NCBI GenBank assembly: GCA_902609915.1
Contig: CACLTO010000005.1
Span: forward strand, 1 to 45,387
DNA: 45,387 bases
DNA from: an uncultured Pelagibacteraceae bacterium
GTDB taxonomy: Bacteria; Pseudomonadota; Alphaproteobacteria; Pelagibacterales; Pelagibacteraceae
Direction: 5' to 3'
The first letter of the stretch is position 1; every line of letters begins with the position of its first letter. The notes beneath the pieces are model-generated. The model did no database searches, was not told where the DNA came from, and saw only the letters and a list, made by a program, of their open reading frames with translations. Position numbers and translations under genes: made by a program. Shown in pieces: positions 1-45,387 of the stretch.

Positions 1-2
1 TA

Positions 3-281
3 AAAAAAAATAATTCTGTTAAATTAATCGGAGACCCTAAAGAGAGAGGTGGAGTATTATCTTTTACTGTGGAAGGAGTTCATCCACACGATATTGCAAC
101 TATTTTAGATGAAACTGGAGTTGCTATAAGAGCAGGACATCATTGTTGTCAAATACTTCATGACAAATTAGGTATTCCCGCAAGTGCAAGGGCATCTTTA
201 GGAATTTACAATACTAAAGATGATTTAGATAAATTAAATGACGGAATAAACAATTGTAAAAAAATTTTTGATTTAAAATGA
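3..281 (+). CDS. sufS: Cysteine desulfurase SufS, C-terminal fragment
   Basis: The frame is open from the first bases of the window, so this is the 3' end of a gene beginning upstream. The fragment carries the SufS signature R-A-G-H-H-C-C: in SufS-type (group II) desulfurases the cysteine after the two histidines accepts sulfur from the PLP-bound cysteine substrate. The tail with a KDDLDKL segment is typical of the small C-terminal domain. The stop overlaps the start of the sufU-like gene by four bases, so the genes are translationally coupled. It supplies persulfide sulfur for Fe-S assembly in the cytoplasm. The internal ATG at 69 is not the true start. Confidence 0.93.
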
Positions 282-742
282 ACTTAAAAGAGCTATATCA
301 AGAGATAATTTTAGAACATGGAAAAAATCCTCGAAATTTAGGAAAACCTGAAAATTTCAATAAAGACGCCAAAGGAAATAATCCGTTGTGTGGAGATAAT
401 GTGCATGTTTATTTAAAATTAAACGATCAGAGAAATGTTGAGGACATTTCCTTTGAGGGAAGTGGATGTGCAATATCAATGGCCTCAGCCTCTATAATGA
501 CTGATTTGATAAAAGGAAAAAGTGACAACGAAGCGAAAGAAATAATCGAGGATTTTTTAGGAATGATTAAAGAAAATCCTGAGCTTAAAAATAATATTTT
601 AAAAGAGGATGATAAAACAAAATTAATGTGTTTATCAGGAGTTAAACAATATCCAATGAGAGTTAAGTGTGCTACTTTATCTTGGCATACTTTAGTATCT
701 GCAATGGAAAATGACGGAAAAGAAATAAGTACAGAAAATTGA
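278..742 (+). CDS. sufU: SufU-like Fe-S assembly scaffold / sulfur acceptor
   Basis: 154 aa of the IscU/SufU family. It has the conserved cysteines in NPLCGD (about residues 36-41), GSGCAIS and the C-terminal R-V-K-C-A-T-L-S-W segment, plus the roughly 20-residue insertion between the second and third cysteines that separates SufU from IscU. Known SufU proteins take persulfide sulfur from SufS. Position directly after sufS (overlap of four bases) and before sufT and an A-type carrier fits a SUF operon end. Whether it works as a scaffold or as a Zn-dependent sulfur relay cannot be read from sequence. Confidence 0.93.
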
Positions 743-744
743 TT

Positions 745-1041
745 ATGGATGTAAAGAATAAAATAATCGAGGAAATTAGAAAGATTTATGATCCAGAATT
801 GCCTGTGAATATATATGAGCTTGGTTTGATTTATGATATCAAAGTGGATGGTCGTAAAGCAGAAATTAAAATGACATTGACTTCCCCAAATTGTCCTGTT
901 GCAGAAAGTTTACCTAGAGAAGTAAAAGAAGGTGCTATGCAAGTAGATGAAATAGACAACGTAGATTTACAATTAGTATGGGACCCACCATGGACAAAAG
1001 ATATGATGTCAGATGCTGCAAAATTGGAGTTAAATTTATAA
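745..1041 (+). CDS. sufT: SufT / MIP18 (DUF59) Fe-S maturation protein
   Basis: About 98 aa, one DUF59/MIP18 domain. Visible hallmarks are YDPELPVNIYELGLIYDI near the N-terminus, the LTSPNCPVAESLP loop with the conserved cysteine, and the WDPPWTKDMMSD tail. Family members help mature Fe-S proteins, and the gene is a usual SUF operon member. I chose ATG at 745 rather than the in-frame TTG at 739, which overlaps the sufU stop. The stop codon shares its last A with the next ATG (TAATG at 1039-1043), indicating translational coupling. Confidence 0.92.
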   Translation: MDVKNKIIEEIRKIYDPELPVNIYELGLIYDIKVDGRKAEIKMTLTSPNCPVAESLPREVKEGAMQVDEIDNVDLQLVWDPPWTKDMMSDAAKLELNL

Positions 1042-1373
1042 TGAACCCTATAATTAGACTAAGTGATAATGCTGCCTTAAGAATTAAAGAAATAATGTCT
1101 AATGCTGAAAAAAATGCAATTGGTGTGAGAGTTTCAGTAAAATCAGGAGGTTGCGCAGGCATGTCTTATGTAATGGAATACTCAAGAGAGGTAAACCCAA
1201 ATGATGAATTAATTGAAGATAAAGGAGTAAAAGTTTACATTGATACAGCTGCAGTCATGTATCTTCTGGGAACTGAAATGGATTATAAAAAAGAGGATTT
1301 TTCTTCATCCTTTGTTTTTAATAATCCAAATGAAACGGAGCGTTGTGGTTGTGGGGAATCTTTTAAAGTATAA
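1041..1373 (+). CDS. sufA: A-type Fe-S carrier (SufA/IscA/ErpA family)
   Basis: 110 aa from the ATG at 1041. The three conserved cysteines of A-type carriers are present: GGCAGMSY in the middle and the C-G-C-G near the C-terminus. The protein would deliver Fe-S clusters from the SUF machinery to apo-targets. The frame runs upstream to 978, but those codons lie inside sufT, and the TAATG junction makes 1041 the natural start. It is the last gene of the operon; about 80 bases separate it from the convergent DmdA-like gene. SufA cannot be separated from ErpA by sequence alone. Confidence 0.92.
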   Translation: MNPIIRLSDNAALRIKEIMSNAEKNAIGVRVSVKSGGCAGMSYVMEYSREVNPNDELIEDKGVKVYIDTAAVMYLLGTEMDYKKEDFSSSFVFNNPNETERCGCGESFKV

Positions 1374-1426
1374 TCTTGTTCTTTAAACTAAAAATACAAC
1401 ATTAATAAAAAATTCAAAAATTTAAA

Positions 1427-1444
1427 GGGTAATTAAAACTACCC
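1427..1444. terminator. Possible bidirectional terminator between convergent operons
   Basis: GGGTA (1427-1431) and TACCC (1440-1444) form a short hairpin between the convergent suf operon and DmdA-like gene, with A/T runs on both sides. The stem is only five pairs, so termination strength is uncertain. Confidence 0.4.
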
Positions 1445-1455
1445 AAAAAATAAAA

Positions 1456-2814
1456 TTAACCTTTTATTACTTCCCTTGTATTTGCATTGTAAGACTCCTT
1501 AAATGGTATATCAACAATAACTGCATCAACAGGTGTACCTGGATTTTCTGAATACTGAGCAGGCAAATGAATTTTAAATTTAGATCCCGTCTTATTTTTT
1601 GGAAATCCGTTTGCATTTAAATTTCCATCAAAAGGCACATATCCCATGGCTATATTTTTTTTCTTTTCAGGATGATACCAAGGAGACGTAATAAAACCTA
1701 CTGGCTCTCCACCATCGACGTTTGAAACAAGCCAAAAATCTGGTGCATAATCTTCAATGGGCTTTCCACCTAACTCAAATCCGACAAGTTGTAATTTGTA
1801 TGGTTTCTTTCCTGCTTTAATATCCTCTTTCATTTTTTCTAAAACTGCTTTACCAACATAATCTGATTTTTTATTCCACTCTCCTTTTCCAGATAAAGAA
1901 ACTTGATAACCTAAGTTACATTGAAAAGGGTTATGTTGCTGATCCATATCTTGACCCCAAGAAAGAATTCCAGCTTGAATTCTTCTATGATGAGCAGGCG
2001 CGATAACCATTAGATTGTGTTTTTTTCCAGCTTCAAGAACTGCATTCCACATATCATCCGCATATAATGTTGCGTTTCTTAAATAAATTTCATATCCAGC
2101 CTCTCCAGAAAAACCTGATTGAGAAATTACACAACTTCTCCCTCCAATTTTTGCTTCTGCTAAACCGTAAAAAGGCATGTTATCTAAATCAAATTGGTCC
2201 CCACAAAGATCGTTAATTAAAGCTTTGGATTTTGGTCCTTGAATTTGAACTGGACAATGATCTGTCTCTTCAATCTTGCAATCAAATTTACCATCAGCAT
2301 TCACACCTTGCAAATACATACCAATATCAGAGTCAGACAGAGAAAACCAAAACTCATCTTTTGAAATTCTAAGTAAAATTGGATCATTTAATACACCACC
2401 ATATGCATTACATAAAATTACATACCTAGCTCTCATAGGTGAAATTTTAGTTGCATCTCTTGTAATAACATAATCTACAAATTTTTCTGCATCAGGTCCT
2501 TTTACTCTTATTTGTCTTTCAACAGCAACATTCCACATAGTTACATGATTTACAATTGCATCATACTCAACCATTGCTCCACCATCCTCTGGTTTAACGT
2601 ATCCTCTTGGATGATAAATACGATTATATACTGTCGCTCTCCAACACCCTGCTTTCATAGATAAATGCCAATAAGGGGATTTTCTTACTCTTGTTGAAAT
2701 TAACATTTCAACTTTTGTAGGCCCGCTTTGTCTTAAATTATAGGGAACTTCTCGATCTGACTGATCAACTGAAGTAAAATGTTTTAATTTACTATAGTCA
2801 AATTCATTAGACAT
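1456..2814 (-). CDS. DmdA-like GcvT-family tetrahydrofolate methyltransferase
   Basis: 452 aa of the GcvT/aminomethyltransferase fold. The middle (VWNVAVERQ-type segment, NDPILLRISKDEFWFSLSDSD, VQIQGPKS, SGFSGEAGYEIY) follows DmdA, the DMSP demethylase, more closely than GcvT proper. It is about 85 residues longer than the roughly 365-aa SAR11 DmdA, with extra N-terminal and C-terminal sequence, so it is probably a paralogous clade rather than DmdA. Family members pass a methyl or methylene group to tetrahydrofolate in the cytoplasm. Its start overlaps the upstream MetF-like gene by eight bases, implying joint methyl transfer and oxidation. The substrate (DMSP, a sulfonium or a methylamine) is not decidable here. 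Confidence 0.75.
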   Translation of the reverse strand: MSNEFDYSKLKHFTSVDQSDREVPYNLRQSGPTKVEMLISTRVRKSPYWHLSMKAGCWRATVYNRIYHPRGYVKPEDGGAMVEYDAIVNHVTMWNVAVERQIRVKGPDAEKFVDYVITRDATKISPMRARYVILCNAYGGVLNDPILLRISKDEFWFSLSDSDIGMYLQGVNADGKFDCKIEETDHCPVQIQGPKSKALINDLCGDQFDLDNMPFYGLAEAKIGGRSCVISQSGFSGEAGYEIYLRNATLYADDMWNAVLEAGKKHNLMVIAPAHHRRIQAGILSWGQDMDQQHNPFQCNLGYQVSLSGKGEWNKKSDYVGKAVLEKMKEDIKAGKKPYKLQLVGFELGGKPIEDYAPDFWLVSNVDGGEPVGFITSPWYHPEKKKNIAMGYVPFDGNLNANGFPKNKTGSKFKIHLPAQYSENPGTPVDAVIVDIPFKESYNANTREVIKG

Positions 2815-3535
2815 AACTATTCTCCTTCAACCACTTGTTAGTTTCCTTCAAGCCGCCGAATGTATAAATGTGGAAGAAATCAGTATGCGATTTAACTTTC
2901 CCAATTAGATCATTAGGGTCTTTAGGTTTCAATAAATCTAACGCCTTACTAAAATTAGACCTAAGAAAGTTTAGGGAATTTTTTGCTCCAACAATATTAG
3001 CAAATTTAATTAAGCTTGATATTTTTAGAGGTCCAGTAATTCCAACATGTACTGGTACGCTTTGTTTAGAAATAAAATCTATGATAGGCTGTGGATCAAG
3101 CAACCATTGAGTTACTATATAATCAGCGTAAGGCTTTTTGTTTTTCATAGCTTTTTCTAAATCAGAATCCGATATATCAGGACTACCCTCTGGGTGTCCA
3201 GCAATTCCTATTGTCATTTTATCGAAATAACCCGTCTCCAGAAGTTGAAAAGAACTATCAAATTTTCCCACAGGCTCTCTTCCACCACCAATTATTAAAA
3301 CTTGTTTTACTCCCCCATCTTTACATCTAGAGATATAATCTTTAAGCTCCTTTTCGTTATGCATGGATCTAGCTGGGAAATGTGGAACAGGATTAAATCC
3401 TCTTTTCACGAGCTCAACTGCTTGGTGTGCTGTCTCTTTGTAGTCCCCACCCGGTAACATAGTTATATAAATATCATTTACATAAGGCACTGTATCAAGA
3501 TCTGTAGTTGGGCTAATTTCGAGAGAAAAATTCAT
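2807..3535 (-). CDS. Short methylenetetrahydrofolate reductase-like protein (MetF family)
   Basis: 242 aa, about 50 shorter than E. coli MetF. It keeps the TIM-barrel landmarks: an N-terminal FSLEISP strand with the family glutamate, PHFPARSM, a GGG after a V-L-I-I strand, GIAGHPEGSPD, and D-Y-I-V-T-Q followed by a late V-G-I-T-G-P strand. In the DmdA-like partner's pathway it would oxidise 5-methyl-THF to methylene-THF, or act in reverse, using flavin. It is first in a two-gene minus-strand operon, divergent from the CysC-like gene with 105 bases between the starts, where the promoters must lie. Confidence 0.78.
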   Translation of the reverse strand: MNFSLEISPTTDLDTVPYVNDIYITMLPGGDYKETAHQAVELVKRGFNPVPHFPARSMHNEKELKDYISRCKDGGVKQVLIIGGGREPVGKFDSSFQLLETGYFDKMTIGIAGHPEGSPDISDSDLEKAMKNKKPYADYIVTQWLLDPQPIIDFISKQSVPVHVGITGPLKISSLIKFANIVGAKNSLNFLRSNFSKALDLLKPKDPNDLIGKVKSHTDFFHIYTFGGLKETNKWLKENSYV

Positions 3536-3640
3536 TTTTCAGATCATTATCTTTTTTAAAAAAGCTGTCAAAGAATTTTATTAAATGACACTATGAAAAT
3601 TGTTGCTTAAAATTGAGCAGGTTGTTAATTATTTGAGATA

Positions 3641-4045
3641 ATGAAGATTATATTAATTATGGGTTTACCAGGTTCTGGTAAAACGACTTTAGCCTCTGAG
3701 TTAGTGCCTTTACTTAAAGCAAAGTGGCTAAATGCTGATGATGTCAGAAAAGAAGCTAATGATTGGGATTTTTCAGCTGAGGGAAGAACCAGACAGGCAA
3801 AACGAATGTGGACAAAAGCACAGGAATATAAAAGTCAAGGTAATCACGTTGTTGCTGATTTTATTTGCCCAACTCCTGCAGCTAGAGCACTATTCCCAGC
3901 AGATTTTATTATATGGGTAGATACTATAAAAGAGGGCAGATTTGACGATACTAATAAGATGTTTGTAAAACCAGACAAGTATAACTTTCATGTTACCACT
4001 CAAGATGCTAAAAATTGGGCACCAAAAATATTTAAGGAAATATAG
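3641..4045 (+). CDS. CysC-like P-loop kinase (adenylylsulfate kinase family)
   Basis: 134 aa with an N-terminal P-loop GLPGSGKT (residues 8-15) and the CysC-like D-D-V-R box (33-36), then ADFICPTPAAR, matching the V-A-F-I-S-P-x-R-A region of APS kinases, and a V-D-T strand. CysC is about 200 aa, so this is a compact relative. CysC phosphorylates adenylylsulfate, but SAR11 bacteria are known to lack assimilatory sulfate reduction, and here the partner two bases downstream is a nucleotidyltransferase. The substrate may therefore be a different phosphate- or nucleotide-activated compound. Kinase assignment is firm; substrate is unknown. Confidence 0.75.
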   Translation: MKIILIMGLPGSGKTTLASELVPLLKAKWLNADDVRKEANDWDFSAEGRTRQAKRMWTKAQEYKSQGNHVVADFICPTPAARALFPADFIIWVDTIKEGRFDDTNKMFVKPDKYNFHVTTQDAKNWAPKIFKEI

Positions 4046-4047
4046 AG

Positions 4048-4422
4048 ATGTCTTATAAATGGGACAATAAAAAACCAACTGCTCAAATGTTAGGAAGATG
4101 GCAACCATTTCATGATGGGCACTATACATTATTTAAAGAGATAATAAAAAAAACTGGACAAGTTTGTATACAGATCAGAGATGTTCAAGGCATTGATGAT
4201 AATCCGTTTGATTTTAATACAGTAAAAAAAAATATTGAGGATAAATTAAAACCAGAATTTGAAGGACGTTTTAAAATAATGTTGGTTCCCAACATAACAA
4301 ATATTTCTTATGGAAGAGGTGTAGGATATAAAATAGAAGAAGTTATTTTACCTGAAGAAATACAAAAGATTTCAGCTACGAAAATAAGAGCTAAAATGAG
4401 AGAAGAAGGTAAATTAAAATAA
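4048..4422 (+). CDS. HxGH nucleotidyltransferase-like protein
   Basis: 124 aa of the cytidylyl/adenylyltransferase superfamily. G-R-W-Q-P-F-H-D-G-H (16-25) holds the HxGH nucleotide-binding motif, and ISATKIR (108-114) is the ISxTxxR motif near the C-terminus; both are needed for nucleotidyl transfer. It is the minimal size for the fold. It starts two bases after the CysC-like kinase, so the two probably serve one activation pathway. CTP:glycerol-phosphate cytidylyltransferase, PPAT and ATP-sulfurylase-like roles are all possible; sequence does not choose among them. Confidence 0.7.
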   Translation: MSYKWDNKKPTAQMLGRWQPFHDGHYTLFKEIIKKTGQVCIQIRDVQGIDDNPFDFNTVKKNIEDKLKPEFEGRFKIMLVPNITNISYGRGVGYKIEEVILPEEIQKISATKIRAKMREEGKLK

Positions 4423-4428
4423 TTTCTG

Positions 4429-5202
4429 ATGAATATTAAGATCATAAATCATAATAAAGATATTGTAAGAGTTATAATCAATGAGCCTAAAACTTATAAT
4501 TCTTTATCCTATAAAAATTTAAAGGACTTAATAATTACTTTTAAAAAATTAGATAAAGATAAAAAAGTTAAAGTAATAATTCTTGAAGGTGCTGGAAAAG
4601 GATTTAGTGCAGGTCATAACTTAAAAGAAGTTAAAAATTTAAAAAAAAAAGACAAATATAATAAATTATTCAACCTTTGCTCAAAATTAATGCTTCAAAT
4701 AGTAGAGGGTAGAAAACCCGTAATCGCAAAGGTTCACGGGGCAGCATTCGCTGCAGGCTGTCAATTGGTTGCTAGTTGTGATTTAGCTTATAGTACTAAA
4801 GATGCTATTTTTGCAACACCAGGAGTAAATATAGGATTATTTTGCAGCACACCTATGGTAGCTGTAAGCAGAAAAATTAGTAAAAAACATATGATGAAAA
4901 TGCTTTTAACAGGTGAACCAGTCAAAGCAAATTACGCAAAGGAAATTGGTTTAATCAATGATTGTTTTTCTAAGTCAAGAATGAATAATGAAATTTTAAA
5001 GATTGCAAAAAAAATTGCATCAAAATCCAATTTAACAATTAAAATAGGCAAGCAAGCTTTTTATAAACAATTAGAAATGCCATTAAAAAAAGCATACTCT
5101 TACACAAGTAAAGTGATGACAACAAATATGATGGCGATGGATGCTAAAGAAGGTATTTCAGCTTTTCTTGAAAAAAGAAAACCTATTTGGAAAAATAAAT
5201 AA
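4429..5202 (+). CDS. Enoyl-CoA hydratase/isomerase family protein, ECHDC3-like, catalytic Glu residues absent
   Basis: 257 aa crotonase fold. FSAGHNL (59-65) and the HGAAFAAGCQLVASCD segment (103-118) form the CoA and oxyanion-hole region, and ATPGVNIGLFCSTP (129-142) and KRKPIW near the C-terminus match the ECHDC3 subfamily. The two hydratase glutamates are replaced: position C-Q-L (Gln112, usually C-E-L) and P-G-V (Gly132, usually P-E). A standard hydratase or DmdD (methylthioacryloyl-CoA hydratase) role is therefore doubtful despite the sulfur-related neighbours. Thioesterase, isomerase or another acyl-CoA reaction remains possible. It lies six bases after the nucleotidyltransferase. Confidence 0.82.
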   Translation: MNIKIINHNKDIVRVIINEPKTYNSLSYKNLKDLIITFKKLDKDKKVKVIILEGAGKGFSAGHNLKEVKNLKKKDKYNKLFNLCSKLMLQIVEGRKPVIAKVHGAAFAAGCQLVASCDLAYSTKDAIFATPGVNIGLFCSTPMVAVSRKISKKHMMKMLLTGEPVKANYAKEIGLINDCFSKSRMNNEILKIAKKIASKSNLTIKIGKQAFYKQLEMPLKKAYSYTSKVMTTNMMAMDAKEGISAFLEKRKPIWKNK

Positions 5203-5208
5203 ATTTTA

Positions 5209-6582
5209 ATGAGTGATATAAAAAAAATTAATGAAACTTGTTGTGGCCCTGGATATGCTAGTCCATCCGATGCTATTAAAGCACCAAATGAAAAACTTCT
5301 TTACACAATAGCTATTTACACTGGTACTGGAATTCAAAAACCAGATTATCTAGCTACTATTGATGTTGATCCAGCAAGTCCTAATTATTCACAAGTTATT
5401 CATCGTCTGGAGATGCCAGGAATTGGAGATGAGTTACATCATATGGGATGGAACGCATGTTCTTCATGCCATGGAGACTCTGGAATGAGTAGAAAATATT
5501 TATTAGTACCAGGTGTCAGATCAAATAATATTTACGTAATCGATACCGCAACTAACCCACTGGCTCCAAAAATCCACAAAGTGATTAAAGGTTCAGAAAT
5601 AAAATCTAAAACAAACTTATCAGGCCCTCATACAGTGCACTGTTTAGGCTCCGAAATTATTATTTCTTTTCTTGGTAACTCAAAAGGGGAAGCTCCAGGA
5701 GGGTATTTACACTTAAACAAAGATTTTGAAATTGTAGGAAGGTGGGAAAATTCAATGGGAGATATTCCTTTTAGTTACGATTTTTGGTACCAACCACGTC
5801 ACAATGTTATGGTGAGTTCAGAGTGGGCCGCTCCCAACACCTTTATGCCAGGTTTCGATCTTGAAGAAGTAGGGCACCTAAAATATGGAAGAAGACTTCA
5901 TATTTGGGATTTTAAAAAAAAAGAACCAATCGAGACGATCTATCTCGGAGAGGATGGTTTAATACCCTTGGAAGTAAAATTTAAACATGATCCTAATAGT
6001 ACTCATGGATTTTGTGGTGCAGCACTTAGTTCAAACGTTATTCATTTTTGGAAATCTAAAGATGGAAAATGGGAATGGGAAAAAATTATAGATATTGACA
6101 ACGAACCTCACCCGGATTGGCCTATTCCAATTCCTGGAGTTATGTCTGCAATACTTGTTTCAATGGATGATAAATATCTTTATTTAAACAATTGGCTTCA
6201 TGGAGATATGAGACAGTATGATATTACTGATCCTCACAAACCTAAGTTAACAGGTCAAGTATGGATTGGAGGACTTTTAGGAAAAGCACCATTTATAAAT
6301 GGAGTTAAGATTGCAGGTGGTCCTCAAATGTACCAACTATCTTTAGATGGAGCAAGGATGTATGTAACCACTTCATTATTTTCAACTTGGGACAATCAAT
6401 TTTACCCTGATATAAAAACGCTAGGTGGTGCTATGATTATGATTGACTGTGATGTAAAAAATGGGGGAATGAAAATTAATAAAAATTTTATTGTTAACTT
6501 TGGCGAAGAACCCAATGGACCAAGTAGATGTCATGAAAGTAGATACCCTGGTGGAGACTGCACAAGTGATATATGGCTGTAA
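5209..6582 (+). CDS. mtoX: Selenium-binding protein / methanethiol oxidase family (SELENBP1-MtoX)
   Basis: 457 aa aligning over its full length with the SBP56 family: CCGPGYASP at the N-terminus, HHMGWNACSSCHGD (77-90) with the selenium/metal-binding cysteine region, DFWYQPRHNVM, SNWLHGD-like NNWLHGD, AGGPQM, and the terminal RYPGGDC...SDIW. Known members oxidise methanethiol to formaldehyde, sulfide and hydrogen peroxide in a copper-dependent way. There is no signal peptide, unlike the periplasmic Hyphomicrobium enzyme, so it is probably cytoplasmic. Its end overlaps the ferredoxin start by ten bases. Methanethiol is the product of the DMSP demethylation route, which fits a DmdA-like gene nearby. 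Confidence 0.85.
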   Translation: MSDIKKINETCCGPGYASPSDAIKAPNEKLLYTIAIYTGTGIQKPDYLATIDVDPASPNYSQVIHRLEMPGIGDELHHMGWNACSSCHGDSGMSRKYLLVPGVRSNNIYVIDTATNPLAPKIHKVIKGSEIKSKTNLSGPHTVHCLGSEIIISFLGNSKGEAPGGYLHLNKDFEIVGRWENSMGDIPFSYDFWYQPRHNVMVSSEWAAPNTFMPGFDLEEVGHLKYGRRLHIWDFKKKEPIETIYLGEDGLIPLEVKFKHDPNSTHGFCGAALSSNVIHFWKSKDGKWEWEKIIDIDNEPHPDWPIPIPGVMSAILVSMDDKYLYLNNWLHGDMRQYDITDPHKPKLTGQVWIGGLLGKAPFINGVKIAGGPQMYQLSLDGARMYVTTSLFSTWDNQFYPDIKTLGGAMIMIDCDVKNGGMKINKNFIVNFGEEPNGPSRCHESRYPGGDCTSDIWL

Positions 6583-6947
6583 AAAAAATCACTATTATCA
6601 ATCGTGAAAACAAAATCTTTAAGGTTTCTGACAGAAAACCTTTACTTCAAGAATTACGTACTCAAGGGTTAGATCTCCCTTATGGTTGTGAATATGGAGG
6701 TTGTATAACTTGTGCTGCAAAACTTATTACAGGAGAAGTAGATCAACGTTCTCAAGTTGCTCTAAATAATCGACAAATTAACAATGGTTATGTTGTCTTG
6801 TGTGTTGCCAAACCAAAAACAGATTGTGAAATTGAAATTGGTGTTGAAAGTCATGATAAACTTTATCGTAATCCTTTCCTTGACCCACTTGCACCACATG
6901 AGCTAAAAGCTGATATAGCAACTCTAAAAGAAGTAAAAAAAAAGTAG
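6573..6947 (+). CDS. 2Fe-2S ferredoxin
   Basis: 124 aa with a plant/adrenodoxin-superfamily [2Fe-2S] motif: Cys39, Cys44, Cys47 and Cys77 (C-x4-C-x2-C-x29-C). The roughly 40-residue tail after the fold (HELKADIATLKEV) is unassigned. It overlaps the methanethiol-oxidase-family gene by ten bases, so both are translated together and the ferredoxin may carry electrons for that enzyme or for an oxygenase. Family MtoX enzymes are not known to need a ferredoxin, so the pairing is worth noting. Confidence 0.9.
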   Translation: MAVKKITIINRENKIFKVSDRKPLLQELRTQGLDLPYGCEYGGCITCAAKLITGEVDQRSQVALNNRQINNGYVVLCVAKPKTDCEIEIGVESHDKLYRNPFLDPLAPHELKADIATLKEVKKK

Positions 6948-6951
6948 ATAA

Positions 6952-7401
6952 ATGGATCATAGTAAACCTTATAGCGATGAGTATTTAAGAGATATTTTAA
7001 ATTCTGTTAAGACTATAGCAATGGTAGGAGCTAGTCCTGATAAAACTAAATTTAGTTATGGAGTCTTAAGAGTACTTCATGAAACTGGATACGATATGAT
7101 ACCAGTTAATCCAAAATCTGAAATTAAGGAAATACGTAATTTGAAAGTATACCCTAATCTTGCATCAATCGATCGTCCTGTTGATATGGTTGAAGTTTTC
7201 AGAAAACCAGAAGATCTTTATGGTGTAGCCGAGGAAGCAATTTCAATTGGTGCTAAGGTGTTATGGGGACAAATTGGGGTGATTAATCATGAGGCTGCTC
7301 GTTTAGCAGAAGCAGCAGGACTTAAAGTTGTAATGGATAGATGTCCAAAGATTGAGCTTTTCCGACCATTTTGGAAACCACGTCTTGATCAAAAAATTTG
7401 A
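6952..7401 (+). CDS. CoA-binding domain protein (YccU-like)
   Basis: 149 aa Rossmann protein of the CoA_binding_2 type: V-G-A-S-P-D-K near residue 26, then S-Y-G-V-L-R-V-L, P-V-N-P and the VLWGQIGVINHEAA segment with the DRCPKIE end. Family proteins bind CoA; their biochemical role is not known. It starts five bases after the ferredoxin stop and so joins the methyl/sulfur operon. Confidence 0.85.
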   Translation: MDHSKPYSDEYLRDILNSVKTIAMVGASPDKTKFSYGVLRVLHETGYDMIPVNPKSEIKEIRNLKVYPNLASIDRPVDMVEVFRKPEDLYGVAEEAISIGAKVLWGQIGVINHEAARLAEAAGLKVVMDRCPKIELFRPFWKPRLDQKI

Positions 7402-7413
7402 AATTTTATTTAG

Positions 7414-7887
7414 ATGTTAAAAAAAATACAAATAGCATTAAATTTTTTAGTTTTATTTTTTATATTAATTTCAATTTCAAAAGCTGAAATACTTAAGCCG
7501 AATAGTAATATTAAACCTTCTGAAGTTGTTAAAATACAGTTGCTTGGTTTACAAAAAAATAATGATGTATTTGAGGATAGTGGAATAGAACAGACCTGGA
7601 ATTTTGCTCATCCAAATAATAAAAAAGCAACAGGTCCTCTAGATAGATTTAAAACAATGATAAAAAGTAACAATTATCAAATGATGATAAATCATATAAG
7701 TCATACAATCACCCAAATAAGAGGTGGCGACAATTGGGTACAATTTGAAGTTATCATATTAGACAAAAATAAAATTTATCATAAATTTAATTGGCAGGTT
7801 GAAAAATATAAAGAGGACGGGCCTTTAAAGGACTGCTGGTTAACTACCATGGTGTCAAGTCCCGTGTCCCTAGGAAGTTCAATCTAA
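7414..7887 (+). CDS. Secreted DUF4864 protein
   Basis: 157 aa. Residues 1-24 form a clear signal peptide (Lys-Lys start, hydrophobic run, S-K-A-E cleavage region). The mature part contains the KATGPLDRFKTMI and WQVEKY blocks and the DCWLTTMVSSP ending of DUF4864. The protein is predicted periplasmic with unknown function. It is the last gene of the plus-strand run; 56 bases separate it from the dimethylglycine dehydrogenase gene. Confidence 0.78.
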   Translation: MLKKIQIALNFLVLFFILISISKAEILKPNSNIKPSEVVKIQLLGLQKNNDVFEDSGIEQTWNFAHPNNKKATGPLDRFKTMIKSNNYQMMINHISHTITQIRGGDNWVQFEVIILDKNKIYHKFNWQVEKYKEDGPLKDCWLTTMVSSPVSLGSSI

Positions 7888-7943
7888 AAACTATTGATAC
7901 AATTTTGTTTCGAAATGAATAAAAATTTAGTAGGAATCAAATA

Positions 7944-10376
7944 ATGAAAACTAAAACTAAAGTAGTAATAGTCGGTGGTGGAGTTGTTGGAGTAAGTGCC
8001 CTTTATCATTTAGCTAAGAAAGGGTGGTCTGATGTTGTTTTAGTTGAGAGAAAAGAACTAACATCTGGTTCAACTTGGCACGCTGCAGGGTTATTACCAC
8101 TCTTTAATATGAGCTATTCAGTTGGTCAACTTCATAAATATGCTGTGAGTCTTTACAAAAAATTAGAAGAAGAGACAGGAAAAAATGTGGGTTTTAGCGT
8201 TGTTTCAAATATTCGTTTAGCAAGCACTAAAGATAGAATGGATGAATACCATCAATATGCTGGGGTAGCAAAAACGATAGGGGTTGACGTAAAATTTTTA
8301 ACGCCACAACAAGTAAAAGAAATTTGGCCCCTATGTCATACTGATGATTTAGTTGGTGCTATTCAACATCCAGAAGATGGATATATTCAACCTGCTGACT
8401 TAACACAAGCATTAGCAACTGGAGCAAGAAACAAGGGAGCTGAAATTTATAGAAACACTGCTGTTCTATCAATGAAACAAACTAAAGATGGATGGATTGT
8501 TGAAACAGACAAAGGCTCAATTGAATGCGAACATGTTATTTCATGTTCAGGTAACTTTGCAAGACAAACTGGTGAAATGGTTGGATTAGATATTCCAGTT
8601 ATACCTGTAGAACATCAATACATTGTTACAGAACCACATCCTGAAATACAAAAAAGAAAAAAAGAAGGTCTTCCAGAGATGGGAGTCTTAAGAGATAGTG
8701 ATAGCAGATGGTATATGAGAGAAGAAGCTGGCGGATTAATATTAGGTCCATATGAAGATGGTGCACCCGCTTGTTATCTTGAGGGACCATCAAAAAATTC
8801 TGAGTATGAATTATTTCAAGAAGATTTAGATAGACTTGCACCTCATATTGAGGGCGCAATACATAGAGTGCCTGCTTTTGGTGAGGTAGGAGTTAAAAAG
8901 GTTTATAATGGAGCAATTTGTTATACTCCTGATGGAAACCCAATAGTTGGGCCTGCATGGGGTTTAAAAAATTTTTGGATAAATGAGGGACATAGTTTTG
9001 GTATAACTGCTGCTGGTGGCGCAGGATGGCAGCTAGCAGAATGGATAGTAGATGGAGAACCAACGATTGACATGCTTGGGGTTGAACCAAGACGTTATGG
9101 AAATTATGCAACTAAATCTTATCTAAAAGTAAAAAATGAAGAAGCTTACAGTCATGTCTTTATAACTCATTATCCAGATGAGGAAAGACCTGCAGCAAGA
9201 CCTCTAAAAACATCACCATGTTATGAAAGAATGAAAAATTTAGGAGCAGTATTTGGACAAAAATTTGGTTGGGAAAGACCAAACTTTTTTGCAACTGATG
9301 GCATGGAGCAGAAAGACGACTGGTCTTTTAGAAGATCCAAATGGTTCGATGCGATTAAAAAAGAGTGTAAAAATGTAAGAGAAAATGTTGGTCTTTTAGA
9401 TATGACTGCTTTTGCAAAGTGTAGAATAAAAGGTCCAAAAGCAGAAGAATTTTTAGATTATTTAGTTGCAAACAAGCTTCCAAAAAAAATTGGTAGAATA
9501 AATTTGTGTCATGCTCTTAACACTAAAGGAGGAGTCCATTCGGAATTTACTATCATGAAGGAAGCTGAAAATAGATATTATCTTGTTTCAGCAGGTGCAA
9601 ACTTAAGATTAGACCACGACTGGATACAAAAATGGATGCCCAATGACGGCTCAGTAATATTTGAGGATTTAACAAACAGTAAAGGTGTTCTTGTTGTAGC
9701 AGGTCCAAAGGCACGAGAATTAATGAAAAAAGTTTCTACAGATGATTTTTCAGGTGAAAATTTTAAGTGGTTAACTGCAAAAAACATCAATGTTGGGTAT
9801 GCACCTGTTAACGCTATGAGAGTAAACTTTGTTGGTGAATTAGGTTGGGAATTGCATCATCCAATTGAATATCAAAACCACATATTTGATAAATTAATGG
9901 AAGCGGGAAAAGATTTGGGAATAAAACCATTTGGAATAAGAGCAATGAACAGTTTAAGGCTTGAAAAATCCTATAAATTAGTAGGCACAGAATTATCTAT
10001 TGAATATTCTCCCTACGAATCAGGTTTGGATAGATTTATTCATCCTAACAAAGGTAATTTCATAGGGCTTGAGGCATTAAATAAATGGAGAGAAAAAGGA
10101 TTTGATAATAAATTAGTCACTTTAGAAGTCCATAACACAACTGACTCAGATGTTTTGGGAAACAACCCTATCTATAAAGACGATAAAGTTGTAGGAAGAG
10201 CTACAAGTGGTGAATATGGATTTAGGTTAGATAAATCAATAGCATTAGCAATGGTAAAACCTGATCTTGCTAATGTTGGTGAAAAACTTAAGGTTGATAT
10301 ATTAGGAAAAATGTATGAGGCTACAATTTTAGAAGAAGGCCCATACGATGCTGAAAATAAATTATTGAGAGCTTAA
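7944..10376 (+). CDS. dmgdh: Dimethylglycine/sarcosine dehydrogenase, FAD + THF (GcvT) domains
   Basis: 810 aa, close to DMGDH/SarDH length. The N-terminal FAD oxidoreductase half has the Rossmann IVGGGVVG (9-16) and GSTWHAAG (42-49), where the histidine is the covalent FAD site in this family. The C-terminal half (from about residue 440) is a GcvT-type folate domain (SGEYGFRLD near the end) that captures formaldehyde as methylene-THF. It oxidatively demethylates dimethylglycine and/or sarcosine, the steps after betaine demethylation. The stop shares an A with the etfB start (TAATG), directly linking it to its electron acceptor. Dimethylglycine versus sarcosine specificity is not decidable. 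Confidence 0.88.
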
Positions 10377-11125
10377 TGAAAATTTTAGTCGCAGTAAAAA
10401 GAGTTATTGATTATAACGTTCAAATTAGAGTTAAGGAGGATAAGACAGGGGTAGTTACAGATAATGTTAAAATGTCTACCAACCCTCCTGATGATAATGC
10501 TATTGAAGAAGCAGTAAAAATTAAAGAGGCTGGAAAAGCAACAGAGGTTATAGCAGTAAGTGTTGGCGAAGAAAAAGCTCAAGAAACAGTTCGCAAAGCT
10601 TTAGCAGTTGGTGCAGACAAAGGTATCCTTGTAAAAACTGATGGAATTGTAGAACCTTTAGCAGTTTCGAAATTATTACAAAAAATTGTTGAAAAAGAAA
10701 AACCAGATTTGGTTTTCATGGGCAAACAAGCAATTGATGATGATTGCAATCAAACTGGTCAAATGTTAAGCGCATTACTTAATTGGCCACAAGCTACTTT
10801 TGCATCTAAGATTGAAATAAAAGATAAAAAATTAGAAGTAACAAGAGAAATTGATGAAGGACTAGAAACAATTGAAATTAGTATCCCAGCAATAGTTACA
10901 TGCGATTTAAGATTAAATGAACCAAGATATGCCTCCTTACCAAATATTATGAAAGCAAAGAAAAAACCAATTGAACAAATAAATGCGTCAGATTTGGGAG
11001 TAGATACTTCACCAAGAATCGAGCATATTAAAGTTGAAGAGCCACCAAAAAGAAAAGCTGGAATAAAAGTTTCTAGTGTAGCTGAATTGGTTCAAAAATT
11101 AAAAAATGAGGCAAAAGTTATTTAA
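10376..11125 (+). CDS. etfB: Electron transfer flavoprotein beta subunit
   Basis: 249 aa with the EtfB features VKRVIDYN at the start, a [11 protein letters not shown] loop, the [24 protein letters not shown]-contact segment and the [19 protein letters not shown] recognition loop near residue 190, through which ETF docks to dehydrogenases. It partners EtfA as soluble electron carrier from the adjacent dehydrogenase to the quinone oxidoreductase. It shares one base with genes on both sides (TAATG). Confidence 0.96.
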
Positions 11126-12078
11126 TGTCAGTTTTATTAATAGCAGAGCATAACAACCAAGATTTAAAACCATTTACTCTTAATGCAGTTACAGCAGCTG
11201 CGCAAATGGGAGAGGATCTACATTCAATAATAATTGGTCAAAAATGTGGAGAGGCTGCAAAAAAATTATCAGAATTACCATTAGTCAAAAAAGTTATTCA
11301 AGTAGAAGCAGCTCATTATGAAAATTTTGTTGCAGAAAATTTTGCTCCTGTAATAATTAAATTAGCAGAGAACTATTCACATATTGTTTGTTCAGCAAAC
11401 ACTTTTGGTAAAAACTTAATGCCAAGAATTGCTGCTTGTTTAGATACGTCTCAAGTTAGTGATATTATTAAAGTAATATCTCCAGATACGTTTCTAAGAC
11501 CTATATATGCTGGAAATGCATTTGCGACCGTTAAAAGTAAAGATACAAAAAAATGTGTAACTATAAGACCCACCTCTTTTGATCCCTGCGAAAGTTCTGG
11601 TGGATCGGCATCTATAGAAAAAATTGAACCAGGTGAAGAATTTAATAACACAAAATTTGTCAAAAGAGAGGAAATTAAGTCCGACAGACCAGAATTAGGA
11701 ACTGCTAGAGTAGTAGTATCTGGAGGAAGAGGTATGCAAAGCGGAGATAATTTTAAGTTAATTACGTCGTTAGCTGACAAATTGAATGCAGCTATTGGCG
11801 CTTCAAGAGCAGCAGTTGATGCTGGTTACATTGGCAACGACCACCAAGTAGGTCAAACAGGAAAAGTTGTAGTACCAGATTTATATATAGCTGTAGGAAT
11901 ATCAGGAGCTATTCAACATTTGGCTGGAATGAAGGAAAGCAAGGTAATTGTCGCAATCAATAAAGATGGTGAAGCACCAATATTTAGTGTGGCTGATTAT
12001 GGATTAGAGGCTGACCTTTTTGAGGCAGTTCCACAATTCTTAGATGAATTGAACAAATTAAACACTATACAAAAATAA
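11125..12078 (+). CDS. etfA: Electron transfer flavoprotein alpha subunit
   Basis: 317 aa. The C-terminal FAD domain shows VSGGRGMQSGDNFKL (around residue 198), GASRAAVDAGY and VGQTGKVVVPDLYIAVG, the hallmarks of EtfA, and ISGAIQHLAGM. It binds the ETF FAD and forms the dimer with EtfB. Coupled to etfB by TAATG and followed after 21 bases by the ETF-quinone oxidoreductase gene. Confidence 0.96.
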   Translation: MSVLLIAEHNNQDLKPFTLNAVTAAAQMGEDLHSIIIGQKCGEAAKKLSELPLVKKVIQVEAAHYENFVAENFAPVIIKLAENYSHIVCSANTFGKNLMPRIAACLDTSQVSDIIKVISPDTFLRPIYAGNAFATVKSKDTKKCVTIRPTSFDPCESSGGSASIEKIEPGEEFNNTKFVKREEIKSDRPELGTARVVVSGGRGMQSGDNFKLITSLADKLNAAIGASRAAVDAGYIGNDHQVGQTGKVVVPDLYIAVGISGAIQHLAGMKESKVIVAINKDGEAPIFSVADYGLEADLFEAVPQFLDELNKLNTIQK

Positions 12079-12099
12079 TTTAATCTGTAAGAAATTGGT

Positions 12100-13719
12100 A
12101 TGTCCAGAGAGTCAATGGAATATGATGTAGTTATAGTTGGTGGTGGTCCATCAGGTTTGTCTACTGCAATTAAATTAAAACAATTAAATGCTAATCTAAA
12201 TATTTGTATTTTAGAGAAAGCATCTGAAATTGGAGCTCATATTTTAAGTGGTAATGTTTTTGAAACAAAAGCACTTGATGAATTAATTCCTAACTGGAAA
12301 GATTTAGATACGCCTATTAAAACTAAAGTTTCAAAAGAAAAATTTTTATTTTTAGGAAAGTCAAAATCCTTAAGTTGGCCGACATGGTTACTTCCATCAG
12401 TTCAAAAAAATCATAATAATTATATTATTAGTCTTGCAAATTTATGTAGATGGCTTGCAGAACAAGCTGAGAGTCTTGGGGTTGAAATTTTCCCAGGATT
12501 TCCCGCAAGTGAAATTTTATATAATGATGACGGCTCTGTTAAAGGAGTAGCTACCCAAGATATGGGTATTGATAAACAAGGTAATAAAAAAGATAGTTTT
12601 GAGCCAGGTATTGAGCTTAAAGGTAAAGTCACAGTTTTTGCTGAGGGGTGTAGAGGCCATTTAGGTAAACAATTGATCCAAAAATTTAATCTTAATGAAG
12701 GAAAAGATCCTCAACAATATGGTATTGGCTTTAAGGAAATTTGGGAAATTGATGAGAAAAATCATGAGGAAGGATTAGTGATGCATACTGCTGGCTGGCC
12801 CTTAGATAATAATACATACGGTGGAAGCTTTATTTACCATGCTGAGAATAAACAATTATTTTTAGGTTATGTAATTGGTTTAGACTATCAAAATCCACAT
12901 CTATCCCCTTTTGATGAGTTTCAAAGATTCAAAACACATCCATCAATTAAAAAAATTATTGAGGGTGGAAAAAGAATCTCTTACGGTGCAAGAGCATTAA
13001 TTGAAGGTGGTATACAAAGTTTACCTAAAATGTATATGCCAGGTGCATTACTTATAGGTTGTGATGCTGGAACTCTTAACATGCCAAAAATAAAAGGCTC
13101 TCATACAGCAATGAAAAGTGGAATAATAGCTGCTGAAGTAATTAACGAGCATATTGAAGAAAAAAAGGATTTATCAATTTATGAAGAGAGGTTTAAAAAA
13201 AGTTGGTTATTTAAAGAATTGCATGAAGCAAGAAACGTGAAGCCAAGTTTTAGTTGGGGTTTAATACTGGGTATAATTTTCACTGGAATTGACCAAATTT
13301 TATTTAGAGGCAAGCTTCCATTTACTTTAAAACATAAGCACGCTGATCATGAGACTTTGAAACCAGCTAATGAAATGCCAAAAATTAATTACCCAAAACC
13401 TGATAACATTATTACATTTGATAAAACGACATCTGTTTATTTGACTGGTACTAATCATGAAGATAATCAGCCAGTGCATCTTCAGCTTAAAGACCAAGAT
13501 TTACCAATAAAATATACTCTTGAAAAATATGATGAACCTGCACAAAGGTATTGTCCAGCAGGAGTTTATGAAGTTCAAAAAGAAAGTAATGTAAATAAAT
13601 TTGTTATAAATGCACAAAATTGTATTCATTGTAAAACTTGCGATATCAAAGAACCCTCACAAAATATAGTTTGGGTTACCCCTGAAGGTGGCGGAGGTCC
13701 AAAATATGGGAATATGTGA
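12100..13719 (+). CDS. etfD: Electron transfer flavoprotein-ubiquinone oxidoreductase
   Basis: 539 aa. The N-terminal FAD Rossmann motif VIVGGGPSGL starts near residue 11. The C-terminal [4Fe-4S] domain has Cys485, Cys508, Cys511 and Cys514 followed by the family ending WVTPEGGGGPKY. It moves electrons from ETF to ubiquinone at the inner membrane. The chosen ATG at 12100 gives MSRESMEYDV; ATG 12115 would leave only three residues before the FAD strand and is a possible alternative. It completes a dehydrogenase-ETF-quinone chain in one operon. Confidence 0.95.
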   Translation: MSRESMEYDVVIVGGGPSGLSTAIKLKQLNANLNICILEKASEIGAHILSGNVFETKALDELIPNWKDLDTPIKTKVSKEKFLFLGKSKSLSWPTWLLPSVQKNHNNYIISLANLCRWLAEQAESLGVEIFPGFPASEILYNDDGSVKGVATQDMGIDKQGNKKDSFEPGIELKGKVTVFAEGCRGHLGKQLIQKFNLNEGKDPQQYGIGFKEIWEIDEKNHEEGLVMHTAGWPLDNNTYGGSFIYHAENKQLFLGYVIGLDYQNPHLSPFDEFQRFKTHPSIKKIIEGGKRISYGARALIEGGIQSLPKMYMPGALLIGCDAGTLNMPKIKGSHTAMKSGIIAAEVINEHIEEKKDLSIYEERFKKSWLFKELHEARNVKPSFSWGLILGIIFTGIDQILFRGKLPFTLKHKHADHETLKPANEMPKINYPKPDNIITFDKTTSVYLTGTNHEDNQPVHLQLKDQDLPIKYTLEKYDEPAQRYCPAGVYEVQKESNVNKFVINAQNCIHCKTCDIKEPSQNIVWVTPEGGGGPKYGNM

Positions 13720-13887
13720 TTAATTTTTTAAAAATTTTGTAAGAATAAAAATTGTTCCAATAACACCAATCCAAATTATAAGATTTTTTAAAAAAACTTT
13801 TTTATTCCTATTTGTGTAATAAAAACCTGGAAAGACCAATGCAATCACTAGCAAAAGATAAATAGTCGTCAAAATGTTATCACTCAT
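13720..13887 (-). CDS. Small two-helix membrane protein (55 aa)
   Basis: An ORF read by eye: ATG at 13887, stop at 13720-13722, immediately next to the etfD stop (13717-13719). It encodes two hydrophobic stretches (residues 6-22 and about 36-51) separated by a basic YYTNRNKK loop. Such a layout is common for short SAR11 membrane proteins. It follows the DUF2237 gene on the same strand after 13 bases. No function is recognised. Confidence 0.7.
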   Translation of the reverse strand: MSDNILTTIYLLLVIALVFPGFYYTNRNKKVFLKNLIIWIGVIGTIFILTKFLKN

Positions 13888-13900
13888 AATTAAATTTGTC

Positions 13901-14278
13901 TTAAGAAAGATCTATTGCAAATTTTTTGAGAGTTTCAATTGGTAAAACTTTTAATGTATTTTGATGGGTTCTCTTTAAAAAAATAGGACAACCTTTTCCT
14001 GCATCAACTGCCCTAGCATACCAAGTTGCACAAACACACCATCCATCTCCATCCTTCAAACCTGGAAATCCAAATTCGGGATGAGGTGTAATTAAATCAT
14101 TTCCTGCATCTTTACACCATTCAAGAAATTCTGTTGTAACTTTTGCACAGACTGTATGTAATCCATGATCATTTTCATCAGTATTACAACAACCATCTCT
14201 GTACCATCCGGTCAAAGGGTTATTTGAGCACAATTCTAAATTTTCACCTAGAACATTTTTTTGTAATTTATTTTCCAT
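13901..14278 (-). CDS. DUF2237 family protein
   Basis: About 125 aa from ATG 14278 (MENKLQKN); an earlier ATG at 14311 would overlap the upstream gene by 44 bases, whereas 14278 gives an 11-base overlap. The whole protein follows DUF2237: NVLGENLELC, PLTGWYRDGCCNT, GLHTVCA, FPGLKDGDGWCVCA and a late THQN. The many conserved cysteines suggest metal or redox chemistry, but the family has no known role. It lies in a minus-strand run with a 2OG oxygenase and hisI. Confidence 0.85.
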   Translation of the reverse strand: MENKLQKNVLGENLELCSNNPLTGWYRDGCCNTDENDHGLHTVCAKVTTEFLEWCKDAGNDLITPHPEFGFPGLKDGDGWCVCATWYARAVDAGKGCPIFLKRTHQNTLKVLPIETLKKFAIDLS

Positions 14279-14906
14279 ACACGTTGTATATTTCTTCATC
14301 GATGGAGGCATTAAAAGAGATAGAACGTCTTTCTTCCTCAGTATCCTTAAATGGAAAAACGGTATGCATTAAATAATTAGGGAACAAATAAAAATCACCG
14401 ACTTCCGGCGTAATATTTAATGTAGATGGACAAGTAAACATTCTAGCTCCATGTATTAACTGTAAACTTCCGCCTCTATATTTTTTAGATTTTTTTTGTT
14501 GAGTACTTTCTCCTAAAGATTTAGGAACTTTTAGAAATCCAGCACCAGAAATATGACCTCCATGCCAGTGAGTAGGATTATACTCATTTTTAAATTGTCT
14601 CACTACCCAAGTTTTTAATAAATTAAATTTTGTTATTTTTTTTCCCTCATTCAATTCAGTGTAAATTTTAGATGAATTTCCTAAAAATTCTAACCAACCA
14701 GATGATTTGACAAATTCTAATTCTAATAAAAATTCCTGTGTCACATCACCTACTAATGCTTCACCATAGTCTAACTTTTTCAATTTTGTTTTATCATCTA
14801 CAGTTTTATCAATATATTCATTTAATTCTTTTAAAATTACATCAGGTATTTTTACTTTTAAAACTGCTGGACCCAATACTCTCAAATTTTGATATTTTAT
14901 TTCCAT
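14268..14906 (-). CDS. Putative 2-oxoglutarate/Fe(II) oxygenase
   Basis: 212 aa. H-W-H-G-G-H-I-S-G (near 114-122) followed much later by GDFYLFPNYLMHTVFPF and EERRSISFN resembles the PF13759/TIGR02466 2OG-Fe(II) oxygenase family: iron-ligand histidines, a distal histidine, and an arginine to bind 2-oxoglutarate. It is likely a soluble hydroxylase or demethylase of unknown substrate. The start is two bases from the hisI stop, and the 3' end overlaps the DUF2237 gene. Confidence 0.72.
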   Translation of the reverse strand: MEIKYQNLRVLGPAVLKVKIPDVILKELNEYIDKTVDDKTKLKKLDYGEALVGDVTQEFLLELEFVKSSGWLEFLGNSSKIYTELNEGKKITKFNLLKTWVVRQFKNEYNPTHWHGGHISGAGFLKVPKSLGESTQQKKSKKYRGGSLQLIHGARMFTCPSTLNITPEVGDFYLFPNYLMHTVFPFKDTEEERRSISFNASIDEEIYNVYGK

Positions 14907-14908
14907 TG

Positions 14909-15376
14909 TTAAATTTTTGTCGGGTTAGGTTGTCCTTTGTAAATTTTTTCTGGATCAAATTTTTTATCTTTTTCTAAAAATTTCATTTCAATTTTTCTAC
15001 CATCATCAATTTGGCCTAAAGGAATAGATCTATAAAAACAAGATCGATAACCGACGTGGCAACTAGCACCATCCCCAATATCAACTGTTAACCAAACTGA
15101 ATCTTGATCGTCATCAATTCTGATTTCAATTACTTTTTGCACAAAGCCGCTAGTTTCACCTTTGTGCCAAATTGCTTTTCTTGACCTACTAAAATAATGA
15201 GCTTCTTTAGTTTCAATTGTTTTTTTAAATGCTTCTACATTCATAAATCCATGCATCAGTATATCTTTAGTTTTATGACACATGGTTATTACAGGGATTA
15301 AACCATCGTTATCAAATTTAGGTGAAAGGAGATTTCCCTCTTCAATTTCAGCTACATTTTCTCTTTTTTTGAACAT
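14909..15376 (-). CDS. hisI: Phosphoribosyl-AMP cyclohydrolase
   Basis: 155 aa. Catalytic hallmarks are FSRSRKAIWHKGETSG (62-77), the metal-binding acidic IDDDQDS run (87-93) and A-S-C-H-V-G-Y-R-S-C-F-Y-R with Cys106 and Cys113. It carries out the third step of histidine synthesis. There is no fused HisE and no other his genes nearby, so it has split from the usual operon. It is first in its minus-strand run, divergent from folE with 77 bases between starts. Confidence 0.95.
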   Translation of the reverse strand: MFKKRENVAEIEEGNLLSPKFDNDGLIPVITMCHKTKDILMHGFMNVEAFKKTIETKEAHYFSRSRKAIWHKGETSGFVQKVIEIRIDDDQDSVWLTVDIGDGASCHVGYRSCFYRSIPLGQIDDGRKIEMKFLEKDKKFDPEKIYKGQPNPTKI

Positions 15377-15453
15377 AATAAGTGATTATGTAGCACATAT
15401 AAGTATATTTTAAATATTTTAAAATAAGCAAATTATATGTATAAAACACGGCT

Positions 15454-16068
15454 ATGAAACTAGTAAAAGATACAAAACTTCAGCAAGAAATTGAAAAGGT
15501 TTCTGATAAAGATGCAGAGGAAGCTATCAAAAAAATTTTAACTTGGATGGGAGAAGATCCTAACAGAGAGGGACTTTTAGAAACTCCTAAAAGAGTTGTG
15601 AAGGCTTTCAAAGAGTATTTCAAAGGCTATATGGAAGATCCAAATCAAATTTTAGATAAAACTTTCGGAGATGTTGATGGTTATGATGACATGGTGGTAC
15701 AAAAAAATATTTCTGTTCAAAGTCATTGCGAACATCATATGGCGCCTATAATTGGAAAAGCTCATGTAGCCTATATTCCAAAAGAGAGGGTAGTTGGTTT
15801 GAGTAAATTAGCTAGAGTTGTGGAAGTTTTTTCTAAAAGATTACAAACTCAAGAAAGACTTACTATGCAAATTGCGAATACCTTAATGAAGTCTTTGGAT
15901 GCTAAGGGTGTGGCCGTTACTATTGATTCAACCCATCAGTGTATGACGATGAGAGGCATAAAAAAAGAACAAGCCACAACAGTAACAAATTATTATTTAG
16001 GTCAATTCAAAGAAGATCTAAGTTATCAAAACAGATATTTGAGATTTATAAGCATCACAAAAGATTAA
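15454..16068 (+). CDS. folE: GTP cyclohydrolase I
   Basis: 204 aa. S-H-C-E-H-H-M-A-P (90-98) and the later T-H-Q-C-M (160-164) supply the zinc cysteines Cys92 and Cys163 and the catalytic histidines of GCYH-I. It opens the pterin/folate pathway, which makes the tetrahydrofolate used by the neighbouring GcvT-domain enzymes. The gene is followed one base later by the acuI-like gene, and its own promoter lies in the 77-base divergent gap with hisI. Confidence 0.96.
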   Translation: MKLVKDTKLQQEIEKVSDKDAEEAIKKILTWMGEDPNREGLLETPKRVVKAFKEYFKGYMEDPNQILDKTFGDVDGYDDMVVQKNISVQSHCEHHMAPIIGKAHVAYIPKERVVGLSKLARVVEVFSKRLQTQERLTMQIANTLMKSLDAKGVAVTIDSTHQCMTMRGIKKEQATTVTNYYLGQFKEDLSYQNRYLRFISITKD

Positions 16069-16069
16069 A

Positions 16070-17071
16070 GTGTCTGATCATTTTAAAGCATTAATTTTAG
16101 ATCAAAAGGGTGAAGAGTACACAAGAGAAGTAAAAACAATAGATAAAAGCTTTTTAAAACATGGTGATGTAACAATTAAAGTTGATTACTCTGATCTTAA
16201 TTTCAAAGACGGGATGATTTTAAAAAATGGTGGAAGATTAGTAAAAGAATTTCCACATATTCCTGGAATAGATTTCTCCGGAAATGTTTTGGAAAGTGAA
16301 AACCCCAAATTTAAACAAGGTGATGAAGTAATATTAACAGGATTTAGAGTTGGTGAGGTTTTTTATGGTGGATACTCGCAAGTAGCAAAAGTAAATGGAG
16401 AATTTTTGGTAAAAAAACCAAAAAATTTAACCACTAAACAGGCAATGATACTTGGAACCGCTGGATTCACATCTTTAATGAGTGCATTTGCAATTAAAGC
16501 AAGAGAAGAAATTTTGTTAGGCGAAAAAGTTAACAATGTTTTGGTAACTGGTGCAACAGGTGGAGTAGGGAGTGTAGCGGTAATAGTATTGAATAAAATG
16601 GGTTACAACGTTACTGCTGTTACTGGAAAAGACTCTAAAGCAGATTATTTAAAATCATTAGGTGCTAGAACTGTTGTTAATCGTAGTGAATTTGACAAAG
16701 ATCCGAGACTTATTGATAAAGGTTTGTGGGATGGGGTTGTTGATACAGTTGGTGGAAAAATATTAGCTAATGCAATAGTTCAAACAAACTCAAATGGAAT
16801 TATTGCAGTTTGTGGAAACGCGAGTACCAACGAGCTTAATACTAATGTAATTCCTTTTATGCTGAGAGGAATTAAAATGTGGGGTATGGACTCGGCTAAT
16901 TGCAGTATCAAAAGAAGAGAGTTTATATGGGGTGAAGCTGCCAATTTAATTGATTTTAGTCTATTGGAAAAATCAATCCAGACAGTTAGTTTGGAGGAGT
17001 TAATTGATACTTATCCGAAGATTTTAAAAGGTGAAATTTCTGGAAGAGTTTTAGTTGACTTAAACAAATAA
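16070..17071 (+). CDS. acuI: Acryloyl-CoA reductase-like MDR oxidoreductase (AcuI/YhdH family)
   Basis: 333 aa of the medium-chain dehydrogenase family, YhdH/AcuI branch: YSDLNFKDGM (about 40-49), H-I-P-G-I-D, LGTAGFTSLMS, and the NADPH motif V-T-G-A-T-G-G-V-G (around 158-166). AcuI reduces acryloyl-CoA, a toxic product of DMSP breakdown. The start is a GTG one base after the folE stop; no nearby ATG fits. The stop shares a base with the LysR gene (TAATG). Family assignment is strong; substrate is inferred. Confidence 0.82.
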   Translation: MSDHFKALILDQKGEEYTREVKTIDKSFLKHGDVTIKVDYSDLNFKDGMILKNGGRLVKEFPHIPGIDFSGNVLESENPKFKQGDEVILTGFRVGEVFYGGYSQVAKVNGEFLVKKPKNLTTKQAMILGTAGFTSLMSAFAIKAREEILLGEKVNNVLVTGATGGVGSVAVIVLNKMGYNVTAVTGKDSKADYLKSLGARTVVNRSEFDKDPRLIDKGLWDGVVDTVGGKILANAIVQTNSNGIIAVCGNASTNELNTNVIPFMLRGIKMWGMDSANCSIKRREFIWGEAANLIDFSLLEKSIQTVSLEELIDTYPKILKGEISGRVLVDLNK

Positions 17072-17961
17072 TGGATTGGGATAAATTAAAAATATTTCAT
17101 GCAGTCGCGGAGGCAGGAAGTTTTACTAATGCTACAATCAATCTTAATCTTAGTCAGTCAGCTATAAGTAGACAGATACAGTCTCTAGAACAGGATTTAA
17201 AGGTTCAATTATTTGAAAGACATGCTAGAGGACTAACGCTTACAGAAAATGGCGAATATGTATTTAAAACTGCTAACGAGGTAATTAGCAAATTAAAAGA
17301 TGTTGAAACCTCTCTTGGAGATCAAAAAAATAAACCTTCAGGAAAATTAACAATAACTACAGTTAGAAGTTTTGGGACTCATTGGTTAACACCTCGTATT
17401 GAGGAATTTATGAGATTAAATCCAGAGGTTGAAATAGAATTAATTTTTGAAGATAAAGAATTAGATTTAAGCACTCGGCAAGCTGATATTGGTATTTTTA
17501 TGAGAAGACCAAAACAATTAAATTATATCCAAAAAAAACTTATAGATTTAAAGTATTATATATATGGATCTAACAGATATTTAGAAAAACATGGTATGCC
17601 AAAAACATTAGCTGATCTTAATAAACATAAATTTATATCTTTTGGAAAAGGAGCTCCATCTCCAGTTTATAATCCAGAATGGGCGTTAAAATTAGGAATG
17701 CATGATGGTAAAAAAAGAAAGCCAATAATGAAAGTAAATAGTGTAATGGGACTATTACTAGCTGTTCAGGCAGGTGTTGGTCTAGCTGCACTTCCAGAAT
17801 ATTTGGTGAGTAATTCCTCAAATATCATAAAAGTATTACCAAAGTCAGAAGGGCCAATCACAGAAGCACACTTCGTTTATCCCCAATCTCTGAAAAATAC
17901 TGCTAGAGTCCAAGCATTTAGAAACTTTCTTTTTAGCAAAATAGGCGACTGGAAAGCTTAA
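17071..17961 (+). CDS. LysR-type transcriptional regulator
   Basis: 296 aa. Residues 1-60 hold the winged HTH (MDWDKLKIFHAVAEAGSFTN, then LNLSQSAISRQIQSLE); the rest is a LysR substrate-binding domain with VQAGVGLAALP near the end. It is coupled to the acuI-like gene by TAATG, so it may be co-transcribed and sense a product of that enzyme. The strongly conserved HTH but no effector signature leaves its targets open. Confidence 0.88.
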   Translation: MDWDKLKIFHAVAEAGSFTNATINLNLSQSAISRQIQSLEQDLKVQLFERHARGLTLTENGEYVFKTANEVISKLKDVETSLGDQKNKPSGKLTITTVRSFGTHWLTPRIEEFMRLNPEVEIELIFEDKELDLSTRQADIGIFMRRPKQLNYIQKKLIDLKYYIYGSNRYLEKHGMPKTLADLNKHKFISFGKGAPSPVYNPEWALKLGMHDGKKRKPIMKVNSVMGLLLAVQAGVGLAALPEYLVSNSSNIIKVLPKSEGPITEAHFVYPQSLKNTARVQAFRNFLFSKIGDWKA

Positions 17962-18008
17962 ATTTACATTAATTATTAATTCAAATAGAAGTTGTTTCTG
18001 CGACATAT

Positions 18009-18053
18009 TTGCGATTGATTATCATTATCATTGCGAATAATTATCATTTGCAA
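18009..18053 (+). promoter_or_regulatory. Tandem Fur-type operator upstream of the iron transporter
   Basis: TTGCGATTGATTATCATT (18009-18026) is repeated as TTGCGAATAATTATCATT (18031-18048), 22 bases on. The second copy forms a near-perfect palindrome TTGC...GCAA at 18031-18053, and the reverse complement of the first contains GATAATGATAATCA, the core of the classical 19-bp Fur box. It lies 30-75 bases before the start of a ferric-iron binding protein gene, which is the expected Fur target. Two sites suggest cooperative repression. Confidence 0.82.
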
Positions 18054-18083
18054 TTAACTAATATGCGGAGAAAAGGTAAATAA

Positions 18084-19112
18084 ATGAAAAAAATATCAAG
18101 TCTATTTTTGATAGCAACTTTATTTGTATCAACTTTTGCAGTTGCGAATGAAGTTAATGTTTTTAATGCAAGACACTACAAAGCCGATGCAGAGCTTTAT
18201 TCAAAGTTCACTAGTATGACTGGAATTAAAGTTAATCTAATTAATGGAAAATCAGGAGCTCTTGAAAAAAGAATAATTGAAGAGGGTGCAGATTCTTCTG
18301 CAGATCTTTATATTACTGCTGATGCTGGAAGATGTGGTGCTATGGATGCAAAAGGCCATCTTCAAGGTGGATTAACTTCTGCAGCTATAAAAGCTGCCGT
18401 GCCAAAAAGTTTTAGAACAAGTAAATGGGTTGGAATAGCAAAAAGAGCTAGAATAATTTATTATTCACCTGAAAGAGTTACTGGTGCTGAATTATCTGGA
18501 ATGTCTTATGAAGGTCTAGCTGATCCTAAATGGAAAGGAAGATTAGTAATAAGAAAATCTAGCAATATATATAACAAATCTCTTGTAGCTTCATTAATTG
18601 AAAATAATGGAAAAAAAGCTACAGCCGAGTGGGCAAAAGGAGTTGTTGCAAACATGGCAAGAGATTCTAAAGGTAATGACAGAGCTCAAATTATGGCAGT
18701 AGCAGCAGGTGAAGCTGATATTGCTGTGGCTAATACTTATTATCTAGCACTTATGTTATCTGGTAAAAAAGGTGCAGAGCAACAAGAAGCTGCTAAAAAA
18801 GTAAAAGCTTTTTTTCCTAATCAAAATGGAAGAGGAACACATATGAATGTTAGTTGTGCAGCTTTAGTCAAAGGAGCACCAAACAAAGATAATGCTGTTA
18901 AACTTGTAGAGTTTTTATTAACTCCACAGTCTCAAGAGCATTTCACCAATAATACATTTGAGTTTCCAATGATTGATGGTGTTTCGCCAAGTCCATTAGT
19001 AGTAAATAACTTAGGATTAGATTTTCAACAAGATATGAAAACTAAACTAGCTTCTTATGGAAAAAATCAAGCTGCTGCATTAGAAGTGATGACAGCTGCT
19101 GGTTGGAAGTAA
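18084..19112 (+). CDS. fbpA: Fe(III) ABC transporter substrate-binding protein (FutA/FbpA-like)
   Basis: 342 aa. Signal peptide residues 1-21 (LFVSTFAVA cleavage). The mature protein begins NEVNVFNARHYKAD, with His31/Tyr32 typical of FbpA/FutA iron ligands, and A-N-T-Y-Y at 216-220 gives the tyrosine pair that binds ferric iron. It captures Fe3+ in the periplasm for the permease and ATPase encoded downstream. The Fur-type operator upstream supports iron regulation. Confidence 0.93.
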   Translation: MKKISSLFLIATLFVSTFAVANEVNVFNARHYKADAELYSKFTSMTGIKVNLINGKSGALEKRIIEEGADSSADLYITADAGRCGAMDAKGHLQGGLTSAAIKAAVPKSFRTSKWVGIAKRARIIYYSPERVTGAELSGMSYEGLADPKWKGRLVIRKSSNIYNKSLVASLIENNGKKATAEWAKGVVANMARDSKGNDRAQIMAVAAGEADIAVANTYYLALMLSGKKGAEQQEAAKKVKAFFPNQNGRGTHMNVSCAALVKGAPNKDNAVKLVEFLLTPQSQEHFTNNTFEFPMIDGVSPSPLVVNNLGLDFQQDMKTKLASYGKNQAAALEVMTAAGWK

Positions 19113-19119
19113 GTAACAA

Positions 19120-19290
19120 GTGAAAGAAGAAAAAAAATTTACGTCTGATATTGATTTAAATAAATCTTCCAGTACATGTTTGCCATGTCAACAGGAGTGT
19201 GAAAAAATTAATAAAAGACTAAATAAAAAGAAACTTGATAAAATTGAACCTAAGGAAGTTCCGCATCTCCTTAAAGTATTTAATTTTTAA
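19120..19290 (+). CDS. Small cysteine-containing protein (56 aa) within the iron operon
   Basis: Read by eye: GTG at 19120, TAA at 19288-19290. It starts seven bases after the fbpA stop with no ATG option. The product is highly charged (lysine/glutamate rich) and has a C-L-P-C-Q-Q-E-C cluster at residues 20-26, which could bind metal. It sits between the iron-binding protein and the permease gene. The function is unknown; a chance ORF is possible but less likely given the position and cysteine motif. Confidence 0.5.
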   Translation: MKEEKKFTSDIDLNKSSSTCLPCQQECEKINKRLNKKKLDKIEPKEVPHLLKVFNF

Positions 19291-19301
19291 TTTTTCTTTC
19301 T

Positions 19302-19337
19302 TGTGTCCATAGCAAATGGGGATTTGTTGTGGACACA
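19302..19337 (+). promoter_or_regulatory. Stable intercistronic hairpin in the iron operon
   Basis: TGTGTCCA (19302-19309) pairs perfectly with TGGACACA (19330-19337). Inside, CAAAT and ATTTG pair around a GGGG tetraloop, leaving a symmetric three-by-three internal loop (TAG/TTG). No U-tract follows (TAAAAATC), so it is not an ordinary intrinsic terminator. It lies 30 bases before the permease start and could stabilise the upstream binding-protein message or act as a processing or attenuation element. Confidence 0.65.
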
Positions 19338-19367
19338 TAAAAATCATATATTAGTATATAATCGGAT

Positions 19368-20993
19368 ATGTTAAAAAATTTGAATATTTGGTTTTTATCT
19401 TCATTAATAGTTTCTTTAATTGTATTGATCCCAATTTTAACAGTGTTTTCTAGTTTTTTTGATGAAACATCTAACTATTATCAAATCCTAAAAGACACTT
19501 TCTTATTTGAGTATATTTCCAATTCTCTAATTTTATTATTCTTCGTATTGATTTTTACGTTTTTTATAGGCACTGGCACAGCCTATTTAGTATCCTTCTT
19601 TGAATTTCCGTTAAGTAATTTTTTTAAATGGGCGCTTATCTTATCTTTTGCGGTTCCACCCTACATTTATGCCTATTCATTAACAGCTTTTTTTGAAAAT
19701 TATGGCACAGCTTTTACAATTCTTAAAAATTTGTTTGGAGACGCAAATTATAACGAAAACATTCCTAAACTTGATGGAATGTTTGGTGCAATATTATCAA
19801 TTACTTTTTCTTTATATGCTTATGTATATATATTGGCTAGAGCTTCTTTTTTATATCAATCACAAAACCTAATTGATTTAGGAAAAAATCTTGGTTTTTC
19901 AAAATTTAAATCTTTCTATAAAGTTATATTACCATCTGCGCGACCAGCTATTATTGCTGGGCTATCTCTTGTAGCAATGGAAACTCTGGCAGAATTTGGA
20001 GCGGTAGATTTTTTTTCAATAAATACACTGACAACTGGTATTTATAATTCATGGATAACATTTGATGATTTAGCCTTTGCAAATAGAATATCATCGTTTT
20101 TGCTCTTATTCATATTTTCATTATTTATTATTGAAAATTTATCCAGAAAAAAGGCAAAGTATCATTTCAATTCCAGAGGTGGACTTAAGCAAAAAAATAA
20201 AACTAAACTTTATGGAAGTAAATCTTTTTTAGCCTTTATTTTCTGTTTCTTTATATTATTTTTGAGTTTTTTATTTCCACTCAGTCAAATGTTGTATTGG
20301 ACATTAAAATTTCCAGAAAATTTATTTGATCTACAAATTATAGAACTTTTTTCAAATACTCTTTATTTAGTATTGTTATCTGGTTTGCTTTTAATTGTAT
20401 TTTCTTTAATTTCAAACTATGGAAATAGAGTCTCTAAAAATAAAGCCTTAAATTTTTTATCAACCTTATCTATTTCTGGTTATGCCATTCCTGGAGTTAT
20501 ATTAGCTATAGCATTTATTACTTTTATTGCTTGGTTTGATAATAATATAATTAAATCTTTAGGATTTATTTCAATTAAAAAATTTTTTATTGGTTCTATT
20601 CTTGGTTTAGTTCTAGTTTATTTTATTAGATTTTATTCTTTAGCTTTTAATGGAATAAAGTCTGGATATGAAAAAATTAATATTTCTGTTGATGAGAGTG
20701 CTTACCTGTTAGGCTATTCTAAAAGAAAAACATTTATGAATATTCATGTTCCTTTTTTGAGAAATTCTCTTTTATTCATAATTATTCTAATCTCATTAGA
20801 AATAATAAGAGAATTACCCATTACTTTAATTTTAAGACCTTTTAATTTTGAAACTTTTGCAACCACAGCGTATATCTCTGCATCTGAGGACTTGTTGGAG
20901 GCTGCTGCAGTACCTTCATTATTTTTAATATTAATTGCCTCTTTATTCATTATAGTTAGTTCAAAATATATTTTAAGAGAAAATAATGAATAA
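19368..20993 (+). CDS. fbpB: Fe(III) ABC transporter permease (FbpB/SfuB-like)
   Basis: 541 aa, a fused two-copy BPD-permease with about 12 membrane helices. EAA-type loops occur in both halves: the first around L-G-K-N-L-G-F-S-K (near residue 170) and the second around ESAYLLGYSKRKTF (near 445). It is the membrane channel for Fe3+ released by the binding protein. Its 3' end overlaps the ATPase gene by eight bases. Homology to ferric permeases (FbpB, SfuB) is judged by layout and context. Confidence 0.9.
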   Translation: MLKNLNIWFLSSLIVSLIVLIPILTVFSSFFDETSNYYQILKDTFLFEYISNSLILLFFVLIFTFFIGTGTAYLVSFFEFPLSNFFKWALILSFAVPPYIYAYSLTAFFENYGTAFTILKNLFGDANYNENIPKLDGMFGAILSITFSLYAYVYILARASFLYQSQNLIDLGKNLGFSKFKSFYKVILPSARPAIIAGLSLVAMETLAEFGAVDFFSINTLTTGIYNSWITFDDLAFANRISSFLLLFIFSLFIIENLSRKKAKYHFNSRGGLKQKNKTKLYGSKSFLAFIFCFFILFLSFLFPLSQMLYWTLKFPENLFDLQIIELFSNTLYLVLLSGLLLIVFSLISNYGNRVSKNKALNFLSTLSISGYAIPGVILAIAFITFIAWFDNNIIKSLGFISIKKFFIGSILGLVLVYFIRFYSLAFNGIKSGYEKINISVDESAYLLGYSKRKTFMNIHVPFLRNSLLFIIILISLEIIRELPITLILRPFNFETFATTAYISASEDLLEAAAVPSLFLILIASLFIIVSSKYILRENNE

Positions 20994-22047
20994 AAATTTT
21001 TTTGAAGTAAAAAATGTTGACTTTAAAGTTGGAGGTAAAACTAAAGTAGCAAATGTGTCTTTTGCTATTGAAAAAGAGGGAGATGTTATCTGCTTATTAG
21101 GCCCATCAGGCATCGGAAAAACTACTATTTTAAGAACAATTGCAGGTTTAGAAAAAATTAAAAAAGGATCAATAGAGCTAAATGGAAATGTATTATCTTC
21201 AGAAAAAAAAAATGTTGAACCCGAGAATAGAAATATCTCTCTTGCTTTTCAAGAAAATAGTTTATTTCCACATTACACTGTAGAAAAAAATATACTATTA
21301 GGTGCAGAAAGAAATAAAGATAAAAAAGACCATCAGATCAACTTTCAAGAAATTATAGAGTTACTAGATATTTCTTTAATATTAAAAAAATACCCTCATG
21401 AAATTAGTGCCGGTGAAGCGCAAAGAGTTTCTTTAGCAAGATCTGTAATAACCCAGCCTGATTTATTGTTATTAGACGAACCATTATCTAACGTTGATCA
21501 GAGTTTTAAGGAAGAAATTCAAGAAAAATTAAAAAGAATATTAAAGAGCTCAAAAATTACTACAATAATCGTTACCCATGACTCTTATGAGGCATTTTAT
21601 TTAGGATCTAAATGTGGAATAATCTTAAATCAAGAACTTAAACAATTTGATAATCCATATAACGTCTATCATTTACCAAACTCTATAGAGGTTGTTAATT
21701 TTTTGAATAGAGGGACTCTTATTCCAGCAGAAGTAACGAGTCCTAAAAGTTTAGAAAATAAGGATCTTGGAACAATTACGGGTAATTTTTTAAAGCCTTT
21801 TCCGATAGGTACAAAAGTAAAGCTTTTGATACAGCCTGAAGATTTGCATCATGACGATAAAAGTAATTTAAAATTTGAGGTAGTCGATAGGAAATTTAGA
21901 GGTACTAATTTTATTTATACCCTTAAAACTCCAAGTGATACATTTATTCCTGTTTTTGTGCATTCTCACCATATTCATCAACATGACGTTGATGAAAAAT
22001 TTGGTGTTAAAAGACCAATTCATATTGATCATATAGTTTGCTTCTAA
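20986..22047 (+). CDS. fbpC: Fe(III) ABC transporter ATPase (FbpC-like)
   Basis: 353 aa. Walker A GPSGIGKTT (39-47), the signature loop as ISAGEAQRVSLAR (LSGGQ-type with substitutions), Walker B LLLLDEPLSNVD, and an extended C-terminal part of TOBE type typical of FbpC/PotA ATPases. It energises the permease just upstream. The ATPase is the last clear iron-operon gene; 15 bases later the azlC gene begins. Confidence 0.92.
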   Translation: MNKNFFEVKNVDFKVGGKTKVANVSFAIEKEGDVICLLGPSGIGKTTILRTIAGLEKIKKGSIELNGNVLSSEKKNVEPENRNISLAFQENSLFPHYTVEKNILLGAERNKDKKDHQINFQEIIELLDISLILKKYPHEISAGEAQRVSLARSVITQPDLLLLDEPLSNVDQSFKEEIQEKLKRILKSSKITTIIVTHDSYEAFYLGSKCGIILNQELKQFDNPYNVYHLPNSIEVVNFLNRGTLIPAEVTSPKSLENKDLGTITGNFLKPFPIGTKVKLLIQPEDLHHDDKSNLKFEVVDRKFRGTNFIYTLKTPSDTFIPVFVHSHHIHQHDVDEKFGVKRPIHIDHIVCF

Positions 22048-22062
22048 TAAAAACTCTCTAAA

Positions 22063-22758
22063 ATGAATAATAAATATAGAGTTTTTTTAAGAGGTATTTT
22101 TGATGTTAGTCCCTTGATGATTCCCGTTGTTCCATTTGGCTTGATATTTGGGGTTCTTTCAATTGAAATTGGATTTAGTCCAATAGAAACAATGGGAATG
22201 TCCTTAATAGTTTTTGGTGGTGCTTCACAAATTGTTTTACTTCAATTGTTTTCAGGAGGTGCCTCATCTTTAGTTATAATAAGTTCGGTCGGAGCAGTAA
22301 ACTCAAGACATCTTTTATATGGAGCTGTTGTTTCTGAGCATTTATCAGATTTAAAACTTATTTGGAAAATTGTAATCTCATATTTTTTAGTTGATCAAGC
22401 TTTTGCAAGATCAAATGAGTATTTTAAAAAAAATAATGACAAAAATAAATATTTTCATTTAATTGGTGGCGGTATTACTTGTTGGGTTATTTGGCAGACA
22501 ACCACTTTTTTAGGTATTATTTTAGGGGCCTTTATCCCTGAAAAACTTGGTTTAAGTTTTGCAGTGCCGTTAACTTTTTTAGCATTGTTGGTTAATGATT
22601 TTAGAAAATTAATAAATGTTATTGTAATTATTATTTCAGGATTAGTTGCAACGTTTGGATTTAATTATGTTCCTTATAAAGCATATGTTATTGTTGCTGG
22701 AATTATTGCTTTACTGACTGCAGCAATTTTAACTAAGTTGGTAAAAACTAATGAATAA
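22063..22758 (+). CDS. azlC: AzlC family branched-chain amino acid exporter subunit
   Basis: 231 aa membrane protein with several helices. PVVPFGLIFG near the N-terminus, FGGASQIVLLQL and VNSRHLLYG (near 82-90) are the AzlC signature segments. AzlC with AzlD exports branched-chain amino acids or analogues. It overlaps azlD by eight bases and follows the iron ABC genes, but its job is probably unrelated to iron. Confidence 0.9.
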   Translation: MNNKYRVFLRGIFDVSPLMIPVVPFGLIFGVLSIEIGFSPIETMGMSLIVFGGASQIVLLQLFSGGASSLVIISSVGAVNSRHLLYGAVVSEHLSDLKLIWKIVISYFLVDQAFARSNEYFKKNNDKNKYFHLIGGGITCWVIWQTTTFLGIILGAFIPEKLGLSFAVPLTFLALLVNDFRKLINVIVIIISGLVATFGFNYVPYKAYVIVAGIIALLTAAILTKLVKTNE

Positions 22759-23065
22759 TTGGCTATTAATTATATACTGTGGTTTGATAACTTTTTTGAC
22801 AAGGTTTTCAATGATAGCATTATTAAAGAAAGAAATGTTCAATGAAAGAATAAGAGAAATTCTCTCTTTTGTACCATCAGCAATTTTTCCTGCAATTATA
22901 TTTCCTGCTATTTTTTTGGACAATTCTGGGGATTTTCAATTAGAAAATAATCCAAAAATTATGGCAGCAATAATTGCAATGTTAATTGGAATAGTAAGTC
23001 AAAATATTATTGCGACAATTATCTCAGGGCTAGCTTCTTATTGGTTTCTAATTTTTGTGGTATAG
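22751..23065 (+). CDS. azlD: AzlD family transport protein
   Basis: 104 aa, about four hydrophobic helices. C-G-L-I-T-F-L-T-R-F near the N-terminus and FVPSAIFPAIIFPAIF fit AzlD. It is the obligate small partner of AzlC, and the overlapping genes imply a stoichiometric complex in the inner membrane. Confidence 0.88.
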   Translation: MNNWLLIIYCGLITFLTRFSMIALLKKEMFNERIREILSFVPSAIFPAIIFPAIFLDNSGDFQLENNPKIMAAIIAMLIGIVSQNIIATIISGLASYWFLIFVV

Positions 23066-23071
23066 GTAGTT

Positions 23072-23461
23072 ATGAAAAGAATTCTAATATCTATTTTCTT
23101 GTTATTATCATTTAGTTCTAATGCAATGGAAAAGGAGACAACTTTTAAAAAAGAGTTGTTCGATAAAGCACAATCAGATGGAAAAACTGTAGTTATAAGT
23201 TCTTGGATAAAATATTGCCCGTCATGTGCTGGTCAAATGAAAATCCTTCAGAACGCAAAAAATAGTGGTGAATTATTGGATATTAAATTTGATAATATTG
23301 AATATTTTTCATTTGACGTTACGAAAAAGGAAATATCTAATTTATTTAATGTACAATATCAAACAACATTAATAATTTTTAAAGGCAATCAAGAAGTTTA
23401 CAGAAGTATTGGTGAGACAACTGAAGATTTAATTTACGAAGCATTAAAAGCTTCAATCTAA
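23072..23461 (+). CDS. Secreted thioredoxin-like protein (CPSC)
   Basis: 129 aa. Residues 1-18 form a signal peptide (LLLSFSSNA). WIKYCPSCAGQ (45-55) has a C-P-S-C redox motif (Cys49, Cys52) at the thioredoxin active-site position, followed by the TTLIIFKGNQEV strand with the usual turn. It is likely a periplasmic thiol-disulfide protein. It lies six bases after azlD and converges with the persulfide dioxygenase gene, whose stop is one base away. Confidence 0.78.
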   Translation: MKRILISIFLLLSFSSNAMEKETTFKKELFDKAQSDGKTVVISSWIKYCPSCAGQMKILQNAKNSGELLDIKFDNIEYFSFDVTKKEISNLFNVQYQTTLIIFKGNQEVYRSIGETTEDLIYEALKASI

Positions 23462-23462
23462 A

Positions 23463-24143
23463 CTAAGCACCCAAATTAATATTTTTTTCAACATTAAAAT
23501 CTATTTCATTAGGTTTTTTTAAATTCAGATTATTCATTATCTCAATGTATTCATCCACACTACCTACCTGTAACCTTGGATTTTGTTTTTTCTCTTTACC
23601 AATAGTACTCACTTTTTCTCCTTTATAATCGTGAGCAGGATATAAAAAAGTTTCATCAGGAAGTTTTAATAGTTTATTAAAAATTGAGTTATATGCATCT
23701 TTCGAATCTCCATTTTGAAAATCCGTTCGACCTGTTCCATTTATAAGCAATGTGTCACCGGAAAAAAGATAATCATCCATCAAAAAACTATAACTATCCG
23801 AGGTATGACCCGGAGTATACATAGCTCTGATTTTTAAATTTTCTAAATTTATATATTCATCATCTTTCACTTTAATTTCGACAGCATCAGCTGGAGTACG
23901 ATCACCCATTATTGTGGAGCATTTCGTAATATCTTTTAATTTTGAAGCACCTGTCACATGATCAGCGTGTATATGTGTGTCAATTACTTTCACTAATCTT
24001 AAATCTAATTCTTTTAATAAATTTATGTAATCACTTACGTTTTCTAAAACTGGATCAATTATCAAAGCTTCTCTTCCTTTAGATGAGGCAATTAAGTATG
24101 TGTATGTGCTAGATTTTTGGTCAAATAGTTGTTTAAAAATCAT
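23463..24143 (-). CDS. Persulfide dioxygenase (ETHE1-like MBL-fold protein)
   Basis: 226 aa metallo-beta-lactamase fold. T-H-I-H-A-D-H (56-62) binds iron, YTPGHTSDS holds the next histidine, and YPAHDYKG a third. GTGRTDFQNGD and the ending P-R-L...N-L-N-L-K-K-P match ETHE1, which oxidises glutathione persulfide to sulfite. It fits sulfide/persulfide clean-up after methanethiol or thiol breakdown. Divergent from the DUF4396 gene with only 22 bases between starts. Confidence 0.85.
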   Translation of the reverse strand: MIFKQLFDQKSSTYTYLIASSKGREALIIDPVLENVSDYINLLKELDLRLVKVIDTHIHADHVTGASKLKDITKCSTIMGDRTPADAVEIKVKDDEYINLENLKIRAMYTPGHTSDSYSFLMDDYLFSGDTLLINGTGRTDFQNGDSKDAYNSIFNKLLKLPDETFLYPAHDYKGEKVSTIGKEKKQNPRLQVGSVDEYIEIMNNLNLKKPNEIDFNVEKNINLGA

Positions 24144-24165
24144 AACTAAATATTATCATATTAAA

Positions 24166-24603
24166 ATGGAATCCACTAGAATTGATTGGTCTTGTTCACA
24201 AACATGGAAACAAAGTGCTAAAAATACTGCATGGTGTTTACTTGGATGTTCAATTGGAGACTTCGGAACTATTTTATTTTTTCAATTAACTAAAATACCT
24301 TTTCCTGTTCTAGCCATTATGATATTGGCAATCATAAATGGGTTGATTACAAGTATAATTTTAGAAACACTTATTTTAATCCGTCAAAATGTAGAATTTA
24401 ATAATGCCCTAAAAACAGCTTTAGGCATGAGCTTTATTTCTATGATAAGCATGGAAACTACGATGAATTTAACAGATTACTTCTTGACTGGTGGAGCAAT
24501 ATTAAACTGGTGGGTTGTACCTTTGATGCTTATGGTTGGTTTTTTAACACCATGGCCATATAATTATTGGAGGTTAAAAAAATATGGCATCAACTGTCAT
24601 TAA
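24166..24603 (+). CDS. DUF4396 membrane protein
   Basis: 145 aa from the ATG at 24166 (MESTRIDWSC). The frame runs 22 residues upstream, but those codons overlap the divergent dioxygenase start, so the internal ATG is preferred. There are four or so hydrophobic helices. SAKNTAWCLLGCSIGDFG and the WNPWPYNYWRL-like TPWPYNYWRLKKYG ending are features of DUF4396. The family has no known function, but is seen with metal and redox genes. The stop overlaps the next gene by 20 bases. Confidence 0.75.
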   Translation: MESTRIDWSCSQTWKQSAKNTAWCLLGCSIGDFGTILFFQLTKIPFPVLAIMILAIINGLITSIILETLILIRQNVEFNNALKTALGMSFISMISMETTMNLTDYFLTGGAILNWWVVPLMLMVGFLTPWPYNYWRLKKYGINCH

Positions 24604-25294
24604 AAATTGGGATAATAAAACTTGGTTATCTTCACAAAATTACATTAATTCATTTAACAATTTTTTAATCAAAAATACAAACATTAATTCAAATTTTAAA
24701 ATTTTAGATATTGGTTGTGGTAGAGGAAAAATTTTAGGTTCATTAAGTTCAAGATTAAAACTTAAATATAAACCTTTGGGTATAGATATTATAAATCACA
24801 AAGATAGAGATAAAAGAATTAATTTTAAAAGAGCAAATATTTTAGATCTTTCTTTGAGAAAAAGTCAAAAATTTGATTTAATTTTGATTAAACAAACAAT
24901 TCATTTAATAAAATTAAATGAAGTAAAAAAATTATTAAAATCATTAGAAAAAATTTTAAATACAAAAGGTAAAATTTTAATTTTTACTCTGGAAACGACA
25001 AACAATGAAATTCCAACTTTTAAATTAATGAAAATTAAACTTAGCAGATCTCTTATGCGAGATAAAAAAATATTGAAGATTATTACAAACTTATATCCTC
25101 AAAGAATTCAAAAAAGATTTATTTTTAATGTGAAAATAAGTAAAAAGAAATATTTAGATATGGTTAAAAATAGATATATTTCAACTTTAATACCTCTATC
25201 CAAAAAACAAATTACCCAAGGTATTCAAGAAATTGATTACATTTATAAAAATAAATTAAAATTTAAAGACAAATTAAATTGTATTATTTTATAA
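24584..25294 (+). CDS. Class I SAM-dependent methyltransferase-like protein
   Basis: 236 aa. KILDIGCGRGKILG (about residues 44-57) is the SAM-binding motif I, with G-I-D near 70 and DLILIKQTIHL as motif IV-like. The rest is a lysine-rich, unassigned tail. The start lies 20 bases inside the DUF4396 gene and the end overlaps the cytochrome b561 gene tail by six bases. The substrate cannot be inferred. Confidence 0.75.
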   Translation: MASTVIKNWDNKTWLSSQNYINSFNNFLIKNTNINSNFKILDIGCGRGKILGSLSSRLKLKYKPLGIDIINHKDRDKRINFKRANILDLSLRKSQKFDLILIKQTIHLIKLNEVKKLLKSLEKILNTKGKILIFTLETTNNEIPTFKLMKIKLSRSLMRDKKILKIITNLYPQRIQKRFIFNVKISKKKYLDMVKNRYISTLIPLSKKQITQGIQEIDYIYKNKLKFKDKLNCIIL

Positions 25295-25816
25295 AATTTT
25301 TTTAAGCAAATTCTCCTTAAACAATATTTTATGAATTATAACAGCAGAAATATGTAAGGATATTAATGCGATAAGCGTATAATTGCTTAGGATGTGGATT
25401 TCGTAAAATATTTCCGCTAAATCAAAATTATCTTGAATTTCAAGATTAAAAAAAAACATATTAAGCTCCTCACCGTTATATAATTTTTTTAGAGCACCCG
25501 AGATTGTAATCATTAAAATTGAAACATATAAAAACACATGATTTAATTTTGCAATTATTTTCTGACCAGGAAAAATACTATTATTTAATTTTGGAGTTGG
25601 ATTAAAAATTTTATAAATAAGCCTTAGTATAGTTAAGTAAAATATACTAATACCGACTGTAACGTGAATATTTTCTGTGGTTAATCTTTTCTCACTGAAA
25701 TCCATGTCTACTAGATACATACCTAAAGGAATTTGAATTATTAATACTGTGGCACTTAACCAATGAAATATTCTGGAAATAGCTCCATATTCTGCTAGGG
25801 TATTCTTTAATTTCAT
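25289..25816 (-). CDS. Cytochrome b561 family protein
   Basis: 175 aa with four membrane helices. Conserved histidines are at FHW (near residue 17), ENIHVTVG (helix 2), KLNHVFLY and EIHILSNY/LHISAVIIHK (last helix), the b561 heme-ligand pattern. It would be a heme-b quinone-linked redox protein in the inner membrane. Its start codon abuts the start codon of the cytochrome c' gene on the other strand in the palindrome CATATG, so both genes share one start point and probably pass electrons to each other. Confidence 0.85.
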   Translation of the reverse strand: MKLKNTLAEYGAISRIFHWLSATVLIIQIPLGMYLVDMDFSEKRLTTENIHVTVGISIFYLTILRLIYKIFNPTPKLNNSIFPGQKIIAKLNHVFLYVSILMITISGALKKLYNGEELNMFFFNLEIQDNFDLAEIFYEIHILSNYTLIALISLHISAVIIHKILFKENLLKKIL

Positions 25817-26272
25817 ATGTTGTTTATTATAAAAGTAATTAAATATTTTTTCTGCATTTTAATTTTCGTATTATTGTCACTTCCAGTTAATTCCGAAATG
25901 TCTGTTGAGGAAATAATAAAAGGAAGAAAAGCCCTATTTAGCAAGAATTATAGCACTGCAAAAAGAGTACAAGCTTTGGCTAGTAAAGGAGAATTCGATA
26001 AGTCGAAATCTTTAATGATAGAAATGAGTGAAAATTACAAAACTTTAATTGAATATTTTCCAGAAAATTCAAAAGAAGGTTTTAAAACCGAGGCCCTTCC
26101 TTTGATCTGGGAAAATAAAAAAGAGTTCAATGATTTAATGACAAAATCATCAGATGATATGATCAAATTAACATCATTAATAGAGGACTCTGATGATATT
26201 AGGTCTACCTTAACTCAAATGATGTGGAGCAATTGTAAAGCCTGTCATAGTAAATTTAGAGCGCCACACTAA
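25817..26272 (+). CDS. Cytochrome c' (class II c-type cytochrome)
   Basis: 151 aa. Residues 1-27 form a signal peptide (LLSLPVNSE). The C-terminal C-K-A-C-H (140-144) attaches heme at the end of the chain, as in cytochrome c' and c-556; the body is helical. It is a periplasmic electron or gas-binding cytochrome, likely paired with the cytochrome b561. There is no other methionine before the signal peptide, so the ATG at 25817 is firm. Confidence 0.88.
   Translation: MLFIIKVIKYFFCILIFVLLSLPVNSEMSVEEIIKGRKALFSKNYSTAKRVQALASKGEFDKSKSLMIEMSENYKTLIEYFPENSKEGFKTEALPLIWENKKEFNDLMTKSSDDMIKLTSLIEDSDDIRSTLTQMMWSNCKACHSKFRAPH
25826..25831 (-). promoter_or_regulatory. TATAAT-type -10 element just before the cytochrome b561 start
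   Basis: Read on the minus strand, TATAAT stands ten bases upstream of the b561 ATG, inside the cytochrome c' signal peptide codons. A start site at the normal distance would give an mRNA with almost no leader. No good -35 is seen. Confidence 0.4.
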
Positions 26273-26286
26273 CTTTAAAATTGATG

Positions 26287-26340
26287 AAGGGTTTGCTTTT
26301 TGGTTATTCAACCAAAAAAGCATCCCTTAATCGTTTTTTT
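26287..26340 (+). terminator. Intrinsic terminator after cytochrome c'
   Basis: AAGGG (26287-26291) pairs with CCCTT (26324-26328), and GCTTTTTGGTT (26295-26305) with AACCAAAAAAGC (26310-26321), with one bulged A. The plus strand continues with TTTTTTT at 26334-26340. It also sits behind the minus-strand mini-ORF, so it may stop both transcripts. Confidence 0.85.
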
Positions 26341-26428
26341 GGCACTCAAGTCTAATTAGACTTTTATTTTTTTCGTTTTTATCAAACATAAACCTAGCCA
26401 GCTAAGTATCAGGTGGCATTTTATTCAT
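26327..26428 (-). CDS. Candidate 33-codon mini-ORF interrupted by an in-frame TAG
   Basis: On the minus strand the leader contains AAGGAGG nine bases upstream of ATG 26428, the best Shine-Dalgarno seen in this window. Eight codons (MNKMPPDT) are followed by TAG (26404-26402), after which the same frame stays open for 24 more codons with normal coding-like composition (LARFMFDKNEKNKS...) and ends TAA at 26329-26327 right before a terminator hairpin. Options are a real small protein with an amber disruption or sequencing error, an 8-aa leader peptide, or chance. It stands alone with no coding neighbour on its strand. Confidence 0.4.
26348..26363 (+). terminator. Second, palindromic terminator-like hairpin
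   Basis: AAGTCTAATTAGACTT at 26348-26363 is a perfect palindrome, followed on the plus strand by TTATTTTTTT. It backs up the preceding terminator. It lies inside the minus-strand mini-ORF, so it may instead be coding sequence. Confidence 0.45.
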
Positions 26429-26470
26429 AGAAACTACCTCCTTATGTAAAAAAGATTAAATTTTAATTAA

Positions 26471-26525
26471 GTTGTATTCAAGTAATTAATTTTAGTTTAA
26501 ATAAAATATATTTCTTGAATACAAC
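26471..26525. repeat. Perfect 12-bp inverted repeat in the 26.3-26.6 kb gap
   Basis: GTTGTATTCAAG (26471-26482) and CTTGAATACAAC (26514-26525) are exact inverted copies separated by 31 AT-rich bases. They sit 43 to 97 bases upstream of the mini-ORF ATG, in its promoter or leader, and could be a protein-binding site or an RNA hairpin. The region 26429-26619 otherwise holds no gene that I can see. Confidence 0.7.
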
Positions 26526-26619
26526 CTGACTGGTTTGTAGTATTCGGCTTTCATAAAAAATTTCAATTTAGAATAGAAATATAATTTGCATTAACATTAA
26601 TTCTGGCTAAGATAAAATT

Positions 26620-26799
26620 ATGAACTATGTAAGTGGGCTTATAAATCTTGTCATAAGTTTGGTTATTTCGACAATAATTATTTATGCAATAAATTTTGCT
26701 GCTGGTTTTGCTGGAGCGGATTATTCTTTTACAAATGGTGAAGTTTTTGTGATGTGGATTTTGATGGCAATTTTAGTTCGTAATTGTCTTAAAAAGTAA
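26620..26799 (+). CDS. Small membrane protein (59 aa)
   Basis: Read by eye: ATG at 26620, TAA at 26797-26799. It has two hydrophobic segments (about residues 5-25 and 42-54) with a glycine/aspartate-rich loop AAGFAGADYS between them and a basic C-terminal RNCLKK. It lies 11 bases before the 95-aa gene on the same strand. No function recognised. Confidence 0.65.
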   Translation: MNYVSGLINLVISLVISTIIIYAINFAAGFAGADYSFTNGEVFVMWILMAILVRNCLKK

Positions 26800-26810
26800 T
26801 ACCTACTTAA

Positions 26811-27098
26811 ATGAGTAACTCTGTAAAGACTGATGATGTTATTTTTAACTTTTTTAAACAAATCTGTGATGAAAAAGATGATAAAAAATGTGTTGAGCTA
26901 GGAAATAGTTGGATAAGAGCCATGGAGACAAATTTAGCAAACATGGAATCAAATTTGGATGAAAAAGACAAAATTAAACATAAAGAAAATATTCAAAATA
27001 ATCGTGATCATTTAAATAGTCTAAAAGGTAAAAATTCAGCTGAGTGGAAAGAATACGCAACCAAATGTATGGTTGAAATTATGGATAATAAAGTATAG
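26811..27098 (+). CDS. Hypothetical acidic alpha-helical protein (95 aa)
   Basis: 95 aa, with no signal peptide or membrane segment. It is rich in charged residues (ICDEKDDKKCVEL, NLDEKDKIKHKE) with a helical heptad-like pattern and cysteines at residues 19, 27 and about 86. I recognise no family. It lies 76 bases upstream of the ThiV-like start, and the TPP riboswitch begins about ten bases after its stop, so it could be in the same transcript but before the switch. Confidence 0.7.
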   Translation: MSNSVKTDDVIFNFFKQICDEKDDKKCVELGNSWIRAMETNLANMESNLDEKDKIKHKENIQNNRDHLNSLKGKNSAEWKEYATKCMVEIMDNKV

Positions 27099-27105
27099 AT
27101 ATATT

Positions 27106-27171
27106 CAAAGGGGTGTCTTAACAGACTGAGATTAAACCCTAAGAACCTGTCCGGTAATTCAGAAAGGGATA
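27106..27171 (+). promoter_or_regulatory. TPP riboswitch (THI element)
   Basis: The core signature is present in order: AAAGGGGTG (from 27107), GTCTTAACAGAC short hairpin leading into CTGAGAT (27126-27132), ACCC, GAACCTG (27143-27149), and AAAGGGAT (27163-27170). GAACCTG runs directly into TCCGG without the usual A. The AAGGG needed to initiate translation of the next gene is part of the aptamer and ends six bases before its ATG, so ligand binding would hide the ribosome site directly. Confidence 0.9.
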
Positions 27172-27174
27172 ACA

Positions 27175-28617
27175 ATGATTAAAACATTTTTTTTAAGTCA
27201 ATCTACATCGCTAACATTAGTTGTTATTATAAGTTTAATATTTGTTTTTTTAGGGTTGTATAACTCGAGAAACTATCAAGGTCTAAACAACTATTTAACC
27301 GCAAATAGAAATATTGGATTATTTTCTTTAACAACAAGTTTAACTGCCTCAGCTTTAGGAGCTTGGATTTTATTTGGCCCAGCATCAGCAGCAACATGGG
27401 GAGGAATAGGAGCTATTATAGGATATTCACTTGGAACTGCCTTTCCGATGTTTTTTTTAATACATCTTGGAAAAAAAATTAGAAAAGACTTCCCTAAAGG
27501 GTCCTCTTTGATTGAGTTTATGCGTAAAAAATTTGGAAAAAGTTTATTTAAATTAATTTTATTAATGACAATTTTTTATATGTTTATCTTTCTGTGTGCG
27601 GAAGTTACTGCTGTAGCTGTTTTGATTAATTATATTTCAGGTACAGAACTTTGGATAACTGCTTTAATTGTGCTTCTATCCACACTTGCATATACTTTGT
27701 ATGGGGGTTTAAGAGCATCAATATTTACTGATAATATTCAGATGGTTGTTATTGGAGTTATTTTGTTAATTTCTCTAGCTTACGTAAGGTCTTTTACAGG
27801 ATCTGAATTTTCTTTTGATTTTATAAAAGAAAAAAATCCTCAACTATTAAGCTCTTCTTATGTGCCAAGTTATACAGCTGGTCTAACTTTTTTTATTGCA
27901 GTAGCAGCAACTAATTTATTTCATCAGGGTAACTGGCAAAGAGTGTATGCTGCAAAGAATTTTGAAACTCTTAGAAAAAGCTTAATTATATCTTTTTTTA
28001 TAATTATACCTATCGTATTTTACATGGGATTTTCAGGAATGGTTGCTTTCTCAATAGATCCAACTACGAGACCAGACCTTGGTTTTTTTACATTATTACT
28101 AAAAGATCAAACAGAACTACTTTCTATTGTAGTAATTATATTAGGTTTGGCATTAACCATCTCAACTGTGGATACTTTGGTAAATGCTATATCAAGCTTG
28201 ATTGTGGTAGACGGTAAAGCAACATTTAATCTAGATAAAAAAACAAATTATTTAAATTTATCCAAATATGTAATTTTATTTTTATCTTTTATTTCTTTTA
28301 TAGTTGCATCCAAAGGTTTTGATATTTTATATTTATTTTTACTAGCTGATTTATTCTGTTGTGCTTTTGTGATTACCGTTTTTTACAGTTTTTATAATAA
28401 AAACATTAAAGAAAAAAATGCGTATATTTCAATTATAATTGGACTGATTGGAGGTTTTTTAATGTTTCCTGCTCCTGATTTTTCTAAAAGTTTATTAGTT
28501 GGTATCCTTTTACCTAAAGAATTGTTTACACCTATTGTGTCACAGTCATTATTATTTTTATCTTTTGTAATTGCAACTTTTTTACCATTATTAGTTTTAA
28601 AAGCTAAAAGGTTTTAA
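27175..28617 (+). CDS. thiV: Sodium:solute symporter, ThiV-like (HMP/thiamine-precursor uptake)
   Basis: 480 aa of the SSS family with about 13 membrane helices. [10 protein letters not shown] (near 54-63) and [15 protein letters not shown], and the later [15 protein letters not shown], are SSS-type features. The TPP riboswitch directly in front assigns it to thiamine metabolism. In SAR11 a symporter with this arrangement (ThiV) is the proposed transporter of the pyrimidine precursor HMP. The substrate is inferred from regulation, not from binding residues. Confidence 0.88.
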
Positions 28618-28664
28618 TATTACTCGATTGCATTAAAAAAATTTATGTCTATAAATCTGACACG

Positions 28665-29600
28665 ATGTCAGTTAACCAAATAGTAATTAATAGTCTTTCC
28701 AAAGTTTATGATAATGGCTTTAATGCATTAAAAGAAGTTAGCCTTGAGGTAAAACAAGGTGAAATTCTTGCGATGCTTGGACCGAATGGTGCAGGAAAGA
28801 CAACTTTAATAAGTATTATTTGTGGCATTGTTACACCTTCATCTGGTTCTGTTTCTGTTGATGGTTTTGATATAATCAAAGATTATAGGGAGACAAGATC
28901 CAGAATTGGAATGGTACCTCAAGAATTAAGTTTAGAGTCTTTTGAAACAGTTTTTGATACTGTTTCATATTCTAGAGGTTTATATGGCAAACCGCCAAAA
29001 GCTGAACACATAGAAAAAATTTTAAAAGATTTAAGTTTATGGGATAAAAAAGACCAAAGATTAAGACAACTATCTGGTGGAATGAAAAGAAGGGTTTTGA
29101 TTGCTAAAGCTTTATCTCATGAACCAAAGATATTATTTTTAGATGAGCCTACAGCAGGTGTAGATGTAGAATTAAGAAAAGAAATGTGGGAAGTAGTAGA
29201 CACATTAAGAAAAACAGGAGTGACAATTATTTTAACAACTCATTACATTGAAGAAGCAGAAGCTATTGCGGATAGGGTTGGTGTAATCAATCAAGGCGAA
29301 ATAATACTTGTTGAAGAAAAAAAAGAATTGTTAAAAAAGATGGGTCAAAAAACACTTACAATTGAATTACAAGAGACCATTGACCAAATACCTAAATCAT
29401 TAAAAAAATATAATTTAAATATTGGAGACAATAAAATGTATTTAAATTATACTTATAGTCTAAAAGAAAAACAAACGGGTATAACTAACTTATTGCAGGA
29501 TTTAAAGGATACTGGATTAAAGTTAAGAGATTTAAAAACAGAGCAAAGCAATTTAGAAAAAATATTTGTTAACTTAGTTAAGGAAAATAATGAAATTTAA
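28665..29600 (+). CDS. ABC-2 type exporter ATPase
   Basis: 311 aa. Walker [10 protein letters not shown] (39-47), [15 protein letters not shown] signature, [12 protein letters not shown] Walker B and T-T-H-Y-I-E-E switch histidine are all intact; a C-terminal extension of about 80 residues follows. The next gene overlaps by 11 bases and encodes the permease, so it is a YadG/YadH-like exporter pair. The cargo is unknown. Confidence 0.92.
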
Positions 29601-30357
29601 TTATTACGGTTTTAAAGCTATATATGTTCACGAGATGAATAGATTTTTAAGAACTGTAGGTCAGTCGCTTCTATCACCAGTAATATCCACGTCATTGTAT
29701 TTTGTTGTTTTTGGTTCAGTGATTGGAGGTTACATTCAAAAAATTGATGGCGTGAGTTATGGTTCATATATCGTTCCAGGATTATTAATGCTAACATTGC
29801 TCACTCAATCAATAAGTAATACTTCATTTGGGATTTTTTTTCCAAAATTTAATGGAACCATTACTGAGATCTTAGCTGCACCTATTTCTACACTTGAAAC
29901 AGTCTTAGCTTTTGTAGGAGCAGGAGCTACCAAAACTTTAATTGTTGGCGCAGTAATCTTTATTACAGCTTCTTTTTTTGCTGATGTATCTGTTGAGTAT
30001 CCAGTATTAATGATATTTTTATTGGTTTTAGTCTCCTTTACTTTTGCATTATTTGGTTTCTTAATTGGTGTTATAAGTAAAAACTTTGAACAAATGTCTA
30101 TTGTTCCATCATTAGTTATTACACCAATGGTATTTTTAGGGGGTAGTTTATATAGTCTTGATATGTTGCCACCATTCTGGCAAACTGTTTCTTATTTCAA
30201 TCCAGTAGTTTACTTAATTGATGGTTTAAGATTCTCATTTTATGGAATATCAGATTTTAATATTTGGATAAGTGTAGGATCAATGGTCTCATTTTTAGTG
30301 ATATGTGTGATCTCTGTCTCAATTCTCTTAAAAAAAGGTTACAATATTAAGTCATAA
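29590..30357 (+). CDS. ABC-2 type exporter permease
   Basis: 255 aa with about six helices. [28 protein letters not shown] and [22 protein letters not shown] are ABC-2 (DRA/YadH) permease landmarks. It starts 11 bases inside the ATPase gene. It makes a complete half-transporter pair that would dimerise; the cargo is unknown. Confidence 0.9.
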
Positions 30358-30411
30358 TCGACCCATCATATTTAGGGTATTTATTAATTAATATTATATT
30401 CGTAAATATTT

Positions 30412-31689
30412 TTATTGAAATTGCTCTGACTCTGTTGAGCCTTCCATTGCCGTGGTTGAACTTTTACCACTGCTTATTGTATTCGACACCGCATCAAAAT
30501 AAGATGTACCAACTTCTCTTTGATGTTTTACGCTAGTATATCCATCTTTTTCACGAGCAAATTCTAGTTGTTGAATTTTTGAGTATGCAGCCATACCTTC
30601 TTTTTTATATTTTTCTGCTAATTCAAAAATAGCAATATTTTGAGTATGGAATCCTGCTAGTGTAATGAATTGAAACTTATAACCCATTTGGCTAATTTTT
30701 TGTTGAAATGATGCTATTTCTTCATCCGATAAATGTTTTTTCCAATTAAACGATGGAGAACAATTATAAGCTAAAAGCTTTCCAGGAAATTTTTCATGGA
30801 TTGCTTCAGCAAATTTTTTTGCCTCTTCAAGATTTGGTGTTGCAGTTTCACACCAAATTAAATCTGAATAAGGTGCATATGCTAAACCTCTAGATATAGC
30901 CTGATCAATTCCAGCTTTTACATAGTAAAAGCCTTCTGGTGATCTTTCACCAGTCAAGAAAGGTCTATCATTATCGTCGTGATCATTTGTAATTAATTTT
31001 GCAGCATTTGCGTCTGTTCTGGCTAGAATTATTAAAGGTACATCAGCAATGTCAGCAGCTAATCTTGCTGCTTTTAAATTTTTAATCATAGTACCTGTGG
31101 GAACTAATACTTTACCACCCATGTGTCCGCATTTTTTTTCACTTGCTAATTGATCTTCAAAATGAACTCCAGCAGCTCCTGCTTTAATAAACTTTTTTGC
31201 GAGTTCAAATACATTTAAAGGGCCACCAAAACCTGCTTCCCCGTCAGCAATAATTGGAAGCATGTAATCAATTCTTTTTTCTTTTTTCATATCACCATCT
31301 TTAAGTTCCATGTGTTGTATCTGGTCAGCTCTTATTAAAGCATTATTCATAGACTCAACTAATTTAGGAGCGCTATCATAAGGATATAAAGATTGGTCTG
31401 GATACATTTCGCCTGCGCTATTAGCATCAGCAGCTACCTGCCAACCACTTAAATAAATTGCTTTCAAACCAGCTTTTGCATGTTGGACTGCATGGTTACC
31501 TGACAAGGAACCAAGAGTATTTACATAATTTTCAGTATTTAATAATTTCCATAATTTCGTGGATTGTTGTTTGCAAAGCGAATATTCGATTTTAATTGAA
31601 CCTCTAAGTCTTTCAACTTCTTCTGGACTATAATCTCTTTTAATTCCTGCAAATCTTTTTAAGTCATATGAGATATTTTCAGCACTCAT
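30412..31689 (-). CDS. aceA: Isocitrate lyase
   Basis: 425 aa. K-K-C-G-H-M-G-G (185-192) contains the catalytic cysteine Cys187; [11 protein letters not shown] and LARTDANAA are further active-site blocks. It splits isocitrate to glyoxylate and succinate, the glyoxylate shunt entry. The gene is preceded on its strand by a 53-aa small gene (62 bases away) and the divergent regulator, with operator repeats between. The last residues ([11 protein letters not shown]) are a short family-typical tail. Confidence 0.96.
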
Positions 31690-31751
31690 TATTTTTTCCT
31701 GTTATTTTAAAAGCTATTATTGATAAGTGGAATTTAGTAGAAATTATACGA

Positions 31752-31913
31752 TTAGTTTGAGTCTGTAAGCGTCTCAGTTAAATCGTTCATTCCACTAGAA
31801 CCCCAGTCACAATGATCATCTCGCATATAGATCCCTCTACTATTGTGTCTAGCTAGGTCTTCCTGTTTGATGATTTGAGCTTCGTTTTCAGTGTTTTTTA
31901 ATTTATCGTCCAT
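31752..31913 (-). CDS. Small protein (53 aa) in front of isocitrate lyase
   Basis: Read by eye: ATG at 31913 to TAA at 31752-31754. The product is soluble and charged (MDDKLKNTENEAQ, then R-D-D-H-C-D-W-G-S-S-G) with no membrane segment. It is read in the same direction as aceA, 62 bases before it, and its start lies 12 bases downstream of the first operator repeat, so it is likely the first gene of the aceA transcript. Function unknown. Confidence 0.65.
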   Translation of the reverse strand: MDDKLKNTENEAQIIKQEDLARHNSRGIYMRDDHCDWGSSGMNDLTETLTDSN

Positions 31914-31924
31914 GTAAATCTTAT

Positions 31925-32016
31925 AATTTACAAAATTTACAAAATCTAGTAAAAATTATAAAAGTCTTGTAAATTAACAAAAAATTTTGTAAAAATAAAT
32001 TTACAAAATTTACAAA
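31925..32016. promoter_or_regulatory. Repeat-rich operator between the aceA group and the ScfR-type gene
   Basis: AATTTACAAAATTTACAAA occurs at 31925-31943 and again identically at 31998-32016, exactly 73 bases apart (about seven helical turns). Between them TTTTGTAAA (31985-31993) and TTTACAAAA (32000-32008) form an inverted repeat, and TTGTAAATTAACAA at 31967-31980 is nearly palindromic. The element stands at the divergent promoter of the regulator and the aceA group; RamB/ScfR proteins bind TTTGCAAA-like repeats, so ScfR autoregulation and aceA control are the simplest reading. Confidence 0.7.
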
Positions 32017-32024
32017 TAGAAAAT

Positions 32025-33455
32025 ATGAGTCAATTAGATTTAAAAATAGGTCCAAAAATCAAGGCTTTTAGGAGACAATTAGGTCTTCAAGCTAATAAAT
32101 TAGCTGAGGATTTAAATATTTCACCGAGTTATTTAAACTTAATTGAGGGTGGAAAAAGGAAAATAGATGGAGATTTACTTCTAAAAATTTGTGATAAGCT
32201 GAATATTGAACTTTCTCAATTAACCTCAAAAACAGATATTAACTTAGAAAATACTTTGTCTGAAATACTTGATGATAAACTGTTCGAGGATTTAGATATA
32301 TTAGGCCCGGAAGTTAAAGATCTAGTTGGCACAAATCCAAAAATTGGTAAAGCAATTGTAAGGTTAGGAGATATTTTAAAAAAGAAAGACCATGAAATGA
32401 TAAATAAAATTGAGACAATATCAGGTAAAATTGTTGATAATAGAAAAAATTCATTTCCGGGTGAAGTAATTTCAGATTTTTTACAAGAGAACAAAAATTA
32501 TTTTCCAAAATTAGAAGATTTTGCAAACAAAGTTTTTGACAAAGTTCAAAAAAATAATCGAACAAGATATATAGCTCTATGTGAATATTTAAAATCAGAG
32601 TACGACATAACTGTGAAAGATGTTATTCCAGAAGAAAATAAGCCTTTTTCAAAAATCTATAAAAAAAATAAAAAAGAACTTTTACTAAGTGATTACAGTT
32701 CTTTAGAGACAAAAAAACTTCATGCTGCTGCTCAAATCGCTCAAGAGGGTTCTGATAAGGAGATTGAAGAATATCTATCTAAATTCACTTTTCCTTCCGA
32801 TGAGTCTAAAAAGTTAACAAAAGTTGCTCTATTAAATTACTGTGGTGCTGCAATTTTAATGCCTTATAAATTATTTCATACAGAATGCAAAAAACTTAAG
32901 TATGATTTAGAATTATTACAGAATACTTTTGCTACATCTTTTGAGCAAGTTGCACATAGAGTAACTTGCTTACAAGATCCAAAATTACCAGGTATACCAT
33001 TTCACTTTTTAAGAGTTGATATGGCAGGAAACATATCAAAAAGATTTTCGTTATCTGGAATAGAAATACCAAGATATGGAGGAGCTTGTCCTCGCTGGAA
33101 TGTTTATTCTGCTTTAACAAGACCTGGAGTAATTCAAGCTGCTGTAAGTAAAATGACTAATGGTGAAAAATATGTATGTATAGCTAGAACGGTTGAAAAA
33201 GGAATTGGAAGATTTGGTCAATCAAAAAGTATTTTATCTATAGGACTTGGATGTGAAGCAAAATTTGCCAAAGAGTTCGTTTACTCAGAAAATTTAAATG
33301 TTAATGATAAATCCACAGAAATACCAATAGGTGTGTCATGTAGAACCTGTGATAGATTAGACTGTTCTCAGAGGGCTTTTCCACCATTACACAAAAAATT
33401 TGATGTTGATATAAATTCTCGAGGTGTCTCAGTTTATGTTGGAGATAAGAACTAA
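32025..33455 (+). CDS. ScfR/RamB-type XRE regulator (short-chain fatty acyl regulator)
   Basis: 476 aa. Residues 8-63 form the XRE helix-turn-helix (LAEDLNISPSYLNLIEGGKRKID). The C-terminal part has the DUF955-like region (FASSFEQVAHRVTCLQDP type) and the DUF2083-type cysteine-rich ending with Cys439, Cys442 and Cys447 (SCRTCDRLDCSQRAFPP). ScfR regulators respond to acyl-CoA-type signals and often control isocitrate lyase or methylcitrate genes. Divergence from aceA across a repeat-rich operator fits this. Confidence 0.85.
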   Translation: MSQLDLKIGPKIKAFRRQLGLQANKLAEDLNISPSYLNLIEGGKRKIDGDLLLKICDKLNIELSQLTSKTDINLENTLSEILDDKLFEDLDILGPEVKDLVGTNPKIGKAIVRLGDILKKKDHEMINKIETISGKIVDNRKNSFPGEVISDFLQENKNYFPKLEDFANKVFDKVQKNNRTRYIALCEYLKSEYDITVKDVIPEENKPFSKIYKKNKKELLLSDYSSLETKKLHAAAQIAQEGSDKEIEEYLSKFTFPSDESKKLTKVALLNYCGAAILMPYKLFHTECKKLKYDLELLQNTFATSFEQVAHRVTCLQDPKLPGIPFHFLRVDMAGNISKRFSLSGIEIPRYGGACPRWNVYSALTRPGVIQAAVSKMTNGEKYVCIARTVEKGIGRFGQSKSILSIGLGCEAKFAKEFVYSENLNVNDKSTEIPIGVSCRTCDRLDCSQRAFPPLHKKFDVDINSRGVSVYVGDKN

Positions 33456-33466
33456 CAATTAAAATA

Positions 33467-33631
33467 ATGATTAAATTTATTATCCCAGCTGTAGTTATTT
33501 TTTTAATTGTTCTTTTTTGGGATAATATCAATGAAAAAATTTACAGTAAATTTAATATTAAAATCAACAATATAGCTGTAATAATTTTATTTTTTGCTAT
33601 GGGATTGATTTTCGTTTTATTATATTTTTGA
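33467..33631 (+). CDS. Small two-helix membrane protein (54 aa)
   Basis: Read by eye: ATG at 33467, TGA at 33629-33631. Two hydrophobic helices (residues 3-18 and 35-54) flank a polar WDNINEKIYSKFNIK loop. It starts 11 bases after the regulator stop and may be in its operon. No family recognised. Confidence 0.65.
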   Translation: MIKFIIPAVVIFLIVLFWDNINEKIYSKFNIKINNIAVIILFFAMGLIFVLLYF

Positions 33632-33701
33632 TAAATGAATGTTAAGAATTGTAATTTGAATTTTTTTGTAAAAAGTATAATCAGCTTTAGAGAAAATTAA
33701 A

Positions 33702-34400
33702 ATGAAAGAAATATTTAAAAGTGTAAAAGAAAAATTAACCTCTAAATACTTGGAAAATGATAGGTTAAAAAGTGGTAATGTATTCAAAAATGTGAGAGAA
33801 AAATTATCTGCTAAATACCTTGAAAAAAAAGGCTTTAAAAACACTAAGAAATTTAAACCTAGAATAAAAGCTAGAATAAGAAAAAATAAGCAAATAATTA
33901 ATAAAAATATTGATAATTTTTTTGGGTGGGTTAAGGGAGCTGAATTAGTAGAGCTTAAACAATGTAATACTGCCGAGGATCCTGTAAGACCAGAATTAAA
34001 CGTTTCCTTTAGAACAAGTAATGGAAGGAAAATTTATGGTGTAAAATACAAAAATGAAATTCATGCTGTCATGTGTTTTGCTTTTACAAATAAAGTTCCA
34101 AAGAACGTCGAAGAATTAGATAAATTCAGTCAGGATGCATACTTGCAAAGTACTCTTCGAGGGCAAAATGTTGGTCAAATTGCTATCGCCTATACTGTTT
34201 GGTCAAAAAAAAAAGGTGGTGGAAAATTAATTGTTAATGAAGTTTTTAAAAAAATCAAAAGTTCAAATCACTTAAATAGACTAGTTACACTGTCTCCTCT
34301 TACAGAAATGGCAACAAAATTCCATAGCAAGAATGGTGCAAAGCTTTTACAAGTTAACGAAAATTCTCAAAATTTTGAGTATAAAATTGTAAAAAAATAA
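33702..34400 (+). CDS. Hypothetical protein with duplicated N-terminal segment, possible GNAT fold
   Basis: 232 aa. Residues 5-19 (FKSVKEKLTSKYLEN) and 28-42 (FKNVREKLSAKYLEK) are a 15-residue repeat with a 23-residue period, both basic and amphipathic. A basic stretch follows (to about 65). The rest has strands and the segment TLRGQNVGQIAIAYTVW and S-P-L-T-E-M-A-T-K-F-H-S-K-N-G-A, which resemble the acetyl-CoA loop and late substrate region of GNAT acetyltransferases, but no diagnostic motif is certain. It stands alone with 70-93 base gaps on each side. Confidence 0.55.
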   Translation: MKEIFKSVKEKLTSKYLENDRLKSGNVFKNVREKLSAKYLEKKGFKNTKKFKPRIKARIRKNKQIINKNIDNFFGWVKGAELVELKQCNTAEDPVRPELNVSFRTSNGRKIYGVKYKNEIHAVMCFAFTNKVPKNVEELDKFSQDAYLQSTLRGQNVGQIAIAYTVWSKKKGGGKLIVNEVFKKIKSSNHLNRLVTLSPLTEMATKFHSKNGAKLLQVNENSQNFEYKIVKK

Positions 34401-34493
34401 AAAAGTTTTAAATCTAGAAAAAACATAGGTATATATGATTAAATTTTTTACATTTTAATTTGAATTTTTAATTTAAATTACTCGGTAACTTCT

Positions 34494-35492
34494 ATGGAAA
34501 AAAAACTTTATCATCATAATTCTGATGGTACCTTTAGAAACCCAGAGGGCTCACCCAAGAGAGATCCAAATATAAAATGGTCATATAAAATTTTTAATAA
34601 AGAAAAAAAGAAACTTGATATGACTATTTCCGATGGGCATACTATAGATAAGGCTCAAGTATTAAGAGATTTAAATAAATATAAAAATGACAATTACATA
34701 GCTTGGATTGGTCATGCAACTTTTATATTTAAGTTAGGAGACACCACTATCATTACTGATCCAGTTTTTTCTAAAAACGCAGGACCACTTATATTTGGTC
34801 CAAAAAGATTTACCGAGCCAGCTCTGAAACTAAGTGAAATTCCTCAAATTGATTTATTATTACTTACTCATAATCATTATGATCATCAAGACATGATGAC
34901 CATAAGAAGATTCCCTTACAAAAGTGCAAAAGTTTTGGTTCCCCTTAAACTTAGTAAATACTTTAAAACAAATGGATACCAAAATGTTAATGAAATGGAT
35001 TGGTACGATGAAATTAAAATTAACGATAAATTGAAGATAACATTTCTTCCAGCTATTCATTGGTCAAAAAGAAGCTTAACAGATACCAATAAAACTTTGT
35101 GGGGAAGTTTTTTAATTGAATATAATGAAAAAAAAATATTATTTGCATGTGACACTGGAATTGGAAATATTTATCATGATTTAGGTAATAAGTATGGACC
35201 GATTGATTTGACTATAATTAATATTGGTGCATATAATTTCTATCCAATTATGCCTTATAAAGATAGATCTATTTACCATACCAACCCTGAAGAGGCACTT
35301 AAAATTGGTAAGGATTTGAAAAGTAAAAAAATATTAGGCATGCATTGGGGCACATTTGTTTTATCTTTAGAACCAATAATGGAACCACCAGCGAGATTTA
35401 AAAATAATGCTGAAAAATATGGATTTGATAAAGAGGATGCACTTATATTTAAAATTGGCCAAATTTCAAAAATTTCAGATATTATTAATTAA
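34494..35492 (+). CDS. MBL-fold hydrolase, NAPE-PLD/UlaG-like
   Basis: 332 aa. T-H-N-H-Y-D-H (125-131) is the metal site; AIHWSKRSLTDTNKTLWGS (after 190), ACDTGIGN and M-H-W-G-T-F match the NAPE-PLD-like branch. It would hydrolyse a phosphodiester or lactone-type bond. The amidotransferase gene begins five bases after its stop, so a joint function is likely but not known. Confidence 0.85.
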   Translation: MEKKLYHHNSDGTFRNPEGSPKRDPNIKWSYKIFNKEKKKLDMTISDGHTIDKAQVLRDLNKYKNDNYIAWIGHATFIFKLGDTTIITDPVFSKNAGPLIFGPKRFTEPALKLSEIPQIDLLLLTHNHYDHQDMMTIRRFPYKSAKVLVPLKLSKYFKTNGYQNVNEMDWYDEIKINDKLKITFLPAIHWSKRSLTDTNKTLWGSFLIEYNEKKILFACDTGIGNIYHDLGNKYGPIDLTIINIGAYNFYPIMPYKDRSIYHTNPEEALKIGKDLKSKKILGMHWGTFVLSLEPIMEPPARFKNNAEKYGFDKEDALIFKIGQISKISDIIN

Positions 35493-35497
35493 AATTG

Positions 35498-36286
35498 ATG
35501 AAAAATTTGAATATTTTAATTGTTGAGGGCAATTTAAAAGAGGAAAATCATAATTTTACTAAAGCAGGTATCAAGACACACACAGAAAGTCTTACAGATA
35601 GTCTTAATCATTTAAATAATAATTTGTTTTTTGATATTATAAACCCATCATCCGATAAAAATTTAGACGAAGTTAATAAAAAACTTCCAAAATATGATGG
35701 ATTAATTTGGGGCGGAAGCAGTTTAAATATTTATAACAATACACCAGAGATAAGAAGACAAATTGAATTTATGAGAGAGTGTCAAAAAAAGGTTAAAAAT
35801 ATTTTAGCTATTTGTTGGGGAATGCAAGTGGCTGTTACAGCGGCTGGAGGTGAAGTTAAGAAAGCAAAAAAACCTCACATTGGAATAGCAAATCAGATAT
35901 TAATTAACAATATAGGTTTGAGCCATAATCTTTATAAAAATAAAATTAATAATTTTAATTCTCCAGCATTTAATTTTGATGAGGTAGTAAAATTACCTCC
36001 AAATTGTGATTGTTTGGCATCAAATCAAACTAACGAAGTTCAGAGTTTGTTTTTTGAAGTCAATGGAACCAAAATATATGGTTTGCAGTATCACCCTGAA
36101 ATCACTTACGAAAAAATGGTAAGTCTAATCGAGTTTAGGAAAGATAGATTAATTCAAACCAGAAAAGTATTCAAAGACCAAATAGAAATCAAAAATCATA
36201 TATTGTTTATCAAAAAAGAAATTGCTGTGTCAAATAAGACTCAAAGAATGATTGAGTTAAAAAATTGGATAGATAATATTAATTAA
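35498..36286 (+). CDS. Class I glutamine amidotransferase domain protein
   Basis: 262 aa from ATG 35498; an in-frame TTG lies one codon earlier. The triad is intact: Cys107 in A-I-C-W-G-M-Q, and His199 and Glu201 in Y-G-L-Q-Y-H-P-E. It follows the GMP-synthase-like stand-alone GATase subfamily. Such proteins release ammonia from glutamine or hydrolyse gamma-glutamyl compounds. There is no synthetase domain in the neighbourhood. It is coupled to the MBL hydrolase gene upstream and to the site-2 protease gene seven bases downstream. Confidence 0.8.
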   Translation: MKNLNILIVEGNLKEENHNFTKAGIKTHTESLTDSLNHLNNNLFFDIINPSSDKNLDEVNKKLPKYDGLIWGGSSLNIYNNTPEIRRQIEFMRECQKKVKNILAICWGMQVAVTAAGGEVKKAKKPHIGIANQILINNIGLSHNLYKNKINNFNSPAFNFDEVVKLPPNCDCLASNQTNEVQSLFFEVNGTKIYGLQYHPEITYEKMVSLIEFRKDRLIQTRKVFKDQIEIKNHILFIKKEIAVSNKTQRMIELKNWIDNIN

Positions 36287-36292
36287 AATAAA

Positions 36293-37447
36293 ATGTTAAG
36301 TTATTTAATTCCATTTTTAATACTGCTCACAATAGTAGTGTTTGTACATGAGTATGGGCATTATTATTTTGCAAGAAGGTACGGAGTAGGGGTAACTGCA
36401 TTTTCAATTGGTTTTGGAAAAGAATTATTTGGCTATACTGATAAAAATGGTACTAGATGGAAATTTTCTTTAATTCCTTTTGGTGGTTATGTTAAGTTTT
36501 TTGGTGATCATAGTATTTTTAGCGATTTTAATAGAGAAGAACTTCGAAAAAAATATAACGAAGAACAACAAAAAAAATTACTTGCCTTTAAACCTTTATA
36601 TCAAAGAAATTTAATTGCATTTGGTGGACCTTTAGCTAACTTTATTTTAGCTTTTGTTATTTTTGTAGGTGTCTTTATGTTTATAGGAAAAGATATGACC
36701 CCAGCATCAATCTCAGAAGTTAAAAAGGAAAGTCCTGCAGAAGTTTACGGGTTAAAGCAAAATGATATTTTACTTAATATTGATGGTAATAAAGTTGAGA
36801 GTTTATTGGATGTTTCTAAATTTATAATGCTTTCAACAGATGATTTTATTGAATTTGTCGTTTTAAGAAATAGTCAAGAATACACTTTAAAAGTAAAACC
36901 TAATTTAGTTGAAAGCACTGATCAGTTTGGAAATCCTATAGAAAAAAGAATGGTTGGAATAATGATTAGTCCAAATAACAACAATATCAATCATGTCAAG
37001 TTAGGGCCTACAAAAGCTGCATATCATGCATTTAAAGAGATATTTTTTGTTAGTCAAAAAACATTAGAGATGATGTGGGGTTATTTGCAAAAGTTATGGG
37101 GCCAAGGCTATGGAGATTTAAGGCAATTAGGAGGTCCGATTAAAATAGCTCAAATATCAGGTGATGTTTCTCAGATGGGTATATTGCCATTCATTATGAT
37201 AATTTCATATATTTCAATTAGCCTTGGTTTGTTTAATTTATTCCCAATACCTTTGTTAGATGGAGGACACATAGCACTTAATACAATTGAGGGAATAAGG
37301 GGGAAAGAATATTCTAGAAAAACAATAGATTTAACTTTTCGAATCGGTTTTTCAATTGTTATGACTTTAATGGTTTTCGCAACTATTAACGATATTTTTA
37401 ACAACCATGAAAGAATAAGCCTTTATTTCAAAGGTTTGTTTAATTAA
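36293..37447 (+). CDS. rseP: Site-2 intramembrane protease (RseP/RIP family)
   Basis: 384 aa. H-E-Y-G-H (19-23) in the first helix and L-D-G-G-H in the last helix region are the zinc-site motifs of S2P proteases. A single PDZ domain (about residues 120-200, ESPAEVYGLKQNDILL) lies between. It cleaves membrane-anchored anti-sigma or signal proteins in the inner membrane. RseP usually has two PDZ domains, so this is the shorter alphaproteobacterial type. Confidence 0.9.
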   Translation: MLSYLIPFLILLTIVVFVHEYGHYYFARRYGVGVTAFSIGFGKELFGYTDKNGTRWKFSLIPFGGYVKFFGDHSIFSDFNREELRKKYNEEQQKKLLAFKPLYQRNLIAFGGPLANFILAFVIFVGVFMFIGKDMTPASISEVKKESPAEVYGLKQNDILLNIDGNKVESLLDVSKFIMLSTDDFIEFVVLRNSQEYTLKVKPNLVESTDQFGNPIEKRMVGIMISPNNNNINHVKLGPTKAAYHAFKEIFFVSQKTLEMMWGYLQKLWGQGYGDLRQLGGPIKIAQISGDVSQMGILPFIMIISYISISLGLFNLFPIPLLDGGHIALNTIEGIRGKEYSRKTIDLTFRIGFSIVMTLMVFATINDIFNNHERISLYFKGLFN

Positions 37448-37582
37448 AAAAAACAAGTAAAATCAACACTTATTTTACTATACAAGATATTGTGTATAAC
37501 TTTTTCTGATATACTAAAAAAAGTCTTGATTTATCAACACTTTTGACAACAATGAGAATAATCTAATAAAACCGGAGCTAAA

Positions 37583-37858
37583 ATGAACAAAAAACAATTA
37601 ATAGTCAAACTTTCAGGGGCATTAAACCTTAGTAAAGCTGATGCCGAAAGAACTTTTGATACAATTACCAACACAATTCTAGACGCTTTAAAAGGTGATG
37701 ATTCAGTCAAAATTGCTGGTTTTGGTACTTATAAAGTAGCAAAAAGAAAAGCCAGAGTTGGAAGAAATCCAAGAACTGGAGAGCAAATTCAAATTGCTGC
37801 TTCTCAGAAAGTAAAATTCTTACCAGCTAAAGCTTTAAAAGAAGTATTTAATAAATAA
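37583..37858 (+). CDS. hupB: HU-type DNA-binding protein
   Basis: 91 aa with the HU fold: MNKKQLIVKLS at the start, a helix pair, GFGTYKVAKRKARVGRNPRTGEQIQI in the arms and K-F-L-P-A-K-A-L-K at the end. It bends and compacts DNA. It has its own promoter region (135 bases upstream) and a terminator just after, so it is a separate transcription unit. Confidence 0.95.
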   Translation: MNKKQLIVKLSGALNLSKADAERTFDTITNTILDALKGDDSVKIAGFGTYKVAKRKARVGRNPRTGEQIQIAASQKVKFLPAKALKEVFNK

Positions 37859-37867
37859 AAGATTATA

Positions 37868-37900
37868 AACAGCCTTAACAAAATTCGCGTTAAGGCTGTT
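37868..37900 (+). terminator. Terminator-like hairpin after the HU gene
   Basis: AACAGCCTTAAC (37868-37879) and GTTAAGGCTGTT (37889-37900) form a perfect 12-bp stem with a nine-base loop. The tail is TCTATATG with few Ts, so efficiency is uncertain, but the position ten bases after the HU stop fits an intrinsic terminator. Confidence 0.75.
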
Positions 37901-37905
37901 TCTAT

Positions 37906-37920
37906 ATGCAAATTCTGCAT
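37906..37920. promoter_or_regulatory. Possible operator upstream of the ammonium transporter
   Basis: ATGCAAATTCTGCAT is a perfect inverted repeat (5-bp arms, 5-base spacer) 75-89 bases before the amtB start. The site could bind a nitrogen regulator. Its arms resemble but do not match the NtrC-type GCAC/GTGC consensus. Confidence 0.35.
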
Positions 37921-37994
37921 ACCAAATTTACACAATCAGCGTTAGATATTTCGACTCTTTAAAATAAAAGTACCTTTTAACAGAAGGGGTCTTT

Positions 37995-39296
37995 ATGACA
38001 AAATTAATTAATAAAATAAGTGTGCCGTTTGTTAGTTTAGTTTTATTATTAAACATGAATGGTGCAGCTATGGCGGAAACAACTGTTTCAGCTGAAATAG
38101 GTTTTATATTTAATACCTTGCTATTTTTAATGTGTGGATTCCTAGTCTTCTTTATGGCTTGTGGATTTGCAATGTTAGAATCAGGAATGGTTACATCTAA
38201 AAGTGTATCCGTTATCTGTGCAAAAAATATAGGTTTAATATCAATTGCTGGAATAATGTTCTGGATGGTAGGTTACAATCTTGCTTATGGAATACCAGAA
38301 GGTGGATATATTGGTAGCTTTGTTCCATGGGCTGATGCTAGTGCAGTTGATACTGGTTATGCAGATGGATCAGATTGGTATTTCCAAATGGTATTCTGTG
38401 CAACTACAGTATCTATTGTATCAGGAACATTGGCTGAAAGAATTAAGTTATGGCCATTCTTTTTATTTGCAGCGATTTTATCAGGAATTATTTATCCAAT
38501 CGTAATGGGTTGGCAGTGGGGTGGAGGCTGGTTAGCTTCTGCTGGATTCTCAGACTTTGCAGGATCGACACTTGTTCACTCAACTGGTGGAGCAGCTGCT
38601 CTAGCAGGTGCTTTAATGTTGGGTCCGAGAATTGGTAGATTTACTAAGTCTGGAGCTCCTGCACCACTTAAACCATTTGCAGCATCTTCAATACCATTAG
38701 TGACTGTAGGAGTATTTATTCTATGGTTAGGTTGGTTCGGATTCAACGGTGGTTCTCAATTAGCTATTGGTACAGCTGATGATGCAATTGCTGTATCGAC
38801 AATATTTCTAAATACTTTCTTAGCAGGAGCTGGTGGTGTAATGGCTGCTGCAACAGTAACAAGATTGAACTTTGGAAAAACAGATGTTGTTCAAATGTTA
38901 AACGGATGTATTGGTGGATTAGTTGCTATCACTGCAGAACCATTGATGCCTTCACCTTTAGCAGCAATTTTGATTGGTGCGGTTGGTGGTGTAATCGTAG
39001 TTTATGGTACTAAACTTCTATTCTCATTGAAAATTGATGATGTAGTAGGAGCAATACCAGCTCACTTATTTGCTGGTATTTGGGGTACTTTAGCAGTGCC
39101 GATTACGAATCCAGATACTTCATTTGGAACTCAATTATTAGGCGTGATTTCAATTAACGTTTTTGTTTTTGTAGTAGCTTTGATTGTTTGGAGTATTATG
39201 AAAGCAACTATTGGTATTAGACTAAGTAAAGAAGCTGAAACCAAAGGTACTGACGTTACTGAAACAGGTGTGGTTGCATACGCAATTCGCGACTAG
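37995..39296 (+). CDS. amtB: Ammonium transporter
   Basis: 433 aa. Signal peptide residues 1-27 (LLLNMNGAAMA), then about 11 membrane helices. AMLESGMVTSKSVS, FWMVGYNLAYG, DFAGSTLVHSTGGAAALAGA, and W-F-G-F-N-G-G-S are the Amt/Rh pore landmarks with the two pore histidines (HST and, later, P-A-H-L-F-A-G-I-W). It imports ammonium. No glnK gene follows, as is usual elsewhere; a pair of strong terminators follows instead. Own upstream gap of 94 bases. Confidence 0.95.
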   Translation: MTKLINKISVPFVSLVLLLNMNGAAMAETTVSAEIGFIFNTLLFLMCGFLVFFMACGFAMLESGMVTSKSVSVICAKNIGLISIAGIMFWMVGYNLAYGIPEGGYIGSFVPWADASAVDTGYADGSDWYFQMVFCATTVSIVSGTLAERIKLWPFFLFAAILSGIIYPIVMGWQWGGGWLASAGFSDFAGSTLVHSTGGAAALAGALMLGPRIGRFTKSGAPAPLKPFAASSIPLVTVGVFILWLGWFGFNGGSQLAIGTADDAIAVSTIFLNTFLAGAGGVMAAATVTRLNFGKTDVVQMLNGCIGGLVAITAEPLMPSPLAAILIGAVGGVIVVYGTKLLFSLKIDDVVGAIPAHLFAGIWGTLAVPITNPDTSFGTQLLGVISINVFVFVVALIVWSIMKATIGIRLSKEAETKGTDVTETGVVAYAIRD

Positions 39297-39310
39297 TTGT
39301 TAATAAAGAA

Positions 39311-39352
39311 AAGGGTCCTTCGCGCTCTCTGTATATTTTACGAAGGATCCTT
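39311..39352 (+). terminator. Hairpin after amtB
   Basis: AAGGGTCCTTCG (39311-39322) pairs with CGAAGGATCCTT (39341-39352) with a single G-U pair, an 18-base loop between. It may stabilise the amtB message or be the first of two terminators. Confidence 0.7.
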
Positions 39353-39377
39353 TCAACTCTCTCTTAGTTAGTTAACT

Positions 39378-39410
39378 AAAAAGCCCCTCCCTCGGGGGGC
39401 TTTTTATTTT
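39378..39410. terminator. Strong bidirectional terminator between amtB and the peroxiredoxin gene
   Basis: AAAAAGCCCC (39378-39387) is followed by a short CT-rich loop and GGGGGGCTTTTTATTTT, giving a GC-rich stem with poly-T on the plus strand and a matching T run on the minus strand. The peroxiredoxin stop codon (39404-39406) is inside the T-tract, so the terminator serves the convergent genes together. Confidence 0.9.
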
Positions 39411-39874
39411 ATTGCTATTATTTCTAGAGTTTTTAATACTTCTTGGGCATGATATTTAACTTTAACATTTTTCCAAATTTTTAGAATTTTACCTTTTTTA
39501 TCAATTAAAAATGTTGATCTGATTACCCCCATAAATTCTCGGCCCATAAATTTTTTTTTACCCCACACTTTATATTTTTTTAAAACTTTTTTATCTAAAT
39601 CAGATAAAAGATTAAATCTTACTTTATATTTTTTTTTGAATTTATTATGGCTTTCGATACTATCTTTTGAAATACCATAAACTTCGCAGTTTAGCTTCCT
39701 AAATTGAGGAAGCAATTTATTAAAATCATTTGTTTCTAGTGTACAGCCAGGTGTATCATTTTTCGGATAAAAATATATTATAACAAAACTTCCAATAGAA
39801 TTTTTTAGTGAATACTCTTTATTATTTGTTGAGGGTAACTTTATAGCTGGAGCTTTAATATTTTCTCTAAGCAT
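39404..39874 (-). CDS. bcp: Bcp-type peroxiredoxin
   Basis: 156 aa. P-K-N-D-T-P-G-C-T-L-E (38-47) holds the peroxidatic Cys44; the segment R-S-T-F-L-I-D-K near 118 is family-typical. It reduces peroxides with thioredoxin in the cytoplasm. The first eight bases overlap the upstream glycosyltransferase-like gene (read in the same direction), so the two are coupled even though their functions differ. Confidence 0.92.
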   Translation of the reverse strand: MLRENIKAPAIKLPSTNNKEYSLKNSIGSFVIIYFYPKNDTPGCTLETNDFNKLLPQFRKLNCEVYGISKDSIESHNKFKKKYKVRFNLLSDLDKKVLKKYKVWGKKKFMGREFMGVIRSTFLIDKKGKILKIWKNVKVKYHAQEVLKTLEIIAIK

Positions 39875-40844
39875 TTAATTTGTTGTCGTCCCATAATTTT
39901 TTATAATCAACAAAAGGAGATAAACCATAACTTGAATTGATATTTGTCATATGTAAAGACAAACTTTTTAAAGGAGATATACAAGTTTCTATCTGATAAA
40001 TTTTATTTAAATACTTTTCAAACGGATCGTGTCTATCAATACAATTTTGATTAAAATTCTCCCAATATTTATCAATTAATTTTTTTGTAGTTAGAAAAGT
40101 ACATAAAGTTTTATCTATTGTTCTCCAATGTCTATGACTACCAATAAAAATATTGGTATTTTCATGGTTCATATAATTATATGGATAATCAGAAGGACAC
40201 ATAAATATATCATGATTAAGTTGAGATGAAATCCGCTCAAACGTTAGTATCACTTCTTTAAGCATGGTTTCAGTGTGGATATAATCATCTTCTGCAAAAA
40301 AAATTAAGTCATCCCCGTTATCCCTGCCATACTCAAAACTTTGAAGGAGACTAGCTAAATTTGAAAAAGTTTGATTAGATTTTTGTTTTTTTATAATAGA
40401 CTCGTATTTATTATGATTTAATGAAACTATTTTTATATTTTCGTTTTTAATAAGATCTTTTATTTTATTTAAATTTTCTATTTTAGAGTTGTCATCGATA
40501 ATAACAGTATTAATATTAAGTTTTGATAATTCATTTTGACAATGATAAATCGATTTTATTAAAGAATTGATCGATCTTATCGAATATTCTATTTTTGGTT
40601 CTTCAAACAATCTTTTTTTATTTTGATCCCAAATCCCTACATCTGTGTTCATTCTAACAACAATTAGTATTGATTTAACTTTTCTTGTTATCTCCACGTT
40701 ACCTAATGGTAAAATTATTGATTTTTCATTAAATTTTGACAGATTATCATTCAATTTTTTATTTAAGGTTGGAGAGAAAAATCTGTTTTGATCAATTATT
40801 TCAAAGCCAAGTAGTTTAGCTATTTTAATGAAAATTTTTTTCAT
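39867..40844 (-). CDS. Glycosyltransferase-like protein (GT-A fold, EDDY motif)
   Basis: 325 aa. An N-terminal K-S-I-L-I-V-V-R-M-N strand, VIIDDNS (nucleotide-sugar region), and F-F-A-E-D-D-Y-I-H as the DxD-like metal motif suggest a GT2-like GT-A enzyme. R-H-D-P-F near the end may be the catalytic region. No sugar-specific motif is clear. The gene is lone in its class here, upstream of bcp and divergent from the rhodanese gene. Confidence 0.7.
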   Translation of the reverse strand: MKKIFIKIAKLLGFEIIDQNRFFSPTLNKKLNDNLSKFNEKSIILPLGNVEITRKVKSILIVVRMNTDVGIWDQNKKRLFEEPKIEYSIRSINSLIKSIYHCQNELSKLNINTVIIDDNSKIENLNKIKDLIKNENIKIVSLNHNKYESIIKKQKSNQTFSNLASLLQSFEYGRDNGDDLIFFAEDDYIHTETMLKEVILTFERISSQLNHDIFMCPSDYPYNYMNHENTNIFIGSHRHWRTIDKTLCTFLTTKKLIDKYWENFNQNCIDRHDPFEKYLNKIYQIETCISPLKSLSLHMTNINSSYGLSPFVDYKKLWDDNKLNA

Positions 40845-40882
40845 ATGTTTTATAAATTTATGATATAAATGTTTACAATATT

Positions 40883-41266
40883 ATGACTATTAAATCATCT
40901 CAAACTCTTGTAGCAGAAGCGCTAGAAAAAATAAAAACAATATCACCAGATGAAGCACACAAAAAATTTAATGAAAAAAAATGTAATTTAATAGACATAA
41001 GAGACATTAGAGAGTTAGAAAAACAAGGAAGAGTTGAAGGGGCAAATCATATACCCAGGGGCATGCTTGAATTTTGGTTAGATCCAGAGAGTGCATATTT
41101 TAAAGATGGAAAACTTGATTTAAATAAAGAGATGGTTTTATTTTGTGCCGGAGGTTTAAGATCTGCATTAGCAGCAAAAACTTTAGAAGATATGGGTTTT
41201 GAAAATGTATCTCATGTAGATGGAGGTTTTGGATCGTTAAAGCAAAGTAAATTTAAAATCACTTAA
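40883..41266 (+). CDS. Rhodanese-domain sulfurtransferase
   Basis: 127 aa single rhodanese domain: NLIDIRDIRE (35-44), NHIPRGM, and the active loop F-C-A-G-G-L-R-S with Cys88. It would transfer sulfane sulfur to acceptors such as thiols or cyanide. Its last four bases overlap the convergent DsbA-fold gene. Confidence 0.9.
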   Translation: MTIKSSQTLVAEALEKIKTISPDEAHKKFNEKKCNLIDIRDIRELEKQGRVEGANHIPRGMLEFWLDPESAYFKDGKLDLNKEMVLFCAGGLRSALAAKTLEDMGFENVSHVDGGFGSLKQSKFKIT

Positions 41267-41841
41267 TTATTCAACTCATCTAAAGCATATTCAAGCCTAT
41301 CTTGCCCCCAAAATAATTTATTATTTACTACAAAAGTTGGCGCACCAAATATATCATTTTGAAAAGCTAGATTTGTTAAATTTTTTAATTCATCTTTAAT
41401 TTTTTGATCTTTGATACCTTTTTCAAAATCATTAGGTTTAATCTTACACTCTAGTAATATGTTTTTGATACTTTCTGCTTTTGAAATATCTATATTATTT
41501 TTCCAATAGGCATCAAAACAGACATCAAAAAATTTGTCTTTTTTATTTTGATCTATAAGAAGATATCCTCTCATAAGATATAATGAATTAATTGGGAATT
41601 TATCATTCCAAATAAAAATGATTTTATTTTTTTTAGCAATTAATCCACAATCATTCTTCATGTTTTTCATTTTTCTCTCATTGAACGCAGGTGCCGTAAT
41701 GCCACTTAAGTTGTGTAATCCACCAAGAAGAATTGCCTTATAACTAAATTTTTCTCTTATATTTAAATTAACGATTATTCTGTGAGCCAAATATGAATAA
41801 GGGCTTATAAAATCAAAATAAAAGTCTATTTTTTTAGTCAT
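41263..41841 (-). CDS. 2-hydroxychromene-2-carboxylate isomerase-like DsbA-fold protein
   Basis: 192 aa. FYFDFISPYSYLA near the N-terminus and the later G-A-P-T-F-V-V-N-N-K-L-F-W-G-Q-D-R-L (about 167-184) are HCCA-isomerase/DsbA-like landmarks; the usual CxxC is replaced by SPYS. It would be a glutathione-dependent isomerase or a related enzyme. The start overlaps the ABA4-like gene by eight bases. Confidence 0.85.
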   Translation of the reverse strand: MTKKIDFYFDFISPYSYLAHRIIVNLNIREKFSYKAILLGGLHNLSGITAPAFNERKMKNMKNDCGLIAKKNKIIFIWNDKFPINSLYLMRGYLLIDQNKKDKFFDVCFDAYWKNNIDISKAESIKNILLECKIKPNDFEKGIKDQKIKDELKNLTNLAFQNDIFGAPTFVVNNKLFWGQDRLEYALDELNN

Positions 41842-42307
41842 ATAAACTTATGTTTTTGGCATAGAAAATTTTTATTATCCAATAAACAAATAAACCCAAA
41901 GGTCCAATTAGGTATGTAATCGAAAGAGGTATCAGTAATAAAAATTTATTAATTATAAATTTTTGTGAATCTTTTACAATCCATCCACCTGTAAATAAAT
42001 TGATGGAGATAAAATGTATCCAAAACAGTATAAGAAAAATTTTATTAGAGAATAATTCTGACAGGTCATTAATACCCATATAAAGATTAAAGTTGCCCAT
42101 AAAATCAAAAGAATTCAGATAAGACTTGTATAACATGAATACGTATGCACCAGTAAGAATGAAAAATGGAAATATTGAAGTAACAAAATATCTGGATATG
42201 TGAGATTTGGGAAAAAAAATTAAAATAAGCCAAAAAGGTAGAATACCAATATTCACCCAATAATAGAGCGTTTCTATTGTGAAATAATTATAAATTTGTT
42301 CGATCAT
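41834..42307 (-). CDS. ABA4-like (DUF4281) membrane protein
   Basis: 157 aa with four helices. L-F-W-I-H-F-I-S-I-N-L-F-T-G-G-W (about 93-108) and I-G-P-L-G-L-F-V-Y-W near the C-terminus match ABA4-like family proteins. Plant ABA4 relates to carotenoid neoxanthin; the bacterial members have no assigned function. It is the first gene of a two-gene minus-strand unit, divergent from recX with 28 bases between starts. Confidence 0.78.
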   Translation of the reverse strand: MIEQIYNYFTIETLYYWVNIGILPFWLILIFFPKSHISRYFVTSIFPFFILTGAYVFMLYKSYLNSFDFMGNFNLYMGINDLSELFSNKIFLILFWIHFISINLFTGGWIVKDSQKFIINKFLLLIPLSITYLIGPLGLFVYWIIKIFYAKNISLYD

Positions 42308-42335
42308 TTTAAAATATATTATATTAAATCTGACT

Positions 42336-42899
42336 ATGATTCCTATAAGAAATAGAAAAAAAACACTAAAAGTTACTGTTGAAGAGATGAGGAATTTTGC
42401 CTTTGCTTACGTGGAAAAATATGCGCCTTCAAAACAACAACTTAAAACTTATTTACTAAAAAAATACTTAAAAATTTCTATTCCAAATGTAAAAAAACAG
42501 GACGTGACTAATTTGATTGATATTGTTCTCTCAGATTTAGAAAAAAATAAATTTATAAATGATCAGTTTTATTCTGATAGCAAAGCAAAAAGCATGATTC
42601 AAAGAGGCAGTTCAATTAATAAAATAAGAAACTACTTGTTAGTTAAAGGAATCAATAATCAATATATAAAAGAAACTGTAGAAAAAATTCAGGGAAAAAA
42701 TTCTGATCAAGACTTTTACTCAGCAATTAAAATATGTAAAAAGAAAAGAATTGGGCCCGCAAGAACAGAGGATAATAGATCATTATTTTATAAAAAAGAT
42801 ATTTCTTTACTTGCAAGAAATGGATTTGATTTTGACACTTCAAAAAAAGTGATGGAAATTGAAAAAGAAGATTATCTTAGAATAATTAAATTACTTTAA
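42336..42899 (+). CDS. recX: RecX-family regulatory protein
   Basis: 187 aa, three repeats of helical RecX modules: an N-terminal AFAYVEKYAPSKQQLKTYLLKK, LSDLEKNKFINDQFYSDSKAKSMIQRGSSINKIRNYLLVKG, and a C-terminal FDFDTSKKVM. It normally inhibits or modulates RecA filaments. It stands away from recA. Its last nine bases overlap the small membrane protein gene on the other strand. Confidence 0.85.
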   Translation: MIPIRNRKKTLKVTVEEMRNFAFAYVEKYAPSKQQLKTYLLKKYLKISIPNVKKQDVTNLIDIVLSDLEKNKFINDQFYSDSKAKSMIQRGSSINKIRNYLLVKGINNQYIKETVEKIQGKNSDQDFYSAIKICKKKRIGPARTEDNRSLFYKKDISLLARNGFDFDTSKKVMEIEKEDYLRIIKLL

Positions 42900-43034
42900 T
42901 TTATTTTTTTTCTTTTCACTTAGTAAGTGGTTTATCTTATTTTTTATATAATTTTTAACAAAAACAAAAACCAATAAACCAAATATTGAAACAGAAACTA
43001 AGATGATTAAAATAATTCTTAATTGATCATCCAT
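42891..43034 (-). CDS. Small single-helix membrane protein (47 aa)
   Basis: Read by eye: ATG at 43034, TAA at 42891-42893. The ATG shares one base with the stop of the inositol-phosphatase-like gene (TAATG). It has one N-terminal hydrophobic helix (residues 5-27) and a lysine-rich tail. Coupling suggests a real gene; function unknown. The last nine bases overlap recX convergently. Confidence 0.65.
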   Translation of the reverse strand: MDDQLRIILIILVSVSIFGLLVFVFVKNYIKNKINHLLSEKKKNKLK

Positions 43035-43807
43035 TATTGAATATTTCTACTTTTTAAAATTAGACTTGGATTTTTGAAATCTTTTTTTCCGTATAAGATT
43101 TCTTTTCCATCAAAATCATTTACGCTCCCTCCTGAATGTTTTAAAATCGCATGACCTGCTGCTATATCCCATTCTGATGCCCTAGGTTCAGCAACATAAC
43201 CATCAAATTCTCCCGCTGCAATAACACAAAATTTTAAAGAGCTTTTCATTCTCACATGTTTCTTTACATCTAGCTTCTTATAAATCTCATCAATTTCAGG
43301 TTTAATTTTATTTGAATAGGATACAAATTTAATTTCATTTTTATCAAAATACTTAGAATGACCTAATTTAATTGATTTTCCATTAACTAATTCAAAAGAT
43401 AAATTTTCTCCATAAGAAAAAAACATTCTGTTTTTTGCTGGAGCACAAATTAATCCAGCAACAGGTTTTCTATCAATTATCAATCCTGCATTTATTGTAA
43501 ATTCGTCTAGACCATTTATATAATCAAAAGTTCCATCAATTGGGTCGATCAACCAAAAATTTTCGAGATTATCTTGTGACTTATTTTCTGAAGACTCCTC
43601 AGAAACTATTGGGATGTTGGGTGTAAGCTCTAATATTTTTTTTGTTAAAATTTTATTTACCTCTAAGTCTCCATTGCTCACCGGAGTATTGTCAGGTTTA
43701 ATTTCCTTGATAAGACCTTGTTTTCTGAGTGATAATGAGATTGTTCCTGCATCTAAAAATGTTTTAATTAAATTTTCAACAATTTCTTTAATATGATTTT
43801 GATTCAT
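43034..43807 (-). CDS. Inositol monophosphatase / CysQ family phosphatase
   Basis: 257 aa. Metal site motifs: P-I-V-S-E-E-S (62-68), W-L-I-D-P-I-D-G-T-F-D-Y (80-91) and S-E-W-D-I-A-A-G-H (late), as in IMPase, CysQ and FBPase. The family includes 3'(2'),5'-bisphosphate nucleotidase, which clears PAP made by APS/PAPS-type reactions, and this window also has a CysC-like kinase, but inositol phosphatase is as likely. It overlaps the DUF3553 gene by 20 bases. Confidence 0.82.
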   Translation of the reverse strand: MNQNHIKEIVENLIKTFLDAGTISLSLRKQGLIKEIKPDNTPVSNGDLEVNKILTKKILELTPNIPIVSEESSENKSQDNLENFWLIDPIDGTFDYINGLDEFTINAGLIIDRKPVAGLICAPAKNRMFFSYGENLSFELVNGKSIKLGHSKYFDKNEIKFVSYSNKIKPEIDEIYKKLDVKKHVRMKSSLKFCVIAAGEFDGYVAEPRASEWDIAAGHAILKHSGGSVNDFDGKEILYGKKDFKNPSLILKSRNIQ

Positions 43808-43970
43808 TGATTTTTTTTAATTCGATGTTTTCTGAGTTAATTACTTTTTTTCCAGCATTCTGAAAGTTTACTGTAACTTTACCCTTAATTATTGACTGAA
43901 CCTGACCTATTCCCCAATCTTTTTGAGCTGGATTGAAAACTTTGTCGCCTGGTTCAAAATCAAAAATCAT
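43788..43970 (-). CDS. DUF3553 small protein (60 aa)
   Basis: 60 aa, beginning [20 protein letters not shown] and ending with [10 protein letters not shown]. This matches DUF3553, a short beta-rich domain also fused to UvrD-type helicases in other bacteria. It overlaps the phosphatase gene by 20 bases on the same strand. It is divergent from mnmA (41 bases between starts). Confidence 0.78.
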
Positions 43971-44011
43971 TTAATTTACCTTATATTAGAAATAAGTATA
44001 AATACCATCAA

Positions 44012-45130
44012 ATGAATAATAATTTAAACTCTATTGGATTGAAAAAAAAACCTTCTGAAACAACCGTTGTTGTTGCTATGTCGGGTGGAGTAGACTCGTC
44101 GACTGTTGCGGGAATAATGAGAAATGAGGGTTATAGAGTTATTGGAATAACTTTAAAACTTTACGATGATGGTAAAGAGGTTGCTGCCTCAAAACAATGT
44201 TGTTCTGGTCAGGATATTATGGACGCAAAAAGAGTAGCTCATAAATTAAATATTGAACACAAAATTCTTTACTATCAAGATAAATTTAGACAAGGTGTTA
44301 TTGATAACTTTGTTGATGCTTATTTAAAGGGTGAGACACCCATTCCCTGTGTACAATGTAATCAAACTGTAAAGTTTAAAGACCTATTTGAGGTTTCAAA
44401 AGATTTAAAAGCTGATGCCTTAGTTACAGGCCATTATGTAAAAAGTATAACGAAGGATAATCAGACAGAAATGTATCGAGCAATTGACGAAAATAGAGAC
44501 CAAAGTTATTTTTTATTTAATACGTCGAGAGAACAGCTAAATTATCTTAGGTTTCCCTTAGGTGGTATGCTTAAAAACGAAACTAGATTAATTGCAAAAA
44601 AACTTGATTTAAATGTTGCTGACAAGCCAGATAGCCAGGACATTTGTTTTGTTCCAAATGGTGATTACGCTTCTGTAATTCGAAAATTTAGACCCGATTC
44701 ATTTAGAAAAGGAAATATAAAAGACTTTGACGGAAATGTTATCGGTGTTCATGATGGTATAATTAATTTTACCATAGGACAAAGAAAAGGAATTAAAGTT
44801 TCTGACAAAACTGCATTATATGTAACAAAAATTGACGCTGATAAAAATGAGATTATTGTGGGCTCAAGAGATAAACTTGGAAAAAAAGATATTAAGCTTA
44901 ACGAGTTAAATTTACTAGCAGGTAAAGAAGCGTTTCAAAATGATGTATTTGTCAAGGTTAGATCAACAGGAAAACTCCTTAAGGGAAAAGTAATTTTCAA
45001 ACCAAATAATACTGCTTTAGTTATTTTAGAGGAATTTGAAGATGGAATTTCTCCAGGACAAGCATGTGTTTTTTATAATAAAGATAAATTTGGTTTTAAG
45101 GTGTTAGGTGGTGGTTGGATAAGAAATTAG
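44012..45130 (+). CDS. mnmA: tRNA-specific 2-thiouridylase MnmA
   Basis: 372 aa. S-G-G-V-D-S (24-29) is the PP-loop; P-C-V-Q-C-N-Q has Cys113 and Cys116, and P-D-S-Q-D-I-C-F-V contains Cys212, the nucleophile and sulfur relay cysteines. It puts sulfur on U34 of tRNA for Lys, Glu and Gln. Sulfur would come via a desulfurase such as the SufS encoded at the window start. Its final bases overlap the convergent truncated gene by three. Confidence 0.96.
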
Positions 45131-45387
45131 TTTGATTTTTTCCACATTAAAAACGTTAATAAATAAAAAGTTATCACACCTAGAAAATAATCCCATTCCA
45201 ATGCATGTTTTAAGAATTTTAAATTAATTCCAAAAAAATCATCCCCAGGTAGACTGATGATAGGAATACTTATAATTGCTACTAAAATTAATGATGATAC
45301 TAAAATAATCTTTAGATTAAGAAATAATGGGTTAATGTATTCTTTTAATTTATCTTTAAAGGAAAAAAAAGTTGCGACTAAATAAGC
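45127..45387 (-). CDS. Membrane protein, 3' fragment running off the window
   Basis: The frame is open from the window edge at 45387 to the stop TAA at 45127-45129, giving 86 residues with no initiation codon needed inside. Two hydrophobic helices are visible ([14 protein letters not shown] and [12 protein letters not shown]) with a P-G-D-D-F-F-G-I-N loop between. The start lies outside the window. It overlaps mnmA by three bases at the 3' ends. No family recognised. Confidence 0.75.

Follow-up and report, generated by a model that had tools for sequence, protein, structure and literature searches.

Which of the closely packed genes near one end of the window, a 45,387-nucleotide stretch of DNA from an uncultured Pelagibacteraceae bacterium, act together, and on what substrate? 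The first-pass annotation counted eight genes at positions 1456–6947 and suggested that together they could form one sulfonium or thiol demethylation route. All the genes it named are present, but the interval holds seven, and eight are reached only with the CoA-binding protein that follows (Table 1). The conserved unit of the region is a pair on the reverse strand (1456–3535), consisting of a short MetF-like protein and a 452-aa GcvT-fold protein for which we coined the name DML.

Table 1 Features at positions 1456–13719 of the window
Feature	Position	Strand	Description
DML	1456–2814	-	452 aa; GcvT/DmdA-fold; SAR11_1265 type; proposed glycine betaine:THF methyltransferase
MetF-like, short	2807–3535	-	242 aa; 8-base overlap with DML; methyl-THF oxidase/reductase
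P-loop kinase	3641–4045	+	134 aa; AAA_33 and APS_kinase above Pfam cut-off; judged outside route
HxGH nucleotidyltransferase	4048–4422	+	124 aa; CTP_transf_like 19.9 bits, slightly below cut-off 21.0; judged outside route
Crotonase (enoyl-CoA hydratase)	4429–5202	+	NF006008 353.4 bits, cut-off 313; judged outside route
SBP56	5209–6582	+	Pfam SBP56 672.9 bits; accessory cassette, judged outside route
2Fe-2S ferredoxin	6573–6947	+	Fer2; 10-base overlap with SBP56; accessory cassette
CoA-binding protein	6952–7401	+	Last gene of accessory cassette 5209–7401
DMGDH-like flavoprotein	7944–10376	+	DAO, FAO_M and GCV_T; proposed next step
ETF beta	10376–11125	+	PF01012 153.5 bits
ETF alpha	11125–12078	+	PF01012 and PF00766
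ETF-ubiquinone oxidoreductase (ETFQO)	12100–13719	+	PF05187 163.0 bits; proposed electron exit of DMGDH step

DML and its MetF partner

DML is a member of the GcvT-fold THF enzymes by its Pfam GCV_T domain (PF01571; 140.6 bits, cut-off 25.6). It scores below the cut-offs of both the NCBIfam DmdA model (NF009133; 226.3 bits against 410) and the GcvT model (TIGR00528; 135.0 against 235.85), whereas the genuine DmdA of the same genome, encoded elsewhere, reaches 543.5 bits with NF009133. In a tree with long outgroup branches, 28 of 29 DML sequences form a separate branch (96/95) beside DmdA, the single exception being the distant L072, whose placement was left unsettled. Fourteen SAR11 DmdA-like rows (13 distinct) lie on a different branch (100/100), and five of the eight scanned exceed the DmdA cut-off. 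The low score, the separate branch and the genuine DmdA in the same genome together rule out that DML is DmdA, and the tree, which the first-pass annotation had itself proposed as a check, contradicts a place for DML within the DmdA branch.

An alignment-based AF2 model of DML (pLDDT 80.1) has DmdA as its best structural match (PDB 3tfh; Z 37.8), and its Z values against structures of GcvT, DmdA and DMGDH/sarcosine oxidase run from 32 to 38. The P. ubique DmdA (PDB 3tfh, 3tfi and 3tfj) is 26–28% identical to DML in structural alignment, and the two have in common the GcvT fold, the N-D-P motif (N143, D144 and P145 in DML) and, as we propose, transfer of an onium methyl to THF. In contrast to DmdA, DML carries conserved N-terminal (VDQSDRxVPxNLRQSGPTP) and C-terminal extensions and has betaine-type neighbours. 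It is longer than DmdA by 83 residues (369 aa in chain 3tfh), close to the 85 noted earlier. GcvT and the T domains of DMGDH and sarcosine oxidase share the fold and folate domain family of DML; GcvT has D-D at the motif, with aspartate in place of the asparagine, and these proteins yield methylene-THF, not methyl-THF. The length and MetF partner of DML also suggested a LigM-type O-demethylase. LigM and DesA are GcvT-fold THF methyltransferases of similar length, partnered by MetF in Sphingobium SYK-6, but they act on aromatic ethers rather than betaines, and the model scores of DML (39.2 bits for LigM, cut-off 580; 40.9 for DesA, cut-off 800) rule this identity out.

The partner protein belongs to the Pfam MTHFR family (PF02219; 29.2 bits, cut-off 24), falls short of the NCBIfam MetF models (25.4 against 293.7; 33.8 against 310.05) and matches PDB 7xg9 (E 4.7e-31). 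DML orthologs with 74–100% identity occur in 70 of the 81 genomes compared, and MetF adjoins DML in all 15 SAR11 stretches that contain one.

Genes flanking the pair

The kinase, nucleotidyltransferase, crotonase and SBP56 genes border a variable island and look like unrelated neighbours of the DML–MetF pair. One could read all genes at 1456–6947 as a single route, in which the kinase and nucleotidyltransferase activate the substrate while crotonase and SBP56 process the product. Their close packing suggests this, as does the persistence of kinase, nucleotidyltransferase and crotonase in this region across many genomes of the genus. We nevertheless find this barely credible. A tblastn search with reference proteins (E ≤ 1e-15) found none of the four at any of the 96 DML loci outside SAR11, which reduce to 52 non-redundant clusters. 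Kinase and DML share a contig in 29 genomes of the genus. The gap between them leaves space for MetF alone in seven and spans 2–12 kb in the other 22, MetF itself taking 0.7 kb; in L096 and L105 two large genes (the one scanned has an autotransporter domain) part the kinase from the nucleotidyltransferase. The kinase is present in 20 genomes of the sister family, in none of which was it read as lying within 15 kb of DML (one of them, G065, has no DML ortholog), and SBP56 occurs in only 7 of the 81 genomes, the window's own included. The neighbours thus vary, the other outcome that the first-pass annotation had named as refuting its proposal, and substrate activation by the kinase and nucleotidyltransferase is judged unlikely from their absence at the 96 loci and the variable gap.

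In phages, kinase and nucleotidyltransferase are a single fused protein: the phage ‘kinase’ ORF covers both, and phrog_10255 extends over the two. SBP56, the 2Fe-2S ferredoxin and the CoA-binding protein travel together in loci L089, L090, L106 and L107. The SBP56 protein scores 158.8 bits with the MtoX model (NF052453; cut-off 650) despite its strong SBP56 domain, which rules out MtoX as its exact name, as the DmdA score does DmdA for DML.

Gene company and co-occurrence of DML

DML ranges over Proteobacteria (SAR11, HIMB59, SAR86, Halomonas and Marinobacter), Actinobacteria, Gemmatimonadota, Acidobacteria and haloarchaea. Of the 52 clusters outside SAR11 (among whose loci we counted L173, one of 80 named ones, titled Pelagibacteraceae but HIMB59-type in appearance), 30 have a DMGDH-like gene and 31 either DMGDH or Sox. 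MetF was found at 19, Fhs at 12, PurU at 5, a GbdR/AraC-type regulator at 8, BCCT at 4, and BetA and ChoX at 2 each. As a control, 20 arbitrary 20-kb stretches from 10 DML-bearing genomes gave no DMGDH or MetF, two Sox and one each of Fhs, BetA-like, crotonase-like and ETFQO. Fourteen clusters are without any core marker (for example Arthrobacter L150/L151 and several SAR86 loci), some of the loci being short; in genome G264, DMGDH lies 9 kb from DML, slightly beyond the searched stretch.

Individual loci are more specific. L084 encodes ChoX (469 bits, cut-off 379), BetA (786, cut-off 732), SoxB (709, cut-off 529) and a DMGDH-like protein beside DML, which we read as choline uptake, oxidation (from BetA) and the last two demethylations, so that the missing step is betaine to dimethylglycine. 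Arthrobacter L169 has PurU, GlyA and FolD above cut-off and Halomonas L155 has Fhs. Sixteen haloarchaeal plasmid loci with DML were found; in all six that were opened MetF is at most four annotated genes away, and these also include Fhs, FolD, GlyA, BCCT and DMGDH-like genes. In the SAR11 relative G047, the interval separating MetF from the kinase contains genes for OpuAC, a PF02574 protein and a DMGDH-like protein.

Among 385 alphaproteobacterial genomes, all 19 with DML also carry a DMGDH-like gene, compared with 111 of the 366 without DML. The MttB family is present in 3 of these 19 and in 78 of the 111 DMGDH genomes lacking DML (p = 1e-5, kinship ignored). The GbcA model NF058607 matched proteins in 218 of the 385 genomes, mostly weak Rieske matches and none above cut-off; we treated matches of at least 289 bits (41 genomes) as a loose GbcA-like class.

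A candidate B12-free route for glycine betaine

Glycine betaine is an important and abundant marine osmolyte, and gene context indicates that DML is probably its THF-dependent demethylase, with MetF and DMGDH–ETF–ETFQO catalysing the steps that follow. The overlap and invariant pairing of DML with MetF, the betaine-type neighbours, the co-occurrence with DMGDH and MttB and the N-D-P motif point to this substrate, as do the choline genes of L084, the haloarchaeal loci and the G047 genes; furthermore, passages of Sun et al. 2011 (PMC3160333) report that P. ubique oxidises glycine betaine methyls. DML would bind glycine betaine at the site corresponding to the DMSP site of DmdA and transfer one methyl from the quaternary nitrogen directly to THF at N5; the products would be dimethylglycine and 5-methyl-THF, and neither cobalamin, oxygen nor homocysteine would be needed. 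For MetF we infer the oxidative direction, from 5-methyl-THF to methylene-THF, after which FolD, Fhs or PurU could take the carbon onward to formate. Dimethylglycine would be converted to sarcosine by DMGDH, ETF and ETFQO, whose genes begin 4–5 kb off, and sarcosine to glycine by SoxBDAG. Our reading retains two points of the earlier proposal, namely that methyl transfer to THF supplies a MetF-like enzyme and that the protein is something other than plain DmdA, but not the sulfonium or thiol substrate.

The mechanism of the first glycine betaine demethylation was long elusive, according to passages of Mausz et al. 2025 (PMC12478193); there, the MttB-type demethylase MtgBCD has the net reaction proposed here for DML, and its metF2 likewise takes methyl-THF. 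MtgBCD requires cobalamin and belongs to an unrelated family; DML appears to be an alternative that does without B12. GbcAB, a Rieske monooxygenase, and BHMT act at the substrate step proposed for DML, but the former is O2-dependent with formaldehyde and the latter uses homocysteine as acceptor. The same passages attribute a BHMT to SAR11 and describe it as not experimentally validated (PMC12478193). The SAR11 relatives G012, G047, G049 and G050 encode PF02574 proteins whose length (about 350 aa) and context resemble those of BHMT. The step is thus already assigned in these relatives, which counts against DML; PF02574 had no match in the window's own genome, an incomplete assembly.

Other observations also run against glycine betaine. 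DMGDH-like enzymes are a broad family, and the substrate of these neighbours is putative. The 14 marker-free clusters weigh the same way, as do 24 of the 130 DMGDH genomes, which carry neither DML, MttB nor a GbcA-like protein, and G381, which carries all three. In P. ubique in exponential phase under sulfur limitation, both the metF and the SAR11_1265 protein increase slightly (1.38 and 1.29), which a glycine betaine route does not predict.

It is possible, though unlikely, that DML instead demethylates another trimethylammonium compound or several of them (choline, carnitine, gamma-butyrobetaine, proline betaine or hercynine) and that the DMGDH-like neighbours take the matching tertiary amines. 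These neighbours split into several divergent groups, a gamma-butyrobetaine-hydroxylase-like gene close to DML in four loci hints at other betaines, and EgtB and EgtD adjoin the pair in one SAR11 relative. However, the genes for choline dehydrogenase, choline-binding protein, GbdR-like regulator and sarcosine oxidase indicate glycine betaine, and the 62–72% identity of DML rows outside SAR11 to the window protein across phyla (except L057, 82%, and L072, 50%) suggests a single substrate. The pair is already in print as SAR11_1265/1264, for which passages of Sun et al. 2011 (PMC3160333) speculate on S-demethylation of MMPA in DMSP breakdown. DmdA is indeed the closest kin and fold of DML, but we regard an MMPA substrate as very improbable given the betaine-type gene company outside SAR11 and the presence of DML in Actinobacteria, Gemmatimonadota and haloarchaea. 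A thioether such as MMPA is, moreover, a poor methyl donor compared with an onium.

In the open PMC literature, the scope of our search, we found no paper assigning glycine betaine demethylation to DML. On balance, we favour DML as a further general entry into the catabolism of glycine betaine. It would be a THF methyltransferase made of a single protein and needing neither B12 nor O2, spread across the phyla above and near-core in SAR11, and much of the betaine methyl carbon in the ocean may reach folate through it rather than through BHMT or MtgBCD. If so, one folate enzyme would give SAR11 a B12-free route of betaine methyl oxidation, allow betaine to be used independently of methionine synthesis and serve as a marker gene for metagenomics. 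It would also re-assign a near-core SAR11 gene that, beyond the 2011 guess, is annotated as an aminomethyltransferase.

The methyltransferase pair and the adjacent variable island

The window's genome assembly comprises 37 contigs and 829,395 bases and is ~70% complete; its gene content and a match to the literature point to SAR11. Seven genes occupy 1456-6947, two on the minus and five on the plus strand.

Genes in and around 1456-6947 of the window
Feature	Position	Strand	Remark
Fe-S assembly genes	upstream of the 1456-6947 genes		
DML (GcvT/DmdA-fold protein)	1456-2814	-	within 1456-6947
MetF-like reductase	2807-3535	-	within 1456-6947
Kinase, nucleotidyltransferase, crotonase, SBP56, ferredoxin	within 1456-6947	+	
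CoA-binding protein	after ferredoxin gene		
DUF4864-like protein	after CoA-binding gene		below cut-off
DMGDH-like flavoprotein	7944-10376		
ETF beta, ETF alpha, ETFQO	after DMGDH-like gene		

Linkage was followed across the window's genome and those of 80 relatives, 81 in all. With fragments counted, orthologs of DML at 74-100% identity occur in 70 of these, or 79 if distant paralogs (<=40% identity) are included, and MetF adjoins DML in 15 of 15 SAR11 stretches carrying it. The kinase is present in 56 genomes and shares a contig with DML in 29 of the window's genus, the window's included, with a gap (MetF counted in) of <1 kb in 7, 2-5 kb in 12 and 9.5-11.6 kb in 10; in the sister family, by our reading, none of the 20 genomes with the kinase has it within 15 kb of DML. 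The inserts also differ, comprising a GbcA-like Rieske protein, EgtB with EgtD, or a set of OpuAC, a PF02574 methyltransferase, a DMGDH-like protein and a Rieske-cluster protein. SBP56 is found in 7 of the 81 genomes, travelling with the ferredoxin and CoA-binding genes, and the kinase and the nucleotidyltransferase each correspond to one half of a single phage family, an ORF of Clavibacter phage 33 covering both. Because of this linkage, the inserts, the spread of SBP56 and the phage-type genes, the cluster that the first-pass annotation had treated as one possible sulfonium or thiol demethylation route resolves into a conserved pair, DML and MetF, bordering a variable island; the distance of the kinase from DML varies among the genomes compared.

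Several features of the island were observed alongside. The split genes at 3641-4422 correspond to an uncharacterised phage protein in which both parts are fused (OR548257.1, 15228-15965), and elsewhere two large genes, one of which was scanned and has an Autotransporter domain, separate kinase and nucleotidyltransferase (L096 9370-13945, L105 6755-11288, L102 about 4598-9148). The SBP56-ferredoxin-CoA-binding cassette spans 5209-7401; its SBP56 scores far under the MtoX cut-off and has a CSSC motif at residue 84. In G039, a SAR11 relative also carrying this cassette, the stretch L089 5944-8120, which lies between MetF and the kinase, encodes EgtB (489 bits, cut-off 360) and EgtD (346 bits, cut-off 291), that is, ergothioneine synthesis. 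A Rieske oxygenase follows at 8765-9940, the one copy scanned, with GbcA as best model (116.5 bits vs cut-off 670); its cluster (c9) recurs right before or near the kinase in L091, L092, L095, L100, L101, L102, L107 and L108, with no member in the window.

Identity and distribution of DML

The predicted model of DML (pLDDT 80.1, pTM 0.85) has a GcvT fold and is closest to DmdA 3tfh (Z 37.8, 28% identity); GcvT structures score equally well or slightly lower. Scored as DmdA, GcvT, LigM or DesA, the protein falls below all four cut-offs. In a tree with long outgroups, 28 of 29 DML proteins form one branch (96/95) and 14 DmdA-like rows from SAR11, which include one identical pair, form another (100/100). 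The protein initially called DmdA-like thus stands outside the DmdA branch; one relative (L072, ~50% identity to the window protein) was placed with neither. Five of eight DmdA-like rows scanned exceed the DmdA cut-off and three fall below, and 7 of 8 genomes checked carry a separate over-cut-off DmdA, G049 being the sole exception. DML would be a further variant among the GcvT-fold THF demethylases. It shares an N-D-P motif with DmdA but lacks the aspartate of GcvT at the motif position, which has a catalytic role there; these residues fit an enzyme that takes a methyl group from an onium donor without a redox change.

DML (E<=1e-80) was found in 19 of 385 alphaproteobacterial genomes, 3 of them from the window's genus. 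A scan of GTDB species gave at least 596 pattern stretches, at least 584 encoding relatives. By record title, the 80 loci kept belong to Alpha- and Gammaproteobacteria, Actinobacteria, Gemmatimonadetes, Acidobacteria and others; their identity to the top row of alignment A1 is 70-87%. Relatives on plasmids (16 records, all haloarchaeal) are 50-57% identical to the window protein. A SAR86A locus (L184) has a second DML-like stretch at 6662, 71% identical to the window protein and ~3 kb from the first.

Gene neighbourhoods and co-occurrence

Outside SAR11, 96 DML loci fell into 52 clusters at 90% identity. DMGDH-like genes occur in 30 clusters, DMGDH or sarcosine oxidase (Sox) in 31, MetF in 19, Fhs in 12 and PurU in 5, followed by GbdR/AraC-type regulators (8), SoxA (6), SoxB (6), BCCT (4), ETF (3), BetA (2), ChoX (2) and a gamma-butyrobetaine-hydroxylase-like gene (1); 14 of the 52 have none of the core markers. 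The kinase, nucleotidyltransferase, crotonase and SBP56 are near DML in none of these clusters. The control consisted of 20 arbitrarily chosen stretches of 10 genomes with DML and is alphaproteobacterial only, whereas the DML loci span phyla; in it DMGDH and MetF were absent, Sox occurred in 2 stretches (both G200), and Fhs, BetA-like, crotonase-like and ETFQO genes in 1 each. Fhs, GlyA, FolD and PurU were confirmed over cut-off, as were ChoX, BetA and SoxB in L084, BetA in L082 and, at subfamily level, BCCT; GbdR is the best model for the regulator but below cut-off (326.7 vs 480). All 6 haloarchaeal plasmid loci opened (of 16) have MetF <=4 annotated genes away and 5 have FAD-dependent oxidoreductase genes, one of which was scanned and is DMGDH-type (DAO+GCV_T). 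Four loci from MAGs titled Gemmatimonadetes or Gemmatimonadota (L129, L131, L133, L138) carry a TauD/gamma-butyrobetaine-hydroxylase-like gene near DML; the protein scanned, from L131, is below curated cut-offs.

DMGDH-like proteins (E<=1e-150) occur in 130 of the 385 genomes, including 19 of 19 with DML (Fisher p 4e-10, kinship ignored). MttB (PF06253) occurs in 82, of which 81 also have DMGDH; among DMGDH genomes it accompanies DML in 3 of 19, one of them a short fragment, and is present in 78 of the 111 that lack DML (p 1e-5, kinship ignored). GbcA-like matches (>=289 bits, all below the curated 670) occur in 1 of 19 vs 34 of 111, and 24 of the 130 lack DML, MttB and GbcA-like proteins alike. 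This distribution is what interchangeable partners of a single downstream step would show.

A proposed route for glycine betaine

From gene context, DML is most likely a betaine:THF methyltransferase. It would convert betaine and THF to dimethylglycine and 5-methyl-THF, which MetF would oxidise to methylene-THF; DMGDH, ETF and ETFQO would then yield sarcosine, and SoxBDAG glycine. This gives a near-core SAR11 gene a function that can be tested, and adds a possible further enzyme by which betaine catabolism may begin.

HTCC1062 oxidises betaine methyl groups, and the published assignments give the first betaine step to BHMT (SAR11_1173) and DMGDH to SAR11_1253, SAR11_1265 having been guessed to act on MMPA (PMC3160333). 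Table 1 of Smith et al. 2016 gives a 34-fold increase of bhmT mRNA for exponential cells under sulfur limitation, for which metF and SAR11_1265 mRNA have no listed change; both drop in stationary phase (0.20/0.12 and 0.10/0.10), and sulfur-limited protein values are 1.38/1.46 and 1.29/1.30. The tabulated values show that metF and SAR11_1265 co-vary at the mRNA level, separately from bhmT, which fits, without proving, BHMT serving methionine supply and DML C1 energy. Some SAR11 relatives have PF02574 proteins of ~350 aa that look BHMT-like; the near-complete genomes G287 and G377 have a single PF02574 match of ~300 aa, which we read as MmuM-type rather than BHMT.
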